Below, one piece after another: positions 1 through 44,643 of a stretch of 44,643 nt of DNA. A program made the translations under genes and the position numbers. The notes beneath the pieces were generated by a model that saw only the letters and a list, made by a program, of their open reading frames with translations, did not search any database and was not told the DNA's origin. Within the stretch, counting starts at the first letter, position 1, and every line of letters begins with the position of its first letter. This stretch comes from Gammaproteobacteria bacterium (GTDB lineage Bacteria > Pseudomonadota > Gammaproteobacteria > Eutrophobiales > Eutrophobiaceae), in assembly GCA_024278135.1 (NCBI GenBank), contig JAJRTU010000055.1, forward strand, positions 1 through 44,643, written 5' to 3'.

Positions 1-2
1 AT

Positions 3-287
3 TATCCCAATCTGCTTGATGCCTGGTACGGCTATAAAAACAAGATCATAACAGCCAGGGAATTCAGGCAGATCGCCTTTGCCGTGAAAGACCGGCAACG
101 GCCGCCGCAGGACACCGCGCTGGGAGGCTATATCGGTATTCACGGGCTGGGGGAAAGCACGAAAAAGAGGCTGGAGATCCATGAAAACTTTAACTGGACT
201 GAGGGTTGTATTGCCTTGAAAAACAGCGAAATCAATGCCCTTCGCCAATATGTCTCCATCGGTACCCGCGTGACCATCAGGGAATGA
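3..287 (+). CDS. L,D-transpeptidase (YkuD domain), 3' part
   Basis: The C-terminal part of a YkuD-fold L,D-transpeptidase; the reading frame is open to the left edge, so the true start lies outside the window. The visible protein has the two family landmarks: a GIHG motif carrying the active-site His, and WTEGCIAL carrying the catalytic Cys, followed by the usual hydrophobic end (GTRVTI). Family members work in the periplasm, making 3-3 peptidoglycan cross-links or attaching proteins to the wall. A GTG at 84 gives a shorter ORF, but the residues before it fit the family, so it is not the real start. The next gene starts one base after this stop, suggesting co-transcription. Confidence 0.85.
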   Translation, partial: YPNLLDAWYGYKNKIITAREFRQIAFAVKDRQRPPQDTALGGYIGIHGLGESTKKRLEIHENFNWTEGCIALKNSEINALRQYVSIGTRVTIRE

Positions 288-288
288 C

Positions 289-798
289 ATGACAAGAATA
301 TTGTTCGGATACAGGCATGTTACGTCGTATTTTCAACTCGCCCCAGTACTCGTCTGCGTGCTGGCGCTGGGTCTGGCGGCCTGCGGCGAGCAGGCGGCCA
401 GGTTCGCCGAAAGGGCAAGTGACAAGCAAATCGACCAGATTCTTGATGATGCTGAATTTGCGATTACGGAAAGAAATTTTCGTATAAACAATCGCCTGCA
501 TATCGGCAAGGCCATCAGCAAACGTGGCAACAGTGGCTTTCCCGACTATGAAGTGATACTGTTTTGCAATCTGAGCTATGCAGAGAAAATGCTGGAGCTG
601 GCACCGGAATTCATCAATTACTGTCCTCAGCATCTTGCCATCCGTGATACCGGCCGGCAACGGATTATCACGGCTTCGTTACTCCCGCAGGACACTTCGA
701 ATCAGGCATTGAATGCTGTCACCGGAGAAATTAATTCCCTGGTACGGGAAATTGTCGAATTTGCGACACAGGACTGGCCGGAGCTGGAAAAAGAATAA
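289..798 (+). CDS. DUF302-like lipoprotein
   Basis: A 169-residue predicted lipoprotein. The N-terminus has a hydrophobic segment ending in a lipobox (Leu-Ala-Ala-Cys32), so it should be exported and lipid-anchored. Residues about 50-155 resemble the DUF302 domain: a YEVILFCN strand, then AEKMLELAPE and a conserved Cys-Pro (NYCPQHLAI). DUF302 proteins have no settled role; some bind small molecules or metals. The ATG lies one base after the stop of the L,D-transpeptidase gene and is preceded by AGGGA. The position suggests an envelope role, but this is inference. Confidence 0.7.
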   Translation: MTRILFGYRHVTSYFQLAPVLVCVLALGLAACGEQAARFAERASDKQIDQILDDAEFAITERNFRINNRLHIGKAISKRGNSGFPDYEVILFCNLSYAEKMLELAPEFINYCPQHLAIRDTGRQRIITASLLPQDTSNQALNAVTGEINSLVREIVEFATQDWPELEKE

Positions 799-851
799 TG
801 AAGCCTGTATAAAACAACGCGTTTTTGAAGCAAAATCCCGGGGGGAAAAGT

Positions 852-1604
852 TTGGAAAAAGAACCGCATCACCTGTTCCTGGTCTGGTTGATATTCACCG
901 GCCTGGTTTTTTTCACCCTGTTTGCCAGTTGGCATGAAAACATCCTGGTGTTGTTGTACGCCGGGGACAAGAGCCGGATATCCTGGGTCATCAGCCTGCT
1001 TTACCTGATGATTACCTTCCACTGTGTACTTCGCATCAGCTATATTTCAACCCAGTTGAACGCCACTCAACGGATAAAGGAACTGCTGCAAAACGAAGGA
1101 GATCTTGATATGTATCTGCGTAACGGTCGTGTACACGTTAACGGTCTTCATGTCCTCCCCGATTCTGTGCTGAGTGACTATCTTCATGATTTGATATACA
1201 AGACCACACATGAAAAAAACAACGATAACAGCGAATCAAACAAGCAGAATGGCGATTTACTGGACGTATATGAATCAAGACTGAAGAAACCCCATGATAT
1301 CGGCTGGTTTGTCACCGATATTATGGTGAAACTGGGCTTGCTGGGAACCATTGTCGGTTTCGTGTTAATGCTGGGAACCGTTGTCAATATCACGGATGTT
1401 GACATTGGTACCGTCCAGAAAATCCTTAAACAAATGAGTTCTGGAATGGGCACCGCTCTTTACACCACCTTTGCCGGACTGGTTTGCAGTATTCTCGCCG
1501 GCATCCAGTACCATATGCTGGATCGCGGTGCCGACGATCTGATCGACACGGCAAAACACCTCAGCAGCGTCTATGTTCTGCCGAAACTGAAACCGGCAAA
1601 CTGA
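852..1604 (+). CDS. MotA/TolQ/ExbB-family channel protein
   Basis: A roughly 250-residue inner-membrane protein of the MotA/TolQ/ExbB family, which forms the pentameric stator around two ExbD/MotB-type helices and couples ion flow to work in the envelope. Two transmembrane helices lie near residues 8-27 and 43-62. A cytoplasmic stretch follows, then two long C-terminal helices (about 158-180 and 200-220) with the family pattern LGLLGTIVGF and GMGTALYTTFAG. I chose the TTG at 852, which has GGGGGA upstream, over the TTG at 825, which lacks a ribosome site. The central loop (about residues 115-140) is Asn/Lys-rich. The next gene starts five bases after the stop and encodes the expected ExbD-like partner. 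Confidence 0.85.
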   Translation: MEKEPHHLFLVWLIFTGLVFFTLFASWHENILVLLYAGDKSRISWVISLLYLMITFHCVLRISYISTQLNATQRIKELLQNEGDLDMYLRNGRVHVNGLHVLPDSVLSDYLHDLIYKTTHEKNNDNSESNKQNGDLLDVYESRLKKPHDIGWFVTDIMVKLGLLGTIVGFVLMLGTVVNITDVDIGTVQKILKQMSSGMGTALYTTFAGLVCSILAGIQYHMLDRGADDLIDTAKHLSSVYVLPKLKPAN

Positions 1605-1609
1605 GCGTT

Positions 1610-2203
1610 ATGTATACTCGTCGACGTTCCGAATCAGACCCATTCACGGATCTCCTGTTTAATGCCCTGTTGGGTTTTACCTTTCTGTTTCTGGTCGCCA
1701 TCATGTTCATGAATCCGGATGCCAAATCCGGTATTATTGATCCGAAGGCCGAGTATATACTGACCGTTACCTGGGAGGACAACAGTCCTGATGATATCGA
1801 CACCTGGGTGGAAGATCCCGATGGCAGGATTATCTGGTTCAGAAGTCCGGAAGCCGGTTTGTTACACCTTGACCGGGATGATAGAGGACTGCTCAACGAT
1901 ACCATTACGGTCAATGGTGAAGAACTTCAGAACCCGCTGAATCAGGAAGTAGTAACCATTCGCGGGGTGGTACGAGGCGAATATGTCGTTAATCTGCATT
2001 ATTATGCGTCGGTGACCAAAAAGGCTGTCGATGTCAACGTTCGGCTTGTCAAAGTCAATCCGGCATTGGAGGTTATCTATTACGGTACGATCAACCTGGG
2101 AGAAGCGGGTGATGAAAAGACAGTCCTGCGTTTTCATATCGGTGCTGACGGCAAAGTTTACGACATAAATTTCTTGCCGAAGAAGCTGGTGTCTATCGGT
2201 TAA
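1610..2203 (+). CDS. ExbD-like protein with DUF2135-like extracytoplasmic domain
   Basis: A 197-residue protein with one N-terminal membrane helix (about residues 15-34). The start of the helix reads Pro11-Phe-Thr-Asp14-Leu-Leu, matching the ExbD/TolR signature in which this Asp carries the proton. After the helix there is no ordinary ExbD or OmpA domain. Instead there is a beta-rich domain with a pattern like DUF2135/YfaP (WEDNSPDDIDTWVEDPDG, then HLDRDDRG). ATG 1610 is chosen because the upstream part of the open frame overlaps the channel gene and looks non-coding. The pairing with that gene supports a two-component stator. What the outer domain binds is unknown. Confidence 0.7.
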   Translation: MYTRRRSESDPFTDLLFNALLGFTFLFLVAIMFMNPDAKSGIIDPKAEYILTVTWEDNSPDDIDTWVEDPDGRIIWFRSPEAGLLHLDRDDRGLLNDTITVNGEELQNPLNQEVVTIRGVVRGEYVVNLHYYASVTKKAVDVNVRLVKVNPALEVIYYGTINLGEAGDEKTVLRFHIGADGKVYDINFLPKKLVSIG

Positions 2204-2274
2204 CAAAATTTGTCGCTATGAGCACCTGTCCTCTCGCGACATACACTACATCCTGTCATTAAAAGGGGGTTTTT

Positions 2275-2796
2275 GTGGTTACTTTGAGTATTTCCGGGTT
2301 GATTGCCGCCTACATTCTTATCGCGATACTGTTATTGAGTCTTAACCTGTACTCGAAATGGTCATGGCAGGTCAAGGCTGGAGCCATCATCATTACCACG
2401 CTGTTTTACGTTATCAGCTTTGTTTCCTTTTCCCCCTTGTTGGGTTGGCCGACGAAAGATCTGCCGCCCAGTAATTTCCGTCTGATAGCAGCTCATGTTC
2501 AACAACCTGACAAGATCACCGGTGATGAAGGGGCTATCTATCTTTGGCTGACGCATATTGACGATCTGAGCACAAATACACCACCGCGCGCCTACGAATT
2601 TCCCTATTCAAATGCATTGTACGAGAAAATTGTGCTGGCAAATACTAAACTGAAGAAGGGCGTGCCCTTGTTAGGTGAGATCGAGGAAGAGGATGAGAGG
2701 GGCAAAATACAAGTTGAAGACGGCAACAGACTTGGACAGGAATCCATTAACATTCAGTTTTACGATCTGCCCGACCTGCTCATACCTGACAAATAA
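2275..2796 (+). CDS. conserved-looking membrane protein, unknown function
   Basis: A 173-residue protein I do not recognise. Two hydrophobic helices (about residues 5-24 and 34-55) are followed by a soluble domain of about 115 residues with a PPRAYEFPY motif and an acidic stretch (EIEEEDERG). The GTG start has AGGGGG about six bases upstream. The stop abuts the start of the vWA-FHA gene with no gap, which strongly suggests translational coupling. It probably belongs to the same membrane complex; no biochemical role can be read from the sequence. Confidence 0.75.
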   Translation: MVTLSISGLIAAYILIAILLLSLNLYSKWSWQVKAGAIIITTLFYVISFVSFSPLLGWPTKDLPPSNFRLIAAHVQQPDKITGDEGAIYLWLTHIDDLSTNTPPRAYEFPYSNALYEKIVLANTKLKKGVPLLGEIEEEDERGKIQVEDGNRLGQESINIQFYDLPDLLIPDK

Positions 2797-4296
2797 ATGC
2801 GCCTGCAACAATTAAGCTGTCAAGTTTTACTGATCATTGCCGTCTCGTGTGCCATCAGCACGCCTCTTTTTGCCTGGCAACACCTGAGCAACGATATCGA
2901 TATACGTTGCTCTCAGGAAAATAAAACCTCACTCCGTTGTTACTACCGTTTGTTGTTTCCGGGTCCGGCAAGTAATATCCGGGCATATTCTGACGGACTG
3001 GAACTGCCTGTAGAAAAGACCCACAAAGTCGGCGACGATGTCACCGCAATAATCTTTCTGATTGATACCAGTGATCCGGGCAGGCAAAATGTTATTGAAA
3101 AAAATATTCGACAACTGGAAAAAATGCTTGATGCCAGTGGTCCTTCACAGCAACTGGGCCTGGCCAGTTTCGATAAAAAACTGCGTATACTGGCTCCCAT
3201 CGGATCCAGTAAGAAGCAGATTATTGCAGCAGCAAAAAATATCAAAGCAAAAGGAAGAACAACTGAATTATACCGCAGCCTGCTTTTAACCATTGAGAAA
3301 CTGTCCCGCGTCAACGCCGGACGAAAAGCCATTTACCTTTTTTCCGATGGTCAGGCGGAAGATAAAGCCTACTTTCACTCTGACGTCATCAAGGCAGCTA
3401 GAAAAAAGGGCATCGTTATAAACAGTATTGGTTTTCCCCGCTCTGTCACTCTTTCTGTTGCCCTGCAAACACTCCGTCGTTTAAGCGAAGAAACAGGAGG
3501 GACCTTTACCGAAGCGGACAGTCACTACGATCTGGAAGAAAAATTCTATCGTGACCCCTACAGTAACGTTGACCGGGGCGAAGGATTCACTGTTGATATG
3601 TCGGCCCTTGCTACCAACACCATGCTGTCCCCGGTCGAAGTCACACTGGAATTTACCACTGATATCGGCAGCATCAAAACAAGAGTGCCGGTGTCATTGC
3701 CTGTCAGCCCGGCTGAAAAAGCCCCTGCTCCACTTGCAGCACCCATTCAGGTGGCACCGCCACCAGCAGTTGTTAAGATGGCCGTACCGGTGTCCGAGTC
3801 GGAAAAAATTGACTTCTGGTTATGGTATGGTCTGCCCGTTGCGCTTGTCATCCTGTTCCTGATAGCACTGGTAACACTTATCCTTATATACAGAAAGCAG
3901 CCTGACAAGACGACGATCGCCAATAGCTTTCAACAGCAGAACAAACCCTTTGCCTATCTCGTTTCCCAGGAAGAACATTCCAGACGCTATCCCATTCTGA
4001 GCACGACCTGGCGTATTGGCCGCAGTCGTGACAATGAATTGTCACTGGACGACACTTCCATATCCCGACTCCACGCCGAGATACATCGCGATAACGACGG
4101 TAGTTTTTTTATCACTGATATGTCGTCACTGAACGGCGTTTACGTGAACGAAGAGCAGGTAGTGTCAAAACAAAAGTTACAGGAAGGTGATATCATAGAG
4201 ATTGGCGATATCTATCTTCGTTTCACACTGTATTCTGAGGATTATCAATTAAGCGATGACACCGCCATTCAGAAGACCAGAGTACCCGCAGATTAG
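2797..4296 (+). CDS. membrane protein with vWA and FHA domains
   Basis: A 499-residue protein in four parts: a signal peptide (1-26), a vWA domain (about 80-250), a Pro/Ala-rich linker, and a transmembrane helix (about 341-365) followed by an FHA domain (about 403-478). The order predicts vWA in the periplasm and FHA in the cytoplasm. The FHA core is intact: Gly408-Arg409, Ser-Arg-Leu-His near 423-426 and Asn446, the residues that bind phospho-threonine. In vWA the metal site is atypical: Asp90-Thr-Ser92-Asp-Pro94 where DxSxS is expected, although FSDG (182-185) is present. It directly follows the previous gene and ends the plus-strand cluster. No Ser/Thr kinase is visible in the window. Confidence 0.85.
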   Translation: MRLQQLSCQVLLIIAVSCAISTPLFAWQHLSNDIDIRCSQENKTSLRCYYRLLFPGPASNIRAYSDGLELPVEKTHKVGDDVTAIIFLIDTSDPGRQNVIEKNIRQLEKMLDASGPSQQLGLASFDKKLRILAPIGSSKKQIIAAAKNIKAKGRTTELYRSLLLTIEKLSRVNAGRKAIYLFSDGQAEDKAYFHSDVIKAARKKGIVINSIGFPRSVTLSVALQTLRRLSEETGGTFTEADSHYDLEEKFYRDPYSNVDRGEGFTVDMSALATNTMLSPVEVTLEFTTDIGSIKTRVPVSLPVSPAEKAPAPLAAPIQVAPPPAVVKMAVPVSESEKIDFWLWYGLPVALVILFLIALVTLILIYRKQPDKTTIANSFQQQNKPFAYLVSQEEHSRRYPILSTTWRIGRSRDNELSLDDTSISRLHAEIHRDNDGSFFITDMSSLNGVYVNEEQVVSKQKLQEGDIIEIGDIYLRFTLYSEDYQLSDDTAIQKTRVPAD

Positions 4297-4389
4297 AATA
4301 TAACGAACCGGCTGTGTATATTGCTGTTGCAGGCAAAGACACAAGACCGCATTTCATTTTAGCTCAAAACGGACGTGTCCCGGCTCATA

Positions 4390-6030
4390 TCAGCGACTGC
4401 CAGAGGCAACAACTAACTTATTTCTGCCATCGCCTTTTGCCCTGTAAAGCGCCTCATCAGCCATAATCAATAATTGTTCCACATTGTCTGCGTGATCAGG
4501 ATACATGGCGAGTCCCAGTGATACAGTCACCTGTCCCAGTTTTATATGATCAAGTTCGAGATCAAGCGAACTGATATTTTCACGTAATTTTTCGGCGAGG
4601 TGGATGGCTTCATCAAGTACGATATTCGTATAAACGATACAAAACTCTTCGCCACCATAACGGGCCGGGATATCCGATGCCCTTGTACTTTGTCTGATTT
4701 CTCTGGCTATACGCTTCAACACGATGTCGCCTGCTTCATGACCGAAAGTGTCATTAAAACGTTTGAAGTGATCCGCATCCAGCATGACGACGGCCATTCC
4801 AGAGTTATTGCGTTTCACCAGGTTAATCGATTGCTCCGTGGATTCAGTCAGATAACGTCGATTGTACAGCCCGGTCAGGGGATCACGTATCGCCTGTTGA
4901 AACAAATCGTCACGAAGGCTTATATTAGCCAGTGCCAGACTGATCTGCTCTGCGACCGACATGGCCAGCCTTCGCATATCGACAGTCAGCTCTGTATGCC
5001 TGAAGTTCAGATGCAAACTGCCGAGTGTATTCCCCTGGGCGGTCAGCGGGATACAGAGTGTCGGGGCGGACAGTGTATAGTCTGAATGCGGGCAGAGGAT
5101 CTGCACGTCATTTTCATTCGAATAATACGGATGTCCTTTACGCAGTGCCCAGCAATCACCAGGGTCAAATTTATCATTTTTCGGCCCCTTTTCTCCCCAG
5201 AAGACGATTAACTCACACATATTCCTGGAGGAATTTATCATGAATACTGCCCCTAATGTCCTGGGTAACAATGTCGGGACAAGATTCTGAATCACCCTGG
5301 CAGCCTCATCAATATTCTTGCAGGCATTGAGTAAACTGCTCAGGTTCTGCAGCAGGGAAATTTCCCGAGTGCGATCTTCAACACGCTGTTCCAGAACGCT
5401 TTGTTCATCAGCTATGGCTTGTTTAAGTATACGTAATGCCAATATCCACAACAGTAATAAAGAAAGCAGGCTGAGCAGTGTAATAACGGTCAGGCCGAAG
5501 CGCATTTCGACAATAAGAGCGGATTCGCTTGCCAACGGCATTGATGCCCGGGCAACGAAGATGTGTGGAGACTCTGAAGAGCCTGAGCTGTGCATGACCT
5601 CCTTGATATTGCTCATGGCAAAATACATCATTGATTCTTTCAGTGTATTACTGTAACGAATACTTTTACCATGACCTGTTTTCAATGCTTGCATGACTTC
5701 GGGTCTGCTAGCATGGCTTTCAACAGATCCCACTTCGGCCAGGGATAATTCGGAATCACCCAATACCACACCTTCATGATCAATATAGGTGATTCGGGCG
5801 TGACTGGCTTGGCCCAGACGATCAGCCAGGCTGTCGAAAACAGCGACGTTTTGCTTCGCCGTGTTATCAGGTACGAATATCAGGGCCGTTCGCGCTAAAC
5901 CGGAGAGATTGGTTTCGATACGTTTATGAAGGATTGACCGCATTTGATAGTCCAACACGAACATGGTGATTATTGCCAGAGCCCCCGCGACAGCAACGAT
6001 AAACAATGTGATTTTATGATATTTTTTCAT
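4390..6030 (-). CDS. membrane diguanylate cyclase, sCache-like/GAF/GGDEF
   Basis: A 546-residue enzyme expected to make cyclic di-GMP from two GTP. From the N-terminus: a helix (7-28), an extracytoplasmic domain (about 30-170) resembling the PhoR-type single-Cache fold (RITYIDHEGVVLGDSE, then RPEVMQAL), a second helix (about 176-197), a short coiled coil, a GAF domain (about 228-370) and a C-terminal GGDEF domain. The active site reads GGEEF, with an RxxD inhibitory site (RASD) five residues before it, so product feedback is likely. I start at ATG 6030, just before the first helix; the 73 codons upstream look non-coding. It converges on the vWA-FHA gene. Confidence 0.88.
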   Translation of the reverse strand: MKKYHKITLFIVAVAGALAIITMFVLDYQMRSILHKRIETNLSGLARTALIFVPDNTAKQNVAVFDSLADRLGQASHARITYIDHEGVVLGDSELSLAEVGSVESHASRPEVMQALKTGHGKSIRYSNTLKESMMYFAMSNIKEVMHSSGSSESPHIFVARASMPLASESALIVEMRFGLTVITLLSLLSLLLLWILALRILKQAIADEQSVLEQRVEDRTREISLLQNLSSLLNACKNIDEAARVIQNLVPTLLPRTLGAVFMINSSRNMCELIVFWGEKGPKNDKFDPGDCWALRKGHPYYSNENDVQILCPHSDYTLSAPTLCIPLTAQGNTLGSLHLNFRHTELTVDMRRLAMSVAEQISLALANISLRDDLFQQAIRDPLTGLYNRRYLTESTEQSINLVKRNNSGMAVVMLDADHFKRFNDTFGHEAGDIVLKRIAREIRQSTRASDIPARYGGEEFCIVYTNIVLDEAIHLAEKLRENISSLDLELDHIKLGQVTVSLGLAMYPDHADNVEQLLIMADEALYRAKGDGRNKLVVASGSR

Positions 6031-6366
6031 GGCGTTGGCAGCTACACTCGAGAAGCAGTCGTCATGGAGAGAACAAATCCCCAAACCACATATCGGTATG
6101 ATCGGGCAAAAGTTTAGCGCTATCCATGTAATACGCAAAGAATACAGACAAAACCGGTCCGGTCCTGTGGCAACGGTGTAATTGGCACTTTGTGGCCCCG
6201 GATGCGAAATCCAGGCGCTTCCATTCCAGGATGACAGTGCCTCCACCATGTCGAGATCCCTGTCTGACGACAGGCACCCTTCTTTCTCAAAGTCGTTTCA
6301 GTTCAAAAACTGTCGCTATTTTCGGGATTCGTGATTACTCTGTGCCGCTTCTTGTCAACAACCGTT
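6031..6366. other. intergenic region upstream of the diguanylate cyclase
   Basis: A 336-base stretch between the ends of two minus-strand genes. The part next to the cyclase is open in the cyclase frame but Cys/Trp-rich and unlike a protein. A small perfect hairpin (CCTGTC, loop TGAC, GACAGG) lies at 6259-6274 without a convincing T-run on the minus strand. The cyclase promoter should lie here, but I see no clear sigma-70 boxes. Confidence 0.4.
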
Positions 6367-7170
6367 TCAGTTGCCAACAAATTCAGCTTCCAGAAAATCC
6401 AGTTGCTGCTGACTGAAGCCCGCCTCAATTCTGGCTGCTTTGTTCAGCCCTCCCCTGAATTCATCAAGCTGATATTGTTTAATGAGCTGAATAAATGTAC
6501 TTTCAGCTTCAAGTCCGCGTTGTGAACAAATATATCGAAACCAGAAAATACCTGTCCTCACGTGACCGATTTCCTCTCTATATATGGTTTCAAGTGTTTC
6601 GACGATTTCTGTCTCACCGGTATCAGCAAACTTTTTTATCATCGCGGGAGTCACATCGAGTCCTCTGGCTTCAAGCACTCCTGGAATAATTGCCATCCTG
6701 TGCAGCACATCCTCAGCTGTATTCTCGGCCATCGTCCATAAACCGTCATGGGCATCAAAATCCCCATAGTCATATGACGCCCTGTTAAGATGGGTACGCA
6801 GTAATGAGAAATGCCCGGTTTCTTCCTGTGCTACCTGCAAATAGTCCCAATAGTAATCCTCCGGCATGTCCTGAAAGCGATAAATGGCATCCCAGGCCAG
6901 ATTGATGGCATTGAATTCGATATGCGCAATCGCATGCAGCAGTGACAGACGTGCTTGCTGAGTGCCGAAACCACGGCGGGGCAGAGCCTTCGGCGGAACC
7001 AGTCTGGGTTTGCACGGCCGACCCACGCAATGCGTTGATTCAACCGTCACTTTCTTTAAAGAAAATCCCTGGCGGCATCGCTTGACTGTCGCTGTAGAGA
7101 GTTGAATCTTTTTTTCCAGATTATTTTCCTTCAAGCAGTCCCTGGCGGCGCTGAACAGATCAACGGGCAT
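6367..7170 (-). CDS. DUF455 ferritin-like protein
   Basis: A 267-residue protein of the DUF455 family (COG2833), helical proteins related to ferritin-like di-iron enzymes such as MiaE. Carboxylate and His ligands are visible as EFNAINLAWDA, EETGHFSLL and EEIGHVRTG, the pattern of a di-iron four-helix bundle. The family reaction is not established. ATG 7170 is chosen because the protein then begins MPVDLFSAARDCL, as family members do, and GAGGG sits about ten bases upstream. The start overlaps the last 11 bases of tilS. Longer versions would read through tilS sequence and are rejected. Confidence 0.85.
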   Translation of the reverse strand: MPVDLFSAARDCLKENNLEKKIQLSTATVKRCRQGFSLKKVTVESTHCVGRPCKPRLVPPKALPRRGFGTQQARLSLLHAIAHIEFNAINLAWDAIYRFQDMPEDYYWDYLQVAQEETGHFSLLRTHLNRASYDYGDFDAHDGLWTMAENTAEDVLHRMAIIPGVLEARGLDVTPAMIKKFADTGETEIVETLETIYREEIGHVRTGIFWFRYICSQRGLEAESTFIQLIKQYQLDEFRGGLNKAARIEAGFSQQQLDFLEAEFVGN

Positions 7171-8530
7171 CCGCGCTGCCCTCATGGAGCATAAGCTTTT
7201 TCTGAGCGCTCCAGTGGATCTGCCAGGAAATCTCATTCCCGTCGCTACAAGCTTCGGCATCAATCCATAATCCCGCCACCGCAATCAACTTGTCATCAAG
7301 ATAAAGCAAGGGGATACGATCACGCCACCATGGAGGAACACCTCTCTCCTGAAACAATTTCTTTAACTCCTGCCTGTGATTCTTGTGCCTCAAGCGGATC
7401 TTTTCTCCACCCTGACGATAACGCAACTGCAGTTTTCGTTCCGGGCAGACGCCGACTTTTATTCCGACACCTTTTGCCAACCGTGCGCTTATCGCACCTT
7501 CACTAAGTTGGCATATCGTCTCCAGATGCCAGTTCACGACATTATCTCTGTCGTGTTCCGCCAGCGGTGCAATGGCATAGAGATAATTTTTGTAACGCCT
7601 GAGTTCAACGCCTGGCCAGCTTACCAGGGGAGAAGCATCCACTCTGGCGGGTAACAAAGCATTCAAAATTTCCTGCATTTTCCTGGTATCCGGCACCGGT
7701 TGATCCCGTTGCCGCAGCCAGCACCTGATAATGTTAGCCTGCCGTGCGGATGAAAGAATTGATATTTTTTCCAGGTTCAGTCGCTGCCTGTCGTTATCAA
7801 TACAAGCGGACAGGTCGGATTCAGCCAGTTCATCCAGCAACAACATGGCCTCGGCCTGATGAGCCGCGACACGGGACAAGGTAGTGGCAATGTTTGGCCA
7901 GCGTTGTGCCAGCGTTGGCAATATCTCCTGCCTGAAAAAATTACGATCATAGGCGAGATCACTGTTGCTGTCGTCCTCAATCCACTTCAGCCTGTGCTGC
8001 TTTGCGTAGTCCAGCAGTTGCCGTCGATTGATATCCAGTAAAGGCCTCAGGTGCCAAAGCCTGCCACGGCGCTTTACTGCCGGCATGGCCGCCAGGCCCT
8101 TCACGCCAGCACCACGAGTCATTTGCAACAACAGTGTCTCGGCCTGGTCATCCCGATGATGGGCTGTCAGCAGTACGGCATCATCTGTTATCTGTGCTGC
8201 CAGCAATTGATATCGCCTTTGCCTCGCCCAGGCCTCCCGACTCTCACCCTGCGGGCAGGGCTGTTCAATTTTCAATGCAGTAAAGTCAATCTTCAGGTTT
8301 TTACAAGTATTTTCACAATGTACAACCCAGTCATCTGCGGCAACATGTAGACCATGATTAACGTGAAGCGCGTGAATTTCATTAGAGAGTTCTGATTTAA
8401 TCGAGAATAATGTATGTAACAAAACGTGGGAATCCAGGCCACCGCTGTAGGCAACATAATAGGGCCCTGATACCGGCAAGGCCTCCAGAGTTGTTAACAC
8501 AGTGGCAGCAGAGAATGATGTTGGCTTCAA
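7160..8530 (-). CDS. tilS: tRNA(Ile)-lysidine synthase
   Basis: A 456-residue enzyme that adds lysine to C34 of the tRNA-Ile that reads AUA, changing its charging and decoding. The PP-loop ATP-binding motif SGGLDS is at residues 29-34, and the HHRDDQAETLLL segment typical of TilS follows. The C-terminal domain (PRYRQGGEKIRL-type, here LRYRQGGEKIRL) is present. The start is TTG at 8530 with no clear ribosome site, so the exact N-terminus is uncertain. It lies downstream of accA, as in many gammaproteobacteria, and its stop overlaps the DUF455 gene. Confidence 0.95.
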   Translation of the reverse strand: MKPTSFSAATVLTTLEALPVSGPYYVAYSGGLDSHVLLHTLFSIKSELSNEIHALHVNHGLHVAADDWVVHCENTCKNLKIDFTALKIEQPCPQGESREAWARQRRYQLLAAQITDDAVLLTAHHRDDQAETLLLQMTRGAGVKGLAAMPAVKRRGRLWHLRPLLDINRRQLLDYAKQHRLKWIEDDSNSDLAYDRNFFRQEILPTLAQRWPNIATTLSRVAAHQAEAMLLLDELAESDLSACIDNDRQRLNLEKISILSSARQANIIRCWLRQRDQPVPDTRKMQEILNALLPARVDASPLVSWPGVELRRYKNYLYAIAPLAEHDRDNVVNWHLETICQLSEGAISARLAKGVGIKVGVCPERKLQLRYRQGGEKIRLRHKNHRQELKKLFQERGVPPWWRDRIPLLYLDDKLIAVAGLWIDAEACSDGNEISWQIHWSAQKKLMLHEGSADAR

Positions 8531-8586
8531 ACGTGAGATATCTAAATGGAAAAACTTATCCGGTTTTGATCCCGTAAGCCCGGCTG

Positions 8587-9534
8587 TTACTGGAAATTTC
8601 CGAAAGATCGCAGCTTCGCATATCGTTGCTTCAGTAATTCGTCAATGCTAAGTTGCTGTAAGATGTTCAGGCTGCTTTTCAGTGCTGATTTGATACTGGC
8701 CGAAACCGCATCATAGTCCCGGTGCGCTCCACCGAGGGGTTCCTTGATAATCTCATCCACAACACCAGCCTGTTTTAATCGTTCCGCAGTAATCCCCATG
8801 GCCTCCGCGGCGACAGCTGCCTTGTCGGCACTTTTCCAGAGTATGGAGGCACAACCTTCCGGTGATATGACCGAATAGGTGCTGTACTCCAGGATCATCA
8901 GTTTATCTGTCACACCAATCGCCAGAGCGCCACCGGAGCCTCCCTCTCCTATGACCACTGAAATGATCGGCGTACGTAATTCGGACATGACCAGCAGATT
9001 CCGGGCGATAGCCTCGCTCTGTCCTCGCTCTTCCGCTCCAATACCGGGATAGGCGCCGGGAGTATCCATAAACGTGATAACGGGCAGAGAAAAACGTTCA
9101 GCCATTTTCATGATACGCAAAGCCTTGCGGTAGCCCTCTGGTTTCGGCATACCGTAATTTCTCTCTATTCTTTCTTTTATATCGCGACCCTTCTGATGTC
9201 CAATGATGGCGACCGGCTGCCCGTCCAACCTGCCGAGGCCGGAAACAATCGCAGGATCATCGCCAAAATAGCGTTCACCATGTAACTCATGAAAGTCTGA
9301 AAAAATACGTTCTATATGATCGAGCGTATAAGGTCGTTGCGGGTGCCTGGCCACCTGGGAGACCTGCCAGGCATCCAAAGATGAGAAAATGGACGCCGTC
9401 AGCTCGTTACTGCGTTTCTCCAGTTTGGAAACCTCTTCGCTGATATTGATATCACTGTCATTACCAACGTAGCGCAACTCTTCAATTTTTGCTTCCAACT
9501 CTGCAATGGGTTGTTCAAAATCAAGAAAATTCAT
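8587..9534 (-). CDS. accA: acetyl-CoA carboxylase carboxyltransferase subunit alpha
   Basis: A 315-residue subunit close to the usual 319. With AccD it transfers the carboxyl group from biotin to acetyl-CoA, giving malonyl-CoA for fatty acid synthesis. The N-terminus [20 protein letters not shown] is the standard one. The crotonase-fold core shows the oxyanion-hole segments, for example [18 protein letters not shown] and the glycine-rich [12 protein letters not shown]. It follows dnaE after a 126-base gap with no obvious signals, in the usual gammaproteobacterial order. Confidence 0.97.
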
Positions 9535-9660
9535 TTTTTATGCATGGACAGGTTGATACCGCAAAGTGTGTGCGTGGCGATTAATGATGTCTCGTCAGCT
9601 CCTGTTCGTCAATATTGTGCTCTATTACATGTAAAACAATCATATTATCCGGAAAATACG

Positions 9661-12600
9661 CTAAGTATAATCAAGTTCGACCTTATCTGCCCCCAGTAAT
9701 CCATCAAGTTCCGCCAACATCTGATCATTGATGCTGACTCTCCAGGCCTGACCAAAGCGTAGACGGGTGTATGCCTGTCCGCTCATGTACTCGACAACAA
9801 TCGAGCTGTTTCCCGTGTTGTACGAGGACAATAATGCCTGTAATTCAGACATGACTCCGTTTTTTATCATAGCGGCATCTATCCGCAGTATCAGCTGGGC
9901 ATGCAATTGACGGATCTGCTCAAGGGTAAATACTTCCTTGCCATCAATAACATAGCCCACTCCCTTGTAGTCATCTACCTTCGCTTCCCCCTTGACGATA
10001 ATCAAGCGGTCTTTTATCAGGATATCCCGGTATCTCTGGTTGACTTCAGGATACAAAATGAGCTGCATACGGGCAGTACGATCATCCAGTCTTATTTCGG
10101 CGGTTTTACCCCGACTGCCTGATCGCATACGAATGCTCTCTATGTAACCCGCAACGGTAAGCATACCCGGGCGAACATCCCGTAGTCGGCAACTGGTAAC
10201 CCGGGCCAATTCCACTTCGTATTTCATAATAGGGTGACCCTTGAAATAGAAACCCAGCGTTTCCTTTTCGCCGCGCAAACGCTCGTGATCATCCCATTCC
10301 GGCGCATCGGTAAAGGCTGACTTGTCCTGATCGTTTCGGCCTCTGCTTTCCGGATTATCCGCAGCGACCTCAAGACCGAACATATCATCCTGTCCCCTGC
10401 TCACATCCTGATTCAACTGTTCAGCAATCTGCGTAGCTCTGGCCAAACTTGCCATCATGACACTTCTGCCCGGCCCCAGATCATCCGCTGCACCTGAACG
10501 TATCAGGGCCTCCAGTACGCGTTTGTTCACTTTTCGTAAATTTATTCGATTACAAAAATCAAACAAGTCCCTGAATTTACCGTTTGCCTCCCTTTCGATA
10601 ACGATATTTTCAATAGCACCTTCACCTACCCCTTTAATCGCACCAAGACCAAAGCGAATGGTAGAAGCATCAGCAACGCTGAATTTATATTCACTCTCAT
10701 TCACTGACGGTGGCAAAAGTTCCACTTTCATGCGTTGCAGTTCTTCACTCAATACCACACTCTTGTCGGTGTTATCCATATCCGATGAAAACACCGCCGC
10801 CATAAAGGCAGCCGGGTAATGTGTTTTCAACCAGGCTGTCTGATAAGACAACAGCGCATAGGCGACTGAATGAGACTTATTGAAGCCATAACCGGCAAAC
10901 AATTCAATCAGGTTGAATATTCTTGTGGCAATCGCTTTATCCACCCCGTTTTTTACTGCACCCTCGACGAAAACACTGCGTTGCCTGGCCATTTCTTCTT
11001 CTTTCTTTTTCCCCATGGCGCGACGCAGCAGATCTGCACCGCCCAGCGTATAGCCGGAAAGCACCTGGGCAATCTGCATGACCTGCTCCTGATAAAGAAT
11101 CACGCCGTAAGTCGGGCGCAGAATATGTTCCAAAGAGGGATGGGGGTAATCCACTTTCGCCCCGTGCTTGCGGTTGACAAAATCATCCACCATTCCCGAC
11201 TGCAGCGGGCCCGGACGGAACAGGGCGACCAGGGCCACCAGATGATCAAAATTATCGGGCTTCAAATCATTGATGAGTTTTTTCATGCCATCCGATTCGA
11301 GCTGAAATATTGATGTTGTCTGCATAGCCTGAATCAGTTTGTAGGTAGGCTCATCATCCAGCGGGATCTTCATGATATCGATGGCAGCTTCATTATTCGC
11401 GGCTCGAAGCAAATTGGCATCCTTGACCGCCCAGTCAATAATGGTCAAAGTCCGCAGACCCAGAAAATCAAATTTAACCAGGCCGACAGCTTCCACATCC
11501 CCCATATCCAGTTGACTTGAGGTAACCGTTGAACCCTGTTCACAATACAGTGGCATGTAATCGGTCAGTGGTTGCGGCGCGATAATAAGGCCACCCGCAT
11601 GTTTTCCGGCATTACGCGACAAACCTTCCAGTTTTTGTGCCAGGTCTATCAGAATTTTCACTTCTTCTTCTTCCCGGTAACGTTTACGCAGGACGACCTC
11701 ATCTTTCATGGCTTTTTCAAGCGTGATACCCAGATCGAAGGGAATCAGCTTGGCAATCTGGTCAACAAAACCATAAGGTTGTCCCAGCACACGACCGACA
11801 TCCCGCACCACCGCTTTGGCGGCCATACTCCCGTAGGTAATGATTTGTGAAACACGATCACGACCATAACGCTGTGACACGTATTCGATAACTTCATCAC
11901 GTCGATCCATACAAAAATCGATGTCAAAATCAGGCAGCGATACACGTTCGGGATTAAGGAAGCGTTCAAACAACAGTTCGTATTTAATCGGGTCCAGCGC
12001 GGTAATGCCCAGAGCATATGCCACCAGCGAACCCGCACCGGAGCCTCGCCCCGGCCCCACCGGTATCTGCTGTTCTTTGGCCCACTGGATAAAATCGGCG
12101 ACGATAAGAAAGTAACCCGGGAAACCCATATCGATGATGACATCCAGTTCTGAGGACAACCTGTTCTGATACTGTTGCCGATCCAGGGCCTGACCGTTCG
12201 CGTTATTGTCGCAGCTCTCATCTAAAATCCGCGCCAGACCCGCTTCTGCCGCTTCACGTAAACAGCTCTGCTCGTCCTTGTCTTCAGGTACCGGAAAATG
12301 CGGTAAAAAGTATTCGCCCAGTGTCAGTTCCAGATTACAACGCTGTGCAATAAGTGCCGTGTTCTCAATGGCTTCAGGAATATCTTCAAACAGACCGGCC
12401 ATTTCTTCGGCGCTGCGCAGATATTGCTGGGGGCTGTACAGTCGGGGGCGACGCGGATCACTCAACGTATAACTTTGTTGAATACACACCCTTGCTTCAT
12501 GCGCATCAAAGTCCTCTGTTTTCAGAAAGCGGACATCATTCGTAGCAACAACAGGTACCTGAAAATCCCCGGCCAGGGCTACAGCGCCTTCAATATACAT

Positions 12601-13134
12601 GTCTTCTTTTGGTCGCCCGGTTCGTTGCAACTCCAGATAAAAACGATCCGGGAATAAATTCAGCCATTCACTCAGCAGTGTTTTGGCAAGGTCATGATTG
12701 CCATTTAACAGGGCCTGACCGATATCCCCGTCACGAGCGCAGGACAATGCAATAAGACCATCACCCCTGTCATTCAGCCATTCGCGCCGGACGTAAGGCA
12801 TTCCCTGTATCTGCCCCTCTGTATAGCTGCGTGTGATCAAACGACAGAGACTGCGATAACCTTCAAGGTGTTGGCAAAGCAGTACGATTTTGCTTGATCC
12901 CTTCTTCACACGCTCATCAAGCAAACTGATTTCCACACCCGCCACAGGTTTGACGCCGTACTTTTGCGCCTGTCGATAAAACTTTATCAACGAGAAAAAA
13001 TTGGCCTGTTCCGTCAGTGCCAATGCCGGCATGCCCAGATCGGCACAGCTCCTTGCCAGTACATCGGTTCGCAAGAGACCATCGACCAATGAGTATTCCG
13101 AATGAACATGAAGATGTACGAAACTGTAAGACAT
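9661..13134 (-). CDS. dnaE: DNA polymerase III subunit alpha
   Basis: A 1157-residue replicative polymerase, near the E. coli length of 1160. The N-terminus MSYSFVHLHVHSEYSLVDG is the PHP domain. The palm carries the catalytic aspartates in PDFDIDFCMDRR, and GPGRGSGAGSLVAYALGIT and the helix-hairpin-helix region (LGAIKGVGEGAI) follow in order. An OB fold lies near the C-terminus. I use ATG 13134; the longer frame from 13197 overlaps rnhB and adds 21 unrelated residues. The start is only five bases past the rnhB stop. Confidence 0.97.
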   Translation of the reverse strand: MSYSFVHLHVHSEYSLVDGLLRTDVLARSCADLGMPALALTEQANFFSLIKFYRQAQKYGVKPVAGVEISLLDERVKKGSSKIVLLCQHLEGYRSLCRLITRSYTEGQIQGMPYVRREWLNDRGDGLIALSCARDGDIGQALLNGNHDLAKTLLSEWLNLFPDRFYLELQRTGRPKEDMYIEGAVALAGDFQVPVVATNDVRFLKTEDFDAHEARVCIQQSYTLSDPRRPRLYSPQQYLRSAEEMAGLFEDIPEAIENTALIAQRCNLELTLGEYFLPHFPVPEDKDEQSCLREAAEAGLARILDESCDNNANGQALDRQQYQNRLSSELDVIIDMGFPGYFLIVADFIQWAKEQQIPVGPGRGSGAGSLVAYALGITALDPIKYELLFERFLNPERVSLPDFDIDFCMDRRDEVIEYVSQRYGRDRVSQIITYGSMAAKAVVRDVGRVLGQPYGFVDQIAKLIPFDLGITLEKAMKDEVVLRKRYREEEEVKILIDLAQKLEGLSRNAGKHAGGLIIAPQPLTDYMPLYCEQGSTVTSSQLDMGDVEAVGLVKFDFLGLRTLTIIDWAVKDANLLRAANNEAAIDIMKIPLDDEPTYKLIQAMQTTSIFQLESDGMKKLINDLKPDNFDHLVALVALFRPGPLQSGMVDDFVNRKHGAKVDYPHPSLEHILRPTYGVILYQEQVMQIAQVLSGYTLGGADLLRRAMGKKKEEEMARQRSVFVEGAVKNGVDKAIATRIFNLIELFAGYGFNKSHSVAYALLSYQTAWLKTHYPAAFMAAVFSSDMDNTDKSVVLSEELQRMKVELLPPSVNESEYKFSVADASTIRFGLGAIKGVGEGAIENIVIEREANGKFRDLFDFCNRINLRKVNKRVLEALIRSGAADDLGPGRSVMMASLARATQIAEQLNQDVSRGQDDMFGLEVAADNPESRGRNDQDKSAFTDAPEWDDHERLRGEKETLGFYFKGHPIMKYEVELARVTSCRLRDVRPGMLTVAGYIESIRMRSGSRGKTAEIRLDDRTARMQLILYPEVNQRYRDILIKDRLIIVKGEAKVDDYKGVGYVIDGKEVFTLEQIRQLHAQLILRIDAAMIKNGVMSELQALLSSYNTGNSSIVVEYMSGQAYTRLRFGQAWRVSINDQMLAELDGLLGADKVELDYT

Positions 13135-13139
13135 ACTGA

Positions 13140-13742
13140 TTATCGCTGAAGAATGTACAAGCGCACGGGGGCATAACTTCGACGATGAATTTCGCAAATA
13201 CCCAGGCGCGCGAGGGCCTCGGTATGTTGTTTGGTGGGATAGCCCTTGTGCCGGGCAAAACCATAACCGGGATAGCGTTTATCCATCTCGACCATGTGGG
13301 CGTCCCTGGTCACTTTCGCCAATATTGATGCCGCACCGATAGCCGGAATTAACGCATCCCCTTTGACTATCGCCTCGACACTGCAAGCTAACTCGGGGCA
13401 TCGATTACCATCGACCTGGACATGATGTGGGTAGACACTCAGGCCCTGAACAGCCCTTTGCATGGCTAACATGCTGGCATTAAGGATATTCAGATCATCA
13501 ATCTCTTCGTGTTCAACCCGGGCTGTCGCCCAGGCAATAGACTTTTGTCGGATTTCTGCAGCCAGCTTGTAACGTCGTTGCTCCGAGATGGTCTTTGAAT
13601 CACCCAGTCCCGCTATGACAACATTATCATCAAGAATGACAGCAGCGGCCACCACAGGTCCTGCCAGGGGACCCCGCCCTGCTTCGTCTACGCCCGCGAC
13701 AAGTTTTCTTTCTATAAAGCTCTCGGTTCGCATACTTTTCAT
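13140..13742 (-). CDS. rnhB: ribonuclease HII
   Basis: A 200-residue nuclease that cuts RNA in RNA-DNA hybrids and removes single misincorporated ribonucleotides. The signature [18 protein letters not shown] includes the catalytic Asp19 and Glu20; the later acidic residues ([17 protein letters not shown]) are in place. ATG 13742 starts one base after the lpxB stop; a TTG at 13757 would overlap lpxB. The lpxB-rnhB-dnaE order is standard for this group. Confidence 0.95.
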
Positions 13743-13743
13743 A

Positions 13744-14886
13744 TTACTTTGTATCAAGCAAACTCAAAACACTGGCAGCCGCCAATTCACCATTATTTTT
13801 TTTCAGGGAAGCATGAATTTGTGCAAATTTATGTTCCAGCTCAGCCACTTCTTCAGGATGATTCAGCCAGTTTTGTAAAAAACTGCCAAGACGCTCGGGA
13901 TAGCATTGCTTTTGCAGACACTCCGGTACCAGTTCCATGCCTGCCAGTAAATTTGGCAGTGCCGCATGATCGATATATGTCAGCATTTTTACAAAAAAAT
14001 GCGTGACGGGGTGAAGTTTGTAAGCCACCACCATTGGCCGTTTAAACAGCATCGCTTCCAAAGTGATGGTCCCGGATGCCAGTAACAGCACATCAGCAGC
14101 CTCCAGCACATCATGGACGCGATCCTGATGGAAGGTTAATGGCAAATGCTCCAGTGATAATTCTGACTGGATCTGCCGGCAATAATCCACAGAGCGGGCA
14201 TCAAGGACACTGCTGATAAACTGCAGGTCTGCTGATTGTTTGTAACATAACTCTGCCGTTCGTAAGAACGGCGGCAGTAGACGACTCATTTCACTTTTGC
14301 GGCTGCCCGGCATAATACCAATGACGGTTTTCTTCCTGTCCAGTCCCAGTCGTTGTCGTGCCGCCATCTTGTCCGGTTGCATGTCAATCTGCTCCGCCAG
14401 AGGATGTCCGACTGTTTCTGCATTAATATTGTGCTGCCGGTAAATATCCAGCTCGAAAGGAAAAAGCGTCAACATCAGGTCGACAGCTCGGGCAATCTTC
14501 CTGATGCGGTATTTTCTCCAGGCCCAGACGGATGGGCTGACATAGTGAACCGTCAGCACGCCGCCCCGGCGCAGTTTTTGCTCCAACCCAAGATTGAAAT
14601 CCGGAGCATCGATACCGATAAAGATATCCGGTGGCTTGTTGATAAAATGCTCAAGTAAATGCCTGCGTATCCCAAGCAACTCGCGATAGCTTCCCAGCAC
14701 TTCCACTATGCCCATGACCGCCAGTTTTTCCATCGGGAATATACTCCTGCAACCCTCTGCCTGCATTCTTATTCCGCCGATCCCCTCGATAACGATATCA
14801 CTGCGATGTGCCTTCAATGCTTTGATGAGATGCGCACCTAGATAATCTCCTGATGCCTCACCTGCCACTATACCGATACGCAACAT
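13744..14886 (-). CDS. lpxB: lipid-A-disaccharide synthase
   Basis: A 380-residue glycosyltransferase (GT19) that joins lipid X and UDP-diacylglucosamine to form the lipid A disaccharide at the inner-membrane surface. The N-terminus [21 protein letters not shown] is diagnostic, as are [23 protein letters not shown] and the C-terminal [23 protein letters not shown]. Length matches the family (E. coli 382). It lies 106 bases downstream of lpxA, so the lpx genes may form one transcript with a loose junction. Confidence 0.97.
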
Positions 14887-14992
14887 GATCTGACTCGCTG
14901 ATTAATACTGAAACGGGTGGGCTGATAAACCGTCGGCACGTCTGCAAAATGATATTGAAACCACAACAGGTTTTCTATTCCTGATCAGCTGC

Positions 14993-15766
14993 CTAACGTG
15001 CAATACCGCGTTCAGACTCCTGAATGAACTGAATGAAGTCGTCGACTTCAGGACAATCATCGGCCAGGACACGCAGCTCTTCCAACGCATCTTTCAAAAG
15101 CAAGCCATCACGATAGATTGCCCTGTAGGCCTTTTTTAATTTATCAATTTTCTCCCCGGACAGGCCATGACGCTTCAGCCCCTCTCTGTTCAGACCGGTA
15201 GGCCTGGCCGTATTACCTGAGATCATCAGATAGGGAGGAACATCTTTAACGATCACAGTCGATATGGCGGAAAAGCTGTGTTTGCCTATGCGACAAAACT
15301 GGTGCACGCCGGTGAAGCCCCCCAGAATCACATAATCTTCAATGAGAACATGACCTGCGAGTGTGGTGTTGTTCGCAAATACCGTATGATTACCGATCTG
15401 ACAGTCGTGGGCAATATGGACATAGGCCATGATCCAGTTATCATTCCCCAGACGAGTCAGTCCCCCGCCAGGTCCGGTTCCACGATTGATCGAGCAATAT
15501 TCCCGTATAACATTGTTGTCTCCAATCTCAAGCGCAGATTCGCTTTCGCCTTCATACTTTTTGTCCTGGGGATCGTCTCCGATAGAACAGAACTGAAATA
15601 TTTTGTTGTTCTTGCCGATGATGGTTGGACCGTTGATGACGACATGAGGACCAATCCAGCTTCCCTCACCAATCTCCACATTTGCACCTATAACACAATA
15701 GGCGCCAATAGTGGCACTGTCACTGACATGGGCATCAGGATGTACGATGGCACCAGGATCGATCAA
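14993..15766 (-). CDS. lpxA: acyl-ACP--UDP-N-acetylglucosamine O-acyltransferase
   Basis: A 257-residue left-handed beta-helix enzyme that performs the first step of lipid A synthesis. Hexapeptide repeats run through the first two thirds, starting IDPGAIVHPDAHVSDSATIG. The catalytic His is His120 in HIAHDCQIGN, followed by the family stretch LAGHVLIEDYVILGG. The start is TTG 15766, overlapping the fabZ stop by four bases (TTGA), which fixes it by position and suggests coupling. The C-terminal helical domain is complete. Confidence 0.96.
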   Translation of the reverse strand: MIDPGAIVHPDAHVSDSATIGAYCVIGANVEIGEGSWIGPHVVINGPTIIGKNNKIFQFCSIGDDPQDKKYEGESESALEIGDNNVIREYCSINRGTGPGGGLTRLGNDNWIMAYVHIAHDCQIGNHTVFANNTTLAGHVLIEDYVILGGFTGVHQFCRIGKHSFSAISTVIVKDVPPYLMISGNTARPTGLNREGLKRHGLSGEKIDKLKKAYRAIYRDGLLLKDALEELRVLADDCPEVDDFIQFIQESERGIAR

Positions 15767-16212
15767 GACTGCGGTTCCGCGATGGTTGTCATCAGAATGG
15801 CTGAAGCCACCAGTTTATCATCGACTCTGGCCGTGGTGGAAAATTTCCAGATATTGCGTTTGACCGTTTTAAAATCGACCCGCAGCACCAGTTGATCGCC
15901 GGGACCGACTGTTTGGCGAAACCTGGCCTTATCGACACCCACAAGGTAGTACAGAATATCGTCATCCATACCGTCTTTTATCACCAGTTCCCCGTAAAGT
16001 GCGGTGGCCTGCGCCATGGCCTCAATAATCAACACGCCAGGCATGATCGGTTGTTGCGGGAAATGCCCTTCAAAAAAGGGTTCATTCACAGTGACATTTT
16101 TAATGGCCGTAAGATATTCACCGGATTTGAAATCGATGACTTTGTCGATTAACAAAAACGGGTAACGGTGCGGAAGCACCTTTTTGATCTGGCAGATATC
16201 AAGTATGGTCAT
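15763..16212 (-). CDS. fabZ: 3-hydroxyacyl-ACP dehydratase
   Basis: A 149-residue hot-dog-fold dehydratase of fatty acid elongation. The N-terminal HRYPFLLIDK motif and the active-site segment with His50 (GHFPQQPIMPGV) and Glu64 are intact. Placed between lpxD and lpxA as in most gammaproteobacteria, where fatty acid and lipid A synthesis compete for hydroxyacyl-ACP. The start is an ATG 21 bases after lpxD ends. Confidence 0.97.
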   Translation of the reverse strand: MTILDICQIKKVLPHRYPFLLIDKVIDFKSGEYLTAIKNVTVNEPFFEGHFPQQPIMPGVLIIEAMAQATALYGELVIKDGMDDDILYYLVGVDKARFRQTVGPGDQLVLRVDFKTVKRNIWKFSTTARVDDKLVASAILMTTIAEPQS

Positions 16213-16233
16213 GGATTATTTTATCCAGGTGGT

Positions 16234-17262
16234 TTATTCGGGGCCATTTTCATCGCCGGAACGTCTTTCCAGCTTAAACAGTCTTCTCGCTATTTCGTCA
16301 AGGTTTCTGAATCTGGCAATATTTTTTCGCCATTTGGCATTCGTAGTGACAGGTATGCCCGAGGAGTATACGCCTGCTTCCTTTATGGAATTGGATACGC
16401 CTGACATACCGGTAATAATCACGTCATCGGCTATTTCTATGTGTCCGCTGACCGCCGACTGACCGCCTATCATACAGCGTCTGCCTATCACGGCACTACC
16501 AGCGATGCCGACGCACCCGGCGATGGCCGTATGCGCGCCGACCCTCACACCGTGGCCTATCTGCACCTGGTTATCCAGCTTCACCCCGTTTTCTATTACC
16601 GTATCCTCAAGCGCTCCCCGATCCACTGTCGTGTTGGCCCCGATTTCAACATCATCAGCGATTGATACCGAACCAATCTGTGGTATTTTCAACCATTCAC
16701 CATGATCGTTGACGATACCGAAACCATCCGCACCGATCACCACCCCAGGATGTAACAAGCCGTTCCGGCCGATCTTCACACCGTCACATAAAGTGACATT
16801 GGCAATGAGAGCTGTCTTTTCCCCCACTGACACTCCCCTGCCTATCACACAGCCCGGTCCGACGTAGGCCCGTCCGGCAATCTTGCTGCCGCTGCCAATA
16901 ACTGAATTCGCGCCTATATAGCAGGACGAATCTATCTCACATTGCCTGTCAATAACCGCACTGGGATGAATGCCGGATATAAAATCGGAGTCCGGCTCCA
17001 TATGCCGCAATGCACGGGCAAAGGCAAGATAGGGATCATCACAAACCAGCGTCTGCACCGGGCAATGATGCCTGTCTTTTGCCGAGAGTATGACGGCATA
17101 GGCCCTGGTGGATTTTAGATAACGGACATAGCGCTTGTTAGCCAGAAAACTGAGTTCACCTGCCCTGGCACTCGCCAGGGATGACAATCGCTTGATCTTT
17201 TGACCGGGATCCCCATCGAGCTCGGCGCCGGTAATCTCTGCAATTTCGCCGAGGGTATACAC
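16234..17262 (-). CDS. lpxD: UDP-3-O-acylglucosamine N-acyltransferase
   Basis: A 342-residue trimeric acyltransferase that adds the N-linked hydroxyacyl chain in lipid A synthesis. The N-terminal uridine-binding domain starts MYTLGEIAEITGAEL; hexapeptide repeats follow from about residue 100. The catalytic His region reads NQVQIGHGVRVGAHT, and CMIGGQSAVSGHIEIADDV matches the family. The start is GTG 17262 with no clear ribosome site. A cluster of tandem 31-bp repeats lies just upstream. The Arg/Glu-rich C-terminal tail is usual. Confidence 0.96.
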   Translation of the reverse strand: MYTLGEIAEITGAELDGDPGQKIKRLSSLASARAGELSFLANKRYVRYLKSTRAYAVILSAKDRHHCPVQTLVCDDPYLAFARALRHMEPDSDFISGIHPSAVIDRQCEIDSSCYIGANSVIGSGSKIAGRAYVGPGCVIGRGVSVGEKTALIANVTLCDGVKIGRNGLLHPGVVIGADGFGIVNDHGEWLKIPQIGSVSIADDVEIGANTTVDRGALEDTVIENGVKLDNQVQIGHGVRVGAHTAIAGCVGIAGSAVIGRRCMIGGQSAVSGHIEIADDVIITGMSGVSNSIKEAGVYSSGIPVTTNAKWRKNIARFRNLDEIARRLFKLERRSGDENGPE

Positions 17263-17289
17263 GATAGGAAGTATCAGAAATTAAAATTT

Positions 17290-17382
17290 GCTATACAAAA
17301 AACACACATCGGTATCATTTGCCATACGAAGAATATACAACGGCACTATACGCCATACAAAAAATACACAACGGCGTTACCT
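17290..17382. repeat. three imperfect 31-bp tandem repeats between skp and lpxD
   Basis: Three head-to-tail units at 17290-17320, 17321-17351 and 17352-17382. Each begins GCYATACRAARAA, continues with an AYACAWCGG core and ends with a less conserved 7-8 bases. The second and third copies are the closest. The next 31 bases (17383-17413) may be a decayed fourth copy. They lie between the skp stop and the GTG start of lpxD and are not translated by either gene. Confidence 0.75.
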
Positions 17383-17418
17383 GCCCGGCACAAATATTTA
17401 TTGACAGAAGCTTCTATC

Positions 17419-17940
17419 CTACTTGCCATTCATTTTTTTCAGGTGGTCGATTACGATTTGTGAAATATCGACCTTGGCACTGGCAAAAATGACCCCCTCG
17501 CTCAACACAACATCATATTGGTTGGCCTTGGCAACCTTATTAATCGCGTCAACAATTTCTTTTTGAATTTTGGCAATCTCCTCGTTCCGTCTAAATGTCA
17601 GGTCTTCCCTGAATTCATCCTGACTGCGTTTCAAATCACGACGCTGATTGACAATATCCCGCTCCAGCTTTTTTCTTTCGGTCTCGCTCATAATGGCCGC
17701 GTCCTTGGTCAATCTGTCCTCCAGCTCTTTCAGTTTCTTTTGCGAAGCCACCAATTCCCGATCGCGCGGAGCAAATTCCTTCTCAATCAACTTACGCATT
17801 TTTTCCGCTTGTGGTGATTTTTCCAGGATTCTTATCGCGTTAACAACACCAATTTTATATTCATCCGCGTAGGTATTTGTGAAGGCTGAAATTGATAACA
17901 ACAAGCCTGCTACTACCAAATGTATACTCATTTTATTCAA
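17419..17940 (-). CDS. skp: OmpH/Skp-family periplasmic chaperone
   Basis: A 173-residue chaperone that holds unfolded outer-membrane proteins on their way to the Bam complex. A signal peptide (about 1-25, ending near TNTYADE) is followed by the conserved strand YKIGVVNAIRILEKSP and a long charged coiled coil (residues about 45-130), the tentacles of Skp. I use the TTG at 17940: GGAG lies eight bases before it, whereas the in-frame ATG at 17931 would be 17 bases away. It sits between bamA and lpxD as in E. coli. Confidence 0.92.
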   Translation of the reverse strand: MNKMSIHLVVAGLLLSISAFTNTYADEYKIGVVNAIRILEKSPQAEKMRKLIEKEFAPRDRELVASQKKLKELEDRLTKDAAIMSETERKKLERDIVNQRRDLKRSQDEFREDLTFRRNEEIAKIQKEIVDAINKVAKANQYDVVLSEGVIFASAKVDISQIVIDHLKKMNGK

Positions 17941-18007
17941 TGGTCTTGCTCCAATTAGTTATGTAAATGATATCTGCAACCAACTATGCGTGTATTCCGC
18001 TCATTCT

Positions 18008-20308
18008 CTAGAAAGAATTGCCGAAAGTAAACTGAAACTGTTGTACCCTGTCGCCGGGTTTATCGCCTATTGGCTTGGAAATGCTGACACTGACCAGACC
18101 AAAGGGTGATATCCAGATGCCACTCAGTCCCGCCGAATAACGCAATTCGCCAAAAGAAAAGTTCTCATCTTTGCCATAGACATTGCCCGCATCGAAGAAC
18201 CCTGCCATACGCACCTGATCAAATTCCTTGAGGAAAGGGACCGGGATAATGATTTCAGCACCAGCCACTATCTTGATATTACCACCAAGCGGTCGATTAA
18301 ATGAATCTCTGGGACCCAGGGTGTTTTCCTTATAACCCCGCACCGAGCGTGGACCACCGGCATAATAGTTCTCAAAGAAGGGAAGATCGTCCAGATTACC
18401 ATAACCGTCAGCATAGCCAAAATCACCCTTCATGGAGAAGATAAAATCACCAAATATCGGGCGGAAATACTGGGCTCGATAATTCAGCTTGTAAAACTGT
18501 AAAGAATCTCCGAAAAAGGGCACGGCTAATTCAGCGCTGACCCGGTGTAACACACCACTTTCGGGCAGAATGGTTTTGTTACGTGTGTCATAGGAAAAAG
18601 CGGCACTTAATCTGAAAATATCAAAAACATTACCGTTCTCGTCGATAAATTCCTGCACCTGTTTTGCGAAAAAACCATCCTCTGACAAACGGGTATTTTC
18701 GTAGTTCGCGGCGGTGCTGACGAAATTATATTCAGTAACAGGAATACCAAAACTGACTCCCCCGCCGTAAACCCTGCTGTCGAAAGCCGTTACATTGGAA
18801 TTAAAAGCCCGGGTTTCCTGATAATTAAGGTTAAAACCTCGACTGATACCATCGACGGTATAATAGGGATTCACGTAACCCAGGCCGAGTCGCCGATTGA
18901 CCTGGCTGTTGTTAAATGCAAACTGTATACGTTTGCCGCTGCCCAGAAAATTATCCTGGGTAATGCTGGTTTGCAGAATTATCCCCTGTGTCTGTGAAAA
19001 ACCGATACCGGCAAGAAAATTGCCAAAGGGTTTTTCTTCGACCGTATACTCGACATCCACCTGATCGGCAGAGTTCGGCACTGCCGGTGTTTCCACATTC
19101 ACTTCCTTGAAATAACCCAGGCGTTGCATACGAATTTTGCCGCGCTCGACCATCGGTGTGGAAATCCAGCCGCCTTCCTGTTGGCGCACTTCACGGCGTA
19201 TGACTTCGTCACGTGTGCGGGTATTGCCGGTAAAATTAATACGCCTGACATAAACACGTTTGCCCGGATCAACAAAAAAAGTGATGGCGACCGTCTTATC
19301 TTCATCATTGATATCCGGAATCGAATTAACATTGGCAAAAGCATAACCTTCCGCTCCCAGTCGATCCGTCAGCCAGGTGCTGCTGTTGGTGACATCCTTG
19401 CGGGAAAACAGACTGCCTTCCCTGACACTGATGTAATTAAACAGCATTTCTTCAGGTAAAATAAGCTCGCCTGCCAGCTTGACGCCGGAAATGGTGTACT
19501 GATCACCTTCGGTGATATTTATGGTGATGTAAATATCCTTTTTATCGGGTGTGATGGAGACCTGCGTGGAGTCGATATTAAAATTGACATAACCATTATC
19601 CAGATAGAAAGAACGTAAAGTTTCAAGATCAGCTGATAGTTTTTGCCTGGAATATTGATCTGTCTTGGTAAAAAATGACAACAAGGTTTTCGAGGTCAAC
19701 TCAAAAGACTTTAACAGCTTTTTCTCCTTGAAAGTCTTGTTGCCGATAATATTGATTTGCTTGATTCTGGCTGCCTTTCCTTCTGACACATTAATGGAGA
19801 CAGCAACACGGTTGTTATCCAGCGACTTCACCGTGGATTTGATTCTGACGCCGTACTTGCCGGCGGAGAAGTATTGCCGTCGAAGCTCCCGTTCAAGTTG
19901 ATCCAGTTGTGACTGGTCAAATACCCGGCCTTCTGCAAAACCGACTTCTTTTAAGCCGTCCAGCAGGTCTTCTGTCTTGATATCCTTATTCCCTTCTATC
20001 TGGATACTGCCAATAGCCGGCCTCTCCTTGACCAGAACGACGAGTATATTACCATCACGCTCCAGCCTGACATCATCAAAAAAACCGGTTTTAAACAGTG
20101 AACGTACGGCCTCAACCGAGATATGATCATTGAACGTATCCCCCACCTCAATGGGCATATAATTGAACACCGTACCGGGGGTCAGACGCTGTAATCCCTC
20201 CACTCTTATATCCTGAATCACAAATTCCTGCACTGCCTGTGCCGTTGAGCAGAAGACTGTCAGTAACAAAATATAAAGCGATCTATAAAGAAACTTTTGT
20301 ATCTTCAT
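18008..20308 (-). CDS. bamA: outer membrane protein assembly factor BamA
   Basis: A 766-residue Omp85 protein that inserts beta-barrels into the outer membrane. A signal peptide (about 1-26, ending TAQA) is followed by five POTRA domains (first: FVIQDIRVEGLQRLTPGTVF) and a 16-strand barrel. The barrel contains the conserved VRGY (GGPRSVRGYKENTLGPRD) of loop 6. The last residue is Phe, as is typical of outer-membrane barrels. Length is close to the E. coli 810. It lies 54 bases downstream of rseP. Confidence 0.97.
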   Translation of the reverse strand: MKIQKFLYRSLYILLLTVFCSTAQAVQEFVIQDIRVEGLQRLTPGTVFNYMPIEVGDTFNDHISVEAVRSLFKTGFFDDVRLERDGNILVVLVKERPAIGSIQIEGNKDIKTEDLLDGLKEVGFAEGRVFDQSQLDQLERELRRQYFSAGKYGVRIKSTVKSLDNNRVAVSINVSEGKAARIKQINIIGNKTFKEKKLLKSFELTSKTLLSFFTKTDQYSRQKLSADLETLRSFYLDNGYVNFNIDSTQVSITPDKKDIYITINITEGDQYTISGVKLAGELILPEEMLFNYISVREGSLFSRKDVTNSSTWLTDRLGAEGYAFANVNSIPDINDEDKTVAITFFVDPGKRVYVRRINFTGNTRTRDEVIRREVRQQEGGWISTPMVERGKIRMQRLGYFKEVNVETPAVPNSADQVDVEYTVEEKPFGNFLAGIGFSQTQGIILQTSITQDNFLGSGKRIQFAFNNSQVNRRLGLGYVNPYYTVDGISRGFNLNYQETRAFNSNVTAFDSRVYGGGVSFGIPVTEYNFVSTAANYENTRLSEDGFFAKQVQEFIDENGNVFDIFRLSAAFSYDTRNKTILPESGVLHRVSAELAVPFFGDSLQFYKLNYRAQYFRPIFGDFIFSMKGDFGYADGYGNLDDLPFFENYYAGGPRSVRGYKENTLGPRDSFNRPLGGNIKIVAGAEIIIPVPFLKEFDQVRMAGFFDAGNVYGKDENFSFGELRYSAGLSGIWISPFGLVSVSISKPIGDKPGDRVQQFQFTFGNSF

Positions 20309-20362
20309 GTATTTTTTAGTTTTTATTATTACAAAATATCATTCGACGATAAACGACAGTAA

Positions 20363-21730
20363 TCAACCCATCAGCCGCAGGATATCATTATAAAGCGCTA
20401 TGCTCATCAAGCCGAGCAATACTATCAATCCCAACTGTTGTCCGGCTATTTGAAAGGATTCGCTGGGTGGGCTCCCCTTTACCGCCTCAATAAGGTAATA
20501 CAACAGATGCCCCCCATCCAGTATGGGAACCGGCAGCAGGTTCAATACCCCCAGGCTGACACTGATTATTGCCATAAAGCCAAGAAAAGCGGCTATTCCG
20601 AGACTCGCTGTTTTACCTGCATATTGTGCAATACTGACCGGCCCACTCAAGTTTTTTACAGATGCTTCACCTGTAATCATTTTGCCAAGAATACGCAGCG
20701 TCATCATAGACATCTCTCCCGTCTTTTGCACTGCTTTAATCAGGGCAGGAAATAATGTGTAGGATTCCACTGCCAGATAAGAAGTATCGTTCAGGTAGCT
20801 TCTTTCGACACCGGCCCCTATCCTGCCGACCGTGGTTTCGCCTTCCATAACAGCAGCAGGGATGATGGACAAGGTCAGGGATCGACCGTCGCGAAGCAAG
20901 TCCACTCGCAAGACCTGTTGCGGATGCGCGCGTATGACCTGTACCCACTCCGGCCAGTCCTTGATCGCCTGGTCATTGACACGGACAATCTCGTCACCCG
21001 CCTGCAGACCAGCTTCCTCGGCCGCACCACCCGGTATAATTTCGCCGATGACGGCGGGAACAATCGGTCTCATCGGATGTAAGCCTATCGCCTTGAACAG
21101 TTGCCCCGAGGCCATCTCATCTATCGATATACGTGCCAGATCCAGTGCCACCTGTCGCTCACTGTATTGGCCGGAGCGGACAATAAAAATAACTTGACGA
21201 GCATTGACTACATTGGTGACAGTGGCGTCAATAACGGCCGACCAGGTAGGTGTCTTTTGCCCGTCTACACTCAATATTTCATCTCCACGCCGGAAGCCGG
21301 ATTCAGCTGCAATAGACGCCACATCAATGTCCCCTATAAGGGGTTTGAAATCATCGACACCCACTACATACATGGCCCAGTAAGCGACGATGGCAAAGAT
21401 GAAATTGAACAAAGGCCCTGCCACCACGATCATAATGCGCTGTTTCAGTGGTTTATTGTTAAAAGCCCGGTGTTTTTCCCGTTCCTCGACTGTGCCTTCC
21501 CTCTCGTCCAGCATCTTGACATAACCGCCGAGCGGCAGCGACGCTATAACAAACTCACTGTTATCTTCACCAAAGTGCCGTTTCCACAGGGGGCGGCCGA
21601 AGCCCACAGAGAAACGCAATATTTTCACATTACATAAACGCGCCACCCAGAAATGACCAAACTCATGAAAGGTAATCAAAATACCCAGTACAACAATGAA
21701 GGCCAGCATGGATTGCAGAACGTCTATCAT
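20363..21730 (-). CDS. rseP: RIP metalloprotease RseP
   Basis: A 455-residue site-2 intramembrane protease that cleaves anti-sigma-E in the envelope stress response. The zinc motif HEFGH is at residues 22-26 in the first helix, and the third ligand lies in NLLPVPILDGGH near the C-terminus. Two PDZ domains are visible (IAAESGFRRGDEILSVDG and AAEEAGLQAGDEIVRVND). I use ATG 21730 (MIDVLQSML), since upstream residues are not family-like. Lying beside bamA and skp, it fits sigma-E control of envelope assembly. Confidence 0.96.
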   Translation of the reverse strand: MIDVLQSMLAFIVVLGILITFHEFGHFWVARLCNVKILRFSVGFGRPLWKRHFGEDNSEFVIASLPLGGYVKMLDEREGTVEEREKHRAFNNKPLKQRIMIVVAGPLFNFIFAIVAYWAMYVVGVDDFKPLIGDIDVASIAAESGFRRGDEILSVDGQKTPTWSAVIDATVTNVVNARQVIFIVRSGQYSERQVALDLARISIDEMASGQLFKAIGLHPMRPIVPAVIGEIIPGGAAEEAGLQAGDEIVRVNDQAIKDWPEWVQVIRAHPQQVLRVDLLRDGRSLTLSIIPAAVMEGETTVGRIGAGVERSYLNDTSYLAVESYTLFPALIKAVQKTGEMSMMTLRILGKMITGEASVKNLSGPVSIAQYAGKTASLGIAAFLGFMAIISVSLGVLNLLPVPILDGGHLLYYLIEAVKGSPPSESFQIAGQQLGLIVLLGLMSIALYNDILRLMG

Positions 21731-21873
21731 GTGCTTTTCCGCAATGGGGCGCCGCCTGGATGTTGACAAGGAGACAAAATCCTCATCCAGCGGGTAAATT
21801 CGAATATAGGCAATAAATTCATCGTTATCATCCTTTCAAGCTATATTTTATAACTTCCCTGTAGACCCCGGAA

Positions 21874-23055
21874 TCACGCTGTCAGTTCCTGTACAGTCGT
21901 CATGGCGTAGTCCCGGGTGTGACGATCTGCAGCCAGCACATTTTCCAATGAGCTCGCCTCCACTACCGGAATATTCGTCAGGGCCAATTCCACTATCTTT
22001 GCAATATCGGTAAATCGCAGTCGGCCGGCCAGAAACTCCTCCACAGCAATTTCGTTGGCCGCATTGAGAATGGCCGTCGCTGTCCCCCCTTTTTGCATCG
22101 CCTCGCCGGCAAGCCGCAAACAGGGAAAACGCTCCAGATCCGGCATCTCAAAATCCAGCCGCGCAATGTCAAACAGATCCAGCGGAGCCACACCGGACTG
22201 AATACGTTTCGGCCAGGCCAGACCGTGGGCAATCGGCGTCCGCATATCCGGGTTGCCCAGCTGTGCCAGCACCGAGCCATCCGCATATTCCACCAGAGAA
22301 TGAATCACACTTTGAGGATGCAAAACCACCTGAATGTACTCCGGTGTAGTATTAAACAGCCAACAAGCCTCTATCAATTCCAGGCCCTTGTTCATCATGC
22401 TGGCTGAATCAACTGAAATCTTTCTCCCCATCACCCAGTTGGGATGGGCACAGGCTTGCTCCGGCGTGACCTGCTCCAGTTCCTTGAGTGACCTGGTTCT
22501 GAAGGGGCCACCGGATGCAGTGAGAAGAATACGTTCAACACCGGCACCGGCCAGACCGTCAGCAACATTGCCCGGCATACATTGAAAAATAGCATTATGC
22601 TCGCTGTCTATGGGCAACAGTTCGGCACCTGAATCATGTATGGCATCCATGAAAATCCGACCTGACAGCACCAGGGCTTCCTTGTTCGCCAGCAACACCC
22701 GTTTGCCTGCCTTTGCGGCAGCCAGTGTAGGCAACAGTCCCGCCGCACCCACGATGGCAGCCATCACATAGGCAGTCTCGGCAAGGCCGGCCACCTGCTG
22801 CAGGCCATCCTGTCCGCTCAGCACGTTCACCTGCGCTGCTGAAGATTTCAGCTGAACACGCAGTTGCTCGGCACTGTCGGCATCCGCCATCACGGCATAC
22901 GCCGGTTGCCAGCGTTTGCATTGCTGTACCATTCGCTCAAGGTTGCGGTTGGCCGTCAGGGCAACAACCTTGTACTTATCAGCGTGCCGGGAAATAACAT
23001 CCAGCGTGCTCACACCAATGCTGCCGGTGGACCCGAGTATGGTGATACCGATCAT
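21874..23055 (-). CDS. dxr: 1-deoxy-D-xylulose-5-phosphate reductoisomerase
   Basis: A 393-residue NADPH enzyme of the MEP isoprenoid pathway. The N-terminus [14 protein letters not shown] is the nucleotide-binding loop. The metal and substrate sites appear as [22 protein letters not shown] and [20 protein letters not shown] 23055 overlaps the cdsA stop as ATGA and has GGGA nine bases upstream, so it is preferred over GTG 23070. Confidence 0.97.
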
Positions 23056-23876
23056 GTGAGCTTTTCCCACAACCAGATTGTCCCCAGAAACACGGGCAAA
23101 GCAGCGGTAAGACTGTCGATACGATCCAGCACGCCACCATGTCCGGGTAATAATGACCCGCTGTCCTTTACACTGGCTATCCGCTTCATCAAGCTTTCCA
23201 GCAGGTCACCCAGAATCGATGCCAGCACGGTAATCAGACATATCCCGGTAAATATCAATAAATCACTCCCCTGTATTTGTCGATAAGAAGCATATATCAA
23301 AGCCATCACACCAGAGGCTGCCAGCGCACCATATAGGCCTTCCCAGCTCTTGCCCGGGCTAACCCGACTGGCAAGTTTGTTTTTGCCCCAGCGGCGTCCG
23401 CAGAAAAAAGCGGCAATATCAGCGCTCCAGATCAATACCAGTAAAAATAAGACTAAAATCGCACCATCCGGTTCATCAGAGTGCAACACTATCAAACTTA
23501 GCCATGGCGGTACCAGCACCAATATACCGATCACCGCTGCCGGAAGCGGCAGCTTGAAGCTGTTTGCTGTCTGTTTTTGATAAGCTAACACCAATCCGAT
23601 GGCAACAGCCCACCAGAATAATGACAGCGTAATCAGCCATAGTGACAACTGACTGAAACGGAATACAAAAAATACCGCCAGCAAGAAAATTATCAGGAGT
23701 GTATAAGCGACCCGCGCCGGACGCGACCCAAAGCCGGCAATCTCCGCCCATTCCCATGCTGCCAGAGCGATAACCACCGCCATCAGCAGCGCAAACCAGG
23801 TTGTATCCAGATAAAGTACGCTGAATACGAAAACCGGAACCAGAACAAGCGCTGTAATAATACGCTGCTTAAGCAC
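23052..23876 (-). CDS. cdsA: phosphatidate cytidylyltransferase
   Basis: A 274-residue polytopic membrane enzyme making CDP-diacylglycerol from CTP and phosphatidate. About seven or eight hydrophobic helices precede the signature [13 protein letters not shown]...[11 protein letters not shown], which holds the catalytic acidic residues. The GTG start at 23876 overlaps the uppS stop by eight bases. Order uppS-cdsA-dxr is the normal one. Confidence 0.96.
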
Positions 23877-24615
23877 GTCCGGCTCGCTTCAGCTGTGCGG
23901 AAGTCCTGCCGAATCGGCGTTGCCTGCCTTCAAACCAGTCACAAGCCTCGGCAAGTTTCTCCGGTGAGAAGTCCGGCCAATACACATCGGTAAAATACAT
24001 CTCCGTATAGGCCAGTTGCCAGAGCAGATAATTACTAATCCGTTGATCACCGCCGGTACGAATAAACAAATCCGGTTCCGGCAAATCGGCCAGCGCCAGA
24101 TTCTCCCGAATCATCTCTTCATCCACCTGATCAACATCTATCTCACCCCTGCTGATTCGAGCCAGCAAGGTTTTGAAAGCCACGGTAATATCCCATCGAC
24201 CGCCATAATTAGCCGCAATACGTAAATTCAATCCGGTATTGCCACCGGTAAGACTTCTGGCAGATTCAATTGAATCCTGCAGTTTGTGCGGGAAGCGGGA
24301 AAGATCACCAATGAACTGGATATTCACCTGGTGGCGGTGGAGCTCGTCGACCTGCTCGTTTAATGCCGTGATAAACAGTTCCATCAACAGGCCCACTTCT
24401 CGTCTTGGCCTGCGCCAGTTCTCACTGCTGAAGGCATAGACGGTCAGGGCCATTATTGATTCCGCAACACAGAATTCAACAATTTTTCTCAACGTCTTTA
24501 TTCCAGCCTTATGGCCGGCGGCCCGAGGTAGTCCACGTCTGTTCGCCCAACGACCGTTGCCGTCCATAATTATGGCAATGTGGCGTGGTTTGTTCTTTGG
24601 GCTCTCCTGTTCCAT
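23869..24615 (-). CDS. uppS: undecaprenyl diphosphate synthase
   Basis: A 248-residue cis-prenyltransferase that makes the C55 carrier lipid for peptidoglycan and O-antigen. The motif IIMDGNGRWANRRG (catalytic Asp18) and the downstream RTGGDQRISNYLLWQLAYTE are diagnostic. The TEMYFTDVYWPDF segment is complete. The gene is 97 bases downstream of frr and overlaps cdsA. Confidence 0.97.
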   Translation of the reverse strand: MEQESPKNKPRHIAIIMDGNGRWANRRGLPRAAGHKAGIKTLRKIVEFCVAESIMALTVYAFSSENWRRPRREVGLLMELFITALNEQVDELHRHQVNIQFIGDLSRFPHKLQDSIESARSLTGGNTGLNLRIAANYGGRWDITVAFKTLLARISRGEIDVDQVDEEMIRENLALADLPEPDLFIRTGGDQRISNYLLWQLAYTEMYFTDVYWPDFSPEKLAEACDWFEGRQRRFGRTSAQLKRAGRA

Positions 24616-24712
24616 TATTCGACTGAGAACAGGTAAGACTTCATTTGTCTGAAAATCGGAAGTTCGGGTTTTATGAAAAGCAAATTCGTCATTATTTGAT
24701 ATTCGAATGACG

Positions 24713-25270
24713 CTAAATTTCCATCAGCTCCTTTTCTTTTACTTCCAGCATCTTTTCGATTTCCACGATATGTGCGTCTGTCAGCTTCTGCACTTCGGCC
24801 TCAGCCCGTCTCTCATCATCTTCGGTAATCGTTTTGTCTTTTACCAGAGGTTTGAGATGCGAATTGGCATCACGGCGGATATTTCGTACGGAAATACGGG
24901 CCTTTTCCGCTTCATGCCGTACCACCTTCGTCAACTCTTTACGGCGTTCCTCGGTTAGCGGGGGCAAGGGAACACGAATGACTTCGCCTGCTGTCACCGG
25001 GTTCAGGCCCAAATCGGAATTGCGTATCGCCTTTTCAATATCAGGCACCATATTCTTGTCCCAGGCGGTGATACCCAGTGTGCGGGCATCTACAACATTC
25101 ACATTGGCAGCCTGATTGATGGGAACCTCATTGCCGTAGTAGCTCACCATGACATGTTCAAGTAAAACCGGATGCGCCCGACCTGTACGGATTTTCGACA
25201 ATTCATTTCCGAATGCATCCAGGCTCTTTTTCATTCGTTGCTGCGCGTCGTCAATGATATCTTCAGTCAT
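24713..25270 (-). CDS. frr: ribosome recycling factor
   Basis: A 185-residue protein (the standard length) that, with EF-G, splits ribosomes after termination. [21 protein letters not shown] and the proline-rich [17 protein letters not shown] hinge are typical. The ATG shares one base with the pyrH stop (TGATG), indicating coupled translation. Confidence 0.98.
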
Positions 25271-26016
25271 CAGAGTTCACCTGCTTTTTGGGTTACCAGG
25301 GTACCTTCATGCCGGCCCTTTACTGCCCGCATCAAGGCACCCTTATTCATCATATCCAGAACTCTCAGCGGCATATTGTTCTCGCGGCATAAAACCACGG
25401 CTGTGGTATCCATCACACCGAGTTTCGCTTCAATCACTTCATCGTAACTCAGGCTATCATAACGCGTTGCCGTCTTATCCAGTACCGGATCGGCGGTATA
25501 TACCCCGTCCACCTTGGTCGCCTTGATAAGCAAATCCGCATTAATTTCCACAGCACGTAAACTGGCAGCCGAATCAGTAGTGAAAAACGGATTGCCGGTA
25601 CCCGCCGCAAAAATCACGACACGGCGCTTTTCCAGATGCCGGATAGCACGACGACGAATGTAATCTTCACAGACTTCGTTAATCACGATAGCTGACATCA
25701 CACGTGCATGCATGCCCAGTTGCTCCAGTGCATCCTGCAATGCCAATGAATTCATCACAGTACCCAACATGCCCATATGATCGGCAGTAACACGATCAAT
25801 ACCTGCCGCCGCAAGACCTGATCCACGGAAGAAATTACCTGCTCCCAGCACGACAGCGATTTCCACACCCGCCGCCTCCAGCGCCTGAATCTCTGCCGCA
25901 ATCTGTTTAATTACGTTGGGATCGATACCAAAACTGCTCTTACCCATTAATGCCTCACCACTAAGTTTCAACAGGATGCGTTTGTATTTTAATTGCCCTG
26001 TAGTGGTGTCAGACAA
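25270..26016 (-). CDS. pyrH: uridylate kinase
   Basis: A 248-residue UMP kinase of the amino-acid-kinase fold, which makes UDP for pyrimidine synthesis. The N-terminal [14 protein letters not shown], the [10 protein letters not shown] loop and [11 protein letters not shown] are diagnostic. The start is TTG 26016, as no ATG fits upstream; its ribosome site is weak, so the first residues are uncertain. It lies 17 bases after tsf. Confidence 0.96.
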
Positions 26017-26033
26017 GAAGTTTACTCGCTGTC

Positions 26034-26927
26034 TTAATCATGTTTCTGGGAAGCTTCCGCCTGGGCCTTCACTTCTTCAGCAAAGTTCTCGATTTTTTTC
26101 TCGATACCTTCGCCCACTTCGTAGCATACGAAGCCATTGACTGAAGCATCTTTGCCGGACAATAACATTTCAACACTCTGCTCGGTATCTTTGATAAACG
26201 GCTGACCCAACAAAGTCACTTCTTTAAGAAATTTTTGCAATCGACCGGACACCATCTTTTCAATAATCGCTGCCGGCTTGCCACTTTCTTCTGCCTGTGC
26301 AACGAATATGGCCTTTTCCTTATCCAGAATCTGCTGCGATATATCAGCTTCAGACACACAAACCGGACGACTGGCGGCAACGTGCATGGCAATATCGCGG
26401 GCCAATTCCGCATCACCACCAGACAGGTCTACCAATACACCGATACGTCCTCCGTGAACATAAGCGCCAAAATGATCACCTTTCCCCTGCATGACAGTGA
26501 ATCGTCGCACGTTGATATTCTCACCTATCTTGCTTACCAGTTCCTGTCGTGCCTCTTCAATCTTCAAACCGTCCCCACTTATATTCAGAGCCAACAAGGC
26601 CTCCAGATCTGTCGGCTGTTCCTGCAACACCCGGGTGGTGACGGCATTGGCGAAGCCAAGAAAATTTTCATCCCTGGCAACGAAGTCAGTTTCACTGTTA
26701 ACCTCAACCATTGCGGCGACATTGTTTTCTCCCTGTTGAATAACAATTACACCCTCTGCTGCGATGCGTCCGGCCTTTTTTGCCGCCCTGGCCATACCGG
26801 ATTTGCGCATATTTTCGATCGCCGCCTCAATATCACCATTCGCCTCCTGCAACGCCTTCTTGCAATCCATCATACCGGCACCGGTACGTTCGCGGAGTTC
26901 TTTTACCATTGCTGCTGTTATTTGCAT
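26034..26927 (-). CDS. tsf: elongation factor Ts
   Basis: A 297-residue nucleotide exchange factor for EF-Tu. The UBA-like N-terminus ([22 protein letters not shown]) contains the conserved [22 protein letters not shown] in the core domain contacts EF-Tu. The gene follows rpsB after only 14 bases, the usual pairing. Confidence 0.98.
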
Positions 26928-26941
26928 TTCTCTACCCTTCT

Positions 26942-28117
26942 TTACTCAGCACTGTCTGCTTTAGCACTTTTATCTTCACTGCCGGTTTTCGCTTTGTCAT
27001 CAGATTCAGGAGCTGATTCTTCCTCGTCGCCGGCAGTCTTTTTCCTGGTGATCTTTTTCTTCGCAGCGACCTTTTTTCCGGCAGCCTTTTTCCTGACTAC
27101 CTTCTTCTCACCGGCGACTTCTGTCTTTTCCTCAACAATCTTATCGCCGGTCTCAGCAGATGCAACGGACTCTTCTTCAACTGCAGGTGCAGTTTCCACT
27201 TTCCCTGCATCCTTTTCCTCGACAGAGGCTGTCACTTTTTCTTCAATGGTTTGCGCCACGGCTTCAGGGCCGGCAACAGCTTGTTTTTCAGCCGCTCCTG
27301 CCATTTCCACCTTTTTGACCTTTTTCTTGCTCACCCGTTTCCTGGCCCTTGCAGGTTTCGCATCTACGATAGGAGCGCCCGATTCGTCCAGTTCGACAAA
27401 ATCATCAGCCTTCCCTTCACCACCCAAATGGGCAATGGTTTGACGTCCATCCAGAATCGCATCTGCCACGCCTTTCGCATACAGACGGATTGAGCGAATC
27501 GCGTCGTCATTGCCCGGGATAACATAATCCACACCCTGAGGACTGTTGTTGCTGTCGACGACGCCAATCACGGTAATCCCCAATATGATGGCTTCCTTGA
27601 TGGCGATATCTTCATAGCCCACGTCGATAACAAACATGGCATCCGGCAGTCCTGGCATATCCTTGATGCCCGACAGATTTGATTCCAGTTTTTCCAGCTC
27701 GCGTCGATAACGCAAGGCTTCCTTCTTGCTCATTCTGTCAATGCTGCCGTCAGCCTCCATCGCTTCCAGATCCTTGTAGCGCTTAATGGATTGTTTTACT
27801 GTCTTGAAATTGGTGAGCAAACCACCCAGCCAGCGTTTATTGACAAAGGGCATTTCACAGCGCAGTGCCTCTTCTTTCATTATCTGCTGTGCTGCACGCT
27901 TGGTACCCACAAAGAGAATTTTCCCTTTGCGAGAGGCCAGCTTACCGATGAAATTCATTGCCTCGTTGTAAAGAGGCAGAGTATGTTCGAGATTGATGAT
28001 GTGAATTTTGTTACGATGGCCGAAAAGGTAAGGGGCCATATGCGGGTTCCAATAGCGGGTCTGATGCCCGAAATGAACGCCCGCCTCCAGCATTTCACGC
28101 ATGGTGACTGATGACAT
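26942..28117 (-). CDS. rpsB: 30S ribosomal protein S2 with long charged C-terminal extension
   Basis: A 391-residue S2, about 150 longer than E. coli S2 (241). Residues 1-240 are a normal S2 core ([58 protein letters not shown]). From about 245 the protein is low-complexity, with two basic blocks (255-269 and about 338-360, Lys/Arg/Ala-rich like histone H1 tails) separated and followed by Glu/Asp/Ser-rich stretches. The frame is open to a single stop, so this is a real extension rather than a frameshift. GGAG lies seven bases before the ATG. It heads the long minus-strand run. Confidence 0.95.
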
Positions 28118-28276
28118 GTAAGTTCTCCGTCAGGGTTAAGCCTCCGTACACCTCGCGCATTAACCGGAATCAGCCAGATCCCGGCACCCAAATACGCGGA
28201 TTTTGTGTACGTGTGTAGTTAATAATGACCGTTCGATGGTAATGTATCGGCGAGCCGTTTAGATTGTGCTTTACGC
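28118..28276 (-). promoter_or_regulatory. long 5' leader of rpsB-tsf
   Basis: About 160 bases lie between the predicted rpsB transcription start and its ATG, without a reading frame I can support. In E. coli the rpsB leader binds S2 to repress rpsB-tsf; a leader of this size fits the same kind of feedback, but I did not identify the specific fold. Confidence 0.4.
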
Positions 28277-28282
28277 GGGCGC

Positions 28283-28311
28283 TTTATACCATAGATGTTG
28301 CGCCACAACAA
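28283..28311 (-). promoter_or_regulatory. predicted sigma-70 promoter of rpsB
   Basis: On the minus strand, TTGTTG (28306-28311) and TATAAA (28283-28288) are separated by exactly 17 bases. The bases just after the -10 box are GCGCCCGCG, a GC-rich discriminator typical of stringently controlled ribosomal promoters. Confidence 0.55.
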
Positions 28312-28349
28312 ATCTTTCTTTAACAAATCAACGAATTATCAAATATATT

Positions 28350-29117
28350 ATGACTGTCAGTATAAAAAATCAGGATGAAATAGAAAAAATGCGCCGTGCA
28401 GGCAAACTTGCTGCGGATGTGTTGTTAATGATAGAACCTGAGGTCAGGGTCGGCGTCACCACCGCTGAGCTGGATCAGCGCTGCCACGATTACATTGTCA
28501 ATGTTCAACACGCCATCCCGGCCCCGCTCAATTACCGGGGTTTTCCCCGTTCCACCTGTATGTCCGTCAATCATGTGGTCTGTCACGGTATTCCCGGGAG
28601 CAAAAAACTGAAAAACGGCGATATCATCAACATCGACATCACCGTCATCAAGGACGGCTATCACGGCGATACCAGCAAGATGTTCTTTGTCGGTGAACCC
28701 TCAGTCCGCGCCAACCGGCTGGTGGACATTACTTATCAATGTATGTCCAAAGGGATCAGAATGATCAGACCCGGTGTGCAACTGGGCGATATTGGTCACG
28801 CCATCCAGCATCATGCTGAATCCAACAACTATTCTGTAGTGCGGGAATACTGTGGTCACGGCATCGGCAAAGTATTTCACGAAGAACCACAGATACTGCA
28901 CTATGGGCAGAAAGGTACCGGAATGATACTGGAACCGGGCATGACCTTCACCGTCGAACCCATGATTAACCTTGGCAAACGCCATGTAAAGCTGCTTCCG
29001 GATGAATGGACGGTGGTGACGAAAGATCGCTCCCTGTCCGCACAGTGGGAACATACTGTACTGGTGACAGAGGATGGCTTCGATGTACTGACAAGACGTC
29101 CGGATGAGGACTTCTGA
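28350..29117 (+). CDS. map: type I methionine aminopeptidase
   Basis: A 255-residue enzyme that removes the initiator Met from new proteins. The five metal ligands are visible in order: two Asp in NIDITVIKDGYHGDTSKMF, His in GIGKVFHEEPQ, and Glu in TVEPM and QWEHTV. ATG 28350 is preceded by AT-rich sequence with no clear ribosome site; the open frame continues upstream to 28266 but does not look like the family. It is divergent from rpsB, and the glnD ATG begins on the last base of its stop codon. Confidence 0.97.
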   Translation: MTVSIKNQDEIEKMRRAGKLAADVLLMIEPEVRVGVTTAELDQRCHDYIVNVQHAIPAPLNYRGFPRSTCMSVNHVVCHGIPGSKKLKNGDIINIDITVIKDGYHGDTSKMFFVGEPSVRANRLVDITYQCMSKGIRMIRPGVQLGDIGHAIQHHAESNNYSVVREYCGHGIGKVFHEEPQILHYGQKGTGMILEPGMTFTVEPMINLGKRHVKLLPDEWTVVTKDRSLSAQWEHTVLVTEDGFDVLTRRPDEDF

Positions 29118-30865
29118 TGCAATGGCAGGAGGGCATCGCTGATCCACAACTTTTTGATGCTGAACATTTTCAGCATCCACTGGACGATTCTGCATCGGCC
29201 CTGAAAGCCTACAAACAGGCCTTGCAGTCCGGCAAGGAATATCTCATCGATCAGTTTGAATCAGGTGGATCGATAAAAGATATTCTTTATCGCCGCGCCT
29301 GGTTGATTGACCAGCTGTTGACCTCTGTATGGCAAAATACCATCAGCTCTGAAAATGTTTCCCTTGTTGCTGTCGGCGGCTATGGCCGTGGTGAATTACA
29401 TCCCTGCTCAGATATCGATCTGATGATCCTGACACCGCCACGTATTGACAGAACATTAAAACAGGAGATTGAACAGTTTCTGACATTCCTGTGGGATATC
29501 GGTCTGGAAGTCGGGCACAGCGCCCGCAGCGTCAAAGATTGTTTCAATGCCGCCAGGGCGGATATTACTGTTGCCACCAATCTGATGGAGGCCAGACTGA
29601 TCACCGGTACTGAAAAACTTTTTCATGATATGTGTAAAGCGACCGGCCCCAAAAAGATTTGGCCCTCACGTAAATTTTTCCAGGCCAAATGGGCCGAACA
29701 GATAGAGCGCTATCGTAAATATGATGGAACAGAACATAAGCTGGAACCAAACATCAAGGAAGGTCCGGGCGGTCTGCGCGACATACAGGTGGTGGACTGG
29801 GTGGCCAAACGTCATTTTTCCGCCTCGCGTCTGAGTGAACTGGTCGATCACAATTTTCTCACCCTGGACGAATACAAGATCCTTGCTGATGGACGTGAAT
29901 TTCTCTGGCGTGTCCGCTTTGCATTACATACTCAAACCGGCCGTCATGAAGATCGCCTGCTATTTGACCATCAACGTAATGTCGCCAGAGCTTTCGGCTA
30001 TGACACGAAGGACAACAGTGGCGTAGAACAGTTCATGAAGGTGTATCACCGAACGGTACGCGAGCTTGGCAGACTCAATGAAATGCTGTTGCAGCATTTT
30101 CAGGAAGCGATTATTTATGCCAAGCGCAGAGAAAAGATTAAACCCATCAATAAACGATTTCAGATCCGCAACGATTTTATTGAAGTCTGCGATAACCGTG
30201 TCTTCAAACGTTGGCCCTTTGCCCTGCTGGAATTATTTTTATTGATACAACAGAATGACAGGGTCAAAGGGGTACGTGCCAGCACCATTCGTCTGGTCAG
30301 AGAGTCTATACACCTGATTGATGACAAGTATCGAAATGATCTGCGTAATCAAAGTCTGTTTCTGGAAATTATTCGTCAGCCACGCCGGGTGGGACACGAA
30401 CTCAGACGGATGCACAGATATGGCGTTCTTTCCGCCTATCTACCGGAATTTTCCGTTATAGAAGGACTGATGCAGTTCGATCTTTTTCATGTCTATACGG
30501 TTGATGAGCATACCCTGTTTGTGGTCAGGAATATGCGTCTTTTTGAACATGGTGAGCATTCAGACAAATTTCCTCTTTGTCAGCAAATCCTGAAAGAAAT
30601 CCCGAAACAGGAGTTGCTGTATCTGGCCGGTATGTTTCATGACATCGCCAAGGGTCGCGGTGGCAGTCATGCCGATCTGGGAGCAGAGGATGCACTCAGG
30701 TTTTGCCATAATCACAAGCTGCCTGAATTTGACTGTCGGCTGGTGGCCTGGCTGGTGCGCAACCACTTGTTAATGACCAAAACAGCCCAACGCAAGGATA
30801 TAAATGATCCTGAAGTCATCAACCATTTTGCCTCCAAAGTGGGCGATATCATGCATCTCAATTAG
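29117..30865 (+). CDS. glnD: PII uridylyltransferase/UR, N-terminal part ending at in-frame TAG
   Basis: The first 582 residues of GlnD, which uridylylates PII when glutamine is low and removes UMP when it is high. The nucleotidyltransferase site is intact (GGYGRGELHPCSDIDL, Asp99 and Asp101), followed by the linker domain and the HD domain with MFHDIAKGRGGSHADLGA. The frame then hits TAG at 30863-30865. Past it the same frame continues as LYLLTVADICGTN. As I recall it, E. coli GlnD reads RYLVCLTVADICATN, so the TAG stands where a Tyr is expected, one base from TAT or TAC. With readthrough the protein would be about 885 residues (E. coli 890). The truncated product would keep the UTase domain but lose the end of the HD region and both ACT domains. 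Confidence 0.85.
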   Translation: MQWQEGIADPQLFDAEHFQHPLDDSASALKAYKQALQSGKEYLIDQFESGGSIKDILYRRAWLIDQLLTSVWQNTISSENVSLVAVGGYGRGELHPCSDIDLMILTPPRIDRTLKQEIEQFLTFLWDIGLEVGHSARSVKDCFNAARADITVATNLMEARLITGTEKLFHDMCKATGPKKIWPSRKFFQAKWAEQIERYRKYDGTEHKLEPNIKEGPGGLRDIQVVDWVAKRHFSASRLSELVDHNFLTLDEYKILADGREFLWRVRFALHTQTGRHEDRLLFDHQRNVARAFGYDTKDNSGVEQFMKVYHRTVRELGRLNEMLLQHFQEAIIYAKRREKIKPINKRFQIRNDFIEVCDNRVFKRWPFALLELFLLIQQNDRVKGVRASTIRLVRESIHLIDDKYRNDLRNQSLFLEIIRQPRRVGHELRRMHRYGVLSAYLPEFSVIEGLMQFDLFHVYTVDEHTLFVVRNMRLFEHGEHSDKFPLCQQILKEIPKQELLYLAGMFHDIAKGRGGSHADLGAEDALRFCHNHKLPEFDCRLVAWLVRNHLLMTKTAQRKDINDPEVINHFASKVGDIMHLN

Positions 30866-30880
30866 CTGTATCTGCTTACG

Positions 30881-31774
30881 GTGGCGGATATCTGCGGGAC
30901 CAATCCAAAACTCTGGAACAGCTGGAAAGATGCGCTGATTGCCGATCTTTACGGCAAAACCAAGCTTGCTATATGGCGCGGTCTGGAGAACCCCATTGAC
31001 AAGGCTGAACGTATCGCTGAATCAAGGAAAGCATCCTTGAACCTGATCAAAAATCAGTCCGGGTTGAGGATCAATCCGGTGGAATTATGGGACTCGCTGG
31101 GCGAAGATTATTTTATACGTTACTCTCCTGACGAGATTGCCTGGCATACAAGGGCCATCACGAAATCAAATTCCATAAAGTTTCCCCTGATTGCCGTCCG
31201 TGAGTTTACCTTTCGTGGCGGCACCGAAATATTCATCTACACAAAAGATCAAAACAATCTTTTTTCACGAACAACTTACACACTCGATCGTCTGGGACTG
31301 AATATTGTCGATGCGAGAATCATCACCTCTTCCAATAACTTTACTCTGGATACGTTCATCGTCCTGGAAAAAACCGGTGAGCCTGTCAAAGGCAGGGACA
31401 GAGTCAGGGAAATTCGAAACGCACTGAAGCAGCAATTGTCATCCCTTGATGAACCCTTGAGAAAATCATCCAGTGTACATTCCAGTAAATTGAAGCATTT
31501 CCCCATCCCGACCAGAGTTTTTTTCAGCCAGGACGTCAATAATTCCCGTACGATAATGGAAGTGACTGCCACTGACCGATCCGGTTTCCTGTCCAGTATC
31601 GGTATGGCACTTGAGTTTTGCGGCGCGACGCTGCAAGGCGCAAAAATCGCCACCTATGGTGAGCGCGTGGAGGATATATTCTTCATTACTGATGAGAATA
31701 ATCAGATAATCACAGATGAAATCAAACTCGAGTGTCTGGAGAATTCCATCACCCGATCCCTCACCGACAACTAG
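30881..31774 (+). CDS. GlnD C-terminal part (end of HD region, two ACT domains)
   Basis: The remainder of glnD in the same frame, directly after the internal TAG; the frame opens at 30866 and the first possible start is GTG 30881. It encodes the end of the HD region (ADICGTNPKLWNSWKDALIADLY) and two ACT domains (about FRGGTEIFIYTKDQ... and IMEVTATDRSGFLSSIG...), which sense glutamine. I see no further stop or frameshift. No ribosome site is evident before the GTG, so separate translation is doubtful. This is either the distal half of a pseudogene or is made by readthrough. Confidence 0.75.
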   Translation: MADICGTNPKLWNSWKDALIADLYGKTKLAIWRGLENPIDKAERIAESRKASLNLIKNQSGLRINPVELWDSLGEDYFIRYSPDEIAWHTRAITKSNSIKFPLIAVREFTFRGGTEIFIYTKDQNNLFSRTTYTLDRLGLNIVDARIITSSNNFTLDTFIVLEKTGEPVKGRDRVREIRNALKQQLSSLDEPLRKSSSVHSSKLKHFPIPTRVFFSQDVNNSRTIMEVTATDRSGFLSSIGMALEFCGATLQGAKIATYGERVEDIFFITDENNQIITDEIKLECLENSITRSLTDN

Positions 31775-31787
31775 CGTTCCTGGCCAG

Positions 31788-32462
31788 GTGACAGCCGCAA
31801 TCGCGCCAAAGTCTGAAAAAGAATTGCTGGCGAGTGCCTGGGGCATGGTGGGAAAATCCCTGCAACAGATTGCCGACAGCCTTGGTCTGCGAGTACCGGA
31901 CAATCAACTCCGGGCAAAAGGCTGGGTGGGCGCTTTGATGGAAATGTACCTGGGTGCGACGGCTTCATCCCTGCCTGAACCGGATTTTCAGCATATCGGT
32001 GTGGAACTGAAAACGCTGCCCCTTAACCGATACGGTAAACCCAAAGAATCGACCTACGTTTGCACTGTCTCTCTGCGAGGGAATATTGGCCAGCGCTGGG
32101 AGAATTCCACAGTTAAACTGAAGTTGAACAGGGTCCTGTGGGTTCCCATTGAAGCAGAAGCAACGATTCCTTTGTCACAAAGACGGGTAGGCAATCCCTT
32201 TATATGGAGTCCAAGTCCGCTTCAGGAAACTGATCTACGCAATGACTGGCAGGAGTTAATGGACATGGTAAGTATGGGAGAACTGGAACAGCTCAGCTCC
32301 AGACAGGGAAAATATCTGCAAATTCGTCCGAAGGCAGCCGACGCCAGAGCCTTGTCGGAAACCACGATCGGCAGCGGTGAAACTGGCCTGACTCTGCCCA
32401 GGGGGTTTTATTTGCGTCCAGCGTTTACCCGGATGCTGATTAAAGAACACAATCAGCCATGA
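31788..32462 (+). CDS. mutH: DNA mismatch repair endonuclease MutH
   Basis: A protein of about 224 residues that nicks the unmethylated strand at hemimethylated GATC sites during mismatch repair. The catalytic D-x6-E-x-K is present as Asp66, Glu73 and Lys75 in PEPDFQHIGVELKTLP. KGWVGALMEMYLGA, RPKAADARAL and PRGFYLRPAFT are family hallmarks. Two starts are possible. GTG 31788 gives the usual length (E. coli 229) and no overlap with glnD; ATG 31716 overlaps glnD by 59 bases and adds 24 Ser/Pro-rich residues. Neither has a strong ribosome site. MutH implies Dam methylation in this organism. Confidence 0.92.
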   Translation: MTAAIAPKSEKELLASAWGMVGKSLQQIADSLGLRVPDNQLRAKGWVGALMEMYLGATASSLPEPDFQHIGVELKTLPLNRYGKPKESTYVCTVSLRGNIGQRWENSTVKLKLNRVLWVPIEAEATIPLSQRRVGNPFIWSPSPLQETDLRNDWQELMDMVSMGELEQLSSRQGKYLQIRPKAADARALSETTIGSGETGLTLPRGFYLRPAFTRMLIKEHNQP

Positions 32463-32622
32463 ACCGCCCCGCAACAAGCTATGGGGAGGGGTGCTGCATC
32501 GTGCGAGCAGCCTGCCTTTGGTGTAAGCACTGTCGACGATACTGAGGTCGTCATGCAATCCAGAGAGGTGAAGGGCTGTTTATGCTGTTCCATTCAGGAC
32601 AGCACAGCTTTGAAGCAACCGT

Positions 32623-32628
32623 TATAAT
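32623..32628 (+). promoter_or_regulatory. possible -10 box for dusA
   Basis: A perfect TATAAT lies 30 bases before the dusA ATG, in a 195-base gap after mutH that otherwise holds nothing I can identify. No good -35 box is at the right distance, so this is tentative. Confidence 0.35.
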
Positions 32629-32657
32629 AAACATTTGCTCTCTGCCTTTATTCACTG

Positions 32658-33632
32658 ATGTCCCTGATCAACCGAAAATTTTGCGTCGCACCGATGATGA
32701 CCCATACGGATCGTCATTTTCGTTATTTTCTTCGTTTGATTTCAAAACGTGTGATGCTTTATACCGAAATGCTCACCACGGGTGCACTTATTCACGGCGA
32801 CAGGGCGCATTTTCTCACTTATAACCAGGAGGAGCACCCGCTGGCCCTGCAGTTGGGAGGAAGCGAGCCCTTGCAGCTCGGCCAATGCGCATTGCTGGCG
32901 GAGGATAAGGGCTATGACGAGATTAATCTGAATATTGGCTGCCCCAGCAACCGGGTGCAATCCGGCCAGTTCGGTGCCTGTCTGATGGCCCGGCCCGATC
33001 TTGTTGCCGAGTGCGTTCACAGCATGCAATCAAAAGTGGAGATTCCCGTCACAGTCAAAACCCGTATTGGTATTGATCAGTTGGACAGATACGAAGATCT
33101 TTTCAATTTTATCCGAATTGTGAGTAATGCGGGTTGTAAAATTTTTATCATTCATGCCCGCAAGGCCTGGTTAAAAGGGCTGAGTCCACGACAAAACCGG
33201 GAAATCCCACCGCTGAGATACGAGGTGGTTTATGCCATTAAAAAAGATTTTCCTGATCTTGAGATAATTATTAACGGCGGTATTACCTCGCTGCAACAAT
33301 GCAGGACGCACCTGCAACAGCTTGATGGCGTCATGCTCGGACGCGCTGTCTGCCATAATCCTTATCTGCTCGCTGAGATCGATCAGAACATCTTTCAGCA
33401 AACAGATCCCGTTATTTCCCGACACGAAATATTGCAACAGTATATGGGGTATATCGATTCACAACTCGCACAGGGTGTGTATTTAAATCATATGTCGCGT
33501 CATATCCTTGGCCTGTTCCAGGAACAGCACGGTGCACGCGCCTACCGCCGCCTGCTCAGCGAGCAGGCCTGCAAACCCGGCGCGGATCTGCGGGTGATTA
33601 AACAGGCGATGCAACTTGTCCAGATCGCCTGA
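32658..33632 (+). CDS. dusA: tRNA-dihydrouridine(20/20a) synthase
   Basis: A 324-residue flavin enzyme that reduces uridines in the tRNA D-loop. The TIM-barrel starts with FCVAPMMTHTDRHFRYFLR; NLNIGCPSNRVQSGQFGACLM includes the catalytic Cys (about 108). The DusA-specific HARKAWLKGLSPRQNREIPPL and INGGI segments distinguish it from DusB and DusC. The stop lies seven bases before the next gene. Confidence 0.95.
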   Translation: MSLINRKFCVAPMMTHTDRHFRYFLRLISKRVMLYTEMLTTGALIHGDRAHFLTYNQEEHPLALQLGGSEPLQLGQCALLAEDKGYDEINLNIGCPSNRVQSGQFGACLMARPDLVAECVHSMQSKVEIPVTVKTRIGIDQLDRYEDLFNFIRIVSNAGCKIFIIHARKAWLKGLSPRQNREIPPLRYEVVYAIKKDFPDLEIIINGGITSLQQCRTHLQQLDGVMLGRAVCHNPYLLAEIDQNIFQQTDPVISRHEILQQYMGYIDSQLAQGVYLNHMSRHILGLFQEQHGARAYRRLLSEQACKPGADLRVIKQAMQLVQIA

Positions 33633-33639
33633 ATAACAA

Positions 33640-35454
33640 ATGCGCTCGCAAATCAAGTTACCGTTGTTGATTTACGATGGTGATTGCGATATCTGCGGTG
33701 AGTGGGTTCGTTACTGGAAAAAATTAACTGCCGGAAAAATAGACTATCGTCCTTATCAGGAAGTGCACGAAGACTTTCCCGGTATTTCAACAGACGAATT
33801 TAAACAGGCTATACAGTTTGTGAACAGCGATGGCACCGTACTCGCCGGTGCCGCCGCCACATTTGCCGTTTACAGCAAGGTCTCCGGTTCGGGTCTGGCT
33901 GCCCGCCTTTACCGTACGCTGCCGGGTTTCGCCTCTGCCAGCGAGTTTGGCTATCACTTCTTCTCAAAATACCGGGGGCTGTTGCGTTTTATAACGCACC
34001 TGTTTTGGGGACGGGAAAGAGAACCCGCACAGTATCACCTGAGCACTCAGATCTTCCTGCGATTGTCAGGCTGTATTTATCTCGCCGCTTTTGTCTCGTT
34101 CGGTGTACAGATCACCGGCCTGATCGGCACAGAAGGTGTGTTGCCGCTGGAACAATACCTGCCGCAGCTGGAACAATACCTCGGGGCAAAAGCCTACTGG
34201 CAAACACCGATGTTGTTCTGGTTCTATCTGAGTGACGGAGTATTACAGCTGACTTGTCTGCTTGGCGCCTTTTTATCCTGCCTGTTGATATTCAATTTTT
34301 TTCCACGCATGGTATTGATTCTACTGTATCTGCTCTACCTCTCGTTATATTACGCAGGTCAGACATTCATGACCTTTCAATGGGATCTGTTGTTACTGGA
34401 AACAGGGTTTCTGGCGATATTTTTACCATCGGGTTCGAGGCTGGTGATATGGCTGTATCGATGGCTGCTGTTCCGCTTCATGTTTCTCGGCGGACTGGTG
34501 AAAATAATCAGTCGCGATCCCAACTGGGACGGTTTAACAGCACTCAACTATCATTTCGAAACGCAACCGCTGCCCACTGCGGCAGCATGGTATGCGCATC
34601 ACCTGCCCGAACCCTTATTGATGACCGGGGTCGCTCTGACCTTGATTGTCGAATTAATCCTGCCCTTTTTTATTTTCTTCCCGCGTCGATTTCGCATGGT
34701 CGCAGCATGTTGTTTTATTGTTTTCCAGTCCTTGATCATACTGACGGGAAATTATAATTTTTTTAACCTGCTCACTATTATCATTTGTCTGTTTCTGTTT
34801 GATGATGCGGCGATAAAATCATGCTTGCCCGGACGCTTGATTTCACTCTTTGCGGTTCAACAAAAAAACACTCGGTACCAAACACCCGGCTACATCGTTA
34901 TCCCTGTTGCCCTCGTCATTCTGTTCTCCAGTATTGAACAAATGCACACTCTCATGAATCCCCGTCATCAAGCGGCGCTTTCAATCGTCACACGAATAAT
35001 TTTACCTTGGCATATCACCCAGAACTACGGCCCTTTTGCCACGATGACCACAGTACGTCATGAGATAGTAATCGAAGGCAGTCAGGATGGACTGACATGG
35101 AAGGAATATCATTTTAAATACAAGCCGGGAGATGTCTCACTGAAACCCCGCCGGGTAATACTGCATCAACCTCGACTTGACTGGCAAATGTGGTTTGCCG
35201 CCTTAAGCAGGCCGGAACAAAATCCGTGGTTTCAGAATCTGCTTTATCAATTACTGCTGGACAGCCGACCCGTGACAGGCCTGCTCGCATCCAATCCTTT
35301 CCCTGACGAAGCACCTGCTCTAGTTCGCGCCCGTTACTATGAATACCATTTCACCACTCCGGAGAAAAGAAAATCAACTGGTCAGTGGTGGACCCGTCAA
35401 CTTGTTGCGGACTACTACCCGCCCATACGCCTGTCCGTGAGCACGAAGAATTGA
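33640..35454 (+). CDS. DCC (DUF393) and lipase maturation factor fusion protein
   Basis: A 604-residue two-part protein. Residues 1-120 are a thioredoxin-like DCC domain with the motif YDGDCDICG (Cys16, Cys19). From about 140 on it is a polytopic membrane protein of the lipase maturation factor family (LMF1 in animals), with FMTFQWDLLLLETGFLAIF, LFRFMFLGGLVKI and the C-terminal HQPRLDWQMWFAAL. LMF1 helps fold secreted lipases; the bacterial role is not settled. The fusion suggests thiol-disulfide chemistry tied to folding of an exported protein, which is inference. Confidence 0.85.
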   Translation: MRSQIKLPLLIYDGDCDICGEWVRYWKKLTAGKIDYRPYQEVHEDFPGISTDEFKQAIQFVNSDGTVLAGAAATFAVYSKVSGSGLAARLYRTLPGFASASEFGYHFFSKYRGLLRFITHLFWGREREPAQYHLSTQIFLRLSGCIYLAAFVSFGVQITGLIGTEGVLPLEQYLPQLEQYLGAKAYWQTPMLFWFYLSDGVLQLTCLLGAFLSCLLIFNFFPRMVLILLYLLYLSLYYAGQTFMTFQWDLLLLETGFLAIFLPSGSRLVIWLYRWLLFRFMFLGGLVKIISRDPNWDGLTALNYHFETQPLPTAAAWYAHHLPEPLLMTGVALTLIVELILPFFIFFPRRFRMVAACCFIVFQSLIILTGNYNFFNLLTIIICLFLFDDAAIKSCLPGRLISLFAVQQKNTRYQTPGYIVIPVALVILFSSIEQMHTLMNPRHQAALSIVTRIILPWHITQNYGPFATMTTVRHEIVIEGSQDGLTWKEYHFKYKPGDVSLKPRRVILHQPRLDWQMWFAALSRPEQNPWFQNLLYQLLLDSRPVTGLLASNPFPDEAPALVRARYYEYHFTTPEKRKSTGQWWTRQLVADYYPPIRLSVSTKN

Positions 35455-35611
35455 TTGACGGCGAAATGCGTACAACTTGTAGCATGCAGACCTGACAGTA
35501 CTTGTTTTCCTGTGACAAAAGTCCGACTGACAAAGCTTTTACTTGGATATTGCCGACGATTATGTGATCATCGCCGTCGTTTTAATGCAATCCATATTTA
35601 GGAAAAAATCA

Positions 35612-36289
35612 ATGAAATCCATGTTCCTGGCCCTGTTCGCCGTCTCTGTTTTCCTCTGTTCGGGAGTGGCGCTTGCCGAAAAACAACCTGCTTCAGAGAA
35701 AGAAAAATTCAGTTATGCCGTTGGTGTACAACTCGCACAAAATATTACTCGACAGGATATTCAGCTGGATCTCGATGCTTTTTTACAGGCTATTCGCGAT
35801 ATCATCACTTCGACACCGCTGAAGGTCAGCGTTGAAGAGATGCAGCAGGCCCTGGTCAACTATCGCGACAAGGAACTGAAAAAGCAGGATGGGCTGGCAA
35901 AAATAAACAAGTCAGAAGGCGAGAAATTTCTTAAAGAGAATAAAACAAAAGAAGGTGTTGTCAGCGTCCCCGGTGGCCTGCAATACAAGATCATCAAAAA
36001 GGGTGAGGGGAAAAAGCCCCAACCGGACGACAGCGTCATTGTTCATTATCGTGGTACTTTGCTTAGCGGCAAAGAGTTCGACAGTTCCTACAGCCGGGGT
36101 GAACCCATCACTTTGAACTTAAAAAGTGTTATAAAAGCCTGGCAAATCGCCTTGCCGATGATGCGAACAGGCGCGAAGTGGCAACTTTATGTGCCCTCTG
36201 AGCTCGCCTATGGCGCCAAGTCAGCCGGGCCGGATATCGGTCCGAACTCTACCCTTATCTTCGATGTGGAATTGATTGCCGTTAAATAA
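35612..36289 (+). CDS. FKBP-type peptidyl-prolyl isomerase, Mip/FkpA-like
   Basis: A 225-residue periplasmic prolyl isomerase. A signal peptide (about 1-22, cleaved after LA in GVALAEKQ) is followed by the N-terminal dimerisation domain (YAVGVQLAQNITRQDIQLDLDAF) and a long helix. The C-terminal FKBP domain (about 125-225) contains VHYRGTLLSGKEFDSSY and PSELAYGAKSAGPDIGPNSTLIFDVELI. ATG 35612 has AGGA nine bases upstream; the longer frame from 35543 is less likely. In this family the dimer acts as a folding chaperone for exported proteins. Confidence 0.92.
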   Translation: MKSMFLALFAVSVFLCSGVALAEKQPASEKEKFSYAVGVQLAQNITRQDIQLDLDAFLQAIRDIITSTPLKVSVEEMQQALVNYRDKELKKQDGLAKINKSEGEKFLKENKTKEGVVSVPGGLQYKIIKKGEGKKPQPDDSVIVHYRGTLLSGKEFDSSYSRGEPITLNLKSVIKAWQIALPMMRTGAKWQLYVPSELAYGAKSAGPDIGPNSTLIFDVELIAVK

Positions 36290-36338
36290 TTCGTTGCCAC
36301 CGGCGAGTTCTTCAGCATATGCAATCATTGTCCGGGCG

Positions 36339-36372
36339 AAAAAACCCCGATCACATATTCTCAACATCGGGG
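36339..36372 (-). terminator. Rho-independent terminator of the SDR gene
   Basis: CCCCGAT (36345-36351) and ATCGGGG (36366-36372) form a perfect 7-bp stem with a 14-base loop. On the minus strand the stem is followed by six T. It lies about 70 bases past the stop of the dehydrogenase gene; from the plus strand it could also weakly end the FKBP transcript. Confidence 0.7.
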
Positions 36373-36444
36373 ACTTCTCTGCTACGCTCTGTGCTGCATG
36401 GACTGATGCCTGATTTTCCCACAGGAAATAGGCGCTGAGTCTGT

Positions 36445-37200
36445 TTATACCAGACCACCGTTTATATTGAGTACTTCTGCGGTGATATAAGCCGCTTCAT
36501 CCGAAGCCAGATACACAGCCGCCCGGGCGACATCATCCGCCAGGCCAAAGCGTTGCATGGGAATTTCCTTGATGCGTGCCTGATAATAATCCCCGGCCAT
36601 TGCTTCATCAGCAAAGGCAGTCTGGATCCAGCCCGGTGCCAGTACATTCACTCTCACATCCGGTGCACAGGTCCTGGCCAGTGATTTACTGAATCCCAGC
36701 ACCCCTGCCTTCACCGCAGCAAACATCTGTGGGTTGCGTCCGGCAAAGCCGTGGATGGCCAGATCCCAGGACATATTGATGATCACGCCCCTTCCTCTGT
36801 TTTGCATTAACGGGACGACCGACCAGCAGCAATTAATGGTTCCCATCAAATCCACTGCGATCAGTTGTTGTAATTTTTGCTGATCATCGGCCGCGGAATT
36901 CTCGCCGGTGAGAATATCCGCACCGGCATTATTCACCCAGATATCAATATCTCCCAGCAGGGTCTGAGCCTTCTCCAGCAGCCTGTCTATGCCATCCTGC
37001 CGGGATATATCAGCCTGAACAGCACTCGCCTGCCCACCTTGCTCTTTGATCTCGGCCACCAGTTGCCTGGCGGCCTGTTCGCTTCTGTTGTAATTGACAA
37101 TAACGTGTGCGCCTTCGCTGGCGAAGGCGCCGGCAATGCCGCAGCCTATGCCGCTGCTGGCGCCGGTAACGACCGCTGTTTTGTGCTGAAGTCGAGACAT
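36445..37200 (-). CDS. short-chain dehydrogenase-like protein lacking the catalytic Tyr
   Basis: A 251-residue protein of the SDR family, resembling FabG and glucose-dehydrogenase types. The NAD(P) loop TGASSGIG (12-19) and NNAG (90-93) are intact, and it ends with the usual LNINGGLV. The active-site Ser144 (NMSW) and Lys164 are present, but the Tyr of YxxxK is Phe160 (MFAAVK). Normal SDR reduction needs that Tyr, so the enzyme may be inactive, may use other chemistry, or may only bind. It is divergent from the glycosyltransferase gene. Substrate unknown. Confidence 0.85.
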   Translation of the reverse strand: MSRLQHKTAVVTGASSGIGCGIAGAFASEGAHVIVNYNRSEQAARQLVAEIKEQGGQASAVQADISRQDGIDRLLEKAQTLLGDIDIWVNNAGADILTGENSAADDQQKLQQLIAVDLMGTINCCWSVVPLMQNRGRGVIINMSWDLAIHGFAGRNPQMFAAVKAGVLGFSKSLARTCAPDVRVNVLAPGWIQTAFADEAMAGDYYQARIKEIPMQRFGLADDVARAAVYLASDEAAYITAEVLNINGGLV

Positions 37201-37259
37201 AAACTTTTCAATTTGTGGGATGAAGTGATATTTTACACAAATTGAAATTGAATGATCCC

Positions 37260-38093
37260 ATGATCCCCGGTATTTCAGTCATTATTCCCAACCATAACAG
37301 GGCCCATATCATCGCTCGGGCGCTTGACTCCGTCCTGTCGCAATCTCTGCCGGCAATGGAAATCATCGTGGTGGATGACGGTTCCACTGACCGGAGCAGG
37401 CAATTGTTGAAGACGCACTATGCGCAGATCCGTGTATTGACGCAAGAGCATAAAGGTGTCAGCGCCGCACGCAACCTGGGTATCAGGGCATCCAGGGGTG
37501 ACTGGATTGCATTGCTCGATTCAGATGACAAATGGCTGCCGGAAAAACTGGCATTACAATACGAAGCCTTGATGGATAACAGACACTACAGGGTGGTCCA
37601 CAGTAATGAACAATGGATACGGAACGGGCAACCGTTAAAACAACTGAAAAAACACCGTAAGTATGGTGGCTGGATTTTTCAACACTGCCTGCCGCTGTGT
37701 GTGATGTCGCCCTCCTCCATTATGATACACCGCGAAGTATTCAACGATGTTGGCCTGTTCAACGAAAACCTGCCGGTCTGTGAAGATTATGACATGTGGC
37801 TAAGGATATGTTGCCGTTATCCTGTTCTGTTTATTGATCAGGCCTTAATCGTCAAATATGGCGGTCATGATGATCAGCTATCGCGCCAGTATCAGCGTAT
37901 GGACAGATTTCGTATTCAGGCCATGGCCAATATTCTGGGCAGCGAAAACCTGAAAGAAGATGACCGCAGGGCGACCATTACGATGCTGATGAAAAAGATT
38001 TCCATCTATCTCAAATGCGCCGAAAAACACGGCAATAATCAATTTGTCGCCGAATGCGAATCCTTGCAAAAACATTATCTTGCTCGCCAGTAA
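37260..38093 (+). CDS. family 2 glycosyltransferase
   Basis: A 277-residue GT-A transferase. The N-terminal domain has SVIIPNHNRAHIIARALDSVLSQS, the nucleotide-sugar segment IIVVDDGSTDRS, RNLGIRASRGDWIALLDSDDKW with the DxD-type metal site, and an acceptor region with CEDYDMWLRI. No membrane helix is evident. It likely acts on a cell-surface or lipid-linked sugar; the acceptor cannot be read. ATG 37260 is preferred to TTG 37242, which adds six residues; neither has a clear ribosome site. Confidence 0.88.
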   Translation: MIPGISVIIPNHNRAHIIARALDSVLSQSLPAMEIIVVDDGSTDRSRQLLKTHYAQIRVLTQEHKGVSAARNLGIRASRGDWIALLDSDDKWLPEKLALQYEALMDNRHYRVVHSNEQWIRNGQPLKQLKKHRKYGGWIFQHCLPLCVMSPSSIMIHREVFNDVGLFNENLPVCEDYDMWLRICCRYPVLFIDQALIVKYGGHDDQLSRQYQRMDRFRIQAMANILGSENLKEDDRRATITMLMKKISIYLKCAEKHGNNQFVAECESLQKHYLARQ

Positions 38094-38151
38094 CCAACAG
38101 CAATACAAATAAACCCATGGAGTGCCCTGACATCAATAATACAAGAACAGC

Positions 38152-38784
38152 ATGATCCATTATATTTGTGCATTGCAATGCGAAGCATCGCCGCTAATTG
38201 ACCATTATGGTTTAAAACACCTGCACAAGGCCGGGTTGTTCAGGATATATCATGATGATGAACAAAATATTTCCGTGACGGTAAGCGGCGTCGGCAAGCT
38301 TGCCGCCGCCGCCGCAACAAGCTACAGCTACGCCATGCTGGCATGCAGGAGAAATGATGTCTGGATCAATCTGGGCGTGGCCGGACACCGTGATTTTGCC
38401 ATCGGTGGACTTTATCTGGCAAAGCGTATTGAAGATGCCGGCAGTGCCCGGGTGTGGTATCCGGAAATCCAGATAGACACTGCCATACCAGGGGCGAATG
38501 TACTCAGCCTGGACAGGCCTTCAACAGATTACGGTGATGCCCTGTTCGATATGGAAGCCGCCGGTTTTATCGCCATTGCCTGCCGCTTCGCCACTGCGGA
38601 ACTTGTCCACAGCATTAAAATAATTTCCGACAACGCCGAAATGCCCGCCGGGAAAATAACTGCCGGAGCAGTAACTGAGCTGGTGCATGCCGTGCTGGTG
38701 GAAACGGCGGCATTGGCATCACAACTGGACGTTCTGGCGTCTGAACCAAAGTCGGAAATTGATGCTCCGGATAATTTTCAGTGA
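38152..38784 (+). CDS. nucleosidase/phosphorylase-like protein
   Basis: A 210-residue protein of the purine nucleoside phosphorylase/MTA nucleosidase superfamily. Conserved positions are visible: Glu11 near the N-terminus (ICALQCEASPL), the glycine-rich VSGVGKLAAAAA, NLGVAGH, the ME of the ribose site (FDMEAAGF, Glu135) and the catalytic-type Asp160 in IISDNAE. It is shorter than MTA/SAH nucleosidase and divergent, so its substrate is unknown. It is 58 bases after the glycosyltransferase, possibly co-transcribed. Confidence 0.75.
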   Translation: MIHYICALQCEASPLIDHYGLKHLHKAGLFRIYHDDEQNISVTVSGVGKLAAAAATSYSYAMLACRRNDVWINLGVAGHRDFAIGGLYLAKRIEDAGSARVWYPEIQIDTAIPGANVLSLDRPSTDYGDALFDMEAAGFIAIACRFATAELVHSIKIISDNAEMPAGKITAGAVTELVHAVLVETAALASQLDVLASEPKSEIDAPDNFQ

Positions 38785-38826
38785 TCCCCGGTACAACAGT
38801 CTCATACAACATCGCTGAAATACCAG

Positions 38827-40146
38827 TCAAGCCTCTGCCGCATGCAGAGTGTTTACGAACAAATCCCGCACCCAGCTGCTCTTTTCCCTGTACTCTCCGA
38901 GAAAATGATCGGCGGCATGCTGTTTCCCGCAGGCCATGGCCCTGACCAGGGCATGAGTATCGTCCAGTTTACTTGCAAAGGTATTGACTGATTTCATGTC
39001 AAACAGGCGCAGGCAGGCTTCGATCCGTTTAAAAAAGTCATAGGCGTCCAGCAAGCCGGCAGCATGGTCCGGGGGCAGCAAACTCTGCCCGGCCAGCACC
39101 CCCAGTACGGTGCGGGTGCTGGACGTTTGCAATGCAGGGTGAAGATGACCGTTCTTCAGTTGCAAATAGTGCGTCAGAAAATCAATATCCATTATGCCGC
39201 CCCGACCACGTTTGATATCGTATTTACCCCGGCGACTGCCCAGTTCATCCTGTACACGCAAACGCATTGCCAGGATCTCTGCCGGCAATAATGTCGTGTA
39301 GGCATCCCCGTACAAGGTCGGCATGATTTGTTGCATGGCATTGTCGCCCAAACCCTGAAAATCAATGATGGGGCGACAGCGCGTCATCATCTGACGCTCC
39401 CAGATTTCCCGCTCGGCCTGATGGTAATCCAGAAATGAAGCGAGCGAAGTGATCAGCGCACCAGAGGTGCCATGGGGGCGCAAACGCATGTCGATATCAT
39501 AGAGCACGCCGGTTGCGCTGAGTAAAGACATATTGCGCAGGAGAAAGCGGACTTTTTGAGAAAATAGAGTGTGGAATACCTCAGAATTGTCTTCATACAG
39601 AAAAATCAGATCCAGATCCGAACCGTAGTTCATCTCATACCCGGCAATCCGCCCCATACCCAATACGGCGATCCGGCAATCGTTTTGTTCCAGATCCAGC
39701 CCCACAATCAACATCGCCACTGTCAGCGTCGCAATAGCCAGGTGAGTCAGAGCAGATTCGTTTTCGTGCAATGCATCCTTTGCAGTCAGTCGCCTGAGCA
39801 GGATCAGCAACATGACTTCATTTTTTAAACCACGAAGCCGCTGAAATTGTTGTTCCTGCCCATCAATCTCCAAAGCCGAAGATAAATACGCAAACAGGGT
39901 TTCGAATTCAAAATTCTTCAGTACCGGCCTGTCTATCAGGGCAGCTGAATTACGACCATTGTAGAAAATAAAACGCGTGAAATACCAACTGGCCCCGAAA
40001 ACCGAAACAAGTTGATCTATATTCTCCGGTATTTCTCCCCATTGCTCCTGCTCACAAATTTGCAGCCAGCGTTCCAGGCTGGCTTCAGCCGTTTGTCTGT
40101 GCCAGGCCGACTCCAGCGCCAACTGAATGAGATCATTGCGTTCCAT
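38827..40146 (-). CDS. GlnE C-terminal half (adenylyltransferase domain)
   Basis: A 439-residue ORF holding the C-terminal half of GlnE, which adenylylates and so inactivates glutamine synthetase. The nucleotidyltransferase site is complete: GSDLDLIF (Asp177, Asp179) and DIDMRLRPHGTSG, followed by RGRGGIMDIDF. It is in the same frame as the N-terminal half and separated from it only by TAG-CTG; its ATG is three bases past that stop. That spacing permits reinitiation by the same ribosomes. No strong ribosome site is seen. It starts where the linker between the two domains would lie. Confidence 0.85.
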   Translation of the reverse strand: MERNDLIQLALESAWHRQTAEASLERWLQICEQEQWGEIPENIDQLVSVFGASWYFTRFIFYNGRNSAALIDRPVLKNFEFETLFAYLSSALEIDGQEQQFQRLRGLKNEVMLLILLRRLTAKDALHENESALTHLAIATLTVAMLIVGLDLEQNDCRIAVLGMGRIAGYEMNYGSDLDLIFLYEDNSEVFHTLFSQKVRFLLRNMSLLSATGVLYDIDMRLRPHGTSGALITSLASFLDYHQAEREIWERQMMTRCRPIIDFQGLGDNAMQQIMPTLYGDAYTTLLPAEILAMRLRVQDELGSRRGKYDIKRGRGGIMDIDFLTHYLQLKNGHLHPALQTSSTRTVLGVLAGQSLLPPDHAAGLLDAYDFFKRIEACLRLFDMKSVNTFASKLDDTHALVRAMACGKQHAADHFLGEYREKSSWVRDLFVNTLHAAEA

Positions 40147-40149
40147 CAG

Positions 40150-41457
40150 CTACAGACTCTGCTTTGGCAAGACCCGGTCAAAATACATTTTCGCAATGGA
40201 TTGATTGACGAAAAGTGCATTTTCGAAATTATCCAGTATTTCCGCGTTGGTTTCACCGGCGATGCGCAGGGAACGGGCCATGACAAGACGCTGTTTGTGG
40301 GAATCAGGCAATTCATGTGTCTGCCTCTCATCAATCATCTGCAAACGATTTTCCAGGCGGCGCAGAAACAAATAACAGTTCACCAGCTCCTTTTTTTCCC
40401 CCTCCTTCAACAGACCCGACAAGGCTAGTCCGTCAAGCAGGCTGATGGTATTGGTCTTTTGCAGTTCCTCATGCTCCGCTGCATTGACGATTTGCAATAT
40501 TTGTGCGAAAAACTCCACATCGCGTATACCACCCTCACCGAGTTTAACATTCCAGTGACCTCGCCGCTTTCTGGCCTTGCTCATGTCATGTTTGATTTGC
40601 ACAAACTTTTCCAGATCATCGGTGCTTAACGAGCGCCTGAATACAAAAGGTCGCATTCTTTGCTGCAATTCACGGCCCAGTGTCGGCGAGCCGGCCACCA
40701 CCCTGCTGCGCAGCCAGGCAAAACGCTCCCATGGCTCGGAACTGGCCTCGTAATATTGCTCGGTCGCATCCAGTGCCATGCATAAAGGGCCGCTGTCACC
40801 CCAGGGGCGCAGTCTTAAGTCGACCCGATAAAGAAAACCTTCTGCGGTTTTTTCCTCGATGGACCGGTTTACCTTGCGAATACTGTCCAGCAGCAATGAC
40901 TGGAGATGATGGATATCCAGATCAGTATCTTCGACATTGGCACTGACAAAGATTAAATCGATATCGGAACTGTAATTGAGCTCAGAGGCACCAAGCTTTC
41001 CCAGACCGAAAACGGTCAACCAGCGGTAAACCTTTTCATAGTCATCTGCAGGCAGTGCCAGGCTGAATGCATGCTGAATAATCGTTTCAGCGAGAAGACT
41101 TAAACCGCCCAGTATCTCGGAATAATCGAACTGACAGGAAATATCCATCCACGTCAACTTGAAAAGCGCCCGGTATTTGAACAGACGCAAGGCATCGAAG
41201 TCCTTCACGGCTTCCAGTTCAGTATCGATAACAGCAAACTTGTCCCCGAGCAGGCCTATCGTCTCCGGGTGGCGGCAAACAAAATGAAACAGAAAATTGG
41301 AACTGCCGATGATGTCAAGAAAATCCTTCAGCAGGGGCAGCGCCAGAGATTCGATTGTCAGTCGTATGCTGTTGTCTTCACAAAGACGCTGCAGACGCCG
41401 GGCCGTCAACTCAGGATCCGGTGATGATTCAAGCAGAGTATCGAAATCAATAGTCAT
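40150..41457 (-). CDS. glnE: GlnE N-terminal half (adenylyl-removing domain), ends at in-frame TAG
   Basis: A 435-residue ORF with the N-terminal half of GlnE, which removes AMP from glutamine synthetase when PII is uridylylated. The site is complete: LGKLGASELNYSSDIDLIF (Asp165, Asp167) and RVDLRLRPWGDSG, then GEGGIRDVEFFAQ. A TAG (40150-40152) stops the frame right after the regulatory helices. With the second ORF the total is about 876 residues (E. coli 946). ATG 41457 has GGA upstream; the longer frame from 41487 is less likely. Either a split functional gene or a disrupted one. Confidence 0.88.
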   Translation of the reverse strand: MTIDFDTLLESSPDPELTARRLQRLCEDNSIRLTIESLALPLLKDFLDIIGSSNFLFHFVCRHPETIGLLGDKFAVIDTELEAVKDFDALRLFKYRALFKLTWMDISCQFDYSEILGGLSLLAETIIQHAFSLALPADDYEKVYRWLTVFGLGKLGASELNYSSDIDLIFVSANVEDTDLDIHHLQSLLLDSIRKVNRSIEEKTAEGFLYRVDLRLRPWGDSGPLCMALDATEQYYEASSEPWERFAWLRSRVVAGSPTLGRELQQRMRPFVFRRSLSTDDLEKFVQIKHDMSKARKRRGHWNVKLGEGGIRDVEFFAQILQIVNAAEHEELQKTNTISLLDGLALSGLLKEGEKKELVNCYLFLRRLENRLQMIDERQTHELPDSHKQRLVMARSLRIAGETNAEILDNFENALFVNQSIAKMYFDRVLPKQSL

Positions 41458-41871
41458 TTCCGTCCGCCAATAGTAACAAATTGACAAGTTTCCAGGTAAT
41501 ACATTGCTGTCCAGTTCCCTCGCTGCAGTGGTCGCCGATCCCGGCTTCCTTTTCCATCATGTGTCTGGCAGCTTGACTGCTGTAGTGGGGAAAGACCAAT
41601 ATCGAACTATTCAATTTCGCCTTCTGCACAGGCAATACCTCTGAATTTCTGCGGATTGCCTCTCTCCAATGATGTTTTCACCGTACACCCGGGGCAAGAC
41701 GGGCAACCTCCTGTTGATATTCAGCAAAAATCACCGCCCCTGCATCCGCAACATACAACACATTCCGTGCTTAATCTGTTGTGTATCGCGGGAATAGCCA
41801 AGGCACTATAGGCACCTTCCGCTGCAATGTTATATAATAGCATCCTGATTAATTAACAACAGTACACCACT
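41458..41871. other. 414-base divergent intergenic region
   Basis: Between glnE (minus) and the methyltransferase gene (plus). I see no supportable gene: the short frame at 41447-41635 lacks a ribosome site and resembles nothing. A 6-bp inverted repeat (GGCAAT at 41631, ATTGCC at 41655) is present but unremarkable. Promoters for both flanking genes should lie here. Confidence 0.5.
41833..41838 (+). promoter_or_regulatory. possible -10 box for the methyltransferase gene
   Basis: A perfect TATAAT 33 bases before the ATG at 41872. The sequence 17 bases upstream of it does not match a -35 box well, so only the -10 is supported. Confidence 0.4.
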
Positions 41872-42537
41872 ATGACCATTCAAATTGATTTCGAGCAAGC
41901 TCGGCTGAACATGATTGAACAGCAAATCCGACCCTGGCAGGTGCTGGATCAGGATGTATTGCATTTATTACATGAAATTCACCGGGAAGACTTTGTACCA
42001 GACAACTATCAGCAACTTGCCCTGGCCGATATTAATACCCCGCTTGCCCATGAGCAGCTCATGATGACCCCGAAACTGGAAGCACGCCTGATGCAGGCTG
42101 TGGCGATACAGCAAAAAGACAAAGTGCTGGAAATAGGAACAGGATCGGCATATCTGACAGCACTGATAGCAAAGTGTGCCCGGCAGGTGGACAGCGTTGA
42201 CATATTTACCGACTTCAGCAATGAAGCCAGAGCCAAACTCGATAACTATCAACTGAATAACGTTCATCTCCACACGGGAGATGTGCTTTCCGGCTGGCAA
42301 GGTGAATCGCCATATGACGTTATTGTCGTGACCGGATCATTGCCTCGGCTCGATCCCGCTTTACAGGAGCAGCTCACCACCGGTGGCCGTTTGTTTGTCA
42401 TCGTCGGCGAATCGCCGGTGATGGAGGCCAGTTTGATCACCCGTATCGGTGAAAATGAATGGCATACTGAAGCCCTGTTTGAAACAGATTTACCAGCTTT
42501 GATTGGCGCCGACCTGCCCCCACCATTTCTGCTCTAA
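41872..42537 (+). CDS. protein-L-isoaspartate O-methyltransferase-like protein
   Basis: A 221-residue AdoMet-dependent protein of the PCMT family, which starts repair of damaged Asp/Asn residues. The AdoMet loop is VLEIGTGSAYLTALIA, preceded by TPLAHEQLMMTPKLEARLMQA, the usual substrate-side region (family: SAPHM.A). It is divergent from Pcm proper, as in the variant often found before tolC in gammaproteobacteria, so activity on isoaspartate is not assured. A tolC-like gene follows 86 bases on. Confidence 0.85.
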   Translation: MTIQIDFEQARLNMIEQQIRPWQVLDQDVLHLLHEIHREDFVPDNYQQLALADINTPLAHEQLMMTPKLEARLMQAVAIQQKDKVLEIGTGSAYLTALIAKCARQVDSVDIFTDFSNEARAKLDNYQLNNVHLHTGDVLSGWQGESPYDVIVVTGSLPRLDPALQEQLTTGGRLFVIVGESPVMEASLITRIGENEWHTEALFETDLPALIGADLPPPFLL

Positions 42538-42623
42538 TCCGCTGCGAGATATCGGTGTCTGGAACAGCCCACAGCCTGTAAAAGATTAAACTACACAATG
42601 TTAGGGATAAACAGCCTCTTGCC

Positions 42624-43958
42624 ATGAATAAGCGTCTATCAATCAAGTCTTTTATTACCTGTTGCAGCTTGCTTATACTTTCTACCGGCTGTTTACAGCC
42701 TGGCGCCACTACTCTTGAAGAAATCTACATCCTTGCCGAAACCAGCGATCCGCAGTTCAAGCAGGTGGCCGCGGCGAAAAGAGCTATTCTTGAACGCCGT
42801 CCACAGGCCTTGTCAGGCCTGTTACCCTCTGCCAGTTTAAGCGCCAACACGATCAGCAATACCCAGGATATCAAAACAGAATTCATTGGCGCCTCCGGCA
42901 GGATCAACTTTAACAGTCACGGCTATCGTCTGGATGTCTCCCAGCCCCTGTTTCGACTGGATCGCTTTATTCAACTGAAACAGGCCGGCAGCCTGATCAG
43001 ACAGGCAGATGCAGAACTTTCCTCGGCGCAACAGGATCTGATGTTGCGCGTCGCAGAGGCTTATTTCAACGTCCTGGCCGCTGAAGACAGCCTGCAATTC
43101 GCCCAGGCAGAAAAAAAATCCCTGAGCAAGCAGCTTGATCAGGCAAAACAACGCTTTGAAGTTGGACTGACAGCGATTACCGATGTGCAGGAAGCACAGG
43201 CGGGATACGATCTTGCGGTATCACAGGAAATAGTGGCCGAAAATGAAATTGACAATGCCGCTGAAGCACTCCGTGCCATTACCGGAGAATATATCACGCA
43301 TCTGAACGGTCTGAGCGCTGATATGCCCCTGATCAGCCCTCAACCTGCGGAAATCGATACCTGGACAGATACTGCATTATTTCAAAATCTCGACATACTG
43401 TCGGCCCAATATGCCGTCGACACCGCCAGAGAAGAAATCAAATTACAAAAAGCCGGTCATCTGCCGACGCTGGACCTGTTCGCACGGCACGGCTACGACA
43501 AGAGCGGGGGGCGCTTCGGCTCAACCTCAATTCGTGCAACTTCCGTGGGACTACAGTTGAATGTTCCTCTTTTCCAGGGCGGTTTTGTCAGTTCCAGGGC
43601 GAGAGAGGCGCATCAAAGACTGGACGAACAGTTACAACGCCTGGAACAAGCCCGCAGACAGGCGCAACTGCTGACTCGACAGGCCTATCTTGGCGTGATA
43701 TCGGGTATATCACAGGTTAAAGCCCTGAAGCAGGCCGTTATCTCCAGTGAAACGGCCCTGTTATCCACCCAGGCCGGTTTTGAAGTAGGCACCCGCACGG
43801 CTGTTGACGTGGTGGCGACGGAACGTTCTACATTTCGGGCCCGGCGGAATCACTCTCGTTCCAGGTACGACTACATACTGAACACGCTCAAGCTTAAACG
43901 GGCTGCCGGTGTACTCTCCACCACTGATTTGGCGCAGGTAAGCCAGTGGATGAAGTAA
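42624..43958 (+). CDS. TolC-family outer membrane channel protein
   Basis: A 444-residue outer-membrane factor of a type I secretion or efflux system. An export signal (about 1-22) is followed by two OEP repeats of long helices and short barrel strands: LRVAEAYFNVLAAEDSLQFA, LKQLDQAKQRFEVGLTAITDV and, in the second half, LLTRQAYLGVISGISQVKAL and AGFEVGTRTAVDVV. A Cys at 23 (LSTGC) resembles a weak lipobox, so it may be lipid-anchored. No partner membrane-fusion or ABC transporter gene is in the window. Confidence 0.92.
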   Translation: MNKRLSIKSFITCCSLLILSTGCLQPGATTLEEIYILAETSDPQFKQVAAAKRAILERRPQALSGLLPSASLSANTISNTQDIKTEFIGASGRINFNSHGYRLDVSQPLFRLDRFIQLKQAGSLIRQADAELSSAQQDLMLRVAEAYFNVLAAEDSLQFAQAEKKSLSKQLDQAKQRFEVGLTAITDVQEAQAGYDLAVSQEIVAENEIDNAAEALRAITGEYITHLNGLSADMPLISPQPAEIDTWTDTALFQNLDILSAQYAVDTAREEIKLQKAGHLPTLDLFARHGYDKSGGRFGSTSIRATSVGLQLNVPLFQGGFVSSRAREAHQRLDEQLQRLEQARRQAQLLTRQAYLGVISGISQVKALKQAVISSETALLSTQAGFEVGTRTAVDVVATERSTFRARRNHSRSRYDYILNTLKLKRAAGVLSTTDLAQVSQWMK

Positions 43959-44010
43959 ACACGCTGTTGGAGCGTCCCCGCTGAGTACTCCTTGAAAAGA
44001 TCCCAGCCGT

Positions 44011-44039
44011 ATCTTGAAAGAAATCACTTTTTTCAAGAT
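44011..44039. repeat. 9-bp perfect inverted repeat
   Basis: ATCTTGAAA (44011-44019) and TTTCAAGAT (44031-44039) with an 11-base spacer, 53 bases past the tolC-like stop and before the isochorismatase-like gene. It is AT-rich and not followed by a T-run, so it is a poor terminator and could be a protein-binding site. Confidence 0.5.
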
Positions 44040-44068
44040 ATTACTAAATCAATATTGAGGAACCTTTC

Positions 44069-44641
44069 ATGAGCAATAAGAATACAAGTATGCTGTGCGA
44101 ACGAGACAGTTCAGCCTTGCTGATAATTGATGTACAAACACATCTGACAGCCATTATGCCGGCCAAGGTGCTGGCAAGATTGCAAAGAAATATGGGCTTG
44201 CTGCTGAACGCTGCCGGACTGATGGATATTCCGGTATTTGCTACGGAACAATATCCTAAAGGACTGGGAAATCTGGAAGAGGAAATTGCCAATCTGCTGC
44301 CGGAGGGATCATTCAGATATGAAAAAACAAGCTTTGCCTGCACCGGCGCAGAAAACTTTAATGCCGATCTGAAGGCAAGTGGCCGCAAACAGATCATTCT
44401 GGCCGGGATGGAGGCCCATATTTGTGTCATGCAAACAGCTACCGAGCTTGGCAATGACGGATATCAGGTCTTTGTTGTCGCTGATGCTATTTGCTCCCGT
44501 CATCGGGAAAGTTATGAGACGGCACTGTTACGATTACGCAACACGGGCGTCACCATTCTTGATGCCGAATCGGTTTTGTTTGAATGGATGCGCGACGCCA
44601 AAAATGAGCACTTCAAGACCTTACAGACCCTGTTACGCTAG
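44069..44641 (+). CDS. isochorismatase-like hydrolase
   Basis: A 190-residue cysteine hydrolase of the isochorismatase superfamily. The catalytic triad is visible: Asp21 (LLIIDVQ), Lys86 (YEKTSF) and Cys119 (GMEAHICV, with the usual cis-peptide region before it). The sequence resembles the YcaC/ribonuclease-like branch whose substrates are largely unknown. GAGGAACC lies about eight bases before the ATG. It is complete, ending three bases before the window edge. Confidence 0.92.
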   Translation: MSNKNTSMLCERDSSALLIIDVQTHLTAIMPAKVLARLQRNMGLLLNAAGLMDIPVFATEQYPKGLGNLEEEIANLLPEGSFRYEKTSFACTGAENFNADLKASGRKQIILAGMEAHICVMQTATELGNDGYQVFVVADAICSRHRESYETALLRLRNTGVTILDAESVLFEWMRDAKNEHFKTLQTLLR

Positions 44642-44643
44642 TA

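Follow-up and report, generated by a model that had tools for sequence, protein, structure and literature searches.

The known rotary motors that run on the proton motive force serve flagella, gliding, secretion, Zorya defence and, as Ton/Tol systems, transport and envelope stability. A four-gene locus in the window, i.e. the whole 44,643-nucleotide stretch of gammaproteobacterial DNA analysed here (contig JAJRTU010000055.1), resembles several such systems. Its likeness to MotAB/PomAB lies in the rotor Asp, the ALxTT motif and a channel subunit with MotA-like rather than ExbB-like topology, in which two hydrophobic helices precede the conserved channel pair; compared with solved structures, the channel family profile is nearest to MotA/PomA (E 1e-4), then TolQ (0.03) and ExbB (0.4). 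However, the rotor of the window lacks the OmpA-like peptidoglycan-binding domain, no flagellar genes are adjacent and a third subunit, termed here TM2, is always present. With ExbBD-TonB and TolQRA-Pal the locus shares a PF01618 channel, the rotor PFxD motif, an envelope-facing rotor domain and lipoproteins among the partners, but the rotor domain is DUF2135-like, TM2 has no counterpart, and no gene for a TonB/TolA-like transducer was found among the recurrent neighbours in the architectures examined. As in the Agl-Glt gliding system of Myxococcus (AglRQS, GltG), TolQR-like motor genes are accompanied by an FHA protein, for which GltG was the top NCBIfam FHA match, although this match is confined to the FHA domain (72/650 positions) and no other Glt component was seen in the loci.

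Genes for vWA proteins located beside TolQR-like motors were published in 2025 as proposed force transducers, in which the membrane helix comes first and carries the SHLS His or a trans-pore Asp (PMC12204202, Mol Biol Evol). The locus likewise includes a membrane-tethered vWA protein adjoining a TolQR-like motor; however, here the vWA domain precedes the helix, both the SHLS His and the trans-pore Asp are absent, and an FHA domain follows.

Layout of the locus and its obligate unit

All four open reading frames at 852-4296 were confirmed at the positions assigned by the sequence-only reading, and so was what it took them to encode, namely a channel resembling ExbB/MotA, its ExbD-like partner, a two-helix protein and a protein with vWA and FHA domains. 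The channel gene (852-1604) has a TTG start with GGGGG upstream, and the TM2 gene (2275-2796) starts with GTG. The features are as follows:

3..287, + strand: L,D-transpeptidase (YkuD), reduced to its last 94 aa by the contig start, which truncates the gene (PF03734, E 1e-10)
289..798, + strand: DUF302 lipoprotein with lipobox LAAC-G (PF03625, E 1e-7)
852..1604, + strand: ExbB/MotA-like channel subunit, motor gene 1 (PF01618, E 3e-10)
1464..1469, + strand: codons of channel T205 and T206, invariant in alignment A4 and aligned with the MotA/PomA ALxTT
1610..2203, + strand: ExbD-like rotor subunit, motor gene 2, with a single membrane helix and, in the periplasm, a DUF2135-like beta-sandwich
1649..1651, + strand: codon of the rotor membrane Asp D14, equivalent to ExbD D25 / MotB D32 (PFTD vs PFID)
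2275..2796, + strand: TM2, third motor subunit, a two-helix membrane protein with an alpha/beta domain in the periplasm and a conserved tail at the C terminus
2758..2793, + strand: TM2 tail motif FYDLPDLLIPDK, common to bacterial TM2 proteins
2797..4296, + strand: vWA-FHA protein, with a vWA domain in the periplasm behind a signal peptide, and a cytoplasmic FHA domain after the single membrane helix
3049..3522, + strand: vWA domain, residues 85-242, MIDAS-like DxSxP...T...D (PF00092, E 3e-13)
4009..4206, + strand: FHA domain, residues 405-470 (PF00498, E 9e-21)

The locus is not a product of chance, since ExbD-like homologues from many bacterial genera are 50-87% identical (alignment A1) and lie in an unchanged gene order. 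Of the 80 nearest genome loci, 78 have the channel, rotor and TM2 genes as an intact triad, and the other two are cut by contig ends. This triad, and not the four-gene set suggested earlier, is the obligate unit. About half of the 80 motor loci lack an adjoining vWA-FHA gene, and genomes of other genera have it paired with the transpeptidase where there is no motor, so the four-gene set was rejected as the obligate unit and vWA-FHA is regarded as optional.

Overall, the triad was found in hundreds of bacterial genomes; it is present in most members of the family to which the window belongs and in about one-ninth of the sampled gammaproteobacterial genomes. Its recurrent bacterial neighbours, tilS, accA and dnaE, define a stable chromosomal site, and a search of plasmids gave no match. 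These data bear on the idea that the triad is a Zorya-like anti-phage or superinfection-exclusion device, used by bacteria against phages and by phages against competitors. The closest match to the channel in the defence library is ZorA (E 1e-7), Zorya likewise belongs to the 5:2 motors, and the triad is also found in phages. However, unlike Zorya, the locus has neither ZorC/ZorD nor the OmpA-like ZorB domain, on which grounds Zorya membership was rejected, and phages themselves carry the triad. A stable site is not a defence island, presence in most of a family is unusual for defence, and the lack of plasmid matches also speaks against this role. The rotor, TM2 and vWA-FHA proteins gave no match in PADLOC, and the similarity of the channel is ZorA-type, below family level. 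A defensive function of this kind is very improbable.

Channel, rotor and TM2 subunits

The channel protein of the window scores 40.6 bits against PF01618, for which the Pfam cut-off is 22.9. The motifs GxxGTxxGF and ALxTT, comprising G162, G165, T166, G169, A202, L203, T205 and T206, are invariant among 65 bacterial and viral homologues (alignment A4). In the alignment the T205/T206 pair falls where ExbB/TolQ/MotA have their ion-path Thr, and the Thr residues facing the rotor acid (T166, T205 and T206) are kept in 65/65 rows. At the D14 position of the rotor, Asp is found in 85/93 bacterial rows and in each of the 53 viral rows that are ungapped there. The stator-type ion channel pair postulated from the window alone is thus borne out by conservation of both the rotor Asp and the channel Thr. 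D10, also considered as the ion-path acid, was dropped because it is bacteria-specific, whereas D14 is kept in phages. Seven bacterial rotor sequences, which constitute one subgroup, have Ala in place of the Asp and a Lys one turn further along the helix; judging from these substitutions, such rotors may not conduct ions in the usual way.

Taken singly, the ExbD-like and two-helix proteins of the window belong to no Pfam family and have no convincing NCBIfam match. Across the rotor family, weak but recurrent sub-threshold matches to DUF2135 (PF09906), a YfaP-like periplasmic domain, were obtained for 27 of 71 members (best E 9e-4), while PF02472, the ExbD/TolR periplasmic domain, matched none of the 71 at E<=1, and an OmpA-like peptidoglycan-binding domain was not found on the rotor. 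The AF2 model of the rotor contains an 11-strand beta domain. The rotor outer domain is a DUF2135-like beta-sandwich standing in place of the ExbD/TolR or OmpA-like domain. Foldseek returned no significant solved structure for the models of the rotor and TM2 periplasmic domains, the rotor profile matched no PDB sequence, and among the papers searched none was found that reports a DUF2135 outer domain for the rotor of an ion motor.

The ExbB-like and ExbD-like genes have the TM2 gene beside them in 78/80 loci from genomes and in 76/83 from viruses. Tandem TM2 copies were observed solely with one rotor-helix variant (4/4), a restriction which points to TM2 and the rotor being parts of the same complex. 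The tail motif is present in 90 of 107 bacterial TM2 proteins versus 14 of 2,333 control ORFs; the tail is predicted to be periplasmic, and the loop between the helices is positive. An exact C-terminal Lys is found in 83/106 bacterial TM2 proteins. Together with the predicted location of the tail and the transpeptidase adjacent in 50 of 80 loci, this could mean that TM2 is an L,D-transpeptidase substrate, with its C-terminal Lys joined to peptidoglycan and the motor anchored to the wall in the manner of Braun's lipoprotein. However, the terminal Lys is equally common at loci without an adjacent transpeptidase, including the lipoprotein-type loci, where TM2 ends in PEK, and some phage proteins keep the motif but carry extra residues after it; both observations weaken the proposal. 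Moreover, the terminal Lys occurs in only 8 of 54 phage TM2 proteins, the bacterial ones include some with KG, KN or R at the end, and a docking peptide is a simpler account of the motif. Covalent anchoring therefore seems quite unlikely. From its genomic context, TM2, with its periplasmic domain and flexible tail ending FYxLPxxxxPxK, is most probably the connection between motor and load.

Partner modules

The triad combines with swappable partner modules, or with none. The architecture of the window, LDT-DUF302-triad-vWA-FHA, accounts for 33 of the 80 loci, followed by the triad with a DUF3108-like lipoprotein (18), LDT-triad (10), bare triad (7), LDT-DUF302-triad (6) and triad-vWA-FHA (4). 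Among the named matches, Methylohalomonas lacus HMT 1 has the LDT-triad arrangement and Caldimonas tepidiphila YIM 730274 the triad with a lipoprotein. The DUF302 gene adjoins the transpeptidase in 40/80 loci. The recurrence of the LDT-DUF302-triad order supports the link to the upstream transpeptidase and DUF302 lipoprotein noticed at the outset. A full-length homologue of the transpeptidase truncated in the window (L038) has 207 aa (PF03734, E 1e-20), and the catalytic His and Cys are invariant in 57/57 homologues.

The vWA-FHA protein is a partner module outside the obligate motor. Co-occurrence of the four genes, as expected by the sequence-only reading, holds for position: in the window's family vWA-FHA lies directly downstream of the motor in 26 of the 29 genomes with both. 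It does not hold for presence, since within the same family the presence of vWA-FHA and that of the motor are not associated (p = 0.74). The predicted topology agrees with the proposed periplasmic vWA and cytoplasmic FHA domains. The vWA residues D90, S92, T156 and D184 are conserved in 44-46 of 47 sequences; the MIDAS is non-canonical, with Pro at the fifth position in 41/47 versus DxSxS...T...D, the remaining positions being kept. The pThr-site residues of FHA (R409, S423, H426 and N446) are conserved in 44/44 proteins, so this domain, as judged from its intact binding set, may indeed read phospho-threonine. The genome encodes 12 Ser/Thr kinases; a kinase or PP2C neighbour had been anticipated, but none of these kinases is on the window's contig. 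No report of a combination of transpeptidase, FHA, vWA and TolQ was found in the literature searched.

The downstream position in 26 of 29 genomes, along with the published vWA genes beside TolQR-like motors (PMC12204202), could indicate that vWA-FHA is the force transducer of the motor, representing a further family of that type, and that the four genes form one machine. Against this, the topology is reversed (signal peptide, vWA, membrane helix and then cytoplasmic FHA). The helix contains His in 0/43 proteins, so the SHLS motor-binding motif is absent, and an acid in just 3/43, so it is no trans-pore helix. Many motors also lack vWA-FHA, 7/80 loci have neither a partner nor vWA-FHA, and LDT-vWA-FHA pairs exist in genomes devoid of the motor. 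A transducer role for vWA-FHA is accordingly doubtful.

Several observations count against the overall reading proposed below, namely the Asp-to-Ala rotors, the optional link to vWA-FHA, the non-canonical MIDAS, the lack of a neighbouring kinase and the absence of a significant Foldseek match.

The triad in tailed phages and the proposed motor

Tailed phages carry the same triad, in bare form. Viral contigs gave 137 relatives, with all three genes in 76 of the 83 loci examined, and in named Rhizobium and Sinorhizobium phages these genes are annotated merely as "hypothetical". The phages concerned include Rhizobium phage RHph_I1_9, with the genes EVC04_146-148, and Rhizobium phage 16-3. PF01618 was above the cut-off in 6 of 8 phage channel homologues and just below it in the other two. 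A second deep cellular group (L179, L180 and L183) is seen in the rotor tree, whose root and long branches are unsure, so that the phage-to-bacteria direction is not readable from it. No report of a phage-encoded 5:2-type (ExbB/ExbD) motor was found in the literature searched.

In six viral loci a gene for an SbmA/BacA-like peptide transporter recurs beside the triad, which, with the shared ExbBD superfamily, might suggest a Ton-like motor that energises uptake or export via an outer-membrane channel encoded elsewhere. However, a TonB-like gene is absent from the architectures examined, no receptor is conserved beside the triad, and the recurrent partners are a wall enzyme and lipoproteins; a role in transport is unlikely.

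The triad apparently represents a separate, undescribed branch of the 5:2 motor superfamily with three obligate subunits. We consider, with a probability of about 0.6, that this core is a proton-motive-force motor of the ExbBD/TolQR/MotAB type whose load is at the wall or outer membrane. By analogy with the superfamily, ions would pass the rotor membrane Asp and the ring of channel Thr, and the ExbD-like dimer would turn inside the ExbB-like pentamer, with the DUF2135-like beta-sandwich of the rotor in the periplasm and TM2 coupling the motor to the load. In the lineage of the window the load module suggested by gene context would comprise the L,D-transpeptidase, the DUF302 lipoprotein and the vWA-FHA protein; such a composition implies that the site of action of the transpeptidase, the cell wall or outer membrane, is most likely where the machine performs mechanical work. 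The FHA domain could provide a phospho-threonine input.

There is an even chance, in our estimation, that the triad of tailed phages, T4-like Rhizobium phages and probably jumbo phages among them, is a proton-driven 5:2 motor of their own, complete with the obligate third subunit, which works mechanically on the envelope of the host in the course of infection, and that bacteria share the three-gene core, coupled to modules for L,D-transpeptidase wall building and FHA phospho-signalling. If the phage version works, phages hold a ready-made ion motor acting on the envelope from the inside, a role of which no record was found. The occurrence of the small three-gene version in isolated Rhizobium phages makes this question directly testable. 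In comparison with the known motors driven by the proton motive force, this branch has one obligate subunit more, a rotor outer domain of a new kind and load modules that can be exchanged.

Organisation of the locus and its obligate unit

The genes in the first 4.3 kb of the window all lie in one strand direction, with genes of the opposite strand downstream:

3-287, +, L,D-transpeptidase (LDT), end of gene (domain match)
289-798, +, DUF302 lipoprotein (domain match)
852-1604, +, ExbB/MotA-like channel (domain match)
1610-2203, +, ExbD-like protein (rotor)
2275-2796, +, TM2, two-helix protein
2797-4296, +, vWA-FHA protein (domain matches)
4390-9534, opposite strand, GGDEF protein, ferritin-like protein, tilS and accA

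Since tilS and accA are again found near the locus in many relatives, this site is a stable chromosomal one. The window spans an entire contig of a gammaproteobacterial draft genome (3.74 Mb, 88% complete). Of the seven MotA/ExbB homologues encoded in that genome, the window channel departs furthest from the Pfam model. The closest titled relative is the MAG 'Gammaproteobacteria bacterium SI037_bin171', whose ExbD-like protein is 87% identical to that of the window.

The ExbD-like protein of the window, used as bait in the genome surveys that follow, has relatives in 44 of 96 related genomes, 41 of 369 genomes drawn from the class and 16 of 398 from the phylum, the last mainly in one alphaproteobacterial genus. 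The GTDB contig collection yielded 277 stretches with a gene for such a relative. The ExbB-like, ExbD-like and TM2 genes are adjacent in 78 of the best 80 of these loci, a set biased towards similar loci because it is made up of nearest relatives; the two exceptions (L108 and L117) are interrupted by contig ends. The arrangement is retained in the more distant members L179 and L180. The obligate unit is this triad.

Channel, rotor and the third subunit

The channel contains two hydrophobic segments ahead of the conserved helix pair, and its family profile is nearest to the MotA and PomA chains of the PDB (E 1e-4), followed by TolQ and ExbB. The pairing of an ExbB/MotA-like channel with an ExbD-like partner, recognised in the sequence-only reading, is borne out by channel residues G162, G165, T166, G169, A202, L203, T205 and T206, invariant in 65 bacterial and viral homologues, and by the rotor aspartate D14, equivalent to D25 of ExbD, which occurs in 85 of 93 bacterial rows and in every one of the 53 viral rows that can be compared. 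The single membrane helix of the rotor starts with DPFTD, the counterpart of which in E. coli ExbD is PFID; D14 is the second Asp of this stretch, and D10 is confined to bacteria. The periplasmic part is predicted to be a beta domain (AF2 model, mean pLDDT 86), in which DxD, (R/K)DDxG, E, R and G are invariant in bacteria and phages. DUF2135 is the sole family approached by many rotor members (27/71, best E 9e-4), and solved structures gave no significant match to the rotor.

TM2 matched no Pfam family. Its model (pLDDT 85.6) shows two helices and then a small alpha/beta domain, which the positive charge of the inter-helix loop places in the periplasm (positive-inside rule). The tail consensus FYDLPDPLFPEK occurs in 90 of 107 bacterial TM2 vs 14 of 2,333 control ORFs and is recognisable in 12 of 55 viral TM2; lysine is the very last residue in 83 of 106 bacterial TM2.

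Seven bacterial rotors (L097, L111, L055, L125, L154, L157 and L160) carry Ala at D14 and Lys one helical turn on, at N18, while the channel threonines of these loci are still conserved. Tandem TM2 genes were found solely alongside this variant (4/4 tandem loci), and two further genomes with it have a second TM2 within a split cluster. The restriction of tandem TM2 to the variant supports the proposal that TM2 and the rotor act in one complex.

Exchangeable partner modules

Among the best 80 loci, the triad is surrounded by LDT, DUF302 and vWA-FHA in 33, and stands beside a DUF3108-related lipoprotein in 18, LDT lacking vWA-FHA in 10, LDT and DUF302 in six, and vWA-FHA in four; seven have none of these partners. 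The lipoprotein-type loci (L102, L107, L109, L115, L136 and others, from Thiodiazotropha, Thiothrix, Caldimonas and others) represent another form of the system in cells. Many members of one alphaproteobacterial genus with large genomes (6-9 Mb) have the triad but none of the other partners (L217, L218, L219, L224); one phage homologue carries the note 'Bll5685 protein', a tag that presumably refers to Bradyrhizobium.

The LDT gene also adjoins vWA-FHA where motor genes are absent, at L168-L172 (same family as the window; genera g11, g16 and g18) and at L177, and this pair is a two-gene wall/signalling module in its own right. Two genomes (L174, L175) have a cluster made up of LDT, DUF302, an additional TM2 and vWA-FHA, and carry the motor triad at another site. 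Among the 96 relatives the rotor occurs in 44, vWA-FHA in 39 and both in 29 (Fisher p = 4e-6); within the window's family the co-occurrence has p = 0.74. The four genes from channel to vWA-FHA had been read as one system: their adjacency holds, vWA-FHA adjoining the rotor locus in 26 of the 29 genomes with both, but the obligate core is the triad and its partners vary. Given these swappable partners and the motor-less LDT/vWA-FHA pairs, the four-gene set marks the place where two modules meet, and LDT is the neighbour that both share.

The vWA MIDAS is non-canonical, with Pro in the fifth position. Gating of the motor by phosphorylation via FHA is possible, since the FHA pThr residues are intact (44/44) and the genome encodes 12 Ser/Thr kinases, although none of the 12 lies on the window's contig. 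vWA proteins beside TolQR-like motors were proposed as force transducers in 2025 (PMC12204202), and thus vWA-motor pairing in general is not new. Those families have a helix ahead of vWA, with the SHLS His or a trans-pore Asp, whereas the vWA-FHA protein here has neither. MotAB relatives were surveyed in another 2025 paper (PMC12505986), which makes no mention of vWA or FHA and places uncharacterised systems of the ExbB/TolQ-like kind under 'generic ion transporters'.

Triads in phages and the proposed mechanism

Complete phage triads are the most surprising by-product of the analysis. An IMG/VR scan gave 137 rotor relatives, 80 of which (contigs up to 527 kb) were compared together with three named-phage loci. 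The channel gene adjoins the rotor in all 83, the channel match in phage 16-3 being weak (17 bits), and TM2 is also present in 76 (complete triads, annotated as hypothetical proteins, include L228, L229, L243 and L267). Phage channel proteins match PF01618 directly; PHROGs offers no good family for any triad protein. Neighbours include tail tube protein, UvsW and DnaB-like helicases.

Queried with the window rotor and a prophage rotor, named phage records gave matches in Rhizobium and Sinorhizobium phages, including temperate 16-3 and AP-16-3 and the T4-like Pootjesviridae RHph_I1_9 (L308, triad at 6534-8023), RL2RES and AF3. The Pootjesviridae triads, all annotated 'hypothetical protein', have genes for gyrase-type topoisomerase on one side and genes for late sigma factor, recombination exonuclease and sliding clamp on the other. 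The triad L221 of an alphaproteobacterial genome looks like a prophage copy, with lysozyme- and holin-like neighbours. In the rotor tree a single clade (100/99) unites the 88 mainstream cellular sequences; it lies next to deeper viral branches and in part within them. Cellular loci also occur together with 16-3-like phages in a second, deep group.

A gene for an SbmA/BacA-like peptide transporter (PF05992, E 2e-72) stands beside the phage triad at six viral loci, among them L230 (6531-7547). A trypsin-like peptidase is encoded within about 3 kb at L305-L307 and L312, directly upstream in Rhizobium phages 16-3, X2_25 and TM3_3_14B and downstream in N3_13. In Rhizobium phage RHph_I1_18 the triad is followed after about 2 kb by the gene of a vWA-annotated protein (DUF2828/DUF7788; L311 8829-10259), whose domains are not related to those of the window's vWA-FHA.

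No report of a phage-encoded ExbB/ExbD-type motor was found in the literature searched, which covered few subscription journals and preprints. The engine belongs to a known class; its third subunit, the rotor domain, the swapping of modules and the occurrence in phages appear to be new. By homology, channel and rotor would turn proton flow into rotation, and the favoured reading is a PMF motor that acts on the wall or outer membrane via TM2 and the rotor beta-sandwich. Load modules would be added by lineage, that of the window being LDT, DUF302 and vWA-FHA.
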